Shown: one piece after another, positions 1 to 64,000 of the stretch
How the letters are laid out: the number at the start of each line of letters is the position of its first letter
Position numbering within the stretch: position 1 is the stretch's first letter
Assembly (NCBI GenBank): GCA_902812445.1
Contig: CADDZF010000001.1
Location: forward strand, 1-64,000
Origin: Methylococcaceae bacterium
GTDB lineage: Bacteria; Pseudomonadota; Gammaproteobacteria; Methylococcales; Methylococcaceae
Direction of reading: 5' to 3'
Length of the DNA: 64,000 nt
Made by a program: the position numbers and the translations under genes
The notes under the pieces: model-generated
Told to the model about the DNA's origin: nothing
Database searches by the model: none
Seen by the model: only the letters and a program-made list of their open reading frames with translations

Positions 1-114
1 ATCGACGCTCTGGAGGATCACTTGGAAGACAGCTTGAGAACGCTGGAAAACGACCACGGCCGAGTCCATTCGATCGTCGCTTGGCCATGGATCATAGATT
101 CACTTCAGAATTAG
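1..114 (+). mobile_element. C-terminal tail of an ORF entering from the left edge (IDALEDHLEDSLRTLENDHGRVHSIVAWPWIIDSLQN*), possibly a transposase
   Basis: Open frame from base 1 to TAG at 112-114; the RVHSIVAWPWI ending resembles the C-terminus of some DDE transposases from memory. Not checked. Confidence 0.35.
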
Positions 115-130
115 AAATGGAATTAGGGGT

Positions 131-3100
131 TCAGCAAAAATCCCGCGCCTGGGTACTCAGTCCGCCCAACAGCTTTGAATGATCGATCAGCCGCCGTGCC
201 AGCACGTGGATCACTTCCCCATCCCGCTGTACTTCACCCCTGACGCCCAAGAGGCGAGCGGTCAGCACCTCGCGCCGCTGCCGCTCGACCAGTCGGCTCC
301 AGACGATGAGATTCAGGTCGCCGGTCTCATCTTCCAGAGTGATGAACACCACGCCGGTCGCCGTGCCGGGGCGCTGGCGCGTGATCACCAGGCCCGCCGC
401 GCGCACGGAGTGGCCTTGCGGCAAAGCGCGTACCTCGGCCGCCGTCACGTAGCCCCGCTTCGCGAAGCGCGCTCGCAGCAGCGCGAGCGGATGTCGTCTG
501 AGCGTCAGTCGCAGGCTCGCATAGTCTGCCGTGATCGCCTCGGCTTCAGTGGGCCGCCGCAGTAACGGCGATCCTTCCACGATTCGATCCTCGGCAAACA
601 GGGGCGACGGCGCTTCGATTCCCGCAATCGCCCACAGTGCCTGATGGCGATGTCCGGCAAGACTGGACAGCGCATCGGCGGCGGCCAGCGACGCGAGATC
701 CCGACGGTCGAGACGGGCGCGCTGGGTGAGTTCCTGGATATCGGCAAACGGCGCTTCCGCCCGCGCCGCGACCAATCGCTCGGCGCCGGCCGTGGATAGT
801 CCTTTGACCTGACGCAGGCCGAGGCGGAGTGCCAGCTGGCCAGCCTTATCTCTCTCCAGCGTGCAGTCCCAGTGGCTGACGCACGCGTCCACCGGCCGCA
901 CCTCGACGCCGTGGCGCCGGGCGTCCTGGACCAGTTGCGCGGGCGCGTAGAAACCCATGGGCTGACTGTTCAAAAGGGCGCAGGTGAATGCCGCCGGCTC
1001 GTGCCGTTTCAGCCAGGCAGAGACATAAACCAGGAGTGCGAAGGAGGCCGAATGGCTTTCCGGAAAGCCATACTCGCCGAAGCCCCGGATCTGCTCGATC
1101 ATCTTTTGCGCGAAGTCGTCCGTATAGCCGCGTTCGCGCAGGCCATCCAGCAATCGCCCTTCGAACGCGGCAAGTCCGCCCTTGCGCCGCCACGCCGCCA
1201 TGGAGCGCCGCAGCCGGTCGGCTTCGCCCGAACTGAAACCGGCGGCGACCATGGCGAGCTGCATCACCTGTTCCTGGAACACCGGCACGCCCAGCGTCCG
1301 CTCCAGCACGCGTTTCACTTCAGCGCTCGGATAACTGACGGGCTCCCGCCCTTGCCGCCGCGCGAGATACGGGTGCACCACGCCGCCCTGGATCGGCCCC
1401 GGACGGATCAGCGCTATTTCGATCACCAAATCGTAGTAGCAACGGGGTCTCAGCTTGGGCAGCATGGCCATCTGGGCGCGCGATTCGATCTGGAACACGC
1501 CCCTCGTGTCGGCCTCGCCGATCATGGCGTACACCGCCGGGTCTTCCGGCGGAACGTCCTCGAGCCGCAGCGCTGCATCGCGCCGCTGGCTCACCAGCGC
1601 CAGCGCCTTGCGGATGGCTGTCAGCATGCCGAGCGCCAGCACGTCCACTTTCAGTAGACCCAGCGCATCCAGATCATCCTTGTCCCACTGGATCACCGTT
1701 CGCTCCGGCATCGCGGCATTCTCGATCGGGCACAGCCGGGTCAAGGGGCCGCGGGCAATCACCAAGCCGCCGGTGTGCTGGGAAAGGTGACGGGGAAAGC
1801 CGACCAGCACGCTCACGAGCTCGGCGAGGCGTTGCAGAATCGGATAGGCCGGATCAAAGCCAATCTCCCGCAGTCGCGCCGGCAAGACCTGCTGACCGTC
1901 CCACCCCGCCATCGAGCGGGCCAGCCGGTCCACCTGATCGGGCGGCAGCCCCAATGCCTTGGCGACATCCCGAATGGCGCTGCGGGGCTTGTAGGTGATC
2001 ACCGCGGCGGTGAGGGCGGCACGATCGCGGCCATATTTGGCATAGATATACTGGATCACCTCTTCGCGGCGTTCGTGCTCGAAATCAACGTCGATGTCGG
2101 GCGGCTCCCTGCGTTCCCGGGAGATGAAGCGCTCGAACAGCAGGGCCATGCGATCGGGATCCACTTCGGTGATGTGCAGGCAGTAACACACTGCCGAATT
2201 GGCCGCCGATCCGCGCCCCTGGCAGAGAATACCGCGCGCACGGGCGAAGGCGACGATATCGTACACGGTGAGGAAATACGGCTCATAGGCCAGTTCAGCG
2301 ATGAGAGCGAGCTCATGTTCGAGCTGGCCGCGGACACGGGCTGGCACGCCGTTTGGAAAGCGCTCGCTGGCGCCTTTTTCGGTCAGGCGGCGGAGATACG
2401 TGGCGGGGGTTTCGCCGGCCGGGACGATCTCCTCCGGGTATTCATAGCGCAGCACGTCCAGCGAGAAGCGGCATCGCGATGAGACGCGCAAGGTTTCCGC
2501 CAACAGTTCCGGCGGATAGATGCGCCGCAGGTGCTCGAGCGGACGCAGGTGCCGCTCGCCGTTGGAGTAGAGCGCATGCCCCGCCCTCTGCACGGTGGTG
2601 TGCAGACGAATGGCGGTCAAGGTATCCTGCAGCGGACGGCGCGTCCGCAGGTGCATGTGCACGTCTCCGGCCGCGACCAGCGGAAGTCCGCCTTCCCGAC
2701 CGATCCGTTCGAGCCCGCGCAGGCGCTCGCCATCACGTCCGTCGCGCAGCAATTCCACCGCGATCCAAGCGCGCTGCGGGAACCGTTCCGCGAGCCAGCG
2801 GGCCTGTTCGCTCCAGCTTTCGACGGGAAATTCCCCGGGCGGATCGTACGGCCGCGGCAGCCACAGCGCAAGGCACTGCTCGAGTCCCTGAGCCAGATCG
2901 TCCCGCGCCAATCGGTAAGCGCCCTTCTCAGCCCGCCGCCGACCTTTCGAAATGACTTCGGATAGATAGCCGTAACCCTCGCGGTCCATCGCCAGCAACA
3001 CCAGCGAAGGTCCTTCGGCTAGCGTGATCTCCGTTCCGATGATCAGCGCGAGACCGCAATCCTTCGCGGCGGCGTGCGCGCGCACGACCCCGGCCAGCGA

Positions 3101-3244
3101 GCACTCGTCGGTGAGGGCGAGCGCCGCGTAGCCGAGCGCCTTCGCTTGAAGAACCAGTTCCTCGGGGTGGGAGGCGCCGCGCAGAAAGCTGAAATTGGAG
3201 ACGCAGTGCAGTTCGGCATAGTCGGCAAGCCTTGCGCCGGACAT
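131..3244 (-). CDS. dnaE2: Error-prone DNA polymerase III alpha subunit DnaE2 (ImuC)
   Basis: PHP-domain N-terminus (HCVSNFSFLRGASHPEELV) and PolIIIalpha catalytic motif (PPDIDVDFEHERREEV); directly after imuB. ATG at 3244; alternative TTG at 3256 would overlap the imuB stop. Confidence 0.95.
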   Translation of the reverse strand: MSGARLADYAELHCVSNFSFLRGASHPEELVLQAKALGYAALALTDECSLAGVVRAHAAAKDCGLALIIGTEITLAEGPSLVLLAMDREGYGYLSEVISKGRRRAEKGAYRLARDDLAQGLEQCLALWLPRPYDPPGEFPVESWSEQARWLAERFPQRAWIAVELLRDGRDGERLRGLERIGREGGLPLVAAGDVHMHLRTRRPLQDTLTAIRLHTTVQRAGHALYSNGERHLRPLEHLRRIYPPELLAETLRVSSRCRFSLDVLRYEYPEEIVPAGETPATYLRRLTEKGASERFPNGVPARVRGQLEHELALIAELAYEPYFLTVYDIVAFARARGILCQGRGSAANSAVCYCLHITEVDPDRMALLFERFISRERREPPDIDVDFEHERREEVIQYIYAKYGRDRAALTAAVITYKPRSAIRDVAKALGLPPDQVDRLARSMAGWDGQQVLPARLREIGFDPAYPILQRLAELVSVLVGFPRHLSQHTGGLVIARGPLTRLCPIENAAMPERTVIQWDKDDLDALGLLKVDVLALGMLTAIRKALALVSQRRDAALRLEDVPPEDPAVYAMIGEADTRGVFQIESRAQMAMLPKLRPRCYYDLVIEIALIRPGPIQGGVVHPYLARRQGREPVSYPSAEVKRVLERTLGVPVFQEQVMQLAMVAAGFSSGEADRLRRSMAAWRRKGGLAAFEGRLLDGLRERGYTDDFAQKMIEQIRGFGEYGFPESHSASFALLVYVSAWLKRHEPAAFTCALLNSQPMGFYAPAQLVQDARRHGVEVRPVDACVSHWDCTLERDKAGQLALRLGLRQVKGLSTAGAERLVAARAEAPFADIQELTQRARLDRRDLASLAAADALSSLAGHRHQALWAIAGIEAPSPLFAEDRIVEGSPLLRRPTEAEAITADYASLRLTLRRHPLALLRARFAKRGYVTAAEVRALPQGHSVRAAGLVITRQRPGTATGVVFITLEDETGDLNLIVWSRLVERQRREVLTARLLGVRGEVQRDGEVIHVLARRLIDHSKLLGGLSTQARDFC

Positions 3245-3252
3245 GCGCTGCC

Positions 3253-4677
3253 TCAATCGAACAGGCCGTGCAGGAACCAGCGGCCGCTATTGCGCTCGCG
3301 GAAAACCCACCAGCGTACTCCCCTGGCGTCCGTGGCGATGAAGTAATCGCGGGCGATGCCACCGTCCCACCAGCCGCTCTCAATGCATTCGCGGCTTCCG
3401 CTAAAGACGAGCGTTCCGTTCAGACACGGCCGTCCGTCACGCGAGGCAAGCGGCCGCGGCGCCGGCAACAGCCACAGCGGTCGTCGGGCCCAGGCCGGGG
3501 CGGCGCTCGCCTCGCCCGGTGAACAGAAGCGGAAGGCGCACTCGGGGCGATAGTCGGCGACCAGCTTCAGTCCGCGTACCGCCTCCTCGCCCAGCCGAGC
3601 GCGCAGCCGCTCGATCAGCGCCTCACCGCTTTCCCGCATCGTCCGCTTCGCGCTATCCAGAAGCTCGCCCTGGACGCTGGCTACAGGGAGGATGGCGCCG
3701 GCGATCAGGACAAGAGCCTGCACCGGCGCCGGTAACACCAGGCGCGTCAGACGCTCGCGCAGCAGGCGGCCAAAGCGCTCGGCATCCCGACCGGGCTCGA
3801 TGCATCCCAGGGTGAAGCGGGTCGGCGAGGCGCCAGGATGAGCCAGGCTCCACGTCAACCGCTGCACGCCGCCCTCACGGGCGCGCAGGAAACCCTCCAG
3901 TTCCCGCAACAGCCGCTGCGCGGCGAACAGCAGCGCCTCGGTCTGCGCGGTTTGCCGGGGCAATTCCAGCCGCCGCTCGAAGCGGGACGGCGGCGTGTAC
4001 CAGGGCCGTGGATCGGGTTCCCGGCCCAGTGCGCGATCAAGCAGACGGACAAAGCCCGCTCCAAACCGTTTGGTTAGCCCCTCACGCGGCAGCCTGAGGC
4101 AATCGCCGATACACCTCAACCCCATTCCAGCCAGGCTCTGCTCGATTTTCGGGTCCAGCTGCAAATCCGTCAGGGGGAGCCGGCTGAGCGGGCCGATCAG
4201 CGATCGGCCGCCGCGGATGCACACTTCCTCCCCGGCCCTGACGAACAGCGTGGCGGCCAGCGGCGTCGGCGCCAGCGCGAGGCGCGGCCGGTAACCGAGT
4301 GCCCGCACGCCTTCGCGCACGCATTGCAGCAGCGGTTCAGCGCCGCCGAAGAGACGGAGACTGGCGCCGACCTCGAGCAACAGGCCGTCCGGCGGGGACA
4401 GGCTGAGCGCCGGCGTGAACTGACCGCACCAGGTAGCCAGGGCCTCCAGCGCGCGCCGTTCGCAGTCCTCTCGCCGCGCGATGACTTCGATGGAACCCAG
4501 CACGCGGGCGGCGTTCAGGGACATCCCCGGCCGAATGCCGAGCGCGCAGGCTGCTAGATTGGCGAGCAGCACACGCGCTGGCGAGCCGCCGGCATCGATC
4601 ACGCACGGCCCGGGCCGCGCCTCCCAGCCGAGGGCTTCGAAGGGCAGATACGGCAAGCCCAGACTCAGCCACTCCAT
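3253..4677 (-). CDS. imuB: Y-family polymerase-like mutasome protein ImuB
   Basis: 474 aa, ImuB-like sequence between imuA and dnaE2. Confidence 0.9.
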   Translation of the reverse strand: MEWLSLGLPYLPFEALGWEARPGPCVIDAGGSPARVLLANLAACALGIRPGMSLNAARVLGSIEVIARREDCERRALEALATWCGQFTPALSLSPPDGLLLEVGASLRLFGGAEPLLQCVREGVRALGYRPRLALAPTPLAATLFVRAGEEVCIRGGRSLIGPLSRLPLTDLQLDPKIEQSLAGMGLRCIGDCLRLPREGLTKRFGAGFVRLLDRALGREPDPRPWYTPPSRFERRLELPRQTAQTEALLFAAQRLLRELEGFLRAREGGVQRLTWSLAHPGASPTRFTLGCIEPGRDAERFGRLLRERLTRLVLPAPVQALVLIAGAILPVASVQGELLDSAKRTMRESGEALIERLRARLGEEAVRGLKLVADYRPECAFRFCSPGEASAAPAWARRPLWLLPAPRPLASRDGRPCLNGTLVFSGSRECIESGWWDGGIARDYFIATDARGVRWWVFRERNSGRWFLHGLFD

Positions 4678-4708
4678 TGTTCTTCCCGACAGGGCTCGCC
4701 CACACCGC

Positions 4709-5323
4709 TCACGGATGCCTCAAAGTGAGCGAGGCCGTCCGGCCGCCGCGGCGCTTGACCAGATCGATTACGCCGCCGCGTGCAGCGCTTTTCACGCGCA
4801 GGCGCAAAGCGGCAGGGGAAGCCTCAGTGAGCGCGCGCCCAGGACGGAACAGAATGCCCCAGGCGTCTCCGGTCGCGGCGGCGAGCTGCAGCCGGCGCAA
4901 GTCCCTAAACTCGGCCGTCTCCAGCCAGCTCAGTACGGCGCTGCAGGCGCCGGAGCGTAGCGTCTGCTCGGTAGCCCACAACCGGTCGGTGGGTCGGCCG
5001 CCTGCCTGGATCAGCAGCATACGGGACAGCGCCATGCCGCGCTGGGCCAGCGCGGGTGCATATGGCGTGTAAGACGGATCGACCCAGGCCAGCCAGCGTG
5101 CTTCTTGGCCGAGCCTGACGAGGGCCGGCATCACCAGCGAGAGTGCGCCGCTGCCCTCAGGGCCGACCAGTAGCTCAGTCAAAGCGCCCGAAGGCCAGCC
5201 TTCCGGCAATAAGCCGTCCAGTTCGGCAAGGCCGGTGGGAATGCCGGGAATCGCGGCGCTCGATCTGGTGCCGGCGCGCCAGATGCCATGATGAGCCAAT
5301 TGGGTTTCAAGGCGCTGATCCAT
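4709..5323 (-). CDS. imuA: Translesion synthesis-associated protein ImuA (RecA/SulA-like)
   Basis: 204 aa; GIPTGLAELDGLLPEGWPSGALTELLVGPEGSGALSL typical of ImuA; operon position. Confidence 0.88.
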   Translation of the reverse strand: MDQRLETQLAHHGIWRAGTRSSAAIPGIPTGLAELDGLLPEGWPSGALTELLVGPEGSGALSLVMPALVRLGQEARWLAWVDPSYTPYAPALAQRGMALSRMLLIQAGGRPTDRLWATEQTLRSGACSAVLSWLETAEFRDLRRLQLAAATGDAWGILFRPGRALTEASPAALRLRVKSAARGGVIDLVKRRGGRTASLTLRHP

Positions 5324-5369
5324 ATCGGAAACGGGCGCTTGAACAGCGGTTGCCCCTGAGGTGTTCCCT

Positions 5370-5507
5370 TCACCATACCCGGAGCCGGGCTAGCCGGCTG
5401 ATTTCAGCTTTGGCGCGTTTGAGCGAGCGGGCGCGCTGTTTCTGCGCCGTCCTTCGATCCCAATAAGCGTTCAGTTGTTCGAGGCGAAGGATGAGTTTCT
5501 CGAGCAT
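5370..5507 (-). CDS. 45-aa basic micropeptide, first gene of the imu operon (MLEKLILRLEQLNAYWDRRTAQKQRARSLKRAKAEISRLARLRVW)
   Basis: Internal ATG at 5507 has a good SD (GAGGAG-atccgcc-ATG); the longer 72-aa ORF start would read through the candidate operator. Sits between operator and imuA. Confidence 0.6.
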   Translation of the reverse strand: MLEKLILRLEQLNAYWDRRTAQKQRARSLKRAKAEISRLARLRVW

Positions 5508-5548
5508 GGCGGATCTCCTCAAAGGTAGACAATCAAACCACAGCAATA

Positions 5549-5564
5549 GACTACTTTTGTAGTC
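5549..5564. promoter_or_regulatory. Candidate SOS operator GACTAC-TTTT-GTAGTC upstream of the micropeptide/imuA/imuB/dnaE2 operon
   Basis: Perfect 16-bp palindrome with the same GACTA-N6-TAGTC half-sites as 6228-6243; 42 bp upstream of the micropeptide ATG. Confidence 0.7.
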
Positions 5565-5584
5565 ATAGCGAGCAAAAAAAGCTT

Positions 5585-6202
5585 TCAATCGAAATCCATG
5601 ACCATTTGCCGCACCACGCCGCAGACCGTCGCGCTCTGCTTCACCTCCATGATGGGATAGCGCGGATTGAGCGGCTTCAGATAACGCGTGCCGCCGTCGA
5701 TCACCAGTTGCTTGAAGGTGGCCTGCTCGGCCTCGTCCAGGCGCACCACCACGAAGCTGCCATGATGCGGCTCGAGCGCCGGATCGACGATGATGATGCT
5801 GCCGTTCGGGAATACCGGTTCCATGCTGTCCCCCTGCACCCGCAAGGCATAGGCGTGGACGCCGACCCGGCGAGTGACGGGAACGAAATGGTCATCCGCG
5901 CCGGGCGGATAGGGATCGACCACTTCCCGCCACTGCCCCGCCGCGACCCAGGAGATCAGCGGCACCTGCGCCAGGATGTCCGGTCCCTCGACCACGTTGC
6001 GATCCGTGCCCTGGCCGGTAGCCAGCCAGCGGGCATCGACGCGCAGCGCCGCCGCCAGCGGGAAGATTTCCGTGGTCGATTCGATCAGGCCGTTCTCCAG
6101 TTTGGAAATCAGTTGCTGGCTCAAACCGGAGTGCCGGGCGAGCGCTCGCTGGCTCAGCCGTACCTGTTGCCGCGCCCTTTTGAGCCGTTGACCCAGCGTC
6201 AT
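5585..6202 (-). CDS. XRE-HTH / S24 (LexA/CI-type) self-cleaving repressor, SOS mutasome regulator
   Basis: N-terminal HTH (LSQRALARHSGLSQQLISKLENG), Ala-Gly in WVAAGQW, Ser in VQGDSMEPVF, Lys in TFKQLV. Confidence 0.9.
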   Translation of the reverse strand: MTLGQRLKRARQQVRLSQRALARHSGLSQQLISKLENGLIESTTEIFPLAAALRVDARWLATGQGTDRNVVEGPDILAQVPLISWVAAGQWREVVDPYPPGADDHFVPVTRRVGVHAYALRVQGDSMEPVFPNGSIIIVDPALEPHHGSFVVVRLDEAEQATFKQLVIDGGTRYLKPLNPRYPIMEVKQSATVCGVVRQMVMDFD

Positions 6203-6227
6203 AATCTTGTCCGTTAAACCCTCTATT

Positions 6228-6243
6228 GACTAATATAATAGTC
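6228..6243. promoter_or_regulatory. Candidate repressor operator GACTA-ATATAA-TAGTC
   Basis: Extended palindrome TGACTA-N6-TAGTCA starting 26 bp upstream of the repressor ATG; overlaps a TATTAT -10-like hexamer on the minus strand. Confidence 0.7.
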
Positions 6244-6373
6244 ATTTGTGACGCCGGGCGTCAAGGGTTTTAACTGCAGCAGACCGTTTTTACTCGCTGC
6301 ATGGCTCATCCCGTTCCCGCGTTGGCTGATTCGCGGTATGCTCAAAAACACACACGTCATCGGGAACATTGGA

Positions 6374-7282
6374 ATGTTTTCTTTACCGCGCGTCTGTCGC
6401 AGAGGCGGCATTTCTCTGACCGCTATCTGGTACTATCCGCAACGCTTCTTGAGCCGCCCGCGGCTCTTCTGCGCCGGAATCTTTTGGCTGGGGTTGATGG
6501 CGCACGCATTGGCTTCCGATCCCAGCGCATCGACCGAAGTCCTGCTCGATCGAATCATCGCAGCGCCCCATCGCGCTCCGGCTGACCGGCAGCGCGACCG
6601 CTATCGTCATCCGAAGGAAACGCTCTCATTCTTTCGCGTACGCGAAAACATGACCGTGGTCGAAGTCTGGCCGGGTCGCGGCTGGTACACCGAAATCCTG
6701 GCGCCGTTCCTGCGCGATTCGGGGAAGCTGTATGCGGCAGGTTTCGTTAGAGGCTCATCCGATGTCGCCGATTATCCAACAGCAACCCAAGAGGCGTTTG
6801 AACAAAAGCTCAGGCAACAGCCCGAGATCTATGATCGCGTCATGATCACGGCTTTTTCACCACCCCGCCTTAGCGAGATCGCGCCCAAAGGTTCCGTCGA
6901 CCGGGTGCTGACCTTCCGCAACGTTCATAACTGGCTGTCGCAAGGCCTTGCCGAAAGCTCGTTCCGAGCGTTCTACGAAGTCCTCAAGCCCGACGGCATA
7001 CTGGGAGTGGTGGAGCATCGGGCCTTCGACGGGACGCCGTTGTGCCGGCAGATCGAGACCGGATACGTGACCGAGAGACAAGTGATCGAACTCGCCCGCA
7101 ACGCGGGATTCGCACTGATCGGAAAGTCTGAAGTCAACGCCAATCCGAAGGATACGAAGGATCATCCGGGGGGCGTTTGGGCCTTGCCTCCCACCCTGCG
7201 TTGGGGATCGGTCGATGAGGGGAAATACCGCGCGATCGGCGAATCGGATCGTATGACGCTCGCGTTCGCCAAGCAACGGTAG
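6374..7282 (+). CDS. Exported class I SAM-dependent methyltransferase-like protein
   Basis: Hydrophobic signal-like segment (LFCAGIFWLGLMAHALA) followed by VVEVWPGRGWYTEILAPFL (SAM-binding motif I-like). ORF could start at 6248. Confidence 0.7.
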   Translation: MFSLPRVCRRGGISLTAIWYYPQRFLSRPRLFCAGIFWLGLMAHALASDPSASTEVLLDRIIAAPHRAPADRQRDRYRHPKETLSFFRVRENMTVVEVWPGRGWYTEILAPFLRDSGKLYAAGFVRGSSDVADYPTATQEAFEQKLRQQPEIYDRVMITAFSPPRLSEIAPKGSVDRVLTFRNVHNWLSQGLAESSFRAFYEVLKPDGILGVVEHRAFDGTPLCRQIETGYVTERQVIELARNAGFALIGKSEVNANPKDTKDHPGGVWALPPTLRWGSVDEGKYRAIGESDRMTLAFAKQR

Positions 7283-7374
7283 CGATCCGCTGGAGGTACT
7301 GTTCCAAGCCGTCTGACGGGATCATCAGCAGGCGCCGCGCGGTGCCGTGTTATCGGGCGCTTGGAGCCTCTGTA

Positions 7375-9198
7375 TCACGCAGGCGCTGGCCGGCTTTCTT
7401 CGCCGCCGTGGTGGCTCTTGTACCAATGCTCGAATTCCGCTGCCAACACCGGCCTGGAAAAATGGTATCCCTGCACTTCGCCGCAATGGCTGGTCTTCAG
7501 CATCTGCAGTTCCTTCACCGTCTCCACACCCTCGGCGATGATCTCCAATCCTAACGTCGTGCCCAACATGACGATTGCGTTGACGATCGCCATGTTGGCC
7601 GGAACCGTATCGATATTCCGGATGAACGACTGATCGATCTTCAGGCGCGTCAGCGGAAACTGGCTCAGATAGCTCAAGCTCGAATAGCCGGTTCCGAAAT
7701 CGTCGATGGCGAGCTGAATGCCCAGATTCCGCAGCTCGCGCAAGGTCCTGATGGTAGCCTCAGCATGAGACATGATGACGCTTTCGGTCATCTCCAGCTC
7801 GACACAGGCAGGATCGATGCCCGTTTCACCGATCACGCCGCGAACGAGATCCACAAAACCGGGATGATAAAGCTGCACCAACGAAACGTTGACGGCGACT
7901 CTGATCGGCGGCAAGCCGGACGCGAGCCATTCGCGGTGCTGGCGGCACGCCTCGCGCAGCGCCCATTCTCCGATCTGGACGATCAGTCCGGTCTCTTCGG
8001 CGATCGGGATGAACCTGGCCGGCAACAGCAGGCCGCGCTGCGGATGCCGCCAGCGCAGGAGAGCCTCCACACCGATGACTTCTGCCGTCGCGAGAGCGAT
8101 CTGCGGCTGGTAGAACAAACGGAATTCTCCATTCTCCAGCGCGCTCTGCAGGCCCGCTTCCAGAGCCAGCCGCTCGGACGTCGTTACGCCCAAGGTTTCG
8201 ACATAAAGCTGGTAACCGTCCCGCCCGCCGTGCTTGGCCTGATACATTGCCATATCGGCTTTCTTGATCAAGCCAGCCGCCTGCGAATCATGATCGGGAA
8301 ACAGGGCGATGCCGATGCTGGCCGTCACGCGCAGGGCATTGTCCAGGATCGAGAAAGGGCTCGCCAGGCGGCCAATGATTCGCTCGGCGACGACGGTGAC
8401 GTCGGACAGTTGTTGGATGTTCTCGAGGATGATCGTGAACTCATCACCGCCCAGGCGGGCAACGGTATCGCTTTCCCGCACACAGGCGAGCAATTCCCTC
8501 GCCACCGTCTTCAGCAGCAAATCGCCCACCGCATGGCCCAAGGCGTCATTGACGAACTTGAAGCGGTCGAGATCGATAAAAAACAGCGCCACCTTGCTCC
8601 CTTTCCGCCTGGCGTTCTGACAAGCCTTGTCCAGACGATCACCGAACAACAGGCGGTTCGGCAGCCGGGTCAGTTGATCATAATGGGCGAGAAAATAAAG
8701 ATGGGCTTGTTTGCGGCGTGTGATCTCATCGAGCAAATCATGCCCCGTACCCATGCCGACATACAGACCGTTCTGCGTGATGATGAAACCATTGACCATG
8801 TTCCGCATGCCGGCGTCGATCATGATACGGGCCAGATCGTCGATATTCGTCTTGATGTCGACGATCACCGGATCCGCCTGCATGAACAGGCTGATGGTTT
8901 TCTTGCGGTATAAATCCCGCGTATAGGGCTTGATGAATGCCTCGATCAAGGAATTGCGATCGATCAACCCCCGCGGAGATCGATCATCGTTGACGATGGC
9001 CACCGAATAGAGGTCCGGGTGGGCGATGAATTGCTCCAGTATGTCGAGACACTTCGCCGTTGCGAAGACGGCTGGTACGTCCTTCAGTAGAACCTTGACG
9101 GATGGCTCGGCAAAAGACCCTGCAGCCGAATCGAGCGGTGGGCGTTTGCTCGCCTCAGCGTCAGACAAAGAGTGAATAAGTTCCATAGCGTGCTCCAC
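7375..9198 (-). CDS. CBS-pair / GGDEF / EAL cyclic-di-GMP signalling protein
   Basis: GGDEF motif (ARLGGDEFTIIL), EAL motif (GVEALLRWRH, DDFGTGYSSLSYL), N-terminal CBS-like repeats. Confidence 0.88.
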   Translation of the reverse strand: MEHAMELIHSLSDAEASKRPPLDSAAGSFAEPSVKVLLKDVPAVFATAKCLDILEQFIAHPDLYSVAIVNDDRSPRGLIDRNSLIEAFIKPYTRDLYRKKTISLFMQADPVIVDIKTNIDDLARIMIDAGMRNMVNGFIITQNGLYVGMGTGHDLLDEITRRKQAHLYFLAHYDQLTRLPNRLLFGDRLDKACQNARRKGSKVALFFIDLDRFKFVNDALGHAVGDLLLKTVARELLACVRESDTVARLGGDEFTIILENIQQLSDVTVVAERIIGRLASPFSILDNALRVTASIGIALFPDHDSQAAGLIKKADMAMYQAKHGGRDGYQLYVETLGVTTSERLALEAGLQSALENGEFRLFYQPQIALATAEVIGVEALLRWRHPQRGLLLPARFIPIAEETGLIVQIGEWALREACRQHREWLASGLPPIRVAVNVSLVQLYHPGFVDLVRGVIGETGIDPACVELEMTESVIMSHAEATIRTLRELRNLGIQLAIDDFGTGYSSLSYLSQFPLTRLKIDQSFIRNIDTVPANMAIVNAIVMLGTTLGLEIIAEGVETVKELQMLKTSHCGEVQGYHFSRPVLAAEFEHWYKSHHGGEESRPAPA

Positions 9199-9323
9199 GG
9201 TGCCCCTATACGGTAAACGGCTGAGGTTACAATGCGGTTACCAAAAAGCTGAACCGTCACCCGCCAATAAGACAAAAGCGCATCCGCGGGGAGAGACAAA
9301 TCCAGCGCTTGGCTTCTGCAGGC

Positions 9324-9350
9324 AAAAAAAGAGGGGCTGAAAAGCCCCTC
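9324..9350 (-). terminator. Intrinsic terminator for hsp20
   Basis: Perfect stem GAGGGGCT-GAAA-AGCCCCTC with A7 on the plus strand (U7 on the minus transcript). Confidence 0.85.
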
Positions 9351-9375
9351 TCCAGTGCGCAAGATCTGCTAAAGC

Positions 9376-9816
9376 TTACGCCGATACCGCGATCTTTTTC
9401 GGTTGCACGGACGCTTTTTTGGGGATTGAGATCTCCAGCACGCCGTTATTGCACTTGGCCGCTATGCCTTCCGCATCCGCCGTGTCGGGTAGCGAGAAGC
9501 GCCGGTGAAAGGTGCCGTAAATGCGCTCGACTCGCTTGTAGTTCTGATTTTGCTCCTTGGCCTCGGTGCTGCGCTCCCCCTTGAGCGTGAGGACGCCGTT
9601 TTCCATGGTGATATCGATATTGTCCGGGCTAACTCCCGGCACATCGGCGACCAGAACATAACGGTCCGATTCTTCCTTGATATCGACCGCCGGCGCCCAT
9701 TCAGCCGTTGCGACCGAGTTTTCAGGGCTGGCGACCCGCGCCGTATCGAAAGTGCGCTCGAGTTCTCTTTGCAACTGGTTGAGCAAGCTCCAGGGTTCGT
9801 AACGTGTTAAAGCCAT
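9376..9816 (-). CDS. Hsp20/alpha-crystallin small heat-shock protein
   Basis: 146 aa; ALTRYEPWSLLNQLQRELERTFD and GVLTLKGERS ... GVLEISIPK motifs. Confidence 0.93.
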   Translation of the reverse strand: MALTRYEPWSLLNQLQRELERTFDTARVASPENSVATAEWAPAVDIKEESDRYVLVADVPGVSPDNIDITMENGVLTLKGERSTEAKEQNQNYKRVERIYGTFHRRFSLPDTADAEGIAAKCNNGVLEISIPKKASVQPKKIAVSA

Positions 9817-9946
9817 CGTGACCTCCTACTAACTTATTGGTTGGTGGATTGGGTTCACTGAACTATATGGAGGCCCGCTCACTCATTTCAAGGCGAATTT
9901 TCGATAAATTTTGCTGCAATGAAGCTCTCCTTCAATCGAGCTCTCC

Positions 9947-12900
9947 TCAGCCGACCCAGACGCGGGCGTTGCGGAATATGCGCATCCACGGGCCGTATTC
10001 ACCCCAGTCCTTCGGATGCCAGGAATTCTGCACGCTGCGGAAACAGCGCTCCGGGTGTGGCATGAGAATGGTGAAGCGGCCGTCGGTCGTCGTCAGGCCG
10101 GTGATGCCGAAAGGCGAGCCGTTCGGATTGGCGGGATAGGCGGCGCTCAAATCGCCCCGGTTGTCGACATAGCACAACGCGACCGCGCCACTGGCGAGGG
10201 TTTTGCGGGCATCGCCGGCGAATTCGGCGCGGCCTTCGCCGTGGGCGACGGCGACCGGCATGCGGGAGCCTTCCATGCCGGTGAAGAACAGCGAGGGCGA
10301 CTTTTGCACTTCGACCATCGCCACCCGCGCCTCGAACTGCTCGGACGAATTACGGACAAAACGCGGCCAGTGCGCTGCCCCTGGAATCAGCTCTCGCAGA
10401 TGAGACAGCATCTGGCAGCCGTTGCAGACCCCAAGACCAAAGCGGTCGCCCCGCTCGAAGAAGCTTTCGAACTCCTCGCGCGCGCGCTCGTTGTAGAGGA
10501 TCGATTTGGCCCAGCCGCCCCCGGCGCCGAGCACGTCGCCGTAGGAAAACCCGCCGCAGGCGGCAAAGCCGGTGAAGTCCTTTAGGCGGACGCGCCCTTC
10601 TGCAATGTCGCTCATATGCACGTCGACGCTGGCGAAGCCGGCACGATCGAACGCTGCCGCCATTTCCAGGTGTCCGTTGACGCCTTGCTCGCGCAGGATG
10701 GCGATGCGGGGCCGTGCCAGACTGATAAATGGCGCGGCGATATCCTCATCGATGGCGAAGCTGAGGTGGACATGCAGGCCCCTATCCTGCTCGTCAAGCA
10801 AGGCATCGAACGCCTGCCTAGCGCACTCCGGGTTATCCCGTAAGGACTGCATGCGATAACTGGTTTCCGACCAAATTCTGTGCAGCTCGGTGCGGCTCTG
10901 CGAAAACACGATCCGGCCTTGCTGGCGGATGACGATCTCCGGGATGGCGACGGGACGGCCGATGCGGTGGCAGCACTCATCCAGCCCGGCCCGTTTCAGC
11001 CGGTCGCGCACCGCATCGAGCGACTCATCGCGCAGTTGCAGCACCGCGCCCAGTTCCTCGCTAAAAAGTGCTGGGAGGCTACTGGCGTTGAGCGGGTCGA
11101 GATCGAGCTCGACGCCGGTGTGACCGGCGAAGGCCATCTCGCAGACCGTCGCCAGCAATCCGCCGTCCGAGCGGTCGTGATAGGCGAGAATGAGGCCTGC
11201 CTCGTTCAGCGCTTGAATCGCCGCGAAAAAGGATTTCAGGCGCTGCGGATCATCGAGATCGGGGCACTCATCGCCCAGTTGATCGTAGGCTTGTGCCAGC
11301 GCCGAGCCGCCCAGTCGGTCCTTGCCGCAACCAAGGTCGATCAGCAGCAGGGAGGTTTCGCCCACGTCGGTCTTGAGCTCGGGCGTGAGAACCTTGCGCA
11401 CGTCGAGCACCGGCGCGAATGCCGAAATGATCAGCGACAAGGGGGAGATCATGGTTTTTTCCCCATCGCCATCGTGCCAGACTGTTTTCATCGACAGCGA
11501 GTCCTTGCCGACCGGGATGGCAATGCCCAGCGCCGGACACAGTTCGAGAGCGACCGCCTGCACCGTGTCATACAGCAGGGCGTCTTCACCGGGACTGCCG
11601 GCCGCCGCCATCCAGTTGGCCGAGAGCTTCACGTCCTGTACACCCCCGATAAGCGCTGCCGCGAGATTGGTCAGCGCCTCGCCGACGGCCATGCGCCCCG
11701 AGGCTCGCGCATCGATCAAGGCCAGCGGCGAGCGCTCTCCCATCGCCATCGCCTCGCCGGTCGTGCTGCAAAAACCGGACGCCGTCACGGCCACATCGGC
11801 GACCGGGACTTGCCAAGGACCGACCGTCTGGTCGCGCGCCACCAGGCCTCCGACCGAACGATCGCCGATGGTGATAAGAAAGCTCTTGTCCGCCACCGCC
11901 GGGAAGCGCAGCACGCGATGAACCGCCTCATCCAGTGCGATGGCGCGAAGGTCCAGCGCGAGTGATGCGGGCGCGCGGCGCGTGGCGTCGCGCTCGAGCC
12001 GGGGTGGCTTGCCGAAGAGGAGCGACATGGGAATGTCGATGGGATGGTTGCCGAAGTCGAGATCGCTCAAAACCAGGCGCTCCTCCACGGTGGCGTGGCC
12101 GATCACCGCATGGGGACAGCGCTCGCGCTCGCAGAAGGCGCGGAAGATTTCCAGCGCTTCCGCTCGGATCACCACGACGTAGCGCTCCTGTGCCTCGTTG
12201 CACCAGATCTGTAGCGGCGACATGCCGGGGTCGGCGTTGGGAATGCTGCGCAGTTCGAAACGGCCGCCGCGCGCGCTGTCGTGAATGATCTCGGGAACGG
12301 CGTTGGACAGGCCGCCGGCGCCGACGTCGTGGATGGAAACGATGGGGTTCTGTTCCCCCAGCGCACAGCAGCGGTTGATTACTTCCTGGCAGCGCCGCTG
12401 CATCTCGGGGTTCTCGCGCTGCACCGAGGCGAAATCGAGCTCTTCCGCGCTCTCGCCCGCTGTCTGCGACGATGCCGCACCGCCGCCCAGGCCGATCAGC
12501 ATGGCCGGCCCACCGAGCACGACGATCGGCGCGTCGGGCGGTATCGACTGCTTCTTCACGTGCGGCGAACGGATGCTACCCATGCCGCCGGCAATCATGA
12601 TGGGTTTGTGATAGCCCCGCAGCTCGCTCCCACGATCCCCTGCCATGGCGTGCTCGAACGTGCGGAAATAACCGGCCAGATTCGGTCTGCCGAACTCATT
12701 ATTGAACGCCGCGGCGCCAATCGGTCCTTCGAGCATGATGTCGAGGGCACAGGCAATGCGTGCCGGCGTGCCATAATCGCGCCTTTCCCATGGCTGGAGG
12801 AAACCGGGCAGGCGCAGGTGTGAGACCGAAAAACCGGTCAGCCCGGCCTTGGGCCGAGCGCCCCGCCCGGTCGCGCCCTCGTCCCGAATCTCGCCGCCCG

Positions 12901-13828
12901 AGCCCGTCGCAGCGCCGGGATACGGCGAAATGGCGGTCGGGTGATTGTGTGTCTCGACCTTTATAATGAGGTGCACGCGCTCTTCCCGGTAGGCGTACTC
13001 GCCGGTTTCCGGGTGGCGCATAAAAATCCTGGCGAGCGGCCCCTCGACCACCGCCGCATTGTCGCGGTAAGCCGAAAGAATGCCGGACGGCGACTGGCCG
13101 GCGGTGTGGCGAATCATGCCGAACAGGGTCTCGGCCTTGTATTCGCCGTCGATGCGCCAGCTGGCGTTGAATACCTTGTGGCGGCAGTGCTCGGAATTGG
13201 CCTGGGCGAACATCATCAGCTCGACATCGGTCGGATTGCGGCCGAGCGCAGTAAAGCTGTCCAGCAGATAGTCGATTTCGTCTTCCGACAGAGCGAGGCC
13301 CAACTGAGTGTTGGCTTTCGCCAGCGCCCACTTGCCCTCTTGGATCAGCGCGACATAGCGCAGCGGCGCCGGCGTTTGCCGTTGAAACAACTGCCTTTCG
13401 CGGCCTGGGTTCATGACCACCTGAGTCATGCGGTCGTGCAGCAGCGCCTCGATCGGGCCCCGGTTTCTCAGGTGATGACCGAACGGCGTCTGGAAGCGGT
13501 AGGCAACGCCGCGCTCGATGCGCTGGACGACCGGCAGGCCGCAGTGCCTGGCGATATCCGTCGCCTTGCTCGACCACGGCGAGATCGTGCCGGGCCTCGG
13601 CACGACGAGGAGATAGTCGTCGTGAGCGGCGGCATCGCGCGCAGAATGCGGAAGAATGCCGCGGAGAATTTCCCGTTCACGCGGGTTGAGCTCGCGTTCG
13701 GCCTCGACGAGATAGACAAATTCGGCGGTCAAGCTGCTGATTTCCGGTTCCACTGCCTTTAAACGGCTCAACAGTTTTTGCGACCGGAAGTCCGACAGAG
13801 CGGCAGAGCCGTGAATTTTTATTATCAT
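9947..13828 (-). CDS. purL: Phosphoribosylformylglycinamidine synthase PurL
   Basis: True start ATG at 13828 ([20 protein letters not shown]), 1293 aa; C-terminal glutamine amidotransferase [12 protein letters not shown]. Confidence 0.97.
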
Positions 13829-13877
13829 GGGGTGGGCATGCGGGTGGAGTCGGTGCCGAAGCGGGCTGGCGACACCG

Positions 13878-14579
13878 CTATTTCGGCTGGTCGATTGTCG
13901 CCAACTGATGGTGCAAGGCTTGCAACAGGCTATAGCCGTCGCCTTCCGATTGCGGCTTGCCCTCCGCATCCAGCACGTAGACGCTAGTCTCCTCGCCCCG
14001 GTCTTCCAACAGGATGCGGTATTCCTGTACTTTCGGCGAGCTCTTGAAGACGGCAGCGATATCGCTGAAGAAACCGCCGCTATCGCCTTTGGCTGCATCT
14101 TGTTCGCCGAAATGGACGTAATAAACCTTGTCCGAGCGGTTCTGGTCGCTGATTTCGACTTCCATCCGGCCGAGTGCCTTGCCGACCTGATTCCACGCGA
14201 GCGGGAATGGCGCGTGAATTTCGATGTGCGCAGCCTCCTTGTCTTTTGGCGCAAGTCGGGTCTCGGAGGTCGGTTCGGCGGCCGCCTCGGCAACCGCCGA
14301 CTTGCGTGCAGTGTCGGTCTCTTCCGGGCGGTTCCCCTGCTCGTCCAGATAATCCGTGTAGTTCACGCTGGCGGCTTCGTTGCCCGGCTTTTTCACCGCC
14401 GGATCGTCGATCGCCGTTGCGGTCAGGTCGGGCGGAATTTCCAGAGGAGGAATGTCACTGCTGAACTGGTATTCCTTTTGTTTGTCCGGAAACAGCTTCG
14501 CGATCGAACCGCAGGACGGCAGGGCCGCAGCCATGAGGAGGCAGAGCGAAAACCGGATGGAACGGCGAATCGTTTGCAT
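13878..14579 (-). CDS. bamC: Outer membrane assembly lipoprotein BamC
   Basis: Lipobox [23 protein letters not shown]; downstream of dapA. Confidence 0.85.
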
Positions 14580-14596
14580 GAATTCAATTACTGCGC

Positions 14597-15472
14597 TTAA
14601 ACAATCTGTGCCTGCCGCATAGCCTCACGCACGGTATCCTGACAACGCGGCGACAGCCAGGTCAGGGGCAGACGTATCCCTCGCTGAATCAGCCCCATCT
14701 CGTGCAGCGCCCATTTGACCGGAATCGGATTGGACTCGATGAACAAATCCCTGTGCAGGGCGGCTAGCCGGCTGTCAATCGCCTGCGCGGTCGCCCGATC
14801 GTCCGCCAGCGCTGCCGCACACATCGCGTGCATCAGGCGCGGAGCGACATTGGCGGTAACCGAGATGACGCCCTTAGCGCCTCGGAGGCACGATTCGCAC
14901 GCGCTCGCATCATCGCCCGAATAAACCGGGAAACCCTCGCCGCACCGCCGCATGATCTCTTCCCCGCGCCGCACATCGCCGGTTGCTTCCTTGATGCCGG
15001 TTATGTTGGGGATTTCGGCGAGCCGCACCACCGTTTCCGGCAACAAGTCGCAGGCGGTGCGCCCCGGTACGTTATAAAGAATCTGCGGGATGTCGGCCGC
15101 CTCGGCGACCGCCTTGAAGTGGAGAAAAAGGCCCTCCTGGGTGGGCTTGTTGTAATAAGGCGTCACCAGGAGACACGCATCTGCGCCGACCTCTTTCGCG
15201 CGCCGCGTCAGACGCACCGCCTCGCTGGTAGCATTGGCGCCCGTTCCCGCGATGACGGGAACGCGGCCTGCCACGTGTTCTACCACCAGGCGGATGACTT
15301 CGCAATGCTCGTTCTCATCCAGCGTGGCCGACTCGCCCGTCGTGCCGACCGCGACGATGGCGTCCGTGCCCTCCTGCAGGTGAAAGTCAACCAGCCTTCG
15401 CAAGCTCGCCACATCGACCGATCCATCCTCGTCCATGGGCGTCGCCAGTGCAACGATACTGCCCTGAATCAT
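14597..15472 (-). CDS. dapA: 4-hydroxy-tetrahydrodipicolinate synthase
   Basis: [39 protein letters not shown] motifs. ORF can extend to 15490. Confidence 0.96.
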
Positions 15473-15645
15473 GCCTTTCTCTATGACCATAGTTTAAACA
15501 TGTTAGCTTGCCGGACAGTCCTCTGACAAGCAAGCTTACCGCACACTTCGGCGCTCTTTGCCGCCTCGCTGGAGGCAGAGGATTTTGCCGCTTGGCGCCA
15601 TGGACGGGACCCCGGCCAGTCGCCGCCCGATGATCGGCCTGCCCT

Positions 15646-18600
15646 TCATCCGCCAGACTCCAGCGCTTCCAGCTGCAGCGCGCTCGCCACCCTCTTGCCG
15701 TCGCTCCGCTCGGCAGCCGCCGGGCCGCCGGTCGCGAGGCGAGCAGGCTCGATGCCGAGCGCGGAGAGAGCGTTCAGCATGACTTTGGCGCGGCTCTCGG
15801 CAAGCCGCGTGAGTTCGCCTTGAGCGAGCGGCTCGAGCTCTGTCAGGCGCTCGAACAGCGCCTGGTAAAAGGCGGTATCGGGACTGGCGCGGCCGATCAG
15901 CGCTAGCGCCGGGTTGACCCGCTGCGCTTCGTGGCCGGTGGATTTCTCGTACTCCGTTTTGAAAGCGACGACCGCCTCGGGGCCGCTACGCGCGGTGAGC
16001 AGGGCTTCCATTGCGCGCTGCGTTTTGGCATCGTCGAAGCCAACGGGGCCGGCGTCCTCGCCAGCCGCCGCCTTGATACCCAGCCGCGCGGCGAGCGCTT
16101 GGCGCACGTGCTCCTCGCGCAAGGCCTGGGCGTCCAGCTTCTCGTCGAACCGGCCCAGAACCACCAGCCGCAACTGCGGACGCTGTTTCAAGGCATCCGC
16201 CACTTTCTTCAGCTTTTCCTGTTCCGGCGGCGCTAGCTCGGCGCTGCCCGATTCGAACAGGATGGCATCGACCGATGGCTCTTCGCCGCCTCCGAACAGC
16301 CCGCCCAAGGCCCGGAACGGAGCGGTGACGGCGCGCCTGATCAAGGTCGTGAACGCATTCCAGATCACTTTGCCGTAACTGAATTCGGGCTGGTCGACAT
16401 TGCCGCTCACGGGAACGGCGATATCGATCTTCCCCTGCGCATCGGTCAGCAAGGCGATGGCGAGATCGAGCGGGAGATCCAGCGCATTGGGCGCTTCCAC
16501 CCGTTCCCCCAGGGTGAACTTTTCCAGCATCACTTTGTTTTGACCCGCAAGCTGGCTCTTGTCGATCTTGTACTCCAAGTCGAGATTGAGCTTGCCCGAA
16601 GCGATCTTGCGGCCGGCAAAGGTCGCGCTGTAGGGCGATAATCGGCTCATCTCGACGTTGCGGAAAACGACCGTGATATCGGTAAAGCTCTTGGGTCGCA
16701 GTGGCTGTAGCGAGCCGCTCGCCTTGGCCAGGCCGTAGTCGTCGACGCGGCCCTCGAACTGGAGTTTCGTGCGGCCCGCCGGCGCCGACGCAATGCCGCT
16801 GGTGGACCCCTTGACGTCCCAGACGCGCGTGGCGAACGGCAGCACCAGGCTGAGATCGGCGAAGTCGACCTCGCCCTTCTCGAGCCGCACCTGCTGAATA
16901 TTCACGGGAAACCGTGCGCCGCCCGATCCCCTCTTGGCCCGCGGCTGGCGGCTCGTGACCGGCTTGGCCGGGGTGCGTGGCTTATTCCCCCCGGCAGCTT
17001 GCGGTTTCATGATCTTGGCGAGGTTGACACTGCGATCCCGGTAAACGACGATCTTCGCGCCCGGGGCCAGGACACGCACTCGGGCGATATCGAGACGGTC
17101 CGGGTCGAGACTGAACCTCATTCCGCTCACCGACAGCGATCGCCACGCCAGGAAACGCTCACCCGTCCTGGCCTCCTTGAGCAGCAGATTGGTGATACCC
17201 AGCGCGCCGTCGTAGCGCACCCGGGGTCCCGATTCCTCGTGCTGGTAGGCGAAGCGGCCTTCACTGGACGCCTTTCCCCCGGCCAGTTGCAGCGTCGTGA
17301 AACGCGCAACGTAGGGCTTCAGCGGAGATAGATCCAGCGCCACTCCTTTGAAGTCGCCGGTGATGCTCTTGGCGTCAGCGCCCATACGGCCTTCGGTGCT
17401 GATCGTGCCTCCGCTCTTGAAGTCGATGGCAGCCTTAAAGCCCATGGCGGTCTTGTGGTCGCTGCGGATATCGGTAACCGCGATACGCCTGGCGAGCAGG
17501 TTGACCGCGGCGGCGGGTTCCATGCTGTGATCTACGGCGGCGAGAGCGACATTCTGGAGCTCCGCGGCGTCCAGGGCCAGCGACCACGGCTTGGCTCCCG
17601 CTGGCGCGCCGGATTTCGGCGCAGCGCGCTTCTGCTGAGAGGCATCAGGCGCGGGACGCAGCGAGTCCAGCAGGCGGATGCGTCCATCGGGGTCGCGCTC
17701 CGCGTGGATGCTGCCGCCCTCGAGTGCGAGCCGTCCTGCCTCCACGTCGCGGGCAGCGAGGTCGATGCGCACGTTGGAGGCCTCCAGCGTCTGCAGCGCG
17801 ATGAGTGGTGCCGCGTTGTCGCGCTCGGCGAGCGCGATGTCGCTCAGCGTCAGCTTGCCATCGCTAAGGGTGCCGACGGCGCCCGCCGGCTGGGTCTCGA
17901 GAGCGAGCGCCAGATCCAGAGCGAGCTTGCCGATATCCAGGCGGATAGGCGCACCGCGGCTCGCATCCTGATAGTGCAGCCCGAGATCGGCGATACGCAG
18001 CGCGGAGAGCGATAGTTTCCACGGCGCGCCAGGCGCTGCGGATGTCTTTTGCGCCGCTGGCGCTGGTGCGCCTCGAGTCAATTTTTGCCAGTTGATCGCG
18101 CCGCGCTCGTCCACGTCAATCCGTAGCTGTCCGGGCCCGATCTCCAGGGCGCCGAAAGCCGCCTCGCGGGAGGCGAGATCGAGCCGGCCTTCGAGCAGGC
18201 GCAGAGCATCCAGCCGCAGCATCGGCTCGGCTGCGCCGGGCTGCGCCAACGTGATGCCTTTTGCCGTAACCCCGAGATCCTTCAGCAGGAGTCGCATTCC
18301 CTGATCGGTGTGGGCCAGTTCGTAGCCCGCCTGAGCATCCAGCGTGCCTTCAGGCTCCATCAGCTCGAATCTGCTCTGAACAAGGCTCCAGAGGGCCGCC
18401 GGAGTCAGCCCGGTGAGCTCGAATTTTCCCGCGGAATGCAAGGGCTCTAGCGAGATTTCGCCGTCCCATGCGAAGTGTCCACCGCCAGCTAGCTGTGCCG
18501 TGAGGAGGTACGGCGCTCGCTGGTCGTTCAGCGTGGACACGTTCTCGAGCTCGAGATTGATGGGCTGCAGGGTGGCCTCGCCAGGCGTCCGGCTGGCGCG

Positions 18601-19092
18601 GTCGGCGACGGCGAAGTGACCGTCCTGCAGTACTACGCGGCGGAGCAACAGCCGCGGGGCGCTTCGAGCGGATTCGGGCGGCGGCTTTGATGTCGATAGA
18701 GAATCAGCGAGTGCGGCCAGGTTCACGCGGCCGTCGGGCGCGATGTCGAGCAGCACGGAAGGCCGCTCCAGACGAATTTCCTTGAAAGTCCATGCCCACC
18801 GCCACAGGCTCTCCAGTTCGAAGTCCAGGAACAGCCGCTTGAACCCCCCAAGCGGACGGCCGTCCGCTTCCTTGAGATCGAAGTCGTTCGCTTCGAACTG
18901 CAGCAGAAACGGATTGCAGCGGACATCGCCGATCGAAGCGTGACGCTTGAGCTGCTGCTCAGCGTAGCCCGGAACGTAGTGGGCCACCAGATAGGGCACG
19001 AGGAAAAAGCCTGCCAGCGCGTAGGCCGCGAGCAACACCGCCGCGATGATGAAGATCTTGCTCTTGACTATCCTCAGCAGCCGGGACGGCAT
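15646..19092 (-). CDS. DUF748/AsmA-like large envelope protein
   Basis: N-terminal TM (IFIIAAVLLAAYALAGFFLVPYLV), AsmA-like repeats; ATG 19092 preceded by GAGGAG. Confidence 0.8.
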   Translation of the reverse strand: MPSRLLRIVKSKIFIIAAVLLAAYALAGFFLVPYLVAHYVPGYAEQQLKRHASIGDVRCNPFLLQFEANDFDLKEADGRPLGGFKRLFLDFELESLWRWAWTFKEIRLERPSVLLDIAPDGRVNLAALADSLSTSKPPPESARSAPRLLLRRVVLQDGHFAVADRASRTPGEATLQPINLELENVSTLNDQRAPYLLTAQLAGGGHFAWDGEISLEPLHSAGKFELTGLTPAALWSLVQSRFELMEPEGTLDAQAGYELAHTDQGMRLLLKDLGVTAKGITLAQPGAAEPMLRLDALRLLEGRLDLASREAAFGALEIGPGQLRIDVDERGAINWQKLTRGAPAPAAQKTSAAPGAPWKLSLSALRIADLGLHYQDASRGAPIRLDIGKLALDLALALETQPAGAVGTLSDGKLTLSDIALAERDNAAPLIALQTLEASNVRIDLAARDVEAGRLALEGGSIHAERDPDGRIRLLDSLRPAPDASQQKRAAPKSGAPAGAKPWSLALDAAELQNVALAAVDHSMEPAAAVNLLARRIAVTDIRSDHKTAMGFKAAIDFKSGGTISTEGRMGADAKSITGDFKGVALDLSPLKPYVARFTTLQLAGGKASSEGRFAYQHEESGPRVRYDGALGITNLLLKEARTGERFLAWRSLSVSGMRFSLDPDRLDIARVRVLAPGAKIVVYRDRSVNLAKIMKPQAAGGNKPRTPAKPVTSRQPRAKRGSGGARFPVNIQQVRLEKGEVDFADLSLVLPFATRVWDVKGSTSGIASAPAGRTKLQFEGRVDDYGLAKASGSLQPLRPKSFTDITVVFRNVEMSRLSPYSATFAGRKIASGKLNLDLEYKIDKSQLAGQNKVMLEKFTLGERVEAPNALDLPLDLAIALLTDAQGKIDIAVPVSGNVDQPEFSYGKVIWNAFTTLIRRAVTAPFRALGGLFGGGEEPSVDAILFESGSAELAPPEQEKLKKVADALKQRPQLRLVVLGRFDEKLDAQALREEHVRQALAARLGIKAAAGEDAGPVGFDDAKTQRAMEALLTARSGPEAVVAFKTEYEKSTGHEAQRVNPALALIGRASPDTAFYQALFERLTELEPLAQGELTRLAESRAKVMLNALSALGIEPARLATGGPAAAERSDGKRVASALQLEALESGG

Positions 19093-19773
19093 GGGGTACT
19101 CCTCAGGGTGTTTCTTTGGCGCCGGCGAGCGGGCTAATCCAGAAAGCAGGCGGTGGCGAAATTTTCGCGGTCTATCCGGCGCTGCATTATGCGTTGCCAC
19201 AGGCGCCGCGTTCAAGCCCACGGTTTCATCAGGCATGGCCATGACAGCCTGGCAAAGGGCAAACTGCGGCTCAGAAACCCGGACGGTTCAATTCATCTCC
19301 ACGCTTTTTCAGCGATATTGGCAAGCCTCCGCAGTATCCGCATAATAGTACCGCGATGTTCACGTGATGAGATCGCACAGCGCGCCGGCCTTGCCCGCCC
19401 GCTGGCTAACCGAGCGAGGTCTTCATCCGATGATACGGATCGCTCCATCGCGCCGCGGCGCGACCTTTTTTCCCGGCTGACGACACGGAATGGCCCGCCC
19501 GGTGCCAACGGTCGGCTCAGTGCCCAAACCGCCATTGAACAGCAGGCTGGCCGGTCACCACGGTGGGTCGAATCGTACTATGGCGTGCACCTGCCGGAAT
19601 CGACGGCGTCCCTCTCTGCGGCGGGCAGCTTTCGTGCAAGATTCGGCTCTTGAGCATAAGATGCTTTTTTAAGCTTTCATGGGGACAAACGCCAATTCCC
19701 TGGCCGATTTTTGGGAAGCGCCGCCGTGAAATGATAAACTTTTATTATTTTTAACCGTGAGAAGTGCGTTTCT

Positions 19774-20298
19774 ATGCAGCTAGTCATCACCGTTGTAGGA
19801 GAGGACCGCCCTGAACTGATCGTGGAATTGACCCGGGCGATCAAGGATTGCAAATGCAGCATCCTGGAAACCCGAATGACGGAGCTCGGACGCGAATTCG
19901 CGGCTCACCTACTCGTGGATGGCAACTGGAACTACATCGTCAAGCTGGAAAACACTCTGGAAACGCTGGTGGCCCGGTTCAATCTCAAAATTCATACCTA
20001 TCGCGGTCAGGAAAAGGAAGACCTGGACAATCCGGTGCCGTATGCGGTCGATATTCTGGCCACCGATCAGATCGATAACATCCATGAGCTAGCGAGTTTT
20101 TTTGCCGGGCACAACATCAAGATCCTCGATCTGAGCACCAGCCGCTACCCCGCGCCATACAGCGGCACGCCTTTATTCTCTGCCCATCTCGTCGTCAAAA
20201 TTCCGGCAGGCACCAAAATCGTTTCCCTTCGCGATGAGTTTCTGGAGTTCTGCGACCATCAGAACCTCGACGCCATACTGGAGCCGATCAAGCGTTGA
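19774..20298 (+). CDS. gcvR: Glycine cleavage system transcriptional repressor-like ACT protein
   Basis: 174 aa, two ACT-like segments (VITVVGEDRPELIVELTRAIKD). Confidence 0.82.
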   Translation: MQLVITVVGEDRPELIVELTRAIKDCKCSILETRMTELGREFAAHLLVDGNWNYIVKLENTLETLVARFNLKIHTYRGQEKEDLDNPVPYAVDILATDQIDNIHELASFFAGHNIKILDLSTSRYPAPYSGTPLFSAHLVVKIPAGTKIVSLRDEFLEFCDHQNLDAILEPIKR

Positions 20299-20314
20299 GC
20301 ACTCGGGACTTTTT

Positions 20315-20638
20315 ATGAGCGCGATGCTTCCGGAGTCGGCCGTTCCGGATTTCGCGGCAGCGGCTACGGGAAACCCGCTTGTCCCGCTCGCCGACCTCGA
20401 GAGGAATAACGCCGTCCTTTACGGTTACCCCAAGGATAATACGCCGGGCTGCGCCCAGAGGCCGGGCATCTCGCGCGATAGTCTCAAAAGCCGTGAACGC
20501 TTCAAGAAAAAATTCAACCCTGCGTTCGACTTGATCGCGGATGGAGATGAAATCCTGTGCAATCTTTTCGGCGTCATCGAAACAAGAACGTCTACGGCAA
20601 GCGGGTACGCGGCATCGAGCGCAGCACGTTTCTATTAA
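20315..20638 (+). pseudogene. Decayed thioredoxin-dependent peroxiredoxin (Bcp/PrxQ)
   Basis: VLYGYPKDNTPGC then directly ...SRDSLKSRERFKKKFNPAFDLIADGDEILCNLFGVIE (internal segment missing), frameshift to KNVYGKRVRGIERSTFLL, no C-terminus. Confidence 0.85.
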
Positions 20639-20780
20639 CCCGGCCCTTAAATAGGCCGGGTTAATCCGGGTCAGGGAGTCGAAAGCGAGGCGCCAAGCCG
20701 CGTGAGCCAAGGCTGGGCGTGTACCGACCTTGGCGATGGCCGGAAATACCAGGAGGGTATTTTCTGGCCGGAATAATAAT
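20634..20780 (+). repeat. MITE-like structured repeat, copy A
   Basis: Aligns with the reverse complement of 56102-56244; ends ATTAACCCGGCC ... GGCCGGAATAAT. Confidence 0.75.
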
Positions 20781-21002
20781 CGATAAACGCGGAATACTGG
20801 TTCGCCAGTGGCGCGAGGACGCCGGCAAAGGCCATTGCGAATAGGTTTTCCCGACGCTGCGCGAGCAGGCGAAATAAGCCCTTCAATGCCGGGTGTCAGC
20901 ACGAGCCGATGAACGGTTCGCAGAGCAATGGCACAGCGCGTGCTCGAAGGCGCAGGATCATCCACATCGAGCCCTTCACAGCTATTTGACAACTGAAGCC
21001 GC

Positions 21003-22418
21003 ATGGAAAACAACAATAGTTCTGATAAAAGACTTTTCGTTCTCGACACCAACGTTTTGATACACGACCCATCTGCGCTGTTCCGCTTTCAGGAGCACGA
21101 CGTCTACGTTCCCATGATCGTCTTGGAAGAGCTGGACCACTTGAAAAAAGGCGTTTCGGAAGTGGCCCGCAATGTTCGCCAGGCCAGCCGGTTTTTCGAT
21201 GATTTGATCCGTCACGCCGATCTTCATGCCATCGATAACGGCATTCCGTTGCCGCACATTCAGGATGCCGCCCGTCAGCATCAACAGGGCACCGGCCGCC
21301 TGTTCTTCGAGGTGCGCCGCATGAAATCACTGCTGCCCGAAAGCCTGCCGGGCGACAGGCCGGACAATTCCATCCTCGGCACGGTGCTCGCGCTATCCAA
21401 GGAACATCCGTCGATCCAGGTGATACTGGTATCAAAGGACATCAATTTGCGTATCAAGGCCTCGGTCCTCGGCATCCGGGCGGAGGATTATTACAGCGAC
21501 CAGGTGCTCGACGATATCGACCTGTTATACAGTGGCGCCAGCGAGCTGCCGGTCAGTTTCTGGGAGACCCACGGCAACAAGATGGAATCCTGGAAAGAGC
21601 ACGGTCGCACTTTCTACAAGGTCTCCGGCCCTTTGGTGCAGGAGTGGCACGCGAATCAATTTCTCTATCTGGGGGATGAATCGCAGTTCGAGGCGATCGT
21701 CCGAAAAATCGACCAGAGTGAAGCCGTCATCGAACTCGCGCGCGATTTCAGGTCTCCGCAGCACAGTGTATGGGGGATACAGGCCCGCAACCGCGAACAA
21801 AACTTCGCTTTCAACGTGCTGCTGGACCCGGAAATCGATTTCGTCACCCTGCTCGGCACCGCAGGCACCGGGAAAACGCTGCTCACCCTCGCCGCCGGCC
21901 TGACCTTGGCGGTCGAACAGAAACTCTACAAAGAGATCGTCATGACGCGGGAAACCATACCGCTCGGCGAAGATATCGGCTTCCTGCCCGGCTCGGAAGA
22001 AGAAAAAATGACACCCTGGATGGGCGCTCTGCTGGATAACCTGGAGCTCCTCGGCAGTCATGAAGACGCGAGCACCTGGGAACGAGCGGCGACCAATAAC
22101 TTGATGCTCAACCGAATCAAGGTCAGATCGCTCGGCTTCATGCGTGGGCGCACCTTTCTCAACCGCTACATCATTCTGGACGAAGCGCAGAATCTGACGT
22201 CTAAGCAGATGAAAACCCTCATTACCCGCGCGGGACCCGGCAGCAAGATAGTCTGTCTCGGCAATATCGCCCAGATCGATACGCCTTATCTCACTGGCAC
22301 CACATCCGGTCTGACTTACGCCGTTGACCGCTTCAAAGTCTGGCCTTACGGCGCGCACATCACCCTGCGTCGCGGCGAGCGCTCGCGGCTGGCCGATTAC
22401 GCGGCGGAAAATCTGTGA
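21003..22418 (+). CDS. PIN-domain/PhoH-family ATPase
   Basis: PIN N-terminus (LFVLDTNVLIHDPSALFRF) and Walker A LGTAGTGKTLL. Confidence 0.93.
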   Translation: MENNNSSDKRLFVLDTNVLIHDPSALFRFQEHDVYVPMIVLEELDHLKKGVSEVARNVRQASRFFDDLIRHADLHAIDNGIPLPHIQDAARQHQQGTGRLFFEVRRMKSLLPESLPGDRPDNSILGTVLALSKEHPSIQVILVSKDINLRIKASVLGIRAEDYYSDQVLDDIDLLYSGASELPVSFWETHGNKMESWKEHGRTFYKVSGPLVQEWHANQFLYLGDESQFEAIVRKIDQSEAVIELARDFRSPQHSVWGIQARNREQNFAFNVLLDPEIDFVTLLGTAGTGKTLLTLAAGLTLAVEQKLYKEIVMTRETIPLGEDIGFLPGSEEEKMTPWMGALLDNLELLGSHEDASTWERAATNNLMLNRIKVRSLGFMRGRTFLNRYIILDEAQNLTSKQMKTLITRAGPGSKIVCLGNIAQIDTPYLTGTTSGLTYAVDRFKVWPYGAHITLRRGERSRLADYAAENL

Positions 22419-22451
22419 GGCAGCGCCGAAGCTAGCGTTCGATCACTGACT

Positions 22452-23528
22452 TCAGGCCGCAAGGCCATCTTCATCCTGTTGTCCCACCGTCCTCGGCCAG
22501 GCCGTCAGGACGGCCTTCACCAGCGTCGCCAGGGGAATTGCGAAAAATACCCCCCAGAAGCCCCATACGCCGCCAAAAAAAAGCACCGCCACGATGATGG
22601 CGACCGGATGTAGGTTGACCGCCTCGGAAAACAGTAGCGGCACCAGCAATACGCCGTCCAGCATCTGGATGATGGTGTAGGCCAGCAGCAGATAGTAAAA
22701 ACTCTCGTTCAGTCCCCACTGAAAATAAGCCACGAACATGACCGGGAAAGTAACCAGGGTAGCGCCGACGTAGGGGATAAGCACCGAAAGTCCGATCAAG
22801 ACCGACAGCAGCAGCGCATAGTTGATGCCCAGCAGCGAAAAGGTGATGTAACTCACGACCAGCACAATAATGATCTCAAAAAACTTGCCCCGGATATAGT
22901 TGCCGATCTGCACGTCGACTTCCCGCCAGACCTGCGTGGGAAGGTGCCGCTCCCGCGGCAGGTACTGGCTGATCCAGTCAATGATCCTGGTCTTGTCCTT
23001 CAGGAAGAAGAACACCAACATGGGCACCAGAACCAGGTACACGATGACGGTAAAGAAGCCGACCAGCGATGAGTAGGAATACGTCAGCATCGACTGGGCG
23101 TAGGCGAATAGCTCGCGTCGTATCACGGCCATCACTTCGTAGATCTGCGCCTCGGTAATGAAAGTCGGATACTGCTCCGGCAGTTTCATCACCAGTTCCT
23201 GTCCGCGGTTGACCATGCTCGGAAGCTGCAGCATGAACTGTGCGGTCTGCTGATACAGCAGCGGCAGAAGAGCAACCAGAATGAACAGCACGAAGCAGAG
23301 GAAGAGGATGAAGACGATGACGACCATGCCGAGGCGGGGCATTTTTCGGCGCTCGCCGAACGATACCAGGCTGTCCAGGAGATAGGCGATGACGGCGGCG
23401 GCGAACACCGGCGCCAGCCTATTTCCCAAGGTCATAATGATCACGAAACCGACGGCCAGCAGGATAGTCAGAGAGATGGCCTGGGAATTAGGCAGAATCC
23501 GCTTAATCCAGGCGCGTATCAGCTGCAT
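22452..23528 (-). CDS. AI-2E family transporter / permease
   Basis: 358-aa polytopic protein with typical AI-2E transporter motifs. Confidence 0.88.
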   Translation of the reverse strand: MQLIRAWIKRILPNSQAISLTILLAVGFVIIMTLGNRLAPVFAAAVIAYLLDSLVSFGERRKMPRLGMVVIVFILFLCFVLFILVALLPLLYQQTAQFMLQLPSMVNRGQELVMKLPEQYPTFITEAQIYEVMAVIRRELFAYAQSMLTYSYSSLVGFFTVIVYLVLVPMLVFFFLKDKTRIIDWISQYLPRERHLPTQVWREVDVQIGNYIRGKFFEIIIVLVVSYITFSLLGINYALLLSVLIGLSVLIPYVGATLVTFPVMFVAYFQWGLNESFYYLLLAYTIIQMLDGVLLVPLLFSEAVNLHPVAIIVAVLFFGGVWGFWGVFFAIPLATLVKAVLTAWPRTVGQQDEDGLAA

Positions 23529-23684
23529 CCTTTGATCTCATGGTATTAGACGCTTTTATTATTAGGCGTCCCATCATACCGCAAACGGATTCTGCGGATC
23601 ATGCCGCAATGCCCAGGTTGGTCTGAAGGCGTTAGGTAGCGGGCGATTTCTGCACACGCTATCCACAGGTTTCCCACAGGTAAT

Positions 23685-23732
23685 ACACATGATATTGGGC
23701 TTGACTATACCTATAACCACAGTGTATGGTGT
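23685..23732 (+). promoter_or_regulatory. Candidate tandem NrdR boxes (ACACATGATATTGGGC, CCACAGTGTATGGTGT) over a TTGACT promoter
   Basis: Two 16-mers each about 12/16 to the remembered consensus acaCwAtATaTwGtgt, start-to-start spacing 32 bp; TTGACT at 23701. Confidence 0.6.
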
Positions 23733-23783
23733 TTTCCGCGTTTTTAATGGACAGCCCGTTCAACCGCAGCGAGGAGAGAAATT

Positions 23784-26672
23784 ATGGAGACAGAATCCGT
23801 TGTATTCAGCAAACCCGCCGCTCCTGCCGCGACCGAAAAGGCTCCCGCGGCCAGCGATCTTCACGCCGTCGCTCCCGGTGAGATCCGCGTTATCCGGCGC
23901 AACGGCAAAGTCACCGCGTTCGATGCCAACAAGATCAATATCGCGATCACCAAGGCATTTCTCGCCGTCGAAGGCCACCACGCAGCGGCCAGCCGACGCA
24001 TCCACGACACCGCGGCCGAACTGGCGCGGCAGGTTGCCAAAGCGCTCACCCGCAGGCTGCCGACCGGCGGTACGATTCACATTGAGGACATCCAGGATCA
24101 GGTCGAACTCGCCCTCATGCGCGGCGGCCATCACAAAATCGCCCGCGCCTATGTGCTCTATCGCGAGGAACACGCCCGCCTGCGCGCCGAACAGGCCAAG
24201 CGGGAAATCCGCGATGAGACCGCCGGCATATTGCACGTTACGCTGCCCGACGGCAGCCGCAAACCGCTGGACGAAGCACGCCTGTACCGGCTGATCGAGG
24301 ACGCTTGCAGCGGGCTCTCCGATACCGGCAGCGCCTGGATCATCGAAGAAAGCCGGCGCAGCCTGTTCGATGGCGTACCGGAAAAAGACGTCATGCCGAC
24401 ACTCGTCATGGCCGCTCGCACCCGCATCGAGCAGGAACCCAATTATTCCTATGTCGCCGCGCGGCTGTTACTAGATGACCTGCGCCGTGAAGCGCTCAGC
24501 TTTCTAGGCAATGGCAAAGCGGAAGCGACTCAGGCCGAGATGAGCGAACGCTATGACGAATACTTTGCCGATTACATCAAGCGCGGTGCAGAACTGGAAC
24601 TGCTCGCGCCCGAGCTGACCCGTTTCGACCTGGCCAGGCTCGGTGCAGCACTCCGGCCTGAACGCGACTTGCAGTTCACCTACCTCGGCCTGCAAACCCT
24701 CTACGACCGTTATTTCATCCATTATCGCGGCGTCCGCTTCGAACTGCCGCAAGCGTTTTTCATGCGCGTTGCCATGGGGCTCGCGATCAACGAAATCGAC
24801 CGCGAAGCAAGAGCCATCGAATTCTATGACCTGCTGTCCCGCTTCGACTTCATGAATTCCACTCCGACTTTATTCAACGCCGGTACGTTGCGCCCACAGC
24901 TTTCCTCGTGTTACCTGACCACGGTCGCGGACGATCTCGACGGCATCTTCAGCGCGATCAAGGACGACGCCCTCCTCTCCAAATACGCCGGAGGCCTGGG
25001 CAACGACTGGACCCGCGTCCGCGCCATGGGTTCCCATATCAAGGGCACCAACGGCACCTCCCAGGGCGTGGTGCCTTTCCTAAAAGTGGCGAATGATACG
25101 GCGGTGGCGGTCAACCAGGGCGGAAAGCGCAAAGGCGCCCTATGCGCCTACCTGGAAAGCTGGCACCTGGACATCGAAGAATTCCTCGAACTGCGGAAAA
25201 ACACCGGCGACGATCGACGCCGCACGCACGACATGAACACGGCCAACTGGGTACCTGATCTGTTCATGAAGCGGGTCGCCGAAAATGGCCAGTGGACACT
25301 GTTCTCGCCCAGCGATGTACCCGATCTGCATGATCTCGTCGGTAAAGCCTTCGAGAAGCGCTACGTCGAATACGAAGAAAAAGTGGATCGTGGCGAAATC
25401 AAGTTGTGCAAACGTCTGCCGGCGATCCAGCTGTGGCGCAAGATGCTGTCCATGCTGTTCGAGACCGGCCATCCCTGGGTCGCCTTCAAGGACCCCTGCA
25501 ATCTCCGTTATACCAACCAGCACGTGGGCGTGGTGCATTCGTCCAATCTCTGTACGGAAATCACGCTGCATACCAGCGACAGCGAAATCGCCGTGTGCAA
25601 CTTGGGCTCGGTAAACCTGGCCACTCATATCACCGACACAGGCGCTCTGGATGCCGAAAAGCTCGCGAAAACGATCGCTACCGCCATGCGCATGCTGGAC
25701 AATGTCATCGACATCAACTACTACAGCGTATCGCAGGCGCGCCGTTCCAACCTGCGCCACCGGCCGGTGGGCCTCGGCATCATGGGCTTTCAGGATGCTC
25801 TCTACAAACTGCGCGTCCCCTACGCATCGGACGATGCCGTGGCATTCGCCGACCGCAGCATGGAGCTGGTCAGCTACCACGCCATCAAAGCTTCGACCGA
25901 TCTCGCCGACGAGCGTGGCCGTTACTCGACCTATGAGGGTTCCCTGTGGAGCCAGGGCGTCCTGCCCATCGATTCGATCGCCCGGCTGGAGGAGGCCAGA
26001 GGCGGCTACCTGGAGGTCGACCGCTCAACCACGCTCGATTGGGACGGCCTGCGCGAGCGGGTCAGGAGCGTCGGCATGCGTCATTCCAATACCCTGGCGA
26101 TCGCGCCTACGGCCACTATCTCCAACATCTGCGGCGTGACTCAGTCCATCGAGCCCACCTATCAAAATCTATTCGTCAAATCGAATCTGTCCGGCGAGTT
26201 CACCGTAGTCAACCCGTTCCTGGCGCAGGATCTCAAAAAGCGCGGTTTATGGGACGCCGTGATGATCAACGACCTCAAGTACTACGATGGTAGCGTACAG
26301 CGCATCGAGCGCATTCCGGACGAACTTAGGGCGCTCTACGCGACCGCCTTCGAGATCGACCCGCGCTGGCTGGTGGAAGCCGCTGCGCGCCGGCAGAAAT
26401 GGATCGATCAGGGCCAGTCGCTCAATCTCTATATGGCGGAACCGAACGGCAATAAACTGGACGCGCTATACAGGCTGGCCTGGGTACGTGGATTGAAGAC
26501 CACGTATTATCTGCGCTCCCTGGGCGCCACTCACGTCGAGAAAAGCACGCTAGCCGACGGCAAGCTGAACGCCGTCAAGACGGACCCGATCGATGATGCA
26601 ATCCCGATGACGGCATCGGCGGTTGCCGCACAGTGCTCGATTAAGGATCCGGAGTGCGAGGCATGTCAATAG
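23784..26672 (+). CDS. nrdA: Ribonucleoside-diphosphate reductase class Ia alpha subunit
   Basis: 962 aa; two N-terminal ATP-cone-like segments, NLCTEITLHT, catalytic core and C-terminal CSIKDPECEACQ. Confidence 0.96.
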   Translation: METESVVFSKPAAPAATEKAPAASDLHAVAPGEIRVIRRNGKVTAFDANKINIAITKAFLAVEGHHAAASRRIHDTAAELARQVAKALTRRLPTGGTIHIEDIQDQVELALMRGGHHKIARAYVLYREEHARLRAEQAKREIRDETAGILHVTLPDGSRKPLDEARLYRLIEDACSGLSDTGSAWIIEESRRSLFDGVPEKDVMPTLVMAARTRIEQEPNYSYVAARLLLDDLRREALSFLGNGKAEATQAEMSERYDEYFADYIKRGAELELLAPELTRFDLARLGAALRPERDLQFTYLGLQTLYDRYFIHYRGVRFELPQAFFMRVAMGLAINEIDREARAIEFYDLLSRFDFMNSTPTLFNAGTLRPQLSSCYLTTVADDLDGIFSAIKDDALLSKYAGGLGNDWTRVRAMGSHIKGTNGTSQGVVPFLKVANDTAVAVNQGGKRKGALCAYLESWHLDIEEFLELRKNTGDDRRRTHDMNTANWVPDLFMKRVAENGQWTLFSPSDVPDLHDLVGKAFEKRYVEYEEKVDRGEIKLCKRLPAIQLWRKMLSMLFETGHPWVAFKDPCNLRYTNQHVGVVHSSNLCTEITLHTSDSEIAVCNLGSVNLATHITDTGALDAEKLAKTIATAMRMLDNVIDINYYSVSQARRSNLRHRPVGLGIMGFQDALYKLRVPYASDDAVAFADRSMELVSYHAIKASTDLADERGRYSTYEGSLWSQGVLPIDSIARLEEARGGYLEVDRSTTLDWDGLRERVRSVGMRHSNTLAIAPTATISNICGVTQSIEPTYQNLFVKSNLSGEFTVVNPFLAQDLKKRGLWDAVMINDLKYYDGSVQRIERIPDELRALYATAFEIDPRWLVEAAARRQKWIDQGQSLNLYMAEPNGNKLDALYRLAWVRGLKTTYYLRSLGATHVEKSTLADGKLNAVKTDPIDDAIPMTASAVAAQCSIKDPECEACQ

Positions 26673-26748
26673 CCGGCAAGGCGATAGGGGAAGCGCACCG
26701 CATTCCGCCAGCACCCCGGCCGGGTAATCGCAGAACGCCGCCTGGTAG

Positions 26749-27738
26749 ATGAAAATGCCCGATATTACGCGCGCGGGGTTGGAAAATCAGCGCAGCGAGG
26801 CGCTCCCGGTGGCAGTGTTCGCGCACAACGAGGAAAAAAACATCATCGCCTGCCTGGACAGCCTGCCGCGCTCGGCGTCCAATCGCCGGATCGAGGCGCA
26901 CGTGCTGGTGAACGGCTGTACCGATCATACGCTGGGAATCGTGTCAGATTACGCGAGGGAGCATGCGTGGGTCGTGGTTCACGCCGTCGAACTGGGCGAC
27001 AAGGCCAATGCATGGAACGTCTATGTCCACGAGCTCGCGCCACGGGCGGACGCTCACTTCTTCATTGACGGCGATGTCGAGGCTTGTCCGAAGGCCTTGC
27101 TGAATCTGCAAGCGGCGCTCGATCGAGAGATACAGGCCTTCGCGGCGGCGGCCGTGCCTGCAAGCGGGCGCGGGCGCACGGCATCGATCCGAAGCATGTT
27201 GTCGACGCGAGAGCTGGCCGGCAATCTTTACGCCTTGCGCGGAAGTTTCCTGCAGCGCCTGAAGGCGGCTCAGATTCGCATGCCGCGAGGACTCATCGGC
27301 GAGGATTCGCTGGTGGGCGCCCTGGTCAAAACCGATCTCGAGCCGAGCACGTGGGACGATCACCGCGTGGTCACGGACGGTCAAGCCTGTTTCCGCTTTC
27401 GCTCACTGTCGCCCTTTTCACTGGCCGATTGGCGCCTCTATTGGCGACGCAAGATCCGTTACAGTCTGAGGCGCTTCCAGTTTCTGCTGCTGCGGGACCA
27501 CTTCCGGAATGTCGGCTTCAGCGCCATGCCGGCGCGTATCGAGAGTCTTTATGTTACCGCAGCGGACAGCCCGCGGCTGCGCTTGACCTGGCGTGGTTTG
27601 AATTCGCTGTTTGATTGGCTAGCACTGCGCCGCATCCAGATGGAGATAGGGCGAACGGGATTCGAAGATACAACGAAAAAACCGGTCGACGCTGCGCATA
27701 CGCGGCACGGCACAAAGGAAACCAAGTCGAACCATTGA
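26749..27738 (+). CDS. Family 2 glycosyltransferase
   Basis: VAVFAHNEEKNIIACLDSL ... HFFIDGDVEACPKAL (DxD-like), GEDSLVGA. Confidence 0.8.
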   Translation: MKMPDITRAGLENQRSEALPVAVFAHNEEKNIIACLDSLPRSASNRRIEAHVLVNGCTDHTLGIVSDYAREHAWVVVHAVELGDKANAWNVYVHELAPRADAHFFIDGDVEACPKALLNLQAALDREIQAFAAAAVPASGRGRTASIRSMLSTRELAGNLYALRGSFLQRLKAAQIRMPRGLIGEDSLVGALVKTDLEPSTWDDHRVVTDGQACFRFRSLSPFSLADWRLYWRRKIRYSLRRFQFLLLRDHFRNVGFSAMPARIESLYVTAADSPRLRLTWRGLNSLFDWLALRRIQMEIGRTGFEDTTKKPVDAAHTRHGTKETKSNH

Positions 27739-27780
27739 TCGGAACGTTGACGAAATGTTGAACTTAAAGGAGGCATGACG

Positions 27781-28962
27781 ATGTTGAACTGGGACGATGC
27801 TCTGGTCGGTCTGGGCCCGAGAGCCGCCGACAAGTCCACCAAAGCCGCTACACGGGAAGCCGAATTCTCCCAAACCAAGAGCGAGAACGCGCGATCCGAC
27901 ATCAGTACCGGCGCGACAGGACTCGAAGCTATCGAAATGGGCGCGCGTCGCATCCAGGTGGATGACAAGCGCATCATCAACTGCCGCGCCGACCTGAATC
28001 AACTGGTGCCGTTCAAGTATCAATGGGCCTGGCAGAAGTATCTCGATGCCTGCGCCAATCACTGGATGCCGCAGGAAATCAATATGAACGCGGACATCGC
28101 CCTGTGGAAGAGCCAGAACGGCTTGACCGAGGACGAACGCACCGTCATCAAACGTAACCTGGGTTTTTTCACCACGGCGGACTCGCTGGTGGCCAATAAT
28201 CTGGTCCTGGCCGTCTACCGTCACATCACCAACCCGGAATGCCGTCAATATCTCTTGCGTCAGGCGTTCGAGGAAGCGCTGCACACCCACGCTTATCAAT
28301 ACGTCGTGGAATCCCTGGCGATGGATGAGGGCGAAGTTTTCAATATGTATCGCGAGGTGCCGGCGGTGGCGCGCAAGGCGGAATGGGCGCTGCCCTTCAC
28401 GCAGCACTTGGGCGATCCCCACTTCCGCACGGGCACACCGCAAAACGACCAGAAGCTGCTACGCGAGCTGATTGCGTTTTACGTTGTTTTCGAAGGCATT
28501 TTCTTCTACGTCGGCTTCACTCAAGTGCTGTCGATGGGCCGCCGCAACAAGATGACCGGCACCGCCGAGCAGTTTCAGTACATCCTGCGGGACGAGTCCA
28601 TGCACATGAATTTCGGTATCGACGTGATCAATCAGATCAAGATCGAGAATCCCGATTTGTGGACAGACGACTTCAAGCGCGAAATCATCGCCATGATTCG
28701 TGAAGCGGTGGACATCGAAATCCAGTACGCTTGCGATACGATGCCGCGCGGCATTCTCGGTCTTAATGCCGGCATGTTCCGCGAATACCTGCAGTTCATC
28801 GCCAACCGCAGGTGCATTCAGATTGGCTTGCCGGAGCAATATCCAAGCGTTGGCAATCCCTTTCCCTGGATGAGCGAGATACTGGATCTCAAGAAAGAAA
28901 AGAACTTTTTCGAAACCCGCGTCACGGAATATCAGACGGGCGGGACCTTGAATTGGGATTAG
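27781..28962 (+). CDS. nrdB: Ribonucleoside-diphosphate reductase beta subunit
   Basis: [10 protein letters not shown]..., [23 protein letters not shown]. Second ATG (27781) has correct spacing to AAAGGAGG. Confidence 0.96.
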
Positions 28963-29080
28963 TGCGCACGAACTTCTGTCTTCTGGCGGCGCTCGAGATT
29001 GTCAGCCGAGGAGCGCGCATGGCAGCGAAGAGGATAGGAACAAATCCGGTCTGAACATCACTGCGCGAGCGAGACAGACA

Positions 29081-30364
29081 TCATGACTGCCTCGTTCTCG
29101 GCTGACCCGTTCTCGCAGCGGCCGATGGCCTGCGACGGCTTGGCGCAGAGGCATGCTCCGGCAGATTCTTTCTGCTTCCGCCGCCATAATTGAGCCGATG
29201 CGCCAGCGGCGCCGACTGCAGCGAGAAACCCGGCTCGAAGCCGGCTACCGTGATTCTAGGGATCTCCCGCTTGAGCAGGCGCTCAATGGCCGTCAGCTGC
29301 TTCATTTCCTCCTGACTGACCAGCGATAACGCCTCGCCGCTCGCGCCTGCACGTCCGGTCCTGCCAATGCGGTGCACATAGTCTTCCGGCACGTGCGGTA
29401 ATTCGAAATTGACCACGTGGGGCAACTGATCGATATCCAGCCCACGGGCCGCGATGTCGGTGGCTACCAGCACGGCCACTTTACCGGCCTTGAAATCCGC
29501 CAACGCCTTGATCCGGGCACCTTGGCTTTTGTTCCCATGTAAGGCAGCCGCCTTAATCCCGTCGCTCTCCAGTTGTTTTTCCAGGCGGTCGGCGCCATGC
29601 TTGGTGCGCACGAATACCAGCACCCGTCGCCAATTACCGGCTCGTACCAAGTGCGACAACAAGTCTCGCTTGAGCGCCTGCGCCATTGGATAGATCGTCT
29701 GCGCCACGTTGTCCGCCGCAGCATTGCGCCGAGCGACTTCGATTTCTAGTGGCGCTTTCAGCAACGTCCCGGCGAGGGCTCTGATGTCATCAGAGAAGGT
29801 GGCAGAAAATAACAGGTTCTGGCGCTTCTGCGGCAGCAGCGCAATGATCTTGCGGATATCGTGGATGAATCCCATGTCGAGCATGCGATCAGCCTCATCC
29901 AGGACAAGGATTTCCACCCACGAGAGATCCAGAGTCTTCTGGCGGACGTGATCGAGTAGACGGCCCGGAGTGGCTACTATGATGTCCGGCCCTCTGCGTA
30001 ATCTTTGGATTTGCGAGTTCATGTTGACGCCGCCGAAAATGGCATCCGCTCGCAGGGGCAGATGCCTGCCATAGGTCTCGACACTCTGGCGGACCTGGGC
30101 AGCGAGTTCGCGGGTCGGCGTCACGATGAGTGCGCGCACGCGACGCTGCTGTCTCGGAGCGGCCGGACGCTCATTCAGACGTTGCAGCAGAGGCAAGGTA
30201 AAACCGGCCGTTTTACCGGTTCCAGTCTGAGCGCCGGCAAGGACATCGTGGCCTTTTAAGATGAGCGGAATGGCTTTTTTCTGGACCGGGGTAGGCGATT
30301 GATAGCCCTGGTCGGATACGGCACGAAGGAGTTCGGCAGAAAGGCCGAGAATGGCAAAAGTCAT
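29081..30364 (-). CDS. rhlE: DEAD-box RNA helicase, RhlE type
   Basis: [42 protein letters not shown]. Confidence 0.9.
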
Positions 30365-30613
30365 AGATTTCCTTATTAAGCAGGATAAGCAGCGCCTGCC
30401 GGAGATTACTCCGAACCGATTCAGACGAGTGGGGGCAGTTAAAGCGGCGTTGACGCCGGTGAGAGCTCGACCGCAATGGCTTGAAGGCGCCGATCGGGCG
30501 GGCTTTTCAAGATTTCCTGCGCGCAGTATAACTTACCGATCCACCTGCACGCCACTGCCTTTTCCGCGGCTGAGTGGTAGTATCCGCCGCTGATCGGCTA
30601 TTGCGAACGGGCT

Positions 30614-31492
30614 CTACTCAATTACCAGCTGTTTCAAATAACTTTTGAATTCGTTCCGCAACTCGGGATGCTTAAGTCCTTGCTCGACCGTTGCGATCAG
30701 ATAACCCAATTTCGAGCCGCAGTCGTAGCGCTTGCCGTAAAACTCATAGGCCAGTACCGGCTCTTCTTGCAACAGCTGGGCGATCGCGTCGGTTAGCTGG
30801 ATTTCTCCACCGGCACCCTTTGACAGGCGATCTAATTTGTCAAAAATCGTAGGAGTCAGGATATAGCGGCCTACGACAGCCAGATTCGAAGGTGCCGCTT
30901 CTGGTTTTGGCTTTTCGACGATTTCACCGATTTTGCCCAGCCGGTCCGTGATCTGAGTCGCTCTGACGATGCCGTAGCTTTCCGTTTCGGCGGGATCGAT
31001 TTTTTCAACGCCCAACAATGAACACTGCCAATCTTCAAAAATCCTCACCATTTGGCTCAGACAGCCCTTCTCTCCGTCATCGATCAAATCATCGGCCAAC
31101 AAAACGGCAAACGGCTCATCGCCTATTACGGCCTTTGCACAGGACACCGCATGCCCCAGTCCCAAGGCTTCGGCCTGGCGGATATAAACGCAGGTTACGT
31201 GGGGCGGTACGATGTTTTGGACGATCTTCAGGGTTTCGATCTTGCCCCGGTTAGCGAGTTCGGTCTCGACTTCGTACGCTTTATCGAAATGATCGGGAAT
31301 CGCGCGTTTGCTTCTCCCGGTAATGAACACCATGACGTCAATGCCCGCTCCCACGGCTTCTTCCACGGCATATTGGATGAGCGGTTTGTCGACGATCGGC
31401 AGCATTTCCTTGGGGCTGGCCTTTGTCGCTGGCAAAAACCGCGTGCCCAAGCCTGCAACCGGGAAGATCGCCTTCCTAATAACCTTTTTCAT
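30614..31492 (-). CDS. galU: UTP--glucose-1-phosphate uridylyltransferase
   Basis: KAIFPVAGLGTRFLPATKASPKEMLPIVDKPLIQYAVEEA. Confidence 0.96.
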   Translation of the reverse strand: MKKVIRKAIFPVAGLGTRFLPATKASPKEMLPIVDKPLIQYAVEEAVGAGIDVMVFITGRSKRAIPDHFDKAYEVETELANRGKIETLKIVQNIVPPHVTCVYIRQAEALGLGHAVSCAKAVIGDEPFAVLLADDLIDDGEKGCLSQMVRIFEDWQCSLLGVEKIDPAETESYGIVRATQITDRLGKIGEIVEKPKPEAAPSNLAVVGRYILTPTIFDKLDRLSKGAGGEIQLTDAIAQLLQEEPVLAYEFYGKRYDCGSKLGYLIATVEQGLKHPELRNEFKSYLKQLVIE

Positions 31493-31516
31493 CGCGTGTT
31501 CCTTAAGCCTGTTGTC

Positions 31517-32134
31517 TTATTGCGAACCATGCCGTATTTTTCCCGCCTCGCGCAAGTAATCGATTATCCTTCGCGCGCATACGTCCAAGCCGTCCTCACC
31601 CGTGAAGATTGTCATTTCGGGGTCATCAGGCTCTTCGTAAGGCGAAGATATTCCGGTAAAATCGGCAATCTCTCCCAATCTTGCCCGTTTGTAGAGGCCT
31701 TTGGTATCCCTCTTCTCACAGATTTCTATCGGCGTGTTACAGTATATTTCGATAAAATCGCCTTGATCAACCAAAGACCTGACCAGCCTGCGGTCTTGGC
31801 GAAAAGGTGAAATAAAAGCAGTCAAGGCAATGACACCCGCATCGATGAAAAGCTTACTCATTTCACCGATGCGCCGGATATTCTCACTTCGGTCTTCCAA
31901 GCTAAAGCCGAGATCAGAGCAGAGGCCGTGTCTCACATTATCGCCATCAAACACATACGTTTTGCAGCCATACTCATGCAAAATTTCTTCTACGCGGTGC
32001 GCCAGAGTGGACTTGCCTGCTCCAGACAAGCCGGTAAACCATAGAATGAAACTTTTGTGTCCATTCTGCTGCTCACGCCGTCCACGTGTAATTAATGACT
32101 GATGCCAAACGATATCGTTTCTCATGTACAACAA
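31517..32134 (-). CDS. cysC: Adenylylsulfate kinase
   Basis: GLSGAGKSTLAHRVE, FDGDNVRHGLCSDLGFS. Confidence 0.95.
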   Translation of the reverse strand: MLYMRNDIVWHQSLITRGRREQQNGHKSFILWFTGLSGAGKSTLAHRVEEILHEYGCKTYVFDGDNVRHGLCSDLGFSLEDRSENIRRIGEMSKLFIDAGVIALTAFISPFRQDRRLVRSLVDQGDFIEIYCNTPIEICEKRDTKGLYKRARLGEIADFTGISSPYEEPDDPEMTIFTGEDGLDVCARRIIDYLREAGKIRHGSQ

Positions 32135-32196
32135 GATGCCTCAGACGAATTGCACTCGGTCGAGCGCGACGGCGTACGACTATAATGGATGGGCTC

Positions 32197-32225
32197 AAAA
32201 AAAAACAGGCTCTTTCAGAGCCTGT
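32197..32225 (-). terminator. Intrinsic terminator of the ComEA-like gene
   Basis: Perfect 9-bp stem ACAGGCTCT-TTC-AGAGCCTGT with A-tract on the plus strand. Confidence 0.88.
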
Positions 32226-32245
32226 CGTTAGGTCAATAGCCGTAT

Positions 32246-32509
32246 CTATTTCACGGCGATCTTGTCACGGTTTTTCTCAACTGTGGCTTTACCAATTCCT
32301 TTGACTCGATTCAAATCTTCAATGGATTTAAATTTTCCATTCGTTTCACGATCTTTTACGATGGTTTCCGCCTTGGCTTTACCGACGCCTGTCATCGCCT
32401 CGGCTATTTGTTCCACCGTAGCGGTATTGATATCCAGCGGCTCCGCCCATGCAACGTTTGCGAATAACGCCAGTAGGCATATCGAAAGAAATCGTTTCAA
32501 GCGCTTCAT
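32246..32509 (-). CDS. Secreted ComEA-type helix-hairpin-helix protein
   Basis: Signal peptide then LDINTATVEQIAEAMTGVGKAKAETIV...VKGIGKATVEKNRD. Confidence 0.9.
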   Translation of the reverse strand: MKRLKRFLSICLLALFANVAWAEPLDINTATVEQIAEAMTGVGKAKAETIVKDRETNGKFKSIEDLNRVKGIGKATVEKNRDKIAVK

Positions 32510-32656
32510 AATTGCCTCTACTTCAAGTGGATAAGCAACTTAAAGCCTAGACCAAGAGCCCACAACGTCAACTTACGCTCTGCTGCAATAATCGGTATCG
32601 GTGGAGCGCCGCCCAACAGCTTCACAGCGGCGTCGCAACGCCAAATCAGCAGCCCG

Positions 32657-33100
32657 TTAGTAGTAGCCCGAAGTATTGTGCTCTACCCATCGCTCGCGGG
32701 CTTCCAACGTTTCTTTCTTCCAGAACGGCGCTCTGCTTTTCAGTTCCTCGATGATGTAACGGCACGCATCGAATGCCGCGCCGCGATGGCTCGACCAAAC
32801 CGCGACCAGCACGATCGGCTCGTTCGGCAATATATTGCCCACCCGGTGAATTACCAGCGCGTCGATAAATCCCCATTCGGCATATGCTGCCGACACGATC
32901 TTCTCGAGCTGCTTCTCGGTCATGCCGGGATAGTGCTCCAGCATCATGTTGTGGACCGTGTCGCCTTCGTTGAGGTCGCGCATGGTACCGACGAAGCAGG
33001 CGGTCGCCCCGTAGCTCGCCTGTTCAGAGAGCGCGGCACGCTGATGGCCCTGCAGCTCATCCCAGGGATTGAAGTTTGATCCGCGCAGCTCAATACGCAA
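32657..33100 (-). CDS. moaE: Molybdopterin synthase catalytic subunit
   Basis: [53 protein letters not shown]. Confidence 0.95.
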
Positions 33101-33103
33101 AGT

Positions 33104-33337
33104 TCAACCGCCAGTCACGGGTGGAAAAAAAGCGACTTCATCGCCGTCGTTCACGGGCGTATCCGCGCCTGCATATTCCATGTTGACCGCAGCCAGAATC
33201 GTGGCCGGCAACGGCTGACCTTCTCTCACCGCCTTCCACACATCGGCTACGGTATGGATGCCTTCGCTTGTCAAGCAGTCATCGATGCGCCCCATCTGTT
33301 CTCTCAAGCTGGCGAAATATTTCACGTGTATCGACAT
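33104..33337 (-). CDS. moaD: Molybdopterin synthase sulfur carrier subunit
   Basis: 77 aa, C-terminal FFPPVTGG. Confidence 0.93.
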
Positions 33338-33397
33338 CGGGTCCGATATGGATTAGAAGGTATACGGTGGCTAGTTGATAACATAGTTTTGAGGGCG

Positions 33398-33883
33398 ATG
33401 TCCAAGTTTACTCATTTCAATGAATCCGGTGCAGCGCACATGGTGGATGTGGCCGGGAAAACCTCGACCCGGCGCCTCGCCGTGGCCGAAGGCTTTATCG
33501 AAATGCGGCCCGAAACCCTCGCCCTGATCGAAGAAGGCGCTCACAAGAAAGGCGACGTGCTGGGCATCGCCCGCATCGCCGGAATCATGGCGAGCAAAAA
33601 AACAGCCGATCTGATACCGCTGTGTCATCCGGTACCGATAACCCACATCGACGTCGTGCTGGAGGCCGAGGCGGCGAGAAGCCGCCTTCGCTGCAAGGTA
33701 ACGGTCGAAACGGTGGGGCGAACCGGGGTCGAGATGGAGGCGCTGACCGCTGTGCAGGTCGCACTGTTGACGATATACGACATGTGCAAGGCGATCGATC
33801 GCGGCATGATGATCCAATGCGTGCGCCTTTTGGAAAAAGCAGGCGGCAGATCAGGCCATTGGCAGCGCAATGAAGCTTACTGA
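33398..33883 (+). CDS. moaC: Cyclic pyranopterin monophosphate synthase
   Basis: [21 protein letters not shown]..., [18 protein letters not shown] at 33398. Confidence 0.96.
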
Positions 33884-33915
33884 ACCCTTAGGGAAGCGTA
33901 ATCCAATCTCGCGAT

Positions 33916-36168
33916 TCACAATTGCAGCCGCTGCAGACGCAGTGCATTGCCGATCACCGACACCGAGCTAAAGCTCATGGCCGCCGCGGCGATCATCGGT
34001 GACAGCAGCAGGCCGAAGAACGGATACAACGCGCCAGCCGCCACGGGAATGCCCAGTGCATTGTAGATGAAAGCAAAAAACAGGTTCTGTCGGATGTTGC
34101 GCATAGTAGCCCGGCTCAGTTCCCGCGATCGGGCGATGCCGCGCAGGTCACCCTTGATCAGCGTGATGCCGGCGCTTTCCATGGCTACGTCGGTGCCGGT
34201 GCCCATGGCAATTCCCACGTCTGCCTGAGCCAGTGCGGGAGCGTCATTGATACCGTCGCCCGCCATCGCCACGCGACGGCCTTCGCCCTGCAGTTGCTTG
34301 ACGATCTCGCTTTTCTGCTCGGGCAACACTTCAGCCTCCACGCGATCGATGCCAAGTTTCTTCGCCACCGCTTCCGCCGTGGTTTTGTTGTCGCCGGTCA
34401 GCATGACGATTGTGATCTCCGCCTCGTGCAAGGCATTAAGAGCTTCGGGGGTCGAATCCTTGATGGGGTCCGCCACGGCAATCAGTCCGGCGGCCTTCCC
34501 GTCGATGCCGACGAACATCACGGTCTGTCCCTCCTGGCGCAACTGATTCGCCGGTTCCGCGAGCGGGCTCGCATCGATATCGAGCCGCTCCATCAGCTTC
34601 GCATTGCCGAGTGCAACCGTTCGCCCCGCGACTTCGCCCACCACGCCCTGGCCGGCAATGGACGCGAACTCTGCCTCAGGTGAAAGTTCTATGCCTTTTT
34701 CGTCTGCACCTGTGACGATCGCGGCGGCAAGGGGATGCTCGCTGGCCCGTTCGAGGCTTGCGCCCAGTGTCAGCACTTCATCCTCTGAAAAGCCCTCCAC
34801 CGCGATTACGGACACGAGTCGCGGTTTGCCCTCGGTCAGGGTACCGGTCTTATCCACCACCAGGGTATCGATCTTCTCCATGCTCTCGAGCGCCTCGGCA
34901 TTTTTGATCAACACCCCGGTCTGCGCCCCTCGCCCAGTGCCGACCATGATCGACATAGGCGTGGCAAGGCCCAAGGCACAGGGACAGGCGATGATGAGCA
35001 CGGCGACCGCGTTGACCATGGCGTGAGCTAGGCGCGGCTCCGGTCCCCACAGCCACCAGGCGATCAGAGTGAGCACCGCAATGATCACAACAGCAGGCAC
35101 GAAATAGGCTGCCACCACATCGACCAGTTTCTGGATTGGGGCCCGGCTACGCTGTGCGGCGCTCACCATGTGAACGATACGGGCGAGGAGCGTATCGCCG
35201 CCGACCTTCTCGGCGCGCATGAGCAAACTGCCGGAACCATTGATCGTGGCGCCGATCAAGCGATCGCCGGGGTTTTTTTCCACCGGGATGGGTTCGCCCG
35301 TCACCATGGATTCATCCACGCTGCTGCGCCCTTCCATCACTACTCCATCGACCGGGACCTTTTCACCGGGCCGCACGCGCAGAACATCGCCCGGCTGCAA
35401 GCGATCCAGAGGAATATCCACTTCCCTGCCGTCGTCCCGGACGATACGCGCGGTTTTCGGCGCTAATCCCAACAGCATCTTGATGGCCCGACTGGTGCGG
35501 CTGCGCGCGCGAAGCTCCAGTACTTGCCCGAGCAACACTAACGTGGTGATGACCGCAGCCGCCTCGAAATACACCGCAACGGTCCCTTCTTCGCTGCGCA
35601 TGATGGGCGGAAATAGCTGCGGAAAAAAAACCGCAACCACGCTGTAGATCCAAGCCACCCCGACACCCAGGGCGATCAGGGTGAACATGTTCAGACTGCG
35701 ATTGACCAGCGAAAGCCAGCCGCGCTGAAAGAAAGGCCAGCCGCCCCACAGCACGACAGGCGTTGCCAGGGCGAATTCGATCCATTGCAACCGACGGCCC
35801 GAGATCGATTCGGGGAGCAGCCCGGGAGATAAATCGTGACTCATCGCCAGAACGAAAACCGGAATGGATAGCCCCACGCCGATCCAGAACCTTCGACTCA
35901 TGTCGATGAGTTCTTCACTCCTCTCCTCCTGCTCGCTGATGCTTCGAGGCTCCAAAGCCATGCCGCAAATGGGACAGGACCCCGGCTCACTGCGCACGAC
36001 CTGCGGATGCATGGGGCAGACGTATTCGGTGTGCGGTTTGGCAGTGGCTTCGGCCGACAGCTCCAGCGCCATGCCACACTTGGGGCAATTGCCTGGTCCC
36101 TGTTGCCGAACCTCCGGATGCATGGGGCAGGTATAAAGCCCTGCCGTTAGGACCTGAGTATCCGTCAA
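33916..36168 (-). CDS. Heavy-metal (copper-type) translocating P1B-ATPase with two N-terminal CPMHP...CPxCGMAL modules
   Basis: [24 protein letters not shown] repeated, [22 protein letters not shown]. Confidence 0.94.
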
Positions 36169-37037
36169 CAGCTCTTCTCCTCCTTCAAGAAAAGGGGCCG
36201 CTTAATATCCATGGAAATGGGCAAGTGATCCGAACAGGCAAAATTGATGACCCGGACGTTTTCGACCTGCAAGCTCGGTGTGACCAGGATATGATCCAGC
36301 ATCCGGTAAGGCCGCCAACTGGGAAAGGTTTTCAATTCCCGGGATGGGTCGCAGAGATTGGTAGCTGCGATCAACTTCCGCATCTCCCGCGAATCCGGCT
36401 CGAAGTTCAAATCGCCCATCAAGACGATGTACGACAAATCGCGGATCAGTTCGCAGATGAATGAAATCTGCTTGAGACGCGCTTGGCGGCTCAATGCCAG
36501 ATGAGCGATACACAGATAGAGCGAGCGCCTGGGATGTTCGCCGAAACGCACGATCAAAGCGCCTCTGCCAGGCAGTCCGGGTAATTTGTAATCGTGGATG
36601 AAACTCGGCTGCAGCCTGCTCAGCAAGCCATTGCTGTGCAGCGCCAGATTACCGATGCGGCGGTTGATCTGGTTGTACCAGAACGGAAATTCCGCGTGCC
36701 TGGCAAGATATTCGGTCTGCACGATGTTATGGCTACGGACCCCGCCACCGTCCACTTCTTGCAACCCCACGACGTCAAACTGCCGCAGCATCTGGGCGAT
36801 CCTGTCCAGATTATGCTGGCGGCTGTCGGTGGGCCAGATATGTTGCCAGCTATGGGTGATATATTCGCGGTAGCAGGAGGTATGAATGCCGGTCTGAATA
36901 TTGAAGCTGGCAAGCCGAAGATACTTGTCGGGTTCCAGGTCGTCATCATTGATCTTGACGGTTGCCTTCCGTGTGAGCCGATTGCTCGTGCCTGGGCCGC
37001 GCAAGTGCTTAATTTCCGTCTCTGTAATCTTATTCAC
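36165..37037 (-). CDS. Endonuclease/exonuclease/phosphatase family protein
   Basis: [42 protein letters not shown] start 37037 likely; longer ORF overlaps dsbA. Confidence 0.8.
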
Positions 37038-37074
37038 GTGTTGCCTTCGGCACGTCGGTTTCCGCCGTGAGCGG

Positions 37075-37722
37075 TTACCGCGGGCTCCGAGTCGCGCTCT
37101 CCTTCGCAATGAGGAAATCGGTGATCGCGATCATCCTCGCATAGGTTTTGGCCAGCGGCCCACTGGTTCTATATTTTCCGTTAACCGAGATGCTGGGTGT
37201 GCCGGTAACGCCGTAGCGCGCCGCCATCGCCTCCGCCTGACGCATGCTCGTATCGACCGCAAAGGAATGATAGGCTTTTTGGAAATCGGCCTGCGATACC
37301 CCGTGTTCGGCGAAGAATTTGGCCAGATCTTTTTCGCTTTCGAGGGCGCGTTTTTTATTCTGGATGGCATCATAAAAATCGTCGTGGACCTTATCCACAA
37401 TGCCCAACGCCTGCGCGGTGAAATAGGCCTTGGCGTGAGCGGCCCAGGTGGCGTTGAAAATGGCCGGCTGCCGGATGAACAGTACGTTGTCCGGCTTGCT
37501 TTTCAACCAGGCGTTCAGTTCCGGCTCAAAATGATAGCAATGCGGGCATCCGTACCAAAAGAACTCGATGACCTCGATTTTACTGGGATCCGCGGTCGGC
37601 TGAGGCGGATCGATGCGCTCATAATCGGTACCTTCTTTAAACGATTCCACCCCGACCTGCCCGGGGAAACCGGCGACCGAAAAAACGCACAGAAAGATGC
37701 AAGCTAACACATATCGGAACAT
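37075..37722 (-). CDS. dsbA: Thiol:disulfide interchange protein DsbA
   Basis: EFFWYGCPHCYHFEPEL; signal peptide. Confidence 0.92.
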   Translation of the reverse strand: MFRYVLACIFLCVFSVAGFPGQVGVESFKEGTDYERIDPPQPTADPSKIEVIEFFWYGCPHCYHFEPELNAWLKSKPDNVLFIRQPAIFNATWAAHAKAYFTAQALGIVDKVHDDFYDAIQNKKRALESEKDLAKFFAEHGVSQADFQKAYHSFAVDTSMRQAEAMAARYGVTGTPSISVNGKYRTSGPLAKTYARMIAITDFLIAKESATRSPR

Positions 37723-37830
37723 TGATTTTTTCCTTTGCTCTATTTCCAGATTCCCTTTAGGGGCAGGGCGCTGCAGAGGTTGCTCGGTCGCGCATTGACG
37801 ATCAATGACTCGCTCCGAACCGGCCTTGCA

Positions 37831-38445
37831 TCACTTCAAGCCGGAAACGTAGTCAGCGACGGCGTTCGTCTCTTCCTCGCTGAGTTTCGACGCGATGGTT
37901 CGCATGATGGCATTCGGATCGTTATTGCGCTTGCCCGATTTGAAGTCAGCCAGGGTAGTACTGACATAGGCCGCGTATTGACTCCTCAGCATAGGGAAAC
38001 CGGCCGGACCATTGCCATTGCCGGTCGGGCCGTGGCAGCTGCTGCAGGCGGGTACGCCAGATGCGGCGTTGCCAGCACGGTAGAGCTTTTCACCGAGCGC
38101 ATTGACCGGGGCGGTTGCCGTTTTTTCACTTTTTATCGCCATGCCGGAATAATAAGTGCTGATATCGGCGATATCCTGATCGCTCAAACTGGCAGCCATT
38201 GCATTCATGGTCGGATTGACTCGCCGCTGCGCCTTGAAATCCTCTAGCTGCTTGACGAGATAGTTGACGTGTTGGCCGGCCAGCTTCGGAAAGATCGGCG
38301 CATTCGCATTGCCGTCTTCGCCATGGCAGCCAGCGCATACGCTCGACTTCGTTTTCCCGGCTTCGGAACTTCCTTGCGCTTCGACTCCGTTGAAGAGAGC
38401 GCTCGAAGCGAGGCATAGTATCGTGATTAGCGTTTTTTTTGTCAT
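37831..38445 (-). CDS. Diheme cytochrome c4
   Basis: Two CXXCH motifs (CAGCHGEDG, CSSCHGPTG); signal peptide; ATG 38445. Confidence 0.93.
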   Translation of the reverse strand: MTKKTLITILCLASSALFNGVEAQGSSEAGKTKSSVCAGCHGEDGNANAPIFPKLAGQHVNYLVKQLEDFKAQRRVNPTMNAMAASLSDQDIADISTYYSGMAIKSEKTATAPVNALGEKLYRAGNAASGVPACSSCHGPTGNGNGPAGFPMLRSQYAAYVSTTLADFKSGKRNNDPNAIMRTIASKLSEEETNAVADYVSGLK

Positions 38446-38669
38446 AGTTGCTCCATCCTTCTTCTTATCAAGCATCGACTATATGAAAGTTTCCGCGCTT
38501 CCGTTTAATCTCCAAACTGCGTTGTTGAGCGATCCCATCGTTGACGCCGATCATTTTAATCAATCGTCGTCTGCTTTCACACTTGACACGATTCAATGCG
38601 CCACTACTCTCCGCTGTAAACCGTGCCGCTCACAAAACGATAGCATATTCGATTGTCCTTAAAGTCCCG

Positions 38670-39275
38670 ATGAATCCGCTTTACCACCAGACACGTTTTC
38701 TGCTCAGTGCCCCGACTATAACAGAAGCGCCGCCCGATGAGGGGCTCGAAGTCGCTTTTGCCGGCCGCTCCAATTCCGGCAAGTCCAGCGCTATCAATGC
38801 CATTGTGCAACAAAAGTCACTGGCCCGGACTAGCAAGACGCCGGGCAGGACGCGGCTGATCAATTTTTTTATGATCGATGAACAGCGCCGATTGATCGAT
38901 CTGCCCGGATACGGTTATGCCAAAGTCGCTGCCAGCCTTCAGCGTAGCTGGGGTCAGGCATTGGAGCGCTATCTCCGCGAGAGACGCTCGCTGCAGGGCG
39001 TTTTTCTGGTGATGGATATCCGCCATCCGGTGACATCGTTTGATCGCCAAATGCTGGAATGGTGTGCTCATTGCCGTTTGCCCGTACATATTGCGTTGAC
39101 CAAAGCGGACAAACTGAGTAGGGGAGCGGCGTTGAATACGCTGGCGAAAGTGAAAAAATCCTTGCACGGTTCGGAAATTCCGCTCTCGGTACAGCTCTTC
39201 TCGGCGCCGATGCGGATCGGTGTGGATGACGCCCATGCGATTTTGGATCAATGGCTACGCGTTGAGGAGCGATAA
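38670..39275 (+). CDS. engB: Ribosome biogenesis GTPase YihA/EngB
   Basis: EVAFAGRSNSGKSSAINAIV, DLPGYGYAKV; ATG 38670. Confidence 0.95.
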   Translation: MNPLYHQTRFLLSAPTITEAPPDEGLEVAFAGRSNSGKSSAINAIVQQKSLARTSKTPGRTRLINFFMIDEQRRLIDLPGYGYAKVAASLQRSWGQALERYLRERRSLQGVFLVMDIRHPVTSFDRQMLEWCAHCRLPVHIALTKADKLSRGAALNTLAKVKKSLHGSEIPLSVQLFSAPMRIGVDDAHAILDQWLRVEER

Positions 39276-39310
39276 AAAAACTCCGAAGCGAAGGGGGAAT
39301 GCTCCGGAGT
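39274..39310 (-). terminator. Intrinsic terminator of the candidate sRNA
   Basis: Stem ACTCCG...CGGAGT (extended by AGC/GCT) with A7 at 39274-39280 on the plus strand. Confidence 0.8.
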
Positions 39311-39393
39311 ATGCGAAAACCCGGTTGGGGGACCGGGTAAATCACTACTCAATAGGGAAAATGATGAGTAGTTAGCGTCGTTCCCGACACTTA
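39274..39393 (-). ncRNA. Candidate ~120-nt trans-acting small RNA convergent with engB
   Basis: Four consecutive hairpins (39374-39391, 39344-39372, 39319-39338, terminator), C-rich loops, U7 end, upstream GAACTT-N16-TCATA. Confidence 0.7.
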
Positions 39394-39398
39394 AAAAA

Positions 39399-39425
39399 TA
39401 TGACCGAGCACTGACCGGAAAGTTC
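39399..39425 (-). promoter_or_regulatory. Sigma-E/AlgU-like promoter GAACTT-N16-TCATA for the candidate sRNA
   Basis: Exact -35 GAACTT (39420-39425 on the minus strand) and TCnnA -10 (39399-39403), spacer 16 nt, placed just before the first hairpin. Confidence 0.6.
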
Positions 39426-39535
39426 AGGAATTTCAGGCTGGCGAAATGGCGGTGGAGCGCCGTTTCCGGCAAGTGAACGTCAGGCGTGAGACAGAACGAG
39501 CACGTGCGTTTAAAGCGGTTCGGCAGAGTAGAGCT

Positions 39536-42500
39536 TTAGATGTTCGCCAACACGCCGGGTCTTTGGATGCCGAAACCTTGGGCATAATCGACGCCGATTT
39601 CGCTGAGCTTGCCGAGAATTTCCGCATTTTCCACGTATTCGGCGATGGTTTTGATGCCGAGGGAATGGCCAATCTCATTCATCGACTTCACCATGACGTA
39701 ATCTGACTCGCTCGTTGCCAGCTCTTTTACGAAGCTGCCATCGATTTTGAGGAAATCCACGTTTAGGTTCTTCAAATAGGCGTAGGACGAAAAACCGCTG
39801 CCGAAATCATCCAGCGAGAATCTGCAGCCGTACCGCTTGATCTGGCGAATAAACTTTTCCGCTTCAGCGAAATTCGCGATCGCGGAAGTCTCGGTGATCT
39901 CGAAGGTGATTTTTTCAGCCGACAGATCGGATCGCGTGAGCTCCGTATGGACGAACTGCAGAATTTCCTCGCTTCCCATGGATTGGCCGGAGAGATTGAT
40001 GGAGAAGCCGCCGATGAGCGCGAACTTTTCCGGATTGGCTTGAATCCAGTCAAAGCTCGACCGCATGACCCAGCGATCGATTTCGGGCATGCGCTTGCAG
40101 CGTTCAACTGCAGCAAGAAACTGACCAGGCGCAGCGGCGGTGCCGTCATCGTTTTTGACGCCCAGCAGGATCTCGTAATGCGAGTGATCCGCGCCGCTCT
40201 GAGAAACTGGCGTAATCAGCTGACAGCGGAGAAACAGGCGGTCCTCTTTCAACATCTTGTCGATGCGACCCGCCCAATCCATCAGGTGCTGCTGTGCTTT
40301 GAGATCGCTATCGGTTTCACGGTACATCTGTATGTGATTGCGGCCCTTGGTTTTTGCCGCCATGCACGCAGTGTCTGCGTTGTTTACGAGTGCACTGACG
40401 CTGTTCATGTGCTCCGTTAAGGCCGCGAGGCCGATGCTGACGCCCAAGGAATAACTCTTGTCTTGCCAGCAAAAATGATAGCTAGTGATCAAACGGCGCA
40501 GGTCTTTGGCGATACGATAACCCTCATCGCCCGAATGGGACTTGAGCAAGATGCCGAAGGCATTATCGCCGAAGCGCGCCAGGATATCGCTTGCCTGGAT
40601 TCGCTTCTGTATCAAAAAACTGACACCTTTGAGGAGGGTATCGCCCGCTTCGAGACCGGAGCCAGCGTTGATGATTCTAAACTGGTCGATTTCGAGAAAA
40701 CAGAGCATGTCATCCGTGTGCGGCTGGTCCAGCGCAAACGATTGCACGCGCAACAGGCGCAGAAATTCCTTGCGATTGATCAGGCCCGTGACTGGATCAT
40801 GGGTTGCCGCTTGAATGAGCTTGTCGTGCATATTTTGCATCATTCTATCGGCGGCTCGATCCACCAGGGGAACATCCAGATTGTCGATCCGTTTCACCCG
40901 ACCGGCTGCAAACCTTTGTCCGAGGTCCTGCTTGCCGGCCTCGAGTTTTTCGATGCCCTGGCCATCGACAAAAACGTAAAGAGCCGGCGTTTCACCAATC
41001 CAGGCAAGCCTCAAGGGGGTCTGCGTCAAGGGCGTAAGCTGAAATTCCAGCCAGTCACCGACCCGCAACTGTTCCACCAGCTGGACCGATAACTCGTCCG
41101 CAGCGGTCTTGCTGTCTCTCTCCTCGGCAGGCGCCTCCGGGACGAACGAGTAGTCGGGTTTCTGCTTGGTTTTCGGTAGTCCTGCGCCGATCAGCAGAGC
41201 TGTCAACTCGTCGATAATTTTGTTCTGTTGCGGCTTGTCCGGGCTCACGGATGTGAGCTGCAGATCGACATAATTTATCAGCTCGAGCTTCTCGGCGACG
41301 GGACTTTCTGCGCTTGGAGTTTCTTCTGCCAGCCAGAGCAGCAGCTTATCGACAACCGCCAGTCCCCGACTCCAGTCGGCGTTGTCCGAGCCGCCTCGAA
41401 TCTGAGCCGCTACCAAAAGCTGCCGCCAGCCGCCGTTCAGTAATGCCAAGACGATGTCGGGCGTCATTTTCCCCGCGATGCGCTGGTTGATCGCATCTTC
41501 AACCAGGCTTCTGGCCTGCTCGATGCGCTGTCTTGCCTCGCAGGCGTTGCGAACTCGCTCGAGTTGCGCGGCGCGGGCCGTGTCCAGCGGAATGACGATT
41601 CTTTCAAGTTCTTCCCTGGCTTCGGCAAAGACTGCGGGGTTGTTTGGCGCTTCCCTTACAATGCGATCGACCAGTCCGCGCAGTTCAACGGACGCGCCGG
41701 TTATTTCGCCGCTGTCGTTCGCCGCCAGAGCCAGATCGCCCAGTAGATCGAGTACTCGACGCGCCGGATGGCTCGCGTCGTCGAGAAATGCCGGCTCTTT
41801 GAGAGCGAGTCCGAGCAGCGGTAATTGCAGATTTCCGATGTAGTCTTGAACGACGGGAGTGAGCGATGGGTCGGTCAAGGCAGTGTCAAGAAAACTGCTG
41901 ACGACCTGGAACGTTTGTTGGTCGCTCGGGCTGATTTCCTTGGCATCGCCGAGCTGCTGCGAGAGAACGCCGATAAGCTCGCTTTCCAGCGATTGCTCGC
42001 TGAGATAGGTCGATCCGCCGGTTGCTTTCTGCTGCTGTAACGCCTTTAAGGCCGTCAGAAGCTCGCTCCTCTGGTAACGCGCGGCGCGCTCCGCATCAGC
42101 CTCCTCGTGAGCCGAACCGGTCGTTGCCGTCGCCCTGGCCGAGGGGTTGTGTTTCCAGTCGGCAAGCTCGAGCAACGTGCTGACGGTTTTCGTGATCCCT
42201 TGGCGGGGCGCCGGCGCGAGCCGTGGCGCTTTCAGTGGCTGGCCTGCTGGTGTGTCGTCGCATCGATCGGTATCTTCGACCGTAAGCGATGCGGCGCTCG
42301 CATTGACCGATGAGTGGACTCCCTGCGCCTTGATGGGCGCTAGTGGCAAGATGGCATTCAACTGCTGATATAGCTCGCCGAGGAAGGCGCACAGGGACTG
42401 CTCGAATACACGATACAAAATGAGCCGGGTTGCATTGTTGGCAGCCCTGTCCCTGAGGATCCAGCGGAAGCACTGACCAAGGGCATTCGGACCGAAAGGA

Positions 42501-43354
42501 TCGTTCCTGTTATCAACGGGAATTCCCGCCAGAGCGCTGAGGCGTTGTTCCAGCACGTGCAGTTCAGAACCGAAAATGGCTTCCGTCTTGGCGACCTCCT
42601 CCATCAGGTTGAGCCAGTCCTCGAATTCTTCGTTATCCAGCAGCGCTAATGAACCCGTATCCGGCCTGCCTGGATAAAGGCTGCCGGCGGCGGCATAACC
42701 ATCCGCCTGCTCCAGCGCTCGCTCGATGAATTCTTTGATGACGGTTTCGCGCGCGTGATCGAGCTCTACGATGGCGTCGCGACAAGCGGTCTGCTCCATG
42801 TTCGAAGGAGCCTGGTCGGCCGCATCGTTCAAGGCCTCCGGCACGCGCTGGAAAAAACTCTCCAGGATAGCGCGCAGGCTGCGTTCCAAGGCGTCAGCGC
42901 AGGTTTGTTGCATACTATCCCGAGCTAGCGCGAGGCCGCCAGCGTCGGCGGCGCTGTCGAGCAATGGCGGTTTAGATTCAGCCACCTCGCGTAGCACCTG
43001 GATGGCATCGACGGGCGCGCGCTCGAAAGCGATGCCAATACCATCGGCCGAAGCGTGGGCAACGCGCCCGCCCAAGGTAAAGGGACGCTCGCCCAAACTC
43101 GTGGACGCGGTGAACGAGACTTCGACGGTTTTTGGCAGCGCACTTCGCGAAGCAGCAAACGAAATGTCCTTGTGATTGATTTTTACAAATAGGCCGCCCC
43201 AGCAGAAATTCCGTATTTCACAGAGCACATCGCTCAAACCAGGCGCTTTTAAGTGGGCCTGTTGAGTGACTGCTCTTCGCACATAGCGACGCCGGTTCGT
43301 CGAATTGACGGTGACGGCGGTTGGGCACCCCGGTTTGCGTGCATCTGCGACCAT
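39536..43354 (-). CDS. PilZ-like / DUF1631 / GGDEF (degenerate) / EAL multidomain protein
   Basis: RRRYVRR...RNFCWGGLFV PilZ-like start; ARFGDNAFGILL in the GGDEF position; YEILLGV, FEITETSAI, DDFGSGFSSYAYL in EAL. Confidence 0.82.
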   Translation of the reverse strand: MVADARKPGCPTAVTVNSTNRRRYVRRAVTQQAHLKAPGLSDVLCEIRNFCWGGLFVKINHKDISFAASRSALPKTVEVSFTASTSLGERPFTLGGRVAHASADGIGIAFERAPVDAIQVLREVAESKPPLLDSAADAGGLALARDSMQQTCADALERSLRAILESFFQRVPEALNDAADQAPSNMEQTACRDAIVELDHARETVIKEFIERALEQADGYAAAGSLYPGRPDTGSLALLDNEEFEDWLNLMEEVAKTEAIFGSELHVLEQRLSALAGIPVDNRNDPFGPNALGQCFRWILRDRAANNATRLILYRVFEQSLCAFLGELYQQLNAILPLAPIKAQGVHSSVNASAASLTVEDTDRCDDTPAGQPLKAPRLAPAPRQGITKTVSTLLELADWKHNPSARATATTGSAHEEADAERAARYQRSELLTALKALQQQKATGGSTYLSEQSLESELIGVLSQQLGDAKEISPSDQQTFQVVSSFLDTALTDPSLTPVVQDYIGNLQLPLLGLALKEPAFLDDASHPARRVLDLLGDLALAANDSGEITGASVELRGLVDRIVREAPNNPAVFAEAREELERIVIPLDTARAAQLERVRNACEARQRIEQARSLVEDAINQRIAGKMTPDIVLALLNGGWRQLLVAAQIRGGSDNADWSRGLAVVDKLLLWLAEETPSAESPVAEKLELINYVDLQLTSVSPDKPQQNKIIDELTALLIGAGLPKTKQKPDYSFVPEAPAEERDSKTAADELSVQLVEQLRVGDWLEFQLTPLTQTPLRLAWIGETPALYVFVDGQGIEKLEAGKQDLGQRFAAGRVKRIDNLDVPLVDRAADRMMQNMHDKLIQAATHDPVTGLINRKEFLRLLRVQSFALDQPHTDDMLCFLEIDQFRIINAGSGLEAGDTLLKGVSFLIQKRIQASDILARFGDNAFGILLKSHSGDEGYRIAKDLRRLITSYHFCWQDKSYSLGVSIGLAALTEHMNSVSALVNNADTACMAAKTKGRNHIQMYRETDSDLKAQQHLMDWAGRIDKMLKEDRLFLRCQLITPVSQSGADHSHYEILLGVKNDDGTAAAPGQFLAAVERCKRMPEIDRWVMRSSFDWIQANPEKFALIGGFSINLSGQSMGSEEILQFVHTELTRSDLSAEKITFEITETSAIANFAEAEKFIRQIKRYGCRFSLDDFGSGFSSYAYLKNLNVDFLKIDGSFVKELATSESDYVMVKSMNEIGHSLGIKTIAEYVENAEILGKLSEIGVDYAQGFGIQRPGVLANI

Positions 43355-43499
43355 GAGAAGGCTCGACCCATATCTCGTTCATTTTGCTATCCAAAGTTTA
43401 GCCTGCATTCGGCGGATGCAGCTTCCCGGTGTGCATCCAACCGTACCAGCAAGCTCGACCGGCATGATGGAGAAAAGGAATACTGGTATCATCCCCGCA

Positions 43500-44270
43500 A
43501 TGAAACTGGCAAGCTGGAACGTCAATTCCCTGCGCGTGCGGCTCTCCCAAGTGATGGATTGGCTCGCGGTCCACCAGCCGGATGCGCTCGCGCTGCAGGA
43601 GACCAAAATATCCGATGCCGATTTTCCCCAGACGGGTTTTGAAACTGCCGGCTTTCATCCGGTATTCTGCGGCCAGAAGAGCTATAACGGCGTGGCGATC
43701 CTGAGCAGACAGCCGGCGGGCGAATGCCTGACCGAGCCGGTTCCCGGCGATGATCCGCAGCGGCGCGTCATCGCGGCGACGGTTGAGGGCATCCGGCTAA
43801 TCAATCTGTATGTCCCGAACGGCAGCGAAGTCGGCTCGGAAAAATACGCCTACAAGCTCGATTGGCTGACGAAAATCACCGATTTCATCGGTGCCGAGCT
43901 GGAGCGCTATCCCAAGCTGGCGGTCGTCGGTGACTTCAATATCGCGCCGGAAGACCGCGACGTTTATGATCCCATCGCCTGGGGCGAGCAGGTATTGTGC
44001 AGCACACCCGAGCGCACGGCTTTCCAGCGCTTGCTGGCGCTGGGTCTGGTGGACACTTTCCGTTTGTTCGAGCAGGCCGAGAAAAGCTACACCTGGTGGG
44101 ATTACCGCGCGGCGGGGTTTCGGCGAAACCTGGGTCTTCGCATCGACCACATCCTAGCGAGCGAGCCTTTGAGCCAACGATGCCTGTCCTGTCGCATCGA
44201 CGTGGCCCCGCGCCAACATGAACGCCCGTCCGATCATGCGCCGGTAATGGCGGAGTTTGAAGACCAATAG
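43500..44270 (+). CDS. xthA: Exodeoxyribonuclease III
   Basis: MKLASWNVNSLRVRL, LALQETKI, VGDFNIAPEDRDVYDP, PSDHAPV; ATG 43500. Confidence 0.94.
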   Translation: MKLASWNVNSLRVRLSQVMDWLAVHQPDALALQETKISDADFPQTGFETAGFHPVFCGQKSYNGVAILSRQPAGECLTEPVPGDDPQRRVIAATVEGIRLINLYVPNGSEVGSEKYAYKLDWLTKITDFIGAELERYPKLAVVGDFNIAPEDRDVYDPIAWGEQVLCSTPERTAFQRLLALGLVDTFRLFEQAEKSYTWWDYRAAGFRRNLGLRIDHILASEPLSQRCLSCRIDVAPRQHERPSDHAPVMAEFEDQ

Positions 44271-44315
44271 CGCAGCGGGCAAGTTGCCGCACGGCTCAAT
44301 TTTCCGGATAGTCCC

Positions 44316-45779
44316 ATGAAGTACCGAGACCTCCGCGACTTCATCGGCCAGCTCGAGATAAGAGGCGAACTCAGGCGCATTCGGACCGAAGTCGATCCTT
44401 ATCTTGAAGTGACTGAAATCTGTGACCGTACGCTGAAACTCGGCGGTCCGGCGCTCCTGTTCGAGCAGCCGAAAGCCTCGCGCATACCTCTGCTCGCGAA
44501 CCTGTTCGGCACGCCGTACCGGGTAGCGCTCGGCATGGGCGAAGAATCCATCGCGGCGCTGCGGGAAGTGGGCAAGCTCCTGGCTTTTCTGAGGCAACCC
44601 GAGCCGCCCAAAGGCATGCGGGACGCTTTTTCCAAGCTGCCGGTCTTCCGGCAGGTGCTGAACATGCACCCCAAGGAGCTGAAACACGCGCCGTGTCAGG
44701 AAGTGATATTGAGCGGCGGTGAGATCGACCTGGGGCGTTATCCGATCCAGACCTGCTGGCCGGGCGATGCGGGACCCCTGATTACTTGGGCGCTGGTCAT
44801 CACGCGCGGGCCGCAGAAGGAGCGACAAAATCTCGGGATCTATCGCCAGCAGGTCATCGCCAAAAACAAGACCCTCATGCGCTGGCTGGCGCATCGCGGC
44901 GGCGCGCTCGATTTCAGAGATTTCCAGGCAGCTCGCCCGGACCAGCCGTTTCCGGTCGCCGTAGCGCTGGGCGCGGACCCGGCGACGATCCTGGGCGCCG
45001 TCACGCCGGTGCCGGACAGCTTGTCGGAATATGGCTTCGCCGGGCTTCTCCGCGGCGGCAAGACCGAAGTGGTCAAGTGCCAGCTTAGCGATCTTAAGGC
45101 TCCGGCCAGCGCCGAGATCGTCCTCGAAGGCTTCATCTATCCGGGCGAAACAGCGCCGGAAGGCCCTTTTGGCGATCACACCGGCTATTACAACGAAGTG
45201 GAGGAGTTCCCGATATTTACCATCGAGCGTATCACCCAGCGGCAAAATCCCATCTATCACAGCACCTATACCGGAAGGCCGCCGGACGAGCCGGCGGTCC
45301 TCGGCGTGGCGCTCAATGAAGTATTCGTACCCATCCTGCAGAAGCAATTCCCGGAAATCATCGATTTCTACCTGCCGCCGGAAGGCTGCTCTTACCGCCT
45401 CGCCGTCGTCAGCATGAAGAAGCAGTATCCAGGGCATGCCAAGCGCGTAATGTTCGGCGTCTGGTCGTTCCTCCGCCAGTTCATGTACACCAAGTTCGTC
45501 ATCGTCACGGACGATGACATCGATGCGCGCGACTGGAAAGATATCATCTGGGCGATCACGACGCGCATGGACCCCGCGCGGGATATCACGCTGATCGAAA
45601 ACACGCCCATCGATTATCTGGATTTCGCTTCCCCCGTCGCCGGCCTGGGCTCCAAGATCGGCATGGACGCGACCCGCAAATGGTCAGGGGAAACGGACCG
45701 CGAATGGGGCAGGCCGATCGCCATGTCCGCGGCGGTCAAGTCCCGCGTGGACGCTCTCTGGGCGGATCTGGGGATTTGA
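44316..45779 (+). CDS. ubiD: 4-hydroxy-3-polyprenylbenzoate decarboxylase UbiD
   Basis: 487 aa [22 protein letters not shown]..., typical UbiD. Confidence 0.95.
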
Positions 45780-45819
45780 GTGTATTGGCCTGCGCAGTTG
45801 CGCGAGCGCCGACTCGCTG

Positions 45820-46590
45820 TCAGCCAGCCTTAACCCGGCCGATAATCCCGCGCGCGATCAAGCCTTGGAGGATCTCGACTCCACCGCGGATGACGGTTTC
45901 CGGCGCCGGGTGCCGCATTTCCGTGGCGATTTGACGGAGGACACCCTCCGCCCGGCAGGGTGCGTTTTCGTCGATGATCTGCAACAGGCGATAGGTCACG
46001 CGATTGATTTCCAGAAACCTGACCTCGTCGTCGCGGTCGCGGTAGACGACCAGATGGCTCGGCGTCGCTCCCGGCTCCTGCGGCTGGAACGCGGGCGACA
46101 GGTGGTGCACCGGAAAGCGGTAAGCCAGCGGCCAGGCCAGTTCCGACAGCGTGATGAAGTGCGCGAGAGGATCGTCCTGTAACTCGGCATCCTGCGGGGG
46201 CGCCTCGCCCTCGGCGATGGCCAGCGCGAGCTCGACCCATTCATAGTGCGCCAGCTCGAGCAGAAAAGGGGGATCATTCGGGCAGGGCGATCGCTCGTTT
46301 TGCAGATAATCAAGGAATTCTTCCGCAATATCCGAAAAATAAGGCGATTGGCTCTTGTGCCGGGCGAAAAAGTCCCGCGCCAGTTCATGCCAGGCCTCAT
46401 CCCGCGTGATTTGCCTGAGGACCGGAAAATTTGCCGCCAGGAAGCCTTGAATAGTGTTGAAGAACAGCTCCCGGTAAAGCTTCATCCGCCGCCCGTCTAG
46501 ATCAGCAGGCGGCGGATTATGTTCAGGGTCGCGGATATACGCCGCGAATGCCTGCTGCAGCTCCGCGAGCGCGGGACGGACTTCAGGCAC
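45820..46590 (-). CDS. DUF2063-type partner protein of an MNIO RiPP system (HvfC/BufC-like)
   Basis: [14 protein letters not shown]...[31 protein letters not shown] at 46590 overlaps the DUF692 stop. Confidence 0.85.
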
Positions 46591-47446
46591 GGCGGCGTTG
46601 GCGGGATTGCGTGGAGCTCGCCTGCAGCGCGCCGATCCTTCCGATTTCGCGTAGCAGTTCGGACACCGGCGGAATATTGAAATCGCGCTCGAGCAGCGTG
46701 GGGAAAACGCCGTGAAGTTCATAAGCCCGGGCCAGCAGCCGCCAGACGGGATCGACGATGTCAGCGCCGTGCGTGTCGATGATCAGGTCTTCGGCTTCGA
46801 CGTGATGCCCGGCGACGTGCCCATAAGCGATCCGCTCCGCCGGGACGGCCGCGAGAAAAGCCTCCGCGTCATAGCGGTGGTTGACGCTGTTGACATGGAT
46901 GTTATTGATGTCCAGCAGCAGGTCGCAGTCCGCTTCCGCGAGTACGGCGTTGAGGAAATCGATCTCGTCCATCTCCCTGCCCGGCGCGGCGTAGTAGGAA
47001 ACGTTCTCGATGGCGATTCGGCGCTCCAGGATGTCCTGCGCCCTTCGAATCCGCGCGGCCACGTGGCGGACCGCTTCCGCGGTGAACGGAATCGGCATCA
47101 GATCGTAGAGGTGGCCGTCGTCGCTGCAATAGCTCAGGTGCTCGCTGTACAGCTTTATCCGGTGCTGTTTCAGGAAACCCTTCAAGTCCTCAAGAAAACG
47201 CTCGTCCAGGGGAGCAGGGCCGCCGAGCGACAAGGATAGACCGTGGCAGATGAAGTCGAACCGCTCCGTCATCGACCGGAACAGTTTGCCCCACCTGCCC
47301 CCGGTATTCATCCAGTTCTCCGGCGCGACCTCATAAAAGCCTACCGATGGAGGAGTCGTGGCGGACAGCGCACCCATGAAATCCCGCCTGAGGCCCAAGC
47401 CGGTGCCATGAATGGAACGAGGCCCCGCATCCATGCCGTGTCGCAA
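46583..47446 (-). CDS. DUF692 / MNIO (multinuclear non-heme iron oxidative) enzyme, HvfB/BufB-like
   Basis: [11 protein letters not shown]...[59 protein letters not shown]. Confidence 0.92.
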
Positions 47447-47485
47447 AATAAATCAGCTCCTGGAAACGGGCGCGATTGTCCCGGA

Positions 47486-47881
47486 TTACTTCGATTTTTG
47501 ATCACTGTCCGTGCCGGCCGGCGGCTGGCCGGCACCGGTCGGGCCTTCCTTGCCCTGGTCCGTCATGCCCGCGCACTTGCCTTCCATTTTTTTCTTGGCA
47601 TCCTCGGGCTTGGCCGTTCCCTGCATGTTGGCCCCGCAGTTCATCTGCCCGGATTTCATCTTCTCCTGCATGTTGGCGCCACACGCTCCGGGCGCGCACT
47701 TACCTTCCTTGGGTGCAGACTTGGTCTGGCCTTCCTCGCTAAGCTGCATATAGCCGCCGGACAGGTCTTTCAGCGCGAAGGGATTGTCCGCCGCATTAAC
47801 GCTTGCCGCCGCTGAAAGAGACGATATGACCGCCGTGCGAATGATGACCGCCACCGGTTTCCTTCCAAAATCTTTCTTCAT
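47486..47881 (-). CDS. Cys-motif RiPP precursor / metal-binding peptide (HvfA-like)
   Basis: Signal peptide, NPFALKDLSGGYMQL leader-like block, then EGKCAPGACGANM...MNCGANM...EGKCAGM; 39 bp upstream of the DUF692 gene. Confidence 0.82.
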   Translation of the reverse strand: MKKDFGRKPVAVIIRTAVISSLSAAASVNAADNPFALKDLSGGYMQLSEEGQTKSAPKEGKCAPGACGANMQEKMKSGQMNCGANMQGTAKPEDAKKKMEGKCAGMTDQGKEGPTGAGQPPAGTDSDQKSK

Positions 47882-48094
47882 TGCAAAAGGCCCTTAAGTT
47901 GTTGGTTGTGACATGCGGGCGGTTTGAGCCGCGCGATGATTAGACGCGTCGGCGCCAGGTAGTTGCGGAAATGACAGAAATTTTCATCATATGAGAATCC
48001 ACCAATAGTACCCGCCACACGGGTTTATTTTCACACACTCGGATGAATTTTTGCACCGTTTCCAGGTTGCGCTTCAGTCATCGCGGGGCTCCTA

Positions 48095-49941
48095 TCACGG
48101 CAACCTGACCGATACTTTCAGGTCGCGGCTTTCGTCTGCCTTGGTTTTGACCAATAACCCCCGGCGCCCTTTCGACAGGTCCCGGCCATGAGGTGCGCTC
48201 GGATAAGCGACGTTCTCGCCTTTCAGGCCCGTCCACAATGCGCGGTTGAAGGCGGTTTCATCGAGCCGGTCCTCGGCCGTGAAATCCTGTCCCCGCATCG
48301 CCCTCGCCCAGTACGCGGCATCGCGCTGCGGCTGCGCCTCAGTACGGGAGGCGGCGATCTGCCGCGGCTTGTCCGGCCGCGGAAGCTCCGTGATGTTGCG
48401 TCGCGCCGAGTCCCACAGGTAGCCGGCGCCAGCTTCGCCTTCCGGGCTGTCGGGCGCCTCTACATCGCTGGCGCCGGGCAACGGATCGGCGTCATTAGAT
48501 TGATATGGATTGGCGGCCTTGCGTTCGATGAGGCTGGCCAGGCCGACGTTGATGTTGCGGTTGGTGCCTTCCCAGTCATAGCTCAGGCCGCGGCCGCCGT
48601 AATTCACCGCGACGGTCTTTTCGGTAAAGTCCGTGGCTCGCGCGGCCGTACGCCAGTTCCAGCCGTCGCGGCTCACTTCGCCGCTGTCGAAGAAGTGGTC
48701 CAGGGTAACGAAGCGGCGCGCCAGCTCATGATGGTTCGGGCTATAGGGCCCGAGTATGGCCAGACTGGGATCGCCGTTGCCTTTCTCGAGATCACCCAGC
48801 ACCTGGTCGTAGGTGCGGTTTTCCTTGACGATGTAAATCACGTGATCGATCCTTTGGCGCAGGCGCCATCACGCGGCGCACCTGCCGGCGACCGCGCTCA
48901 TTGGCGAAGCCATTGTTTTCCGCCGTCTGCCAGGTGAGCCTCGCCAGCGCCGTGGCATTGGGCAAGGGCAGACTTAAAAGCCCCGCCCTGTGCAACTGCC
49001 AGACGTACTGGTTCTGGGCCCAGCAGGGATTGAGGGAGCCGGGCGCGATGGAAAGGGTATCCCGACAAGCCTTGGGATTCGGACCCGCATTGCTCTTGCC
49101 GTTGACGACGTACAGCCATTGTCCGTCCCGACTCAGGCTGACCGAGTTGGGATACCAACCGGTCGGCAACAGTCCGATCACGTTGCTGTGCCGGTGCTTT
49201 TCGTTGTCGAGCCGGATGACGGCGACCGAATTGCTGCCGCCGTTGGTGACGAACAGCGTCGTCTCGTCCGGCGACAGGCTGAGGCTGTTGGGGTTGCTGC
49301 CCTTGAACCCTTTGCGGTTACCGAACACCTGTTCAGGCGCCGTCGTGTCGATCTGTTCCAGGACGCCGTGGCTGGTGGTGTCAATCGTTGCCACCGCGTC
49401 GCTGTTGTCCAGGGCGACGAACAACCGGGTTTGCGCCGGATTGAGCAACATTTTATTCGGCTGGCCCGTGACAGGAATCCTGCCCACGACCGCGAGCCCG
49501 TCATCGGAAACATCGAGTACCACCAGTCGCGGTCGCGCTAGCTCGAAACATACTGATGTCGTAAACAAAAACATATTCGTAGGCTTCGGTCGCCACGCTC
49601 GCGCCGGTACTCCCGACGTTGCGGTTGTAGCCGCTGGTCAGCACCAGCAGCGTCTTGCCGTCTGGACTAATGGCCGTCATCACCGCCTGGCCGGCGAGAA
49701 AATCAGGACGCGTCAGCAAGTCCGGGTTCAAACTTTCAAACTCGGCGCCCGCCGCCGCGGGAATGATGCGCTTGCCGGTGGGGAGAATTTCTCCCTCCAC
49801 GATACTCGCCGGATCGTGAGCAAGCAGTCGCTTTGATTCTTCCGCCGCGAAGGCCGCGTACTCGCCGCGTAACGAATGGTGCCGATTGATGACGATGGCG
49901 ACGCGTGCCTTGACGGGGCTCTGAATCGCCCCGCCGGCGCC
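48095..49941 (-). pseudogene. Decayed bifunctional YncE-like beta-propeller / phosphoesterase gene
   Basis: One protein spread over three frames (49501-49800, 48792-49574, 48095-48841) with shifts near 49545 and 48840 and apparent internal loss in the phosphoesterase part. Confidence 0.75.
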
Positions 49942-52179
49942 TCAGTCGAAGCGCACGCGCACGCCGGCCCAGCCGGACAGCGGAGCGCCCGGCGCGAGGA
50001 AAGCTTCGGCGTTCCCGACGGGACTGCTGAAGGCGTTACGGTTGATGAGACCGAAGGTCTCGTACCGCGCATCGAATACGTTGTTGGCCAGCGCGAATAG
50101 TTCGACGTGCCTGGTCAAGGCGTAACGGGTATTGAGATTGACGACGACGTATTCATCCACTCGGGGAAACCGGTTGCTGTCATCGCCGCGCAGAAACCGG
50201 CGCGAGAAATACTGCAGATCCGCCCCCAGGAACCAGCCCGGCAAAAGCTCATAATCGGCGCCGACCTTCGCGGTCTGATCGGGAATGGCGGGAATCCGAT
50301 CGCCTTTTCGTACCCGGACCGGACCGATGGCGTTTTGCAGGATGACGGCCGATCGATAGGTCGCATCGACATAGCCGTAACTGGCGTACCACGACAGCCG
50401 TCGCACGCCGCCGCGCATGCCGGCTTCGATCCCCTCGCGCCGCGTATCCCCGACGTTCTTGAAAAAGCCGCGGGTCAGCGTTCCCGGCGAGTTGATGAAG
50501 AGAATGTCGTCGGACAGATCGGTCCGATACCAGGCGAGATTCCAGTCCAGCGCTTTACCAAGTTTGCCGCGGAATCCCGTCTCGAAGGTTCGCGCGACGA
50601 TGGGCTTGAGCGGTGGGTCAGCGACGAAATTGGTCGGCAGGCTGCAGGGCGCGGCGGGGTCGGCACAGGTCAGCTCTACTGGCGTGGGCACTCGAAAGCC
50701 CTCGTTGTAGCTGGCGAAAAAGCTGAGGTCCGGTAGCGACTGGTTTGGCGCCAGCGCCTTGAGCGGTTGCAGGGTGAAGCCCGCCGCCGGGTTGACCCGG
50801 CTGAAGGCATGTCTGCCGTCCAGCGATTCGGTATCGCCCTCGGGGTCCCGGCCGCTCCCATCGAGATGGATTTCCGCGCGGTTCCAGCGCCCGGCGCCGG
50901 TGATGTGCAGCCAGGGGGTCGGGGAAAAGGTATCGGTCAGATAGATCCCGTAATAACGGTTGGTCGCCGTCAGGGTCGTTTGCCGCGACGCGGCACCCTC
51001 CGGTTCAACGCCGCGGCTCGCGGTGAGTTCGGCGTCCTGCCGGGTTTGCTTGAAATCGGTGTCGCCAAAGTCGTAGCTGGCGCCTAGAATAGCTTGATTC
51101 ACTCGATCCAGCAGCGTTCCCAGATAGCTGACCTGTAACGAGCCGCCGACGCCGTCCTGCCGGGTCAGGGTCTGGTTGACGGTGGGCTCGGCTTCAAATT
51201 CATCCGTTTCCTCTTGCTCCACTTCCACGTCGCCGGCATAGACGCCGAGGACATTGCGGCGGAAGTAGGCATTTCCCGACAATACCCAATCGTCGGTCAC
51301 CAGGTGACTCAGGGCGAGATTGACGAAATGCAGGCGCGGAAGGGTGACTTCGGGATGGGCGTAAACGCCGTTACGTTCTAGGGCCAGGAGGCTCGCGGGT
51401 GCTACACCGTTGCCGGTCAGCTTGTTCTCGGCGTAGGTGTAGCTGAGATCGATGTCGCTGCGCTCATCTTCCCAGCCGAGCTTGACGAAGCCCTGTTTGA
51501 CGCTGGAATGGGAAAAGTCGCGGAAGCCGTCTTCCTCGAACAGGTTGCCCGCGAAAAACCAGTCGAAGCCGCCGCGGGAACCCCCGTGTTCCGCTTCGAT
51601 GGCCTTGCGCTCAAACGATCCCGCGTAAGCCTGGCCGCGCCAGCCAGCGTGACTGCGGCCGCTCTTGGTGCGCACCAACAGCGCGCCGCCGAGCGTGTTG
51701 AGGCCGAACAGGGGGTTCGAGCCGGGAATGAGCTCGACGTTGGCGATGGCGACGCGCGGAATCAGGTCCCAGTTGACCATATCTCCGAAGGGCTCGTTGA
51801 CTCGCACGCTATCCTGATAGACCGATAGCCCGATCGGCGTACCGAGGATGGGGGAGGCGGTGAACCCGCGGTAATTAAGGTCGAGCTGAAAGGGATTGGC
51901 CAGCACTTCATTGCCGCTCACGCTGGGAAGATTGCGTTTCATGAAGTCGCTCAGGTCGAGCGCTTCGTGCCTGTAAATATCGTCTCCGCGAGCGGTCTGG
52001 ACGTTGCTGGAAGCTTTTTCCAGCGGCAGGCGGGAACTCGGGAGCGGGCTCGTATCGATCACCGTTGTGGCGGGCAGCTCCATGTCGGTGAATGGGCTGA
52101 CCGAACGCTGGCCGTCGTCTGCGAAGAGGAATGGCGGAGCGGTCGCGAACAGCAGGGCGAGCGACGATATGGACTTCAT
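49942..52179 (-). CDS. TonB-dependent outer membrane receptor
   Basis: 745 aa; plug domain, NVELIPGSNPLFGLNTLGGALLVRTKSG, C-terminal beta-signal GWAGVRVRFD. Confidence 0.92.
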   Translation of the reverse strand: MKSISSLALLFATAPPFLFADDGQRSVSPFTDMELPATTVIDTSPLPSSRLPLEKASSNVQTARGDDIYRHEALDLSDFMKRNLPSVSGNEVLANPFQLDLNYRGFTASPILGTPIGLSVYQDSVRVNEPFGDMVNWDLIPRVAIANVELIPGSNPLFGLNTLGGALLVRTKSGRSHAGWRGQAYAGSFERKAIEAEHGGSRGGFDWFFAGNLFEEDGFRDFSHSSVKQGFVKLGWEDERSDIDLSYTYAENKLTGNGVAPASLLALERNGVYAHPEVTLPRLHFVNLALSHLVTDDWVLSGNAYFRRNVLGVYAGDVEVEQEETDEFEAEPTVNQTLTRQDGVGGSLQVSYLGTLLDRVNQAILGASYDFGDTDFKQTRQDAELTASRGVEPEGAASRQTTLTATNRYYGIYLTDTFSPTPWLHITGAGRWNRAEIHLDGSGRDPEGDTESLDGRHAFSRVNPAAGFTLQPLKALAPNQSLPDLSFFASYNEGFRVPTPVELTCADPAAPCSLPTNFVADPPLKPIVARTFETGFRGKLGKALDWNLAWYRTDLSDDILFINSPGTLTRGFFKNVGDTRREGIEAGMRGGVRRLSWYASYGYVDATYRSAVILQNAIGPVRVRKGDRIPAIPDQTAKVGADYELLPGWFLGADLQYFSRRFLRGDDSNRFPRVDEYVVVNLNTRYALTRHVELFALANNVFDARYETFGLINRNAFSSPVGNAEAFLAPGAPLSGWAGVRVRFD

Positions 52180-52227
52180 CGGCGACCGGCGACGATTCGA
52201 GCAGGCCGGAAGGCGATCGCTGCGGTT

Positions 52228-55197
52228 TTATTGCCTGCGATCTTTGCGCGGCAGACCTTCCGACTTCATGATGGCATGCCGCAGCCTGACCTCGTCCGCA
52301 TCGGGCCGGCTGAAGTCGATGGTCTTGCTGAGCGCCGTCCAGACGGGATTGGCCTTTTCGGCATAGCTGATCGGCGCAAAGCGATACGGCTCGAAGTCCG
52401 GCTGATCGGTAAACAGCTCGCGCAGGTCCGTCGCGGCGGCATCGTACTGGTTCAACGGCGGCAAGCCCAAAATCAGGTTGATCGTCTTGAACACGCTCGC
52501 CAGACTGGCGTGAGTCTTGTCCACGTACTGCTTCCTGGCCCATGGACTGATCACGATGAGAAGCGAGCGGTGGCCGTCCACGTGGTCAAAGCCGTTCTGG
52601 GTATCGTCTTCCACCACGAAAATGACCGTGTCTTTCCAGCATGGACTGTTGGAAATGAGCTCCACCGTCAGGCCAAGAGCCGCATCGTTATCCTGAACGA
52701 AGCGCTTGAACGACCATTCCGGACCGTTGGGGTTGATATCCGCACTGCCGCCGCCGTGATCGTTGGGATAGTAAAGATCAACGAAATCGGGCAGCCGGCA
52801 CTCGCCTTTGGCGCGATCAACATAGTGCGCTTCGAACACCTGCCTGAAGCGGCTGAAGCGGCTGAAACGACCCGGATCGTCCGGCAGCGGCGCATCGGGA
52901 ATATGGGTGTTGTAGGTGGGGTACAAGTGATCGCTGTTGTCGCGCAACACTTTTTCCATCGGCACGTTGGTATGCTCGCGAGCGCCCGTCGGATCGGCGC
53001 CGAACGGCTCGTCGATGACGGCGAATTCATAGCCGTTGCCGAAATTGACGAAGCGCTTGCCGTTGCGCTGCAGGTGCAGATAGATGCCGCCGTGCTGGTT
53101 GTAGTCATTGGGCTCCGGCGAACTGTTGGCGTCGGTGAAACCGATGCGGCCGGGGTAGTTCTTGATGATCTCCGGATCGTCACCGGAATCCCGCCGCTGG
53201 CCGCCATAAGAGGCCGGCCAGTGGGTTTCCTCGAATTCGCTCGTGTACTGGCCGGTCAGCCAGCGATGGCCGTCGGAAGATACCGAAGGCTCGAGGAAAA
53301 AATTATCGCTGAACGCAAATCGCAGGGCCAGTTCGTGGTGATTCGGGCTGGCATCGTAACCCAGCGAATAGCGCGGCTCGCCGTTGACGGCTTGGCCGCT
53401 GCGGGTGCGGGTGATGTCGCCGAGGAGCAGGTCGTGCGTTGCGTTTTCCTTGTTCAGAAAAATGACGTGCCTGATCTTCGGGCTCGCCCTGCCCGGTCGG
53501 TTCGGAATCGGATCATCGCCCTGTGGCGCCCCATCCGCTGCTACGAAACCGTTATTGGCATAGACGCGCTCGCTATAGGCCGCCAACTGATCGGCGTCCG
53601 GAAGCGGGATGATGTTCACGGTTCCGAGCACGCTGTGCTTGGGCGAGCCAAGATTGTCCGGCGGCGAATCGTTATTGGGCCCCGCGCCGCGGCCGCGCGC
53701 GTTGGCGACGTACAGGGTTTTGCCATCGGCGCTGACTTGAACGCTGCTCGGCCACCAGCCGACCGGGATATGGCCGATCAGGCGGCCTGACTTGTTGCCC
53801 AACTTGACCACGCCGATGGCATTGACGCCCGCTTCGGCGACGTATAGATAGTTCGTATCCGGACTCATGGCCAGAGCGACCGGCTGCACGCCTTTCAGCT
53901 TGCGATCGCGACCCTTGAGCGGCGAGAGTTTAATCCGGCTGATTTCCTCGTAGGTAGCGGGATGCAGCACCGAGAGGCTATCGTTATTGCCGTTCGCCAC
54001 ATAAATGGCATCCGGACCGATAACCACCGCGTTCGGGTGGCTGCCGCTGTAGGTCTCGATGCCCGATTCCCGCTGCCCCACCAAAGGCCCGGTCTTAACG
54101 GTCCGTTTCAGTTCAGGACGACCGGGGTTGCCGACGTCCAGCACGTAGACGGACGAGGCTTCTGGGGCATTCGGGCTGCCCAGTCCCGGCAGCTTGTACT
54201 CGATTTCGCGATCGACATAGCCGCAGCGAATGCCCGCCTCATCGCGTAGGTCCGAAGGCAGCGTGCGCGGATCGACCGGCTTGATCTTGAGGGTTTTGTC
54301 CGCGCCGGTCTCGTCCGGGTAGCCGGCGCCGGGATAGCACAGAGGATAATCTACGTTCGCATCGCCGACCGCATTGTCCGGCCGTAGGTGAGCGTACTGG
54401 AATACGCCCACGTGAGTGACGAAAAGCGTCCGGTTGTCCTGGGACAGCGATATGCCGAAAGGGTAACGCCCGACTTTGGCGCTTCCGGCCACGGCCTGGA
54501 AGTTGTCCGGCTCGACCAGGCGGCTCTTGGCATCGGTGCCGGTCTTGATTTGCCGAGTATCGACGACGAACACCCGAAAGCTTCCCTGATCGACCGCATA
54601 AAGGTAATTTCCATCCCGGCTCATTGCCATATTGCCTGGAAAGGCGCCTTTGAAACGGTTCTTCGGATTTTCCACGACGTCCAAAGGGCGGTCGAGCGGA
54701 TGAGCCGGGCCGTTCAGATTGACCGAGCCGACGATTTTTCCGCTCGCCGCGTCCCCGAGCCAGATATTGCCGTTTTCCCCGCCCGACAGATAAAAGCGAC
54801 TGCTGTCCGCTGAGAATACGACGCCCATAAAACTGGCGCTGACGTTCACCCGGTTGATTTTCGGCGTTTGTGCGTCCAGTTCGCTAATCAGCGTGGTCGA
54901 GAAGCGCGAGGCGCCGCTGTTGATGGTGGCGAGCGTGCGGCCATCGGGGGATAGCGCCAGGCCGAAGGGCTTGGGCGCATCGACGTTGATCTCTTTTCCC
55001 GCCGGTGTGATCAGGCGGCCGCTGGGCAGCACCGCTGCAGGCTGACCGCTAATGACGGTTTCCCGGGTCGCGGGCAACTGTCCGGCGGGCGCTGAATATT
55101 CGACAAAATTGCCGGCTGCTGAATGTTCTGCCGCGATCAGCAGACCACAGAGCAGTAACAACACTTTGCTTTGTCTAAACCGAACTCGGCTGGCCAT
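52228..55197 (-). CDS. YncE-like beta-propeller / phosphoesterase family protein
   Basis: Signal peptide, beta-propeller repeats, HVIFLNKENATHDLLLGD and VEDDTQNGFDHVDGHRS. Confidence 0.85.
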   Translation of the reverse strand: MASRVRFRQSKVLLLLCGLLIAAEHSAAGNFVEYSAPAGQLPATRETVISGQPAAVLPSGRLITPAGKEINVDAPKPFGLALSPDGRTLATINSGASRFSTTLISELDAQTPKINRVNVSASFMGVVFSADSSRFYLSGGENGNIWLGDAASGKIVGSVNLNGPAHPLDRPLDVVENPKNRFKGAFPGNMAMSRDGNYLYAVDQGSFRVFVVDTRQIKTGTDAKSRLVEPDNFQAVAGSAKVGRYPFGISLSQDNRTLFVTHVGVFQYAHLRPDNAVGDANVDYPLCYPGAGYPDETGADKTLKIKPVDPRTLPSDLRDEAGIRCGYVDREIEYKLPGLGSPNAPEASSVYVLDVGNPGRPELKRTVKTGPLVGQRESGIETYSGSHPNAVVIGPDAIYVANGNNDSLSVLHPATYEEISRIKLSPLKGRDRKLKGVQPVALAMSPDTNYLYVAEAGVNAIGVVKLGNKSGRLIGHIPVGWWPSSVQVSADGKTLYVANARGRGAGPNNDSPPDNLGSPKHSVLGTVNIIPLPDADQLAAYSERVYANNGFVAADGAPQGDDPIPNRPGRASPKIRHVIFLNKENATHDLLLGDITRTRSGQAVNGEPRYSLGYDASPNHHELALRFAFSDNFFLEPSVSSDGHRWLTGQYTSEFEETHWPASYGGQRRDSGDDPEIIKNYPGRIGFTDANSSPEPNDYNQHGGIYLHLQRNGKRFVNFGNGYEFAVIDEPFGADPTGAREHTNVPMEKVLRDNSDHLYPTYNTHIPDAPLPDDPGRFSRFSRFRQVFEAHYVDRAKGECRLPDFVDLYYPNDHGGGSADINPNGPEWSFKRFVQDNDAALGLTVELISNSPCWKDTVIFVVEDDTQNGFDHVDGHRSLLIVISPWARKQYVDKTHASLASVFKTINLILGLPPLNQYDAAATDLRELFTDQPDFEPYRFAPISYAEKANPVWTALSKTIDFSRPDADEVRLRHAIMKSEGLPRKDRRQ

Positions 55198-55416
55198 TAT
55201 ACCCTCGCTTGCCCGGCGGGTCGCGGGCGCTTGTTGGTTTCCGTCTGATTGAGGATGATCTCGCCGGTGTTGACACAGCCTGGAGCGGCTCCCGGCGAAA
55301 GAACGGTAATCCTGCAATATGTCAAGCTGATTAAAGTCTGAGCGTGATGGCGATGGAAAACGGCGGAGAGGAGGCGTCTAGTTCACCGTCAGCCGCGATG
55401 TAGCCACAGGACCCCG

Positions 55417-56055
55417 TCACGCAAGCCCGGACTTGTGTGGATATTCGCACAAGTCCGCGATCACGCAACTGCCGCAGCGCGGCTTACGGGCAATACAGGT
55501 GTAGCGGCCGTGCAGGATCAAGAGATGATGGACGTCTTTCTTGAAGGCGTCGGGTACGTATTTTTCGAGTCCTCGTTCCACCTCGAGCACATTCCTGCCA
55601 GGTGCCAGACCGGTGCGGTTGGCGACCCGGAAGATGTGCCGGTCGACGGCGATGACGGATTGGCCAAAGGCCGTGTTGAGAATCACGCTGGCGGTCTTCC
55701 GTCCGACGCCGGGGAGGGCTTCCAGCTCTTCGCGCGTCTCGGGTACGCGCCCACCGTGCTTGTCCAGCAGAATGCGCGATAGCGCCAGGATGTGCCTGGC
55801 CTTGCTGTTGTAAAACCCGATCGTCTTGATGTATTCCTTCAATCCCTCTTCCCCCAGTGCCAAAATCGCGGCTGGCGTATTCGCCACCGGAAACAGCTTC
55901 GCCGTCGCCTTGTTGACGCCTTTGTCCGTCGACTGGGCCGACAGGATGACCGCTACCAGGAGCTCGAAGGGAGTCGCATAATGGAGCTCCGTGGCCGGAT
56001 TAGGAATCGTGGCGGCCAGGCGCTCGAGGATGAGTTTGCGTTTTGCCTGATTCAT
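55417..56055 (-). CDS. nth: Endonuclease III
   Basis: LPGVGRKTASVILN HhH and C-terminal 4Fe-4S Cys (CIARKPRCGSCVIADLC). Confidence 0.96.
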   Translation of the reverse strand: MNQAKRKLILERLAATIPNPATELHYATPFELLVAVILSAQSTDKGVNKATAKLFPVANTPAAILALGEEGLKEYIKTIGFYNSKARHILALSRILLDKHGGRVPETREELEALPGVGRKTASVILNTAFGQSVIAVDRHIFRVANRTGLAPGRNVLEVERGLEKYVPDAFKKDVHHLLILHGRYTCIARKPRCGSCVIADLCEYPHKSGLA

Positions 56056-56101
56056 GGGGATGCACGTACGACATACTGCTCGATACAGTTGCCGATTCTA
56101 T

Positions 56102-56244
56102 ATTGTTATTCCGGCCCGAAATACCTGGTATTTCGGGCCATCGCCCAGGCCAGTACCCGCCCGGCATTGGCTCACGCAGCTTGGCGCCGCGCTTTCGGCT
56201 CCCTGCCCTTTTATTAATTCGGCCTATTGAAGGGCCGGGTTAAT
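56102..56244 (-). repeat. MITE-like structured repeat, copy B
   Basis: Reverse complement aligns with 20634-20780; contains palindrome GGCCCGAAATACC-A-GGTATTTCGGGCC. Confidence 0.75.
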
Positions 56245-56393
56245 AGTTGGCGGTGAAGCGGAGGCGATGAGCGCTTGAAGCATCCGCTTACATCCGTTGC
56301 CTTTATCTGGCAGAATCCGCTTATCCGGCGAAGCCGTGTTCCGCCCGCGGCGGCATATGCCGGAGCTTGAAATTAACTTTGCGGTCGATTGCT

Positions 56394-57143
56394 ATGAGAG
56401 AAACACCCCCCATCCGGCTCGGCGTCAACATAGACCACGTAGCGACGCTCCGTCAGGCGCGGCGGACGAAATACCCGGCGCTGCTGCAGGCCGCGCTGCT
56501 GGCAGAACAAGCCGGCGCCGATGCCATCACGGCGCACCTGCGGGAAGACCGCCGGCACATCCAGGATCGCGACATCGAGCTGCTGCGCGAGATGATTCAG
56601 ACCCGTCTGAACCTCGAAATGGCGGTGACCGGCGAGATGATTTCCATCGCTAGGCGCATCCGCCCCGCGGCGTGTTGCCTGGTTCCGGAAAAGCGGGAGG
56701 AATTGACCACCGAAGGCGGACTCAACGTGGTTGCTCAATTCGATAAAATCAGCCGGGCCTCCAACGCACTTAGCGATGCAGACATCGAAGTCTCGCTGTG
56801 TATCGATGCCGAGCCGGCACAGGTCGATGCGGCGGCGAAAACGGGCGTACCCTTCATTGAACTGCATACCGGCCACTACGCCGATGCCGAGGATGCGACA
56901 CAGACGAAACATGAACTGGAGCGCCTGCGCCGGGCGGCGGCGCAGGCGCGTGCCGCGGGGCTCGGCGTCAATGCGGGCCATGGGCTACATTATCACAATG
57001 TCGAGGCGGTCTGCCGCATAGCGGAAATTGGTGAATTAAACATCGGTCATTCGATCATCGCCACGGCCCTTTTCACCGGTCTGGAAAAGGCCGTGGCCGA
57101 CATGAAAGCCATCATGCGGGCGGCGCGATCGCCAATGGATTGA
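56394..57143 (+). CDS. pdxJ: Pyridoxine 5'-phosphate synthase
   Basis: [31 protein letters not shown] 56394. Confidence 0.96.
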
Positions 57144-57256
57144 CCGGCTATAGCCGTTCTGTCATATTTGATGATCTCAGTTTGCCGGGCTGCGAGCGCC
57201 GCCGGGCTGGGATTGTCACTTGAGAGTCTTGCGCATTGACCGAGTGGGAGGCCCGT

Positions 57257-57925
57257 ATGCAGAACGCCCATAACAATAACACCAATGAGAGCGCCCATGA
57301 TCTCGAGCATCGGCAGTGGTTGACAAGTCATGCGTTGGTCCGCCAGCAAAAGATCAGGACCCGGATCATGCTGAGCTTGCTGCTGTTAAGCTTGTTCCTC
57401 ATGGTTTTGCTGCTTCCCGCCAAGAACCTGCTCGACATCTACGAGATCAAGCTTGCCATGGGCCCCAACGATGACGACCGGATGCAAGGGTATAACCAGG
57501 AGGTAGAGGCTCTGCAGCACAAAATCAGCGGTCTCATCACCGCCTCGATCGAAAGCAAGCTGCAGGTCATCGAGAACCGCATTCAGAGCGGAAAAATCTC
57601 TCTCGACGACATCAAGACCATCGAAGAGCTGAAAAACGATTTGAGCGTTCTGGAGGCGTATACGGTGAGGCCTGCGCTAATCAAGAGGACGGAAAAGCCG
57701 GCGTCCGCCGCGCGGCCGCGCAAGGCCGTGCACCCGCAAGACGGGCTGCTGGAAGAAGTTGCGCAGCTGAAGAGTCTCTTTTACTTCGCCGTCGCTTGTT
57801 TCGGCGTCATTGTCACGGTCATCGGCGGCTACTGGCTACAAGGCAGTTTGGGCTACAAGCGTATCGCGTCCGGCTTTGCAAAGTCACCCGCTTTGCTGGG
57901 AAGCAAAGAGCCGCCGAGCGATTAA
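57257..57925 (+). CDS. Hypothetical membrane protein with two TM helices and a coiled-coil-like centre
   Basis: IMLSLLLLSLFLMVLLL and FYFAVACFGVIVTVIGGYWL flank a charged region. Confidence 0.6.
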   Translation: MQNAHNNNTNESAHDLEHRQWLTSHALVRQQKIRTRIMLSLLLLSLFLMVLLLPAKNLLDIYEIKLAMGPNDDDRMQGYNQEVEALQHKISGLITASIESKLQVIENRIQSGKISLDDIKTIEELKNDLSVLEAYTVRPALIKRTEKPASAARPRKAVHPQDGLLEEVAQLKSLFYFAVACFGVIVTVIGGYWLQGSLGYKRIASGFAKSPALLGSKEPPSD

Positions 57926-58105
57926 CCCTTCATTGAGCGGTCGACGAGCCTTTAGCGGCACGGCATCGCCCATGCTCGGCCTGGACCCATGTTGTTCTCC
58001 AAGCCTTGGCGCAGCGCCGATGATCGCGTCCGGCAAAATGCTCCTTCGGTCACTGGCGCGGCCTTATTCGGACCGCGCGGTTCCATCTTCGAAGCGGACT
58101 GAAAC

Positions 58106-59131
58106 GTGAACAGCCCGATTTCCGTCGCTCCGATGATGGGCTGGACCGACCGCCATTGCCGTTACTTTATGCGGCTCATTTCTCGCCATGCCCTGCTGTA
58201 TACCGAGATGATCACGGCCGGCGCCCTTCTACACGGCGATCGCGATCGTCTCTTGGGCTTTCATCCGCAGGAGAAGCCGCTGGCCATCCAGCTCGGCGGA
58301 AGCCATCCAACTGAGCTGGCGCAGTGTGCGGCGATCGCCGAACGCTATGGCTACGATGAAATCAATCTCAACGTCGGCTGCCCGAGTGACCGCGTGCAAA
58401 AGGGGCGCTATGGGGCTTGTCTCATGGCCGAGCCCAAGCTTATCGCCTCCTGCGTAGCCGCGATGATGGAAACCGTCTCGCTGCCCGTCACGGTAAAAAC
58501 CCGGATCGGCATCGATCAGCGAGATCGCTACGAGGATCTGGCGCACTTCGTCGCAACGATTGCCGCCGCCGGCTGCCGCAAGTTAGTCATTCACGCCCGG
58601 AAAGCCTGGCTACAGGGACTGTCTCCCAAGGAAAACCGGCAAATCCCGCCGCTCCGCCACGATCTGGTATGGCGGATCAAAAAAGACTTTCCGGCGTTGG
58701 AAATCGTCCTCAACGGCGGCATAGGCGATCTCGATGAGGCTGAGCGGCAACTGCACCACGTCGATGGCGTGATGATAGGCCGCGCGGCTTATCATCACCC
58801 TTACCTGTTGGCCGCGGTGGACCGCCGTTTCCACGGCGACTCGGGCCCGGTCAAACCGCGAGAACAGATCGTCGATGACATGATTCCTTATATCGAGGAA
58901 GCATTAGCCGGCAATGTGCGTCTAAACAGTATCACGCGGCACATGCTGGGTCTGTTCCATGGCGTCTCGGGCGGGCGGCGCTGGCGTCGCTATCTGAGCG
59001 AAAAAGCCGGGAAGCCGGGTGTTGCGGCCGACTTGTTGCAACGGGCGATTGATCGGCGGGATGATCGAATGCAGTCAAGCCTTGCGCGACAGGATCAGAC
59101 GTCTGTGGCCGATTCGGATCGGCTGGGTTAA
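58106..59131 (+). CDS. dusA: tRNA-dihydrouridine(20/20a) synthase DusA
   Basis: VAPMMGWTDRHCRYFMRLIS, INLNVGCPSDRVQKGRYGACLM. Confidence 0.95.
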   Translation: MNSPISVAPMMGWTDRHCRYFMRLISRHALLYTEMITAGALLHGDRDRLLGFHPQEKPLAIQLGGSHPTELAQCAAIAERYGYDEINLNVGCPSDRVQKGRYGACLMAEPKLIASCVAAMMETVSLPVTVKTRIGIDQRDRYEDLAHFVATIAAAGCRKLVIHARKAWLQGLSPKENRQIPPLRHDLVWRIKKDFPALEIVLNGGIGDLDEAERQLHHVDGVMIGRAAYHHPYLLAAVDRRFHGDSGPVKPREQIVDDMIPYIEEALAGNVRLNSITRHMLGLFHGVSGGRRWRRYLSEKAGKPGVAADLLQRAIDRRDDRMQSSLARQDQTSVADSDRLG

Positions 59132-59155
59132 ACCTTATCATTTGAGTATCGAGCC

Positions 59156-59710
59156 ATGCACAGGGAAATGGAAACCTCTTATTCGCAACTGCTTCATGCC
59201 ATCGGCGAAGACACTTCGCGCGAAGGTTTGGTCGATACGCCCAAACGCGCTGCGGCGGCTTTTCGCTTTCTCAACGGCGGTTACCATCAATCCTTGGAGA
59301 GCGTGTTGAACAACGCGGTCTTCGAAGCCGATACGCAGGACATGGTCATCGTCAAGAACGTCGAGCTGTACTCGCTTTGCGAACATCACCTGTTGCCGTT
59401 CATCGGCAAATGCCACGTCGGCTACCTGCCGAAAGGCAAAGTGATCGGCCTGTCCAAAGTCGCCCGCATCGTCGAGATGTATGCGCGCCGCCTGCAGATT
59501 CAGGAGCGGCTCACCAAACAGATCGCCGATGCCATCCAGACCGCGGTCAGTCCTTCAGGCGTCGCCGTCGTCGTTGAGGCCAAGCACTTGTGCATGATGA
59601 TGCGCGGCGTGGAGAAGCAAAACTCGGTGATGACGACCTCGTCCATGCTCGGCCTGTTCCGCGACCGCATCAGCACGCGCTCCGAGTTTCTCGACCTGAT
59701 CAACCGTTGA
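59156..59710 (+). CDS. folE: GTP cyclohydrolase I
   Basis: [33 protein letters not shown]. Confidence 0.96.
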
Positions 59711-60732
59711 ACGAACTTCCATTGCCTCTGACCGGCGCGCTACCCGCAGGCGAGGGTCCTGGAATCCTGCTGGTTAACCTGGGCACGCCCGAAGCACCGA
59801 CACCCACCGCCTTACGCCGCTACTTGGGCGAATTTCTATGGGATCCACGCGTCGTCGAAATCCCGCGTCCGATCTGGTGGCTGATCCTGCACCTTTTCGT
59901 GTTATCTATCCGCCCGCGCCGGTCGGCCAAAGCGTATCGAAAAATCTGGACCGAGCGCGGCTCGCCTTTGCGTTTTTTGACCCAGGACTTGAGCCGCGCG
60001 TTGCAGAATGCCCTCGAAGTTCGCCTGGGTGGCCCTCTAACCGTCGCAACGGCCATGCGCTACGGCCAGCCGTCCATCAGGCAGGGGCTGGAAGCGCTGC
60101 GCCAGTCCGGTGTAAAATCCGTTATCGTATTGCCGCTCTACCCGCAATATGCAGCGGCCTCGACCGGTTCAGCGTTTGACGCTGTAGCCGATACGCTGAA
60201 AAGCTGGCGGCATATTCCGGAACTCCACTTTATCAGCGATTATCACGCCGATCCCGGCTACACCGGCGCGCTTGCCGAATCCATCCGACACTACTGGTCG
60301 GTCAGCGCGAAGGCACACTATCTTTTGTTCTCCTTTCACGGCCTACCGCAACGCTCCAGCTCGCAAGGCGATCCCTACTACGATCAATGCCAGCGCACCG
60401 CTCGCTTGCTTGCCGAAGAACTAGGGCTTGCGGACACTCGCTGGAAGCTGGTTTTTCAATCGCGTTTCGGTGCCCAGAAATGGCTGCAACCCTATTGCGT
60501 GGAGGTTCTGCAACAACTCCCACGACAGGGAATCCGCGAGGTAGATGTGGTCTGTCCGGGCTTTGCCGTGGATTGTCTGGAAACCCTGGAAGAAATCGCT
60601 ATGACCAATCGAGACGTGTTCCTGCATGCCGGCGGCTCAGATTACCGCTATATTCCGGCCTTGAATGCAACACCCGCGCACGCCGAGGCGCTGGTCGATG
60701 TGATCCTTGCCAGGTTGCGGGGCGTCCGCTAG
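59707..60732 (+). CDS. hemH: Ferrochelatase
   Basis: [36 protein letters not shown] start overlaps the folE stop. Confidence 0.93.
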
Positions 60733-60784
60733 CCGGCATCCCCTTTGGTGCCAGCTCCTTGCCCTTGCATGCGAAGCGCTGCCT

Positions 60785-61627
60785 TCAGCCCCAATAAATC
60801 AGTTGAAAAAGCTCACGAAACTGTCTGTCCACTTCACCGTCGATCGCGTCCACAATGGTCTTATCGAGCGAGAGGAAACACCAGAGGGATGAATCCATGG
60901 CATCCGCGCGAGCGTTCAGGCTGAGAAGGCTTGCCAGCGTGACGATGCCCGCCTCCTGAGCGAACAGGAGGGCATCTTGCGGATGGCCGTGATGCTCGAT
61001 CGTGATGGCAATCACCTCGGGCAGCCGCCAGCGCTTCGCGAGTTCTGCACCGACTTCATAATGATCAAAGCCCATCGTCCTGACTTCCGCCGACCGCTCG
61101 CCCACGCCTTCAGCTTTCATCAGCAACGCGGCCGCGCGTGCCAGCTCCGGAATGCGGTGGTAAATGACCAGTCGCCCCACTTCGTGCAGCAGGCCGCAAA
61201 TGAATACTGAGTTCAGTCGCTTGCCCAACCGGTGCCGGTCCGTGAGGGCCTTGGCGAACAGTGCGCAGCGCACGCTGACGATCCAGAACTCGCGCATGGA
61301 CAGGATGCTGTTGGGGAGCGATGAAAACTTGTCCACGACCAACGTCGCCAGGACGAGGTTTCTCAAGTCGCGCTCGCCGAGGATGGTGACGGCGTGGGCG
61401 ATCGACGTGGTTCTCGAGGGAAACCCATAGAAAGCGCTATTGACGATTTTCAGCAGCCGCGCCGCCAGACCAGGATCGTGTTGGATGATGTGGGCGACGT
61501 CTTGCGCCGTCGCGTCAGGGTCTTCGAGCGCCCGATTGATCGCGAGAAATAACTCGGGCGGGGAAGCCAGTTGCACATTGCCGGCGAGAAGCTCGCGGAC
61601 GCTTATGGCGGGTAGATCAGGATTCAT
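60785..61627 (-). CDS. HDOD-domain signalling protein
   Basis: VAHIIQHDPGLAARLLKIVNSAFYGFPSRTTSIAHAVTILGERDLRNLVLA. Confidence 0.92.
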   Translation of the reverse strand: MNPDLPAISVRELLAGNVQLASPPELFLAINRALEDPDATAQDVAHIIQHDPGLAARLLKIVNSAFYGFPSRTTSIAHAVTILGERDLRNLVLATLVVDKFSSLPNSILSMREFWIVSVRCALFAKALTDRHRLGKRLNSVFICGLLHEVGRLVIYHRIPELARAAALLMKAEGVGERSAEVRTMGFDHYEVGAELAKRWRLPEVIAITIEHHGHPQDALLFAQEAGIVTLASLLSLNARADAMDSSLWCFLSLDKTIVDAIDGEVDRQFRELFQLIYWG

Positions 61628-61741
61628 TTATGCTGTCGTGCTTATCGGCTCGAGAGCCATCTTTCCCGGTAATGAGCGGCAGGTTAATATGATGGGTCAT
61701 CCGTCGTATCGATCCCGCATTTCGCACCCCTTCTCCGCTTC

Positions 61742-63580
61742 ATGACCCGACACCAGCACTTGCGGCAACAGGCCATCATCATCGCAGAATCTGACGAGCG
61801 GCAGAGGAATCAGATTGCCGCCATTCTCAGAGAGGCGGGGATCGGCAATCTGATTTTTGCCGAGCATCGCAACGATATCCTCAAGAAGCTGAGAAGCTAT
61901 CAGTATAGCCTCGAGACGGTCGGACTGATGATTTTGAGTGATGCGTTGCTGGAGCATGAGACGAAGAATTTCTGCGCGTCGATCGCCTCGGTCGAGAGCG
62001 GCTTCGGCATACCGGTGATCGTGCTTCAGGATGAGAACGCGTTTGCGGAAATCCAGCAGTTCGTTCCGCTGGACGCCCTGGGTTTCCATATCGTGGCCAA
62101 GCCGATCCGCGTGCGCGAATTTTTACCCATCGTCAATCTCTGTCTGCTGCTGAGACACGAACGGCAATTACGCCAGCGGCAGGAAGAACAGCTGATCAAT
62201 CAATTGTCCGAGCGCAAAGTCATGGAAGCCAGGCTCAAGTATCTGGTCGCCCATGATGAACTGACAGGTCTTGCAAACCGCCGCACCCTCGAAAAGAAAT
62301 TGCAAGCGGCCATTCATCGCTGCGTCAACTTCGGTCACCCGAGCGCGTTGCTCTATCTCGACCTGGACCACTTCAATCTCATTAATGACATCGAAGGCCA
62401 TGAGGCGGGCGAGCGCCTGTTGCTTGCCGTGATCAATCTGCTGCATGCCCACCTCGACAACGAACATTTCGCCGCCCGCATCGGTTTTGATGAATTTTGC
62501 ATCTATCTGGACGGCGCTTCGCGCCAGCACGCCTTGACCATCGCCGAACGCCTGCGCCGCGCGCTGGATGAATTCCGCTTCGTCACGGGCAACGACAGTT
62601 ATCGCATTTCGGCCAGCATCGGCATCGCTTTGTTGGAGCCTTCCCGGCATATCGATCACGCTAATCAGTTGATCGCCGATGCGCATCAGGCCTGTTATAC
62701 CGCAAAGAAAAACGGCCGCAACACGGTGTATCTGCACAGCGAGCAGAATATCGAGGTGCATAGGCGACATAAAGACATGGCGTGGCTGCCCCTCATCCGC
62801 GAGGCGCTGATCGAAAACCGTTTCTTCCTGGTGTTTCAGCCCGTGGTGCGCCTGGCGGACGGGCTGATCACGCATCATGAGGCGCTGATCAGGATGAAAG
62901 GCAAAGACTCTGAGGTAGTCAGACCGGGCGAATTCATCCCGGTGGCCGAAAGAATGGGGCTGATCCACCACATCGATCTGTGGGTCGTGGAGAATGCGAT
63001 CGATTTTCTCGCCTCCTTGCCCGAGCATTCCGCTGTCAACCTGACGATCAACTTGTCCGCCCACGCCTTTCAGGCGCGCTCGCTGCTGCCGCTGATCCAG
63101 CGGAAACTCGAAACGACCGGGATTTCGGCTTCCCGCATCACGTTCGAAATCACCGAAACCGCCATGGTCGGCAATTTCGAGCAGGCGCGCGAAATGATCG
63201 CCCGCATCCGAGCGCTGGGCTACCGCTTCGCGCTGGACGACTTCGGTTCCGGTTTCAGCTCGTTCGACTATATTAAAAAGTTTCCCGTCGACTTTCTGAA
63301 AATCGACGGTCAGTTCATTCAAAATCTTCTGGATGACGAAACCGATCAAGTGCTGGTGAAGGCAATGATCGATATCGCCCGCAAGTTGGGCAAGCTGACG
63401 GTGGCCGAATATGTCGAAAACCCCAAGGTGCTCGATCTGTTGATCCATTTGGGCGTTGATTTCGCCCAGGGCTATCTCCTCGGCAAACCATCCACCGAAT
63501 TGTTGCCGTTCCAGCGGATTTCCCTCGGCGACCATCGCCGCCTGTCGCCGCCGATATCCGATCCAGCGCCGCGGGATTGA
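61742..63580 (+). CDS. REC-like / GGDEF (degenerate) / EAL protein
   Basis: ARIGFDEFCIYL in the GGDEF position; HEALIRMKG, FEITETAMV, DDFGSGFSSFDYI in EAL. Confidence 0.88.
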   Translation: MTRHQHLRQQAIIIAESDERQRNQIAAILREAGIGNLIFAEHRNDILKKLRSYQYSLETVGLMILSDALLEHETKNFCASIASVESGFGIPVIVLQDENAFAEIQQFVPLDALGFHIVAKPIRVREFLPIVNLCLLLRHERQLRQRQEEQLINQLSERKVMEARLKYLVAHDELTGLANRRTLEKKLQAAIHRCVNFGHPSALLYLDLDHFNLINDIEGHEAGERLLLAVINLLHAHLDNEHFAARIGFDEFCIYLDGASRQHALTIAERLRRALDEFRFVTGNDSYRISASIGIALLEPSRHIDHANQLIADAHQACYTAKKNGRNTVYLHSEQNIEVHRRHKDMAWLPLIREALIENRFFLVFQPVVRLADGLITHHEALIRMKGKDSEVVRPGEFIPVAERMGLIHHIDLWVVENAIDFLASLPEHSAVNLTINLSAHAFQARSLLPLIQRKLETTGISASRITFEITETAMVGNFEQAREMIARIRALGYRFALDDFGSGFSSFDYIKKFPVDFLKIDGQFIQNLLDDETDQVLVKAMIDIARKLGKLTVAEYVENPKVLDLLIHLGVDFAQGYLLGKPSTELLPFQRISLGDHRRLSPPISDPAPRD

Positions 63581-63650
63581 CCGCCGAGTCCCGACAGCGG
63601 AACAGCGCACCGGCCACAAACCCACTCGATCCTTGGTCTGATCACTCACG

Positions 63651-64000
63651 ATGGCCAGAAAACGGCGCTCAATCCACCGACCAAAACGCAACCGAAGGCA
63701 TTCGAGCTTCCTCATCGTCAGGCTGAGACGCTTTGCGCTTTGGCTGCTCTTGCCGGCACTCGCGCTGTCACTGGCCTATATGGTCTATCAAGACCACGCC
63801 GTGCGCCAGCAATTTGAAGGCAAGCGCTGGTCGCTGCCCGCGCACGTCTATGCCAGTCCGCTCGAGCTATACGCCGGCTACGCCATCGACGCCGACCAGC
63901 TCGAAGCGATACTCGAACAACTGAAATATCGCAACGACCCCGCGCTCTCCTCGGGCGCCTCCTATTATCGCCGGGGCAACCAGATCGCGTTGCGAACGCG
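63651..64000 (+). CDS. mrcB: Penicillin-binding protein 1B, N-terminal part (runs off the window)
   Basis: MARKRRSIHRPKRN...FALWLLLPALALSLAYMVYQDHAVRQQFEGKRWSLPAHVYASPLELYAGY, open to the edge. Confidence 0.85.
   Translation, partial: MARKRRSIHRPKRNRRHSSFLIVRLRRFALWLLLPALALSLAYMVYQDHAVRQQFEGKRWSLPAHVYASPLELYAGYAIDADQLEAILEQLKYRNDPALSSGASYYRRGNQIALRT

Follow-up and report, generated by a model that had tools for sequence, protein, structure and literature searches.

The window, which is the whole 64,000-nucleotide stretch of DNA analysed here, comes from a 3.2 Mb draft genome of 260 contigs with a completeness of 99.94%. At one end of it, a series of genes on the minus strand runs from a phage-type repressor to an error-prone polymerase. 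The series begins with a CI-type repressor gene (5585..6202, minus strand), which encodes 205 residues with an XRE/Cro HTH and a Peptidase_S24 domain and was assigned from Pfam, a lambda-repressor match and its orthologs. It is followed by a micropeptide gene (5370..5507, minus strand), whose basic product of 45 amino acids is predicted to be a single helix; this description draws on the translation, homologs, selection and an AF2 model. Then come imuA (4709..5323, minus strand; NF033429, 191 bits, over the cut-off), an imuB-like Y-family gene located between imuA and dnaE2 (3253..4677, minus strand; PF00817 IMS over its gathering score), and the error-prone DNA polymerase gene dnaE2, or imuC (131..3256, minus strand; PRK05672, 1501.5 bits).

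Coding status of the micropeptide gene

The translation of 5507..5370 on the minus strand is MLEKLILRLEQLNAYWDRRTAQKQRARSLKRAKAEISRLARLRVW*. A GAGGAG ribosome-binding site (5515..5520, minus strand) lies 7 nt 5' of the ATG at 5507, and the ATG of the relatives is likewise preceded by purine-rich sites. A longer reading of 72 aa from 5588 was rejected, because it is not conserved and the relatives have in-frame stops shortly 5' of the same ATG (2, 9 and 20 codons away in example relatives). These stops bear out the choice made in the preliminary description, which had preferred the ATG at 5507 with its GAGGAG to the 72-aa version.

A profile (HMM) of the micropeptide finds matches in 12 of 38 Methylococcaceae genomes, spread over 6 of 15 genera. 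The named carriers, Candidatus Methylumidiphilus alinenensis among them, all belong to the Methylococcaceae. Among 301 genomes of the order, no convincing homolog turned up outside these 12 carriers; 369 genomes sampled across the class gave none either, and the phages and plasmids searched gave no match. Weak HMM matches at the level of the class or order (E from 3e-4) were discarded, since those inspected (L035-L038 and L066) are unrelated loci; one weak-match locus adjoins a tyrosyl-tRNA-synthetase-like ORF.

In an alignment of ten gap-free sequences, the variable columns at codon positions 1, 2 and 3 number 27, 25 and 42 of 45. The dN/dS values are 0.020/0.365 for the pair G019-G033, 0.099/0.83 for G033-G029 and 0.374/1.11 for G000-G033, G000 being the genome studied here, and the ratio is ~0.05-0.12 in the best-resolved pairs. 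Nine pairs were each compared with 2000 controls in which the substitutions were shuffled: in eight pairs no control was as similar at the protein level as the real sequences, and in the ninth two were. Because of the homologs, the codon-position pattern, the dN/dS values and the shuffling controls, the ORF stands above chance, and by these comparative measures it is a real protein gene under purifying selection. The preliminary description had staked its proposal on a conserved ORF with codon-level constraint in relatives, and both were found, with homologs in 12 of 38 genomes and dN/dS well below 1.

Properties of the micropeptide

The micropeptide has a net charge of +9 and a pI of 11.7, and AF2 predicts one helix over residues 2-41 (pLDDT 92), in line with its earlier description as strongly basic and likely helical. 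The two halves of the predicted helix are separately amphipathic. The maximum 15-residue Kyte-Doolittle mean is 0.23 for this micropeptide and below 0.8 for all relatives except G011 (1.47); a membrane-type hydrophobic stretch is absent in 10 of the 12 micropeptides. The protein is thus soluble in character. A basic predicted helix suggests, as a guess from the model, a binding peptide for nucleic acid, the ribosome or a protein partner.

Searches of Pfam, PHROGs, NCBIfam and PADLOC returned nothing below E 0.02. Against the PDB the best match was RaiA/YfiA, at E 0.006 by sequence and E 0.09 by domain; since the per-domain match is not significant, it was rejected. The micropeptide is therefore undescribed in the libraries searched, in line with the preliminary description, which knew of no named mutasome component of this kind. 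That description had also listed the beta clamp among the possible targets; inspection of the alignment revealed no conserved beta-clamp-type motif. The titles and abstracts listed by a literature search on imuA and micropeptides name no such peptide. For Methylococcaceae with LexA or SOS, the search gave one paper, a study of Baltic Sea sediment, which mentions LexA once.

The CI-type repressor and its operators

The repressor matches Pfam S24 (PF00717) at 2.1e-27 and HTH_3, with PF01381/PF13560 and PF00717 over their gathering scores. Its best match among solved structures is the lambda repressor CI (2.6e-17), and relatives of the CI type in phages and plasmids are up to 49% identical to it. 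Against the canonical LexA model (TIGR00498) it scores 28.9 bits, where the cut-off is 110.95 bits. LexA and CI undergo RecA-stimulated self-cleavage after DNA damage. Because all 12 repressor orthologs keep the residues for self-cleavage as in LexA and CI (the Ala-Gly in WVAAG, the Ser of GDSMEP and the Lys of TFKQL), RecA-stimulated self-cleavage of this repressor after DNA damage is likely; recA is present in the genome. The orthologs are 64-78% identical, and the genomes that have them are precisely the 12 with the micropeptide, none being found in the rest of the family. If the genomes were independent, two matching sets of 12 in 38 would arise by chance with a probability of 4e-10; there is kinship among them, but they represent six genera.

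Two putative operators, each a perfect GACTAN6TAGTC, flank the repressor gene. Operator 1, GACTATTATATTAGTC (6228..6243), is located 5' of the gene. Operator 2, GACTACAAAAGTAGTC (5549..5564), lies in the intergenic region between repressor and micropeptide and has counterparts in most relatives. A consensus scan predicts a repressor promoter, TTGACG-18-TATTAT (6235..6264, minus strand), whose -10 element falls within operator 1, and several relatives have a comparable TTGACA 5' of operator 1. Operator 1 would thus cover the predicted -10, as expected for autorepression. The preliminary description had placed the micropeptide gene between a damage-type operator and imuA, and this arrangement holds: the palindrome spans 5564-5549 and imuA follows downstream in the same orientation.

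The genome contains exactly two perfect GACTAN6TAGTC sites, those flanking the repressor gene. Since base composition alone predicts ~1.7 perfect sites per genome, it is the position of the operators, not their number, that is informative. Sites with a single mismatch are fewer than a reversed control pattern gives, and the ones inspected lie within long open frames, as do those extra perfect sites of the relatives that were inspected. With two perfect sites only and a count of one-mismatch sites below the control, a global SOS regulon built on GACTAN6TAGTC in this genome was rejected.

In more distant members of the group, G004 and G011, the putative operator motif is imperfect. In the repressor-micropeptide gap of G004 (L109), the GACTA and TAGTC half-sites stand 16 instead of 6 bases apart, with ten extra bases, and the repressor frame extends into the half-site region, giving a longer C-terminus. 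Operator 1 of G011 is degenerate or absent.

Gene order among the carriers

The carriers share the gene order operator-repressor-operator-micropeptide, and the upstream CI-type repressor is the constant partner of the micropeptide in 12 of 12 genomes. The neighbours of this unit differ in nearly every genus. Only the genome studied here (1 of 12 carriers) has imuA-imuB-dnaE2 downstream of the micropeptide. In G033 and G019 the downstream gene is umuD (over the NCBIfam cut-off); translesion genes are thus linked to the unit in two ways. At this position the other carriers show a methyltransferase-like gene, genes of unrelated kinds or no recognisable gene, the contigs of G025 and G036 ending soon after the micropeptide. 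In G033 (L106) and G019 (L104) umuD stands directly 3' of the micropeptide gene, at ~15 nt or less in G033, where ~130 extra nt also separate operator 2 from the micropeptide. A RecA tree set against a repressor tree, as evidence on transfer versus loss of the unit, was poorly resolved.

The mutasome operon and the missing lexA

In the 17 other genomes of the family that have imuA, this gene lies 44-74 nt 3' of a canonical lexA, leaving no room for a micropeptide gene between them. The genome studied here is the only one in the family with imuA but no lexA in front of it, and no lexA match was found anywhere in this 260-contig draft. Judged by gene order, the repressor-micropeptide unit occupies the place of lexA before imuA-imuB-dnaE2 here. 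Of the other eleven carriers, eight lack imuA altogether. The remaining three (G011, G003 and G034) contain both the unit and lexA-imuA, at separate positions; therefore, the unit also occurs without any link to the mutasome. A further 14 genomes have imuA and no micropeptide.

Canonical LexA scores over the cut-off in 17 of the 38 family genomes, and only 3 of the 12 carriers (G011, G003 and G034) are among them. Loss of LexA seems common in these methanotrophs.

The start of imuA lies 46 nt after the micropeptide stop (5323-5370) with no obvious ribosome site in front of it. In this genome, translation of imuA may therefore rely on the micropeptide gene.

Discussion

We consider it probable that the micropeptide is the conserved output, a soluble effector, of a private DNA-damage switch in which a captured repressor of the lambda-CI type works through two operators. 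In this scheme the repressor would bind GACTAN6TAGTC and repress both itself and the micropeptide operon. RecA filaments formed after DNA damage would trigger self-cleavage of the repressor, freeing both operators, so that the micropeptide would be made, in this genome together with ImuA, ImuB and DnaE2. The micropeptide might then act as a basic helix on a cytoplasmic target, e.g. DNA, RNA or the ribosome. The mutasome genes would have joined the repressor-micropeptide unit later. An effector is favoured over a mere cofactor, since most carriers reveal no target of the switch other than the repressor and the micropeptide. This count covers targets with consensus operators; non-consensus ones could add to it.

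Linkage alone cannot tell an effector from a cofactor of the repressor. The micropeptide might be a co-repressor or anti-repressor, in the manner of DdrR or gp7, which tunes DNA binding or RecA-driven cleavage in a feedback loop. This is possible, though we think it less probable than an effector role. The strict linkage to the repressor in 12 of 12 genomes, and to no other gene, would fit such a partner, and there are precedents for small lineage-specific proteins that act on S24 repressors. From their descriptions, DdrR with UmuDAb in Acinetobacter, encoded by adjacent genes (PMC11332147), and gp7 with LexA in phage GIL01 (PMC9700832) resemble the present pair. However, a repressor with its cofactor would be a unit without an output in most carriers, where no further repressor target was found. 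In addition, ddrR is divergent from umuDAb under a shared region (PMC11332147), whereas the micropeptide gene lies in tandem with the repressor gene and has its own putative operator.

It appears unlikely that the micropeptide is an SOS-induced inhibitor of growth or division, as SosA, YneA and SidA are, or a small toxin that the repressor keeps in check. Division inhibitors are often found among the small genes that adjoin LexA-type repressors, and SosA, YneA and ChiZ are encoded, like the micropeptide, by small SOS genes next to an S24 repressor gene (PMC6851548). An overproduced cationic helix could also be toxic. However, the known inhibitors possess a transmembrane segment (PMC6851548), whereas the micropeptide has no single transmembrane segment of the SosA/YneA/SidA type and no family match.

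In this genome the micropeptide gene immediately precedes imuA-imuB-dnaE2 and shares their strand, which could make its product a component of the ImuA-ImuB-DnaE2 mutasome. Synteny largely refutes this, and we regard it as very unlikely: imuA stands behind the micropeptide gene in one of 12 carriers, is missing from most of the others or kept elsewhere behind lexA, and is found directly behind lexA in 17 other genomes. The preliminary description of the micropeptide gene as the first gene of an SOS mutasome operon is thus accurate for this co-oriented locus but does not extend to the 11 other carriers, and its view of the product as a mutasome accessory is not sustained. From gene order, the micropeptide probably belongs to the switch, not to the polymerase machine. 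A leader peptide or non-functional ORF that only couples or attenuates imuA translation, as the short gap without an obvious ribosome site would allow here, is hardly credible as a general explanation, and so is a chance ORF, given amino acids conserved over six genera under codon-level selection and carriers that keep the gene without imuA behind it.

The closest published system to this proposed switch is the FddR unit of Francisella, in which a lambdoid S24 repressor has been kept by the cell in place of the canonical SOS regulator (PMC13148647). FddR regulates itself via its own palindrome; its self-contained unit is completed by a single neighbouring gene whose function is unknown or, in some species, by the translesion polymerase gene dinB (PMC13148647). 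In anatomy the two units are alike: the repressor is of the phage S24 type and would here, too, regulate both its own gene and the neighbouring one by way of an operator private to the unit. They differ in that FddR regulates a divergent gene and has GTG-N11-CAC as its operator, whereas here a tandem gene follows a second operator, GACTAN6TAGTC. In addition, the unit described here contains a 45-aa basic micropeptide and stands in the place of lexA at imuA-imuB-dnaE2. The lexA2-imuA-imuB-imuC cassette of Pseudomonas putida and its relatives also has a repressor gene directly 5' of imuA, and the repressor is the proposed controller (PMC3901139). Both arrangements put a gene for a self-cleaving-type repressor upstream of imuA-imuB-dnaE2, but here the repressor is of the CI type with an XRE HTH instead of a LexA, and a micropeptide gene with its own operator lies in between. 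The PrtR-PrtN and AlpR-AlpA pairs of Pseudomonas aeruginosa likewise join a LexA-like, damage-responsive repressor to one dedicated downstream gene (PMC12796719). PrtN is an activator and AlpA an antiterminator (PMC12796719), whereas the micropeptide has no recognisable domain.

A second unit was found in another genus of the same family, g10, at five loci (L051-L055 in G018, G028, G024, G009 and G032). Its first gene encodes a different S24 repressor (38-45% identical). Behind this gene lie TAGCN4GCTA palindromes, which form a tandem pair in 4 of 5 genomes. The unit includes a conserved peptide of 60-62 aa with a hydrophobic N-terminus (MKNTALFMVMAIIYALSSEMDYLDAE...) and a dN/dS of about 0.1-0.36. 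This peptide gave no Pfam match and no significant PHROGs match. The repressor-micropeptide architecture may therefore recur with unrelated parts.

At the mutagenesis operon our data look like a regulator swap: all 17 related imuA genes lie behind lexA, and the one genome with imuA but no lexA has a captured phage-type repressor and its peptide instead. This apparent exchange is relevant to the question of how SOS networks are reorganised once LexA has been lost. With its two genes, the unit also offers a minimal system for testing directly whether a strictly linked micropeptide acts as effector or as repressor partner. More tentatively, and with somewhat more doubt than confidence, we suggest that cassettes of a self-cleaving phage-type repressor, a private operator and a lineage-specific micropeptide recur in the Methylococcaceae as self-contained DNA-damage responses, which could replace lexA at a mutagenic polymerase operon, and that the 45-aa protein would be the founding member of a new family, made up of SOS micropeptides that serve as effectors or as partners of a repressor.

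Follow-up and report, generated by a model that had tools for sequence, protein, structure and literature searches.

A TA-flanked MITE with five tandem hairpins in a Methylococcaceae genome, probably mobilised by an IS630-family transposase, and its relatives with other ends

The window (the whole stretch of DNA analysed here, 64,000 nucleotides long, from contig CADDZF010000001.1 of a Methylococcaceae bacterium) contains two copies of a short repeat. Copy A lies inside a bcp/PrxQ-like peroxiredoxin pseudogene, and copy B lies 51 bp upstream of nth, in the same direction. The features are listed below; the limits of both copies were set by taking TA as the duplicated target.

20312..20845 (limits approximate), + strand: bcp/PrxQ-like peroxiredoxin pseudogene, interrupted by an upstream frameshift and by copy A
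20633..20634: TA on the left of copy A, first copy of the duplicated target; the bcp frame is restored when the flanks are joined with one TA
20635..20776, + strand: copy A, 142 bp, TTAACCCGGCC...GGCCGGAATAA
20635..20664, + strand: hairpin 1, made up of the left terminal repeat TTAACCCGGCC and, after it, the inverted copy GGCCGGGTTAA
20666..20685, + strand: hairpin 2 region, loop CAGGGA; degenerate in copy A, intact in relatives as CCGGGGCA-GGGA-TGCCCCGG
20686..20702, + strand: hairpin 3, CGAGGC / GCCGCG in copy A
20706..20734, + strand: hairpin 4, loop GCGTGTA
20738..20769, + strand: hairpin 5, loop CAGGAGG; the 3' arm runs into the right terminal repeat
20777..20778: TA on the right of copy A, second copy of the duplicated target
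55417-56055, - strand: nth
56106..56243, - strand: copy B
56244..56245: TA that adjoins copy B on its left; CA stands on the opposite side (56104-56105)
56373-56981, - strand: open reading frame without a Pfam match, the other neighbour of copy B

When copy B is reverse-complemented, the two copies are 83% identical over their whole length (E = 3e-38), and chance is excluded as the source of this similarity. The preliminary description had paired the two segments as a MITE-like repeat with a hairpin near each end. They are homologous end to end, its coordinates are correct to within 4 bases, and each copy has its 5' and its 3' hairpin, with folding z-scores of -4.4 for copy A and -2.8 for copy B. 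On the far side of copy B, the TA has been changed to CA.

The bcp/PrxQ gene around copy A (20312-20845) is degenerate: a frameshift lies upstream of the copy, and a part of the middle of the gene is apparently missing. When the flanks of copy A are rejoined with a single TA, they read ...GIERSTFLIDKRGILVRQWRE... in the bcp frame across the junction. The peptide across it, KNVYGKRVRGIERSTFLIDKRGILVRQWRE, matches Bcp peroxiredoxins, including solved Bcp structures, with E = 3e-8.

BLAST searches of the genome of the window (G000; 3.21 Mb in 260 contigs) give at least 40 copies that are close to full length, at 86-95% identity. A covariance model gives 65 matches, both window copies among them; because some of these are truncated or overlapping, the number of copies, full or partial, is about 60. 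The repeat is short, non-coding and dispersed. Taken over 119 copies, the consensus reads TA-TTAACCCGGCC...GGCCTGATTAA-TA, with GGCCGGAATAA as the right end in the genome of the window. The terminal inverted repeats are TTAAYCCGGCC, with the ends TTAACCCGGCC / TTATTCCGGCC, TTAATCAGGCC in Methylocaldum. TA is present on the left in 98 of the 119 copies and on the right in 97. It is preceded by C or T in 112 copies and succeeded by A or G in 112, so the target can be written as YTAR. The terminal inverted repeats and sharp boundaries first seen in two copies are therefore constant over the family, the copies far exceed two, and the similarity is not limited to short GC-rich words.

Among four species of one genus, empty orthologous loci are seen. 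The clearest empty site is TACAATGGCT-TA-ATTTACG, and the corresponding occupied site is TACAATGGCC-TA-[element]-TA-ATTTATG. Two insertions are apparently common to two species. Mobility is established at the level of sequence. In a DNA search of 61 relatives, the element is seen in 9 genomes, all within the GTDB family of the window, and in none of the 24 that belong to the same order but to other families. The nearest neighbour of a copy is within the same genome for 40 of 41 copies in G000, 14 of 14 in G003 and 13 of 14 in G021, and in G021 copies have a median identity of 100% to their nearest neighbour. These facts indicate lineage-specific bursts, some of them recent.

Several individual loci are of note. 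A 30-bp micro-derivative (L024, 2996-3028) consists of nothing but the two terminal repeats, with TA on either side, and a copy with an internal deletion (L030, 2198-2286) has kept its TA flanks. The single copy in G074 (L225) is just upstream of a reading frame whose product begins with MPTFVRTDKCD and looks like an adenylylsulfate reductase beta subunit. In G014, G021, G026 and G030, the flanks of several copies match further dispersed repeats of high copy number, such as those around TCGTCCTGAGCCTGTCGAAGGA and GTAGGGTGGGTTAGGCG.

The likely parent of the repeat is an intact 1.1-kb IS630-family element, found by searching the IS630-type (DDE_3) loci of genomes that carry the repeat. One of these, G013, contains five identical units of 1116 bp (flanking TA counted in), which encode an IS630-family transposase (NF033545, 238 bits). 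The ends of the units read TTAACCCGGCC and then a AATACCGTAC block. TATTAACCCGGCC is present at either end, the inverted repeats extend over 27 nt at 93% identity, and the flanks are TA. Kindred copies at 84% and 77% are seen in G013 and G027, respectively. The MITE and this IS630 element coexist in G013, and beyond the ends no similarity is seen between the interior of the MITE and the IS element. A parent transposase, which the preliminary description suggested looking for, is thus probably represented in a related genome by an intact element with the same ends, and none is found in the window's own genome: its DDE_3 loci that were examined do not show matching ends, and the complete IS, used as a DNA query, gives no match in this draft of 260 contigs, in which absence is not certain. 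An autonomous parent in the same genome, as expected for an IS630-derived element of the RUP kind, is not seen in the G000 draft.

When folded, the 119-copy consensus forms five hairpins in a row, beyond the two that were first noted. The loop of hairpin 2 is GGGA, that of hairpin 4 is GCGTGTA and that of hairpin 5 is CAGGAG, while hairpin 3 is short and GC-rich. The folding energy of a Methylocaldum copy is -103 kcal/mol. No covariance model of Rfam 15 matches the element above its gathering score, and a riboswitch or other known RNA family is rejected, as the matches to HgcF, Twister-P5 and RNaseP-T are far below it.

A first model (R1), built from copies of the TTAACCCGGCC type and a single diverged MAG copy, finds clear relatives in other gammaproteobacterial families. 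A second model (R2) detects the module in 36 of the 369 gammaproteobacterial genomes sampled, the E-values being rough and the weakest few of the 36 resting on matches near 1e-4. These belong to 30 of 272 genera and to 27 families. Many of the genomes are multi-copy, and since only 8 candidates of each genome were scored, the counts per genome in this survey are to be read as "at least". G320 contains 25 copies of the module. As a control, 134 kb of unrelated loci gives one match, of 12.7 bits. No plasmid relatives are found for the two element types searched.

Among 43 diverse members, the five helices show 94.7% standard pairs, a value inflated by the fitting of the alignment to the structure. 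Doubly changed paired cells number 747, against 225 in shuffles; the distant members come from a model that assumes the structure, so the pair counts lean towards it. The covariation score is 0.856, compared with 0.205 after shuffling and at most 0.172 with slid partners. The stems of different members are visibly unlike in sequence, and yet they are near-perfect palindromes. At one locus of G079 (L281, 1015-1652), three five-hairpin units stand in succession beside a tRNA gene, and the last unit overlaps a match to the Xanthomonas sRNA sX4 that is below threshold (32.6 bits, cutoff 70).

The outer sequences of these elements are of several types: TTAACCCGGCC, (A/G)GGAA(C/G/A)C(T/G)CTGA, GCAGGCTGTTGAAAA, AGGGCACCTCGAAA and GAGAGCTTGTGA. 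In the end types examined, hairpin 1 is composed of the left terminal repeat and its own inverted copy. G320 contains 12 copies of a 1224-bp IS5-family element (NF033581, 326 bits) with the ends AGGGAAACGCTGATTTATTC / AAGGAAACGCTGATCAATCC, flanked by CTAG or TTAA. Its ends, A(A/G)GGAAACGCTGAT, match those of the five-hairpin elements in the same genome (AAGGAAACGCTGATTTATCC); the elements paired with this type of IS5 are AGGGAAACGCTGA-ended. In G362, a genome in which two end types occur on the core, another IS5-type candidate has ends that match. The loop type of hairpin 4 is not strictly linked to the end type. A resident element is matched to the ends for two transposase families only, IS630 and IS5, and no parent was identified for GCAGGCTGTTGAAAA, AGGGCACCTCGAAA or GAGAGCTTGTGA. 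The 1224-bp IS5 element of G320 is also seen as head-to-tail tandem pairs (L306/L307 and L311/L312) with a spacing of exactly 1224 bp.

These matches give good support to the view that one core has been joined to the ends of two or more transposase families, and the family appears to be modular, with a single core and swappable ends. We therefore consider the repeat to be a non-autonomous DNA transposon (MITE), probably mobilised by an IS630-type element, with an old five-hairpin core that is joined to ends of at least two transposase families; the probability of this reading is about 0.85. The MITE-like nature proposed for the two window copies is borne out by the number of copies, the constant ends, the empty sites and an autonomous element with the same terminal repeats. 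The transposase is probably borrowed from an IS630-type insertion sequence. It would bind the common ends in trans, excise the element and paste it at TA. The window's own genome may have since lost the transposase, or may have gained its copies before losing it, and individual copies would now be decaying. The interior is probably an old module of five tandem hairpins with an origin separate from the IS630 parent, joined to IS630 terminal repeats here and to IS5 terminal repeats in other gammaproteobacteria.

What the core does is a separate question, and two readings of it are both compatible with the MITE. In the first, to which we give slightly less than an even chance, the hairpins matter as DNA and have no RNA function. 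Their arms would be kept complementary by palindrome correction (template switching), or would be needed as a DNA structure in transposition, or both. Stem mismatches of the G.T and A.C kinds are about equally frequent, 83:96 (unique cases) in Methylococcaceae and 34:42 across families, so pairing is not kept by the rules of RNA wobble. Watson-Crick pairs prevail (1899 of 2041 cells). Double changes within genomes number 25, against 11.2 expected, and 16 of the 25 are Watson-Crick. Loops are inverted in individual copies, that of hairpin 1 in L018 and L165 and that of hairpin 5 in L164 and L189; the changes in these single copies include CAGGAGG to CCTCCTG and CTTAAATA to TATTTAAG. Such inversions point to recombination or template switching within palindromes and, together with the excess of double changes, fit a palindrome process at the DNA level. 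The composition of hairpin 1, a terminal repeat and its own inverse, is in the same line. A DNA-level process alone would leave unexplained why the GGA loops keep their sequence and polarity across many families while the stems are rewritten.

Those loops are the ground for the second reading, in which the core is an RNA module that binds CsrA/RsmA. It would be transcribed from a neighbouring gene, and hairpins 2 and 5 would capture CsrA through their GGA loops, so that the host message is altered or the protein is titrated. This would explain the persistence of the core, and we regard it as possible, if on the unlikely side. The loops read CANGGANG, which we take to be the extended form of the CsrA/RsmA site. 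GGA is in the loop of hairpin 2 in 40 of the 43 diverse members and in that of hairpin 5 in 38, and TCC in none; these counts include distant members that were found with a model trained on GGA loops. The loops thus show, in fixed polarity, the A(N)GGA motif of CsrA/RsmA sites (PMC4066749). By contrast, the loop of hairpin 4 exists in two near-inverted forms. CsrA is present in 11 of 11 genomes checked. Neighbours in the same direction are mildly in excess (++23 vs --9, p = 0.02), a weak signal from heuristic gene calls. On the other side, the G.T and A.C counts show no preference for RNA wobble and do not support selection on the stems as an RNA strand. Purifying selection on the GGA loops within genomes is likewise unsupported, as they vary as much as the other loops (0.07-0.08 per site vs 0.04-0.11). 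The wider proposal, a five-hairpin RNA module with two CsrA/RsmA sites that has spread through Gammaproteobacteria by repeatedly taking the ends of unrelated transposons, is doubtful. If true, it would mean that genomes are seeded with dozens of mobile CsrA-binding sites at gene borders.

Two explanations compete with the MITE itself, and both are very improbable. A REP/BIME-type repeat moved by a REP-associated tyrosine transposase (RAYT) would agree with the prominent hairpins and with the one Y1_Tnp/RAYT-like gene of the genome, but is largely refuted by the TA duplication, by terminal inverted repeats common to a DDE-type IS630 element and by the lack of a repeat copy adjoining that gene in the 2 kb examined. 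The genome has no other Y1 transposase, and this one is at a contig edge (L059, 1345-1992, contig C35). A stationary family of conserved ncRNA genes that is multi-copy by chance would account for the strong conserved structure, whereas the empty orthologous sites refute it for the Methylococcaceae copies, and the insertion into coding sequence, the clustering of copies by genome (G000, G003, G021) and a decay without strand-specific constraint also speak against it.

MITEs are usually viewed as deletion derivatives of a single parent IS. A core common to IS630-ended and IS5-ended elements in many families suggests that MITEs can keep their cargo and swap their ends. Two questions can then be put to the test: by what means a core of this kind is maintained across distances at the class level, and whether repeats scattered over a genome supply sites to the Csr/Rsm network. 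In the open-access literature, which was the scope of our search, no description of this element family was found.

Several known systems resemble the element in part. RsmX/Y/Z and CsrB/C are dedicated sRNA genes with GGA in the apical loops of their hairpins. The present element has GGA in its apical loops (CANGGANG) as well, and differs in being dispersed and mobile. The Correia/NEMIS repeats of Neisseria are also TA-flanked, intergenic MITEs, of 100-155 bp, but have 24-bp terminal repeats and other motifs, whereas the present element is a row of local hairpins (PMC2229807). CIR of Caulobacter and Brucella likewise has local hairpin arms without an end-to-end stem and exposes a conserved motif in a loop; it has two arms and GANTC, while the present element has five hairpins, an end of a known IS type and GGA loops (PMC2229807). 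RUP of Streptococcus pneumoniae is a 107-bp MITE related to IS630-Spn1 (PMC2229807). RUP is of the same size class, is likewise high in copy number and non-coding, targets TA and has terminal repeats that match an IS630-family element; the likeness is one of features, with no sequence relation expected. The present element differs from RUP in its five tandem hairpins, in a core common with IS5-ended elements and in a parent IS that is seen in relatives only. In mechanism, RUP/IS630-Spn1 is the closest precedent (PMC2229807).
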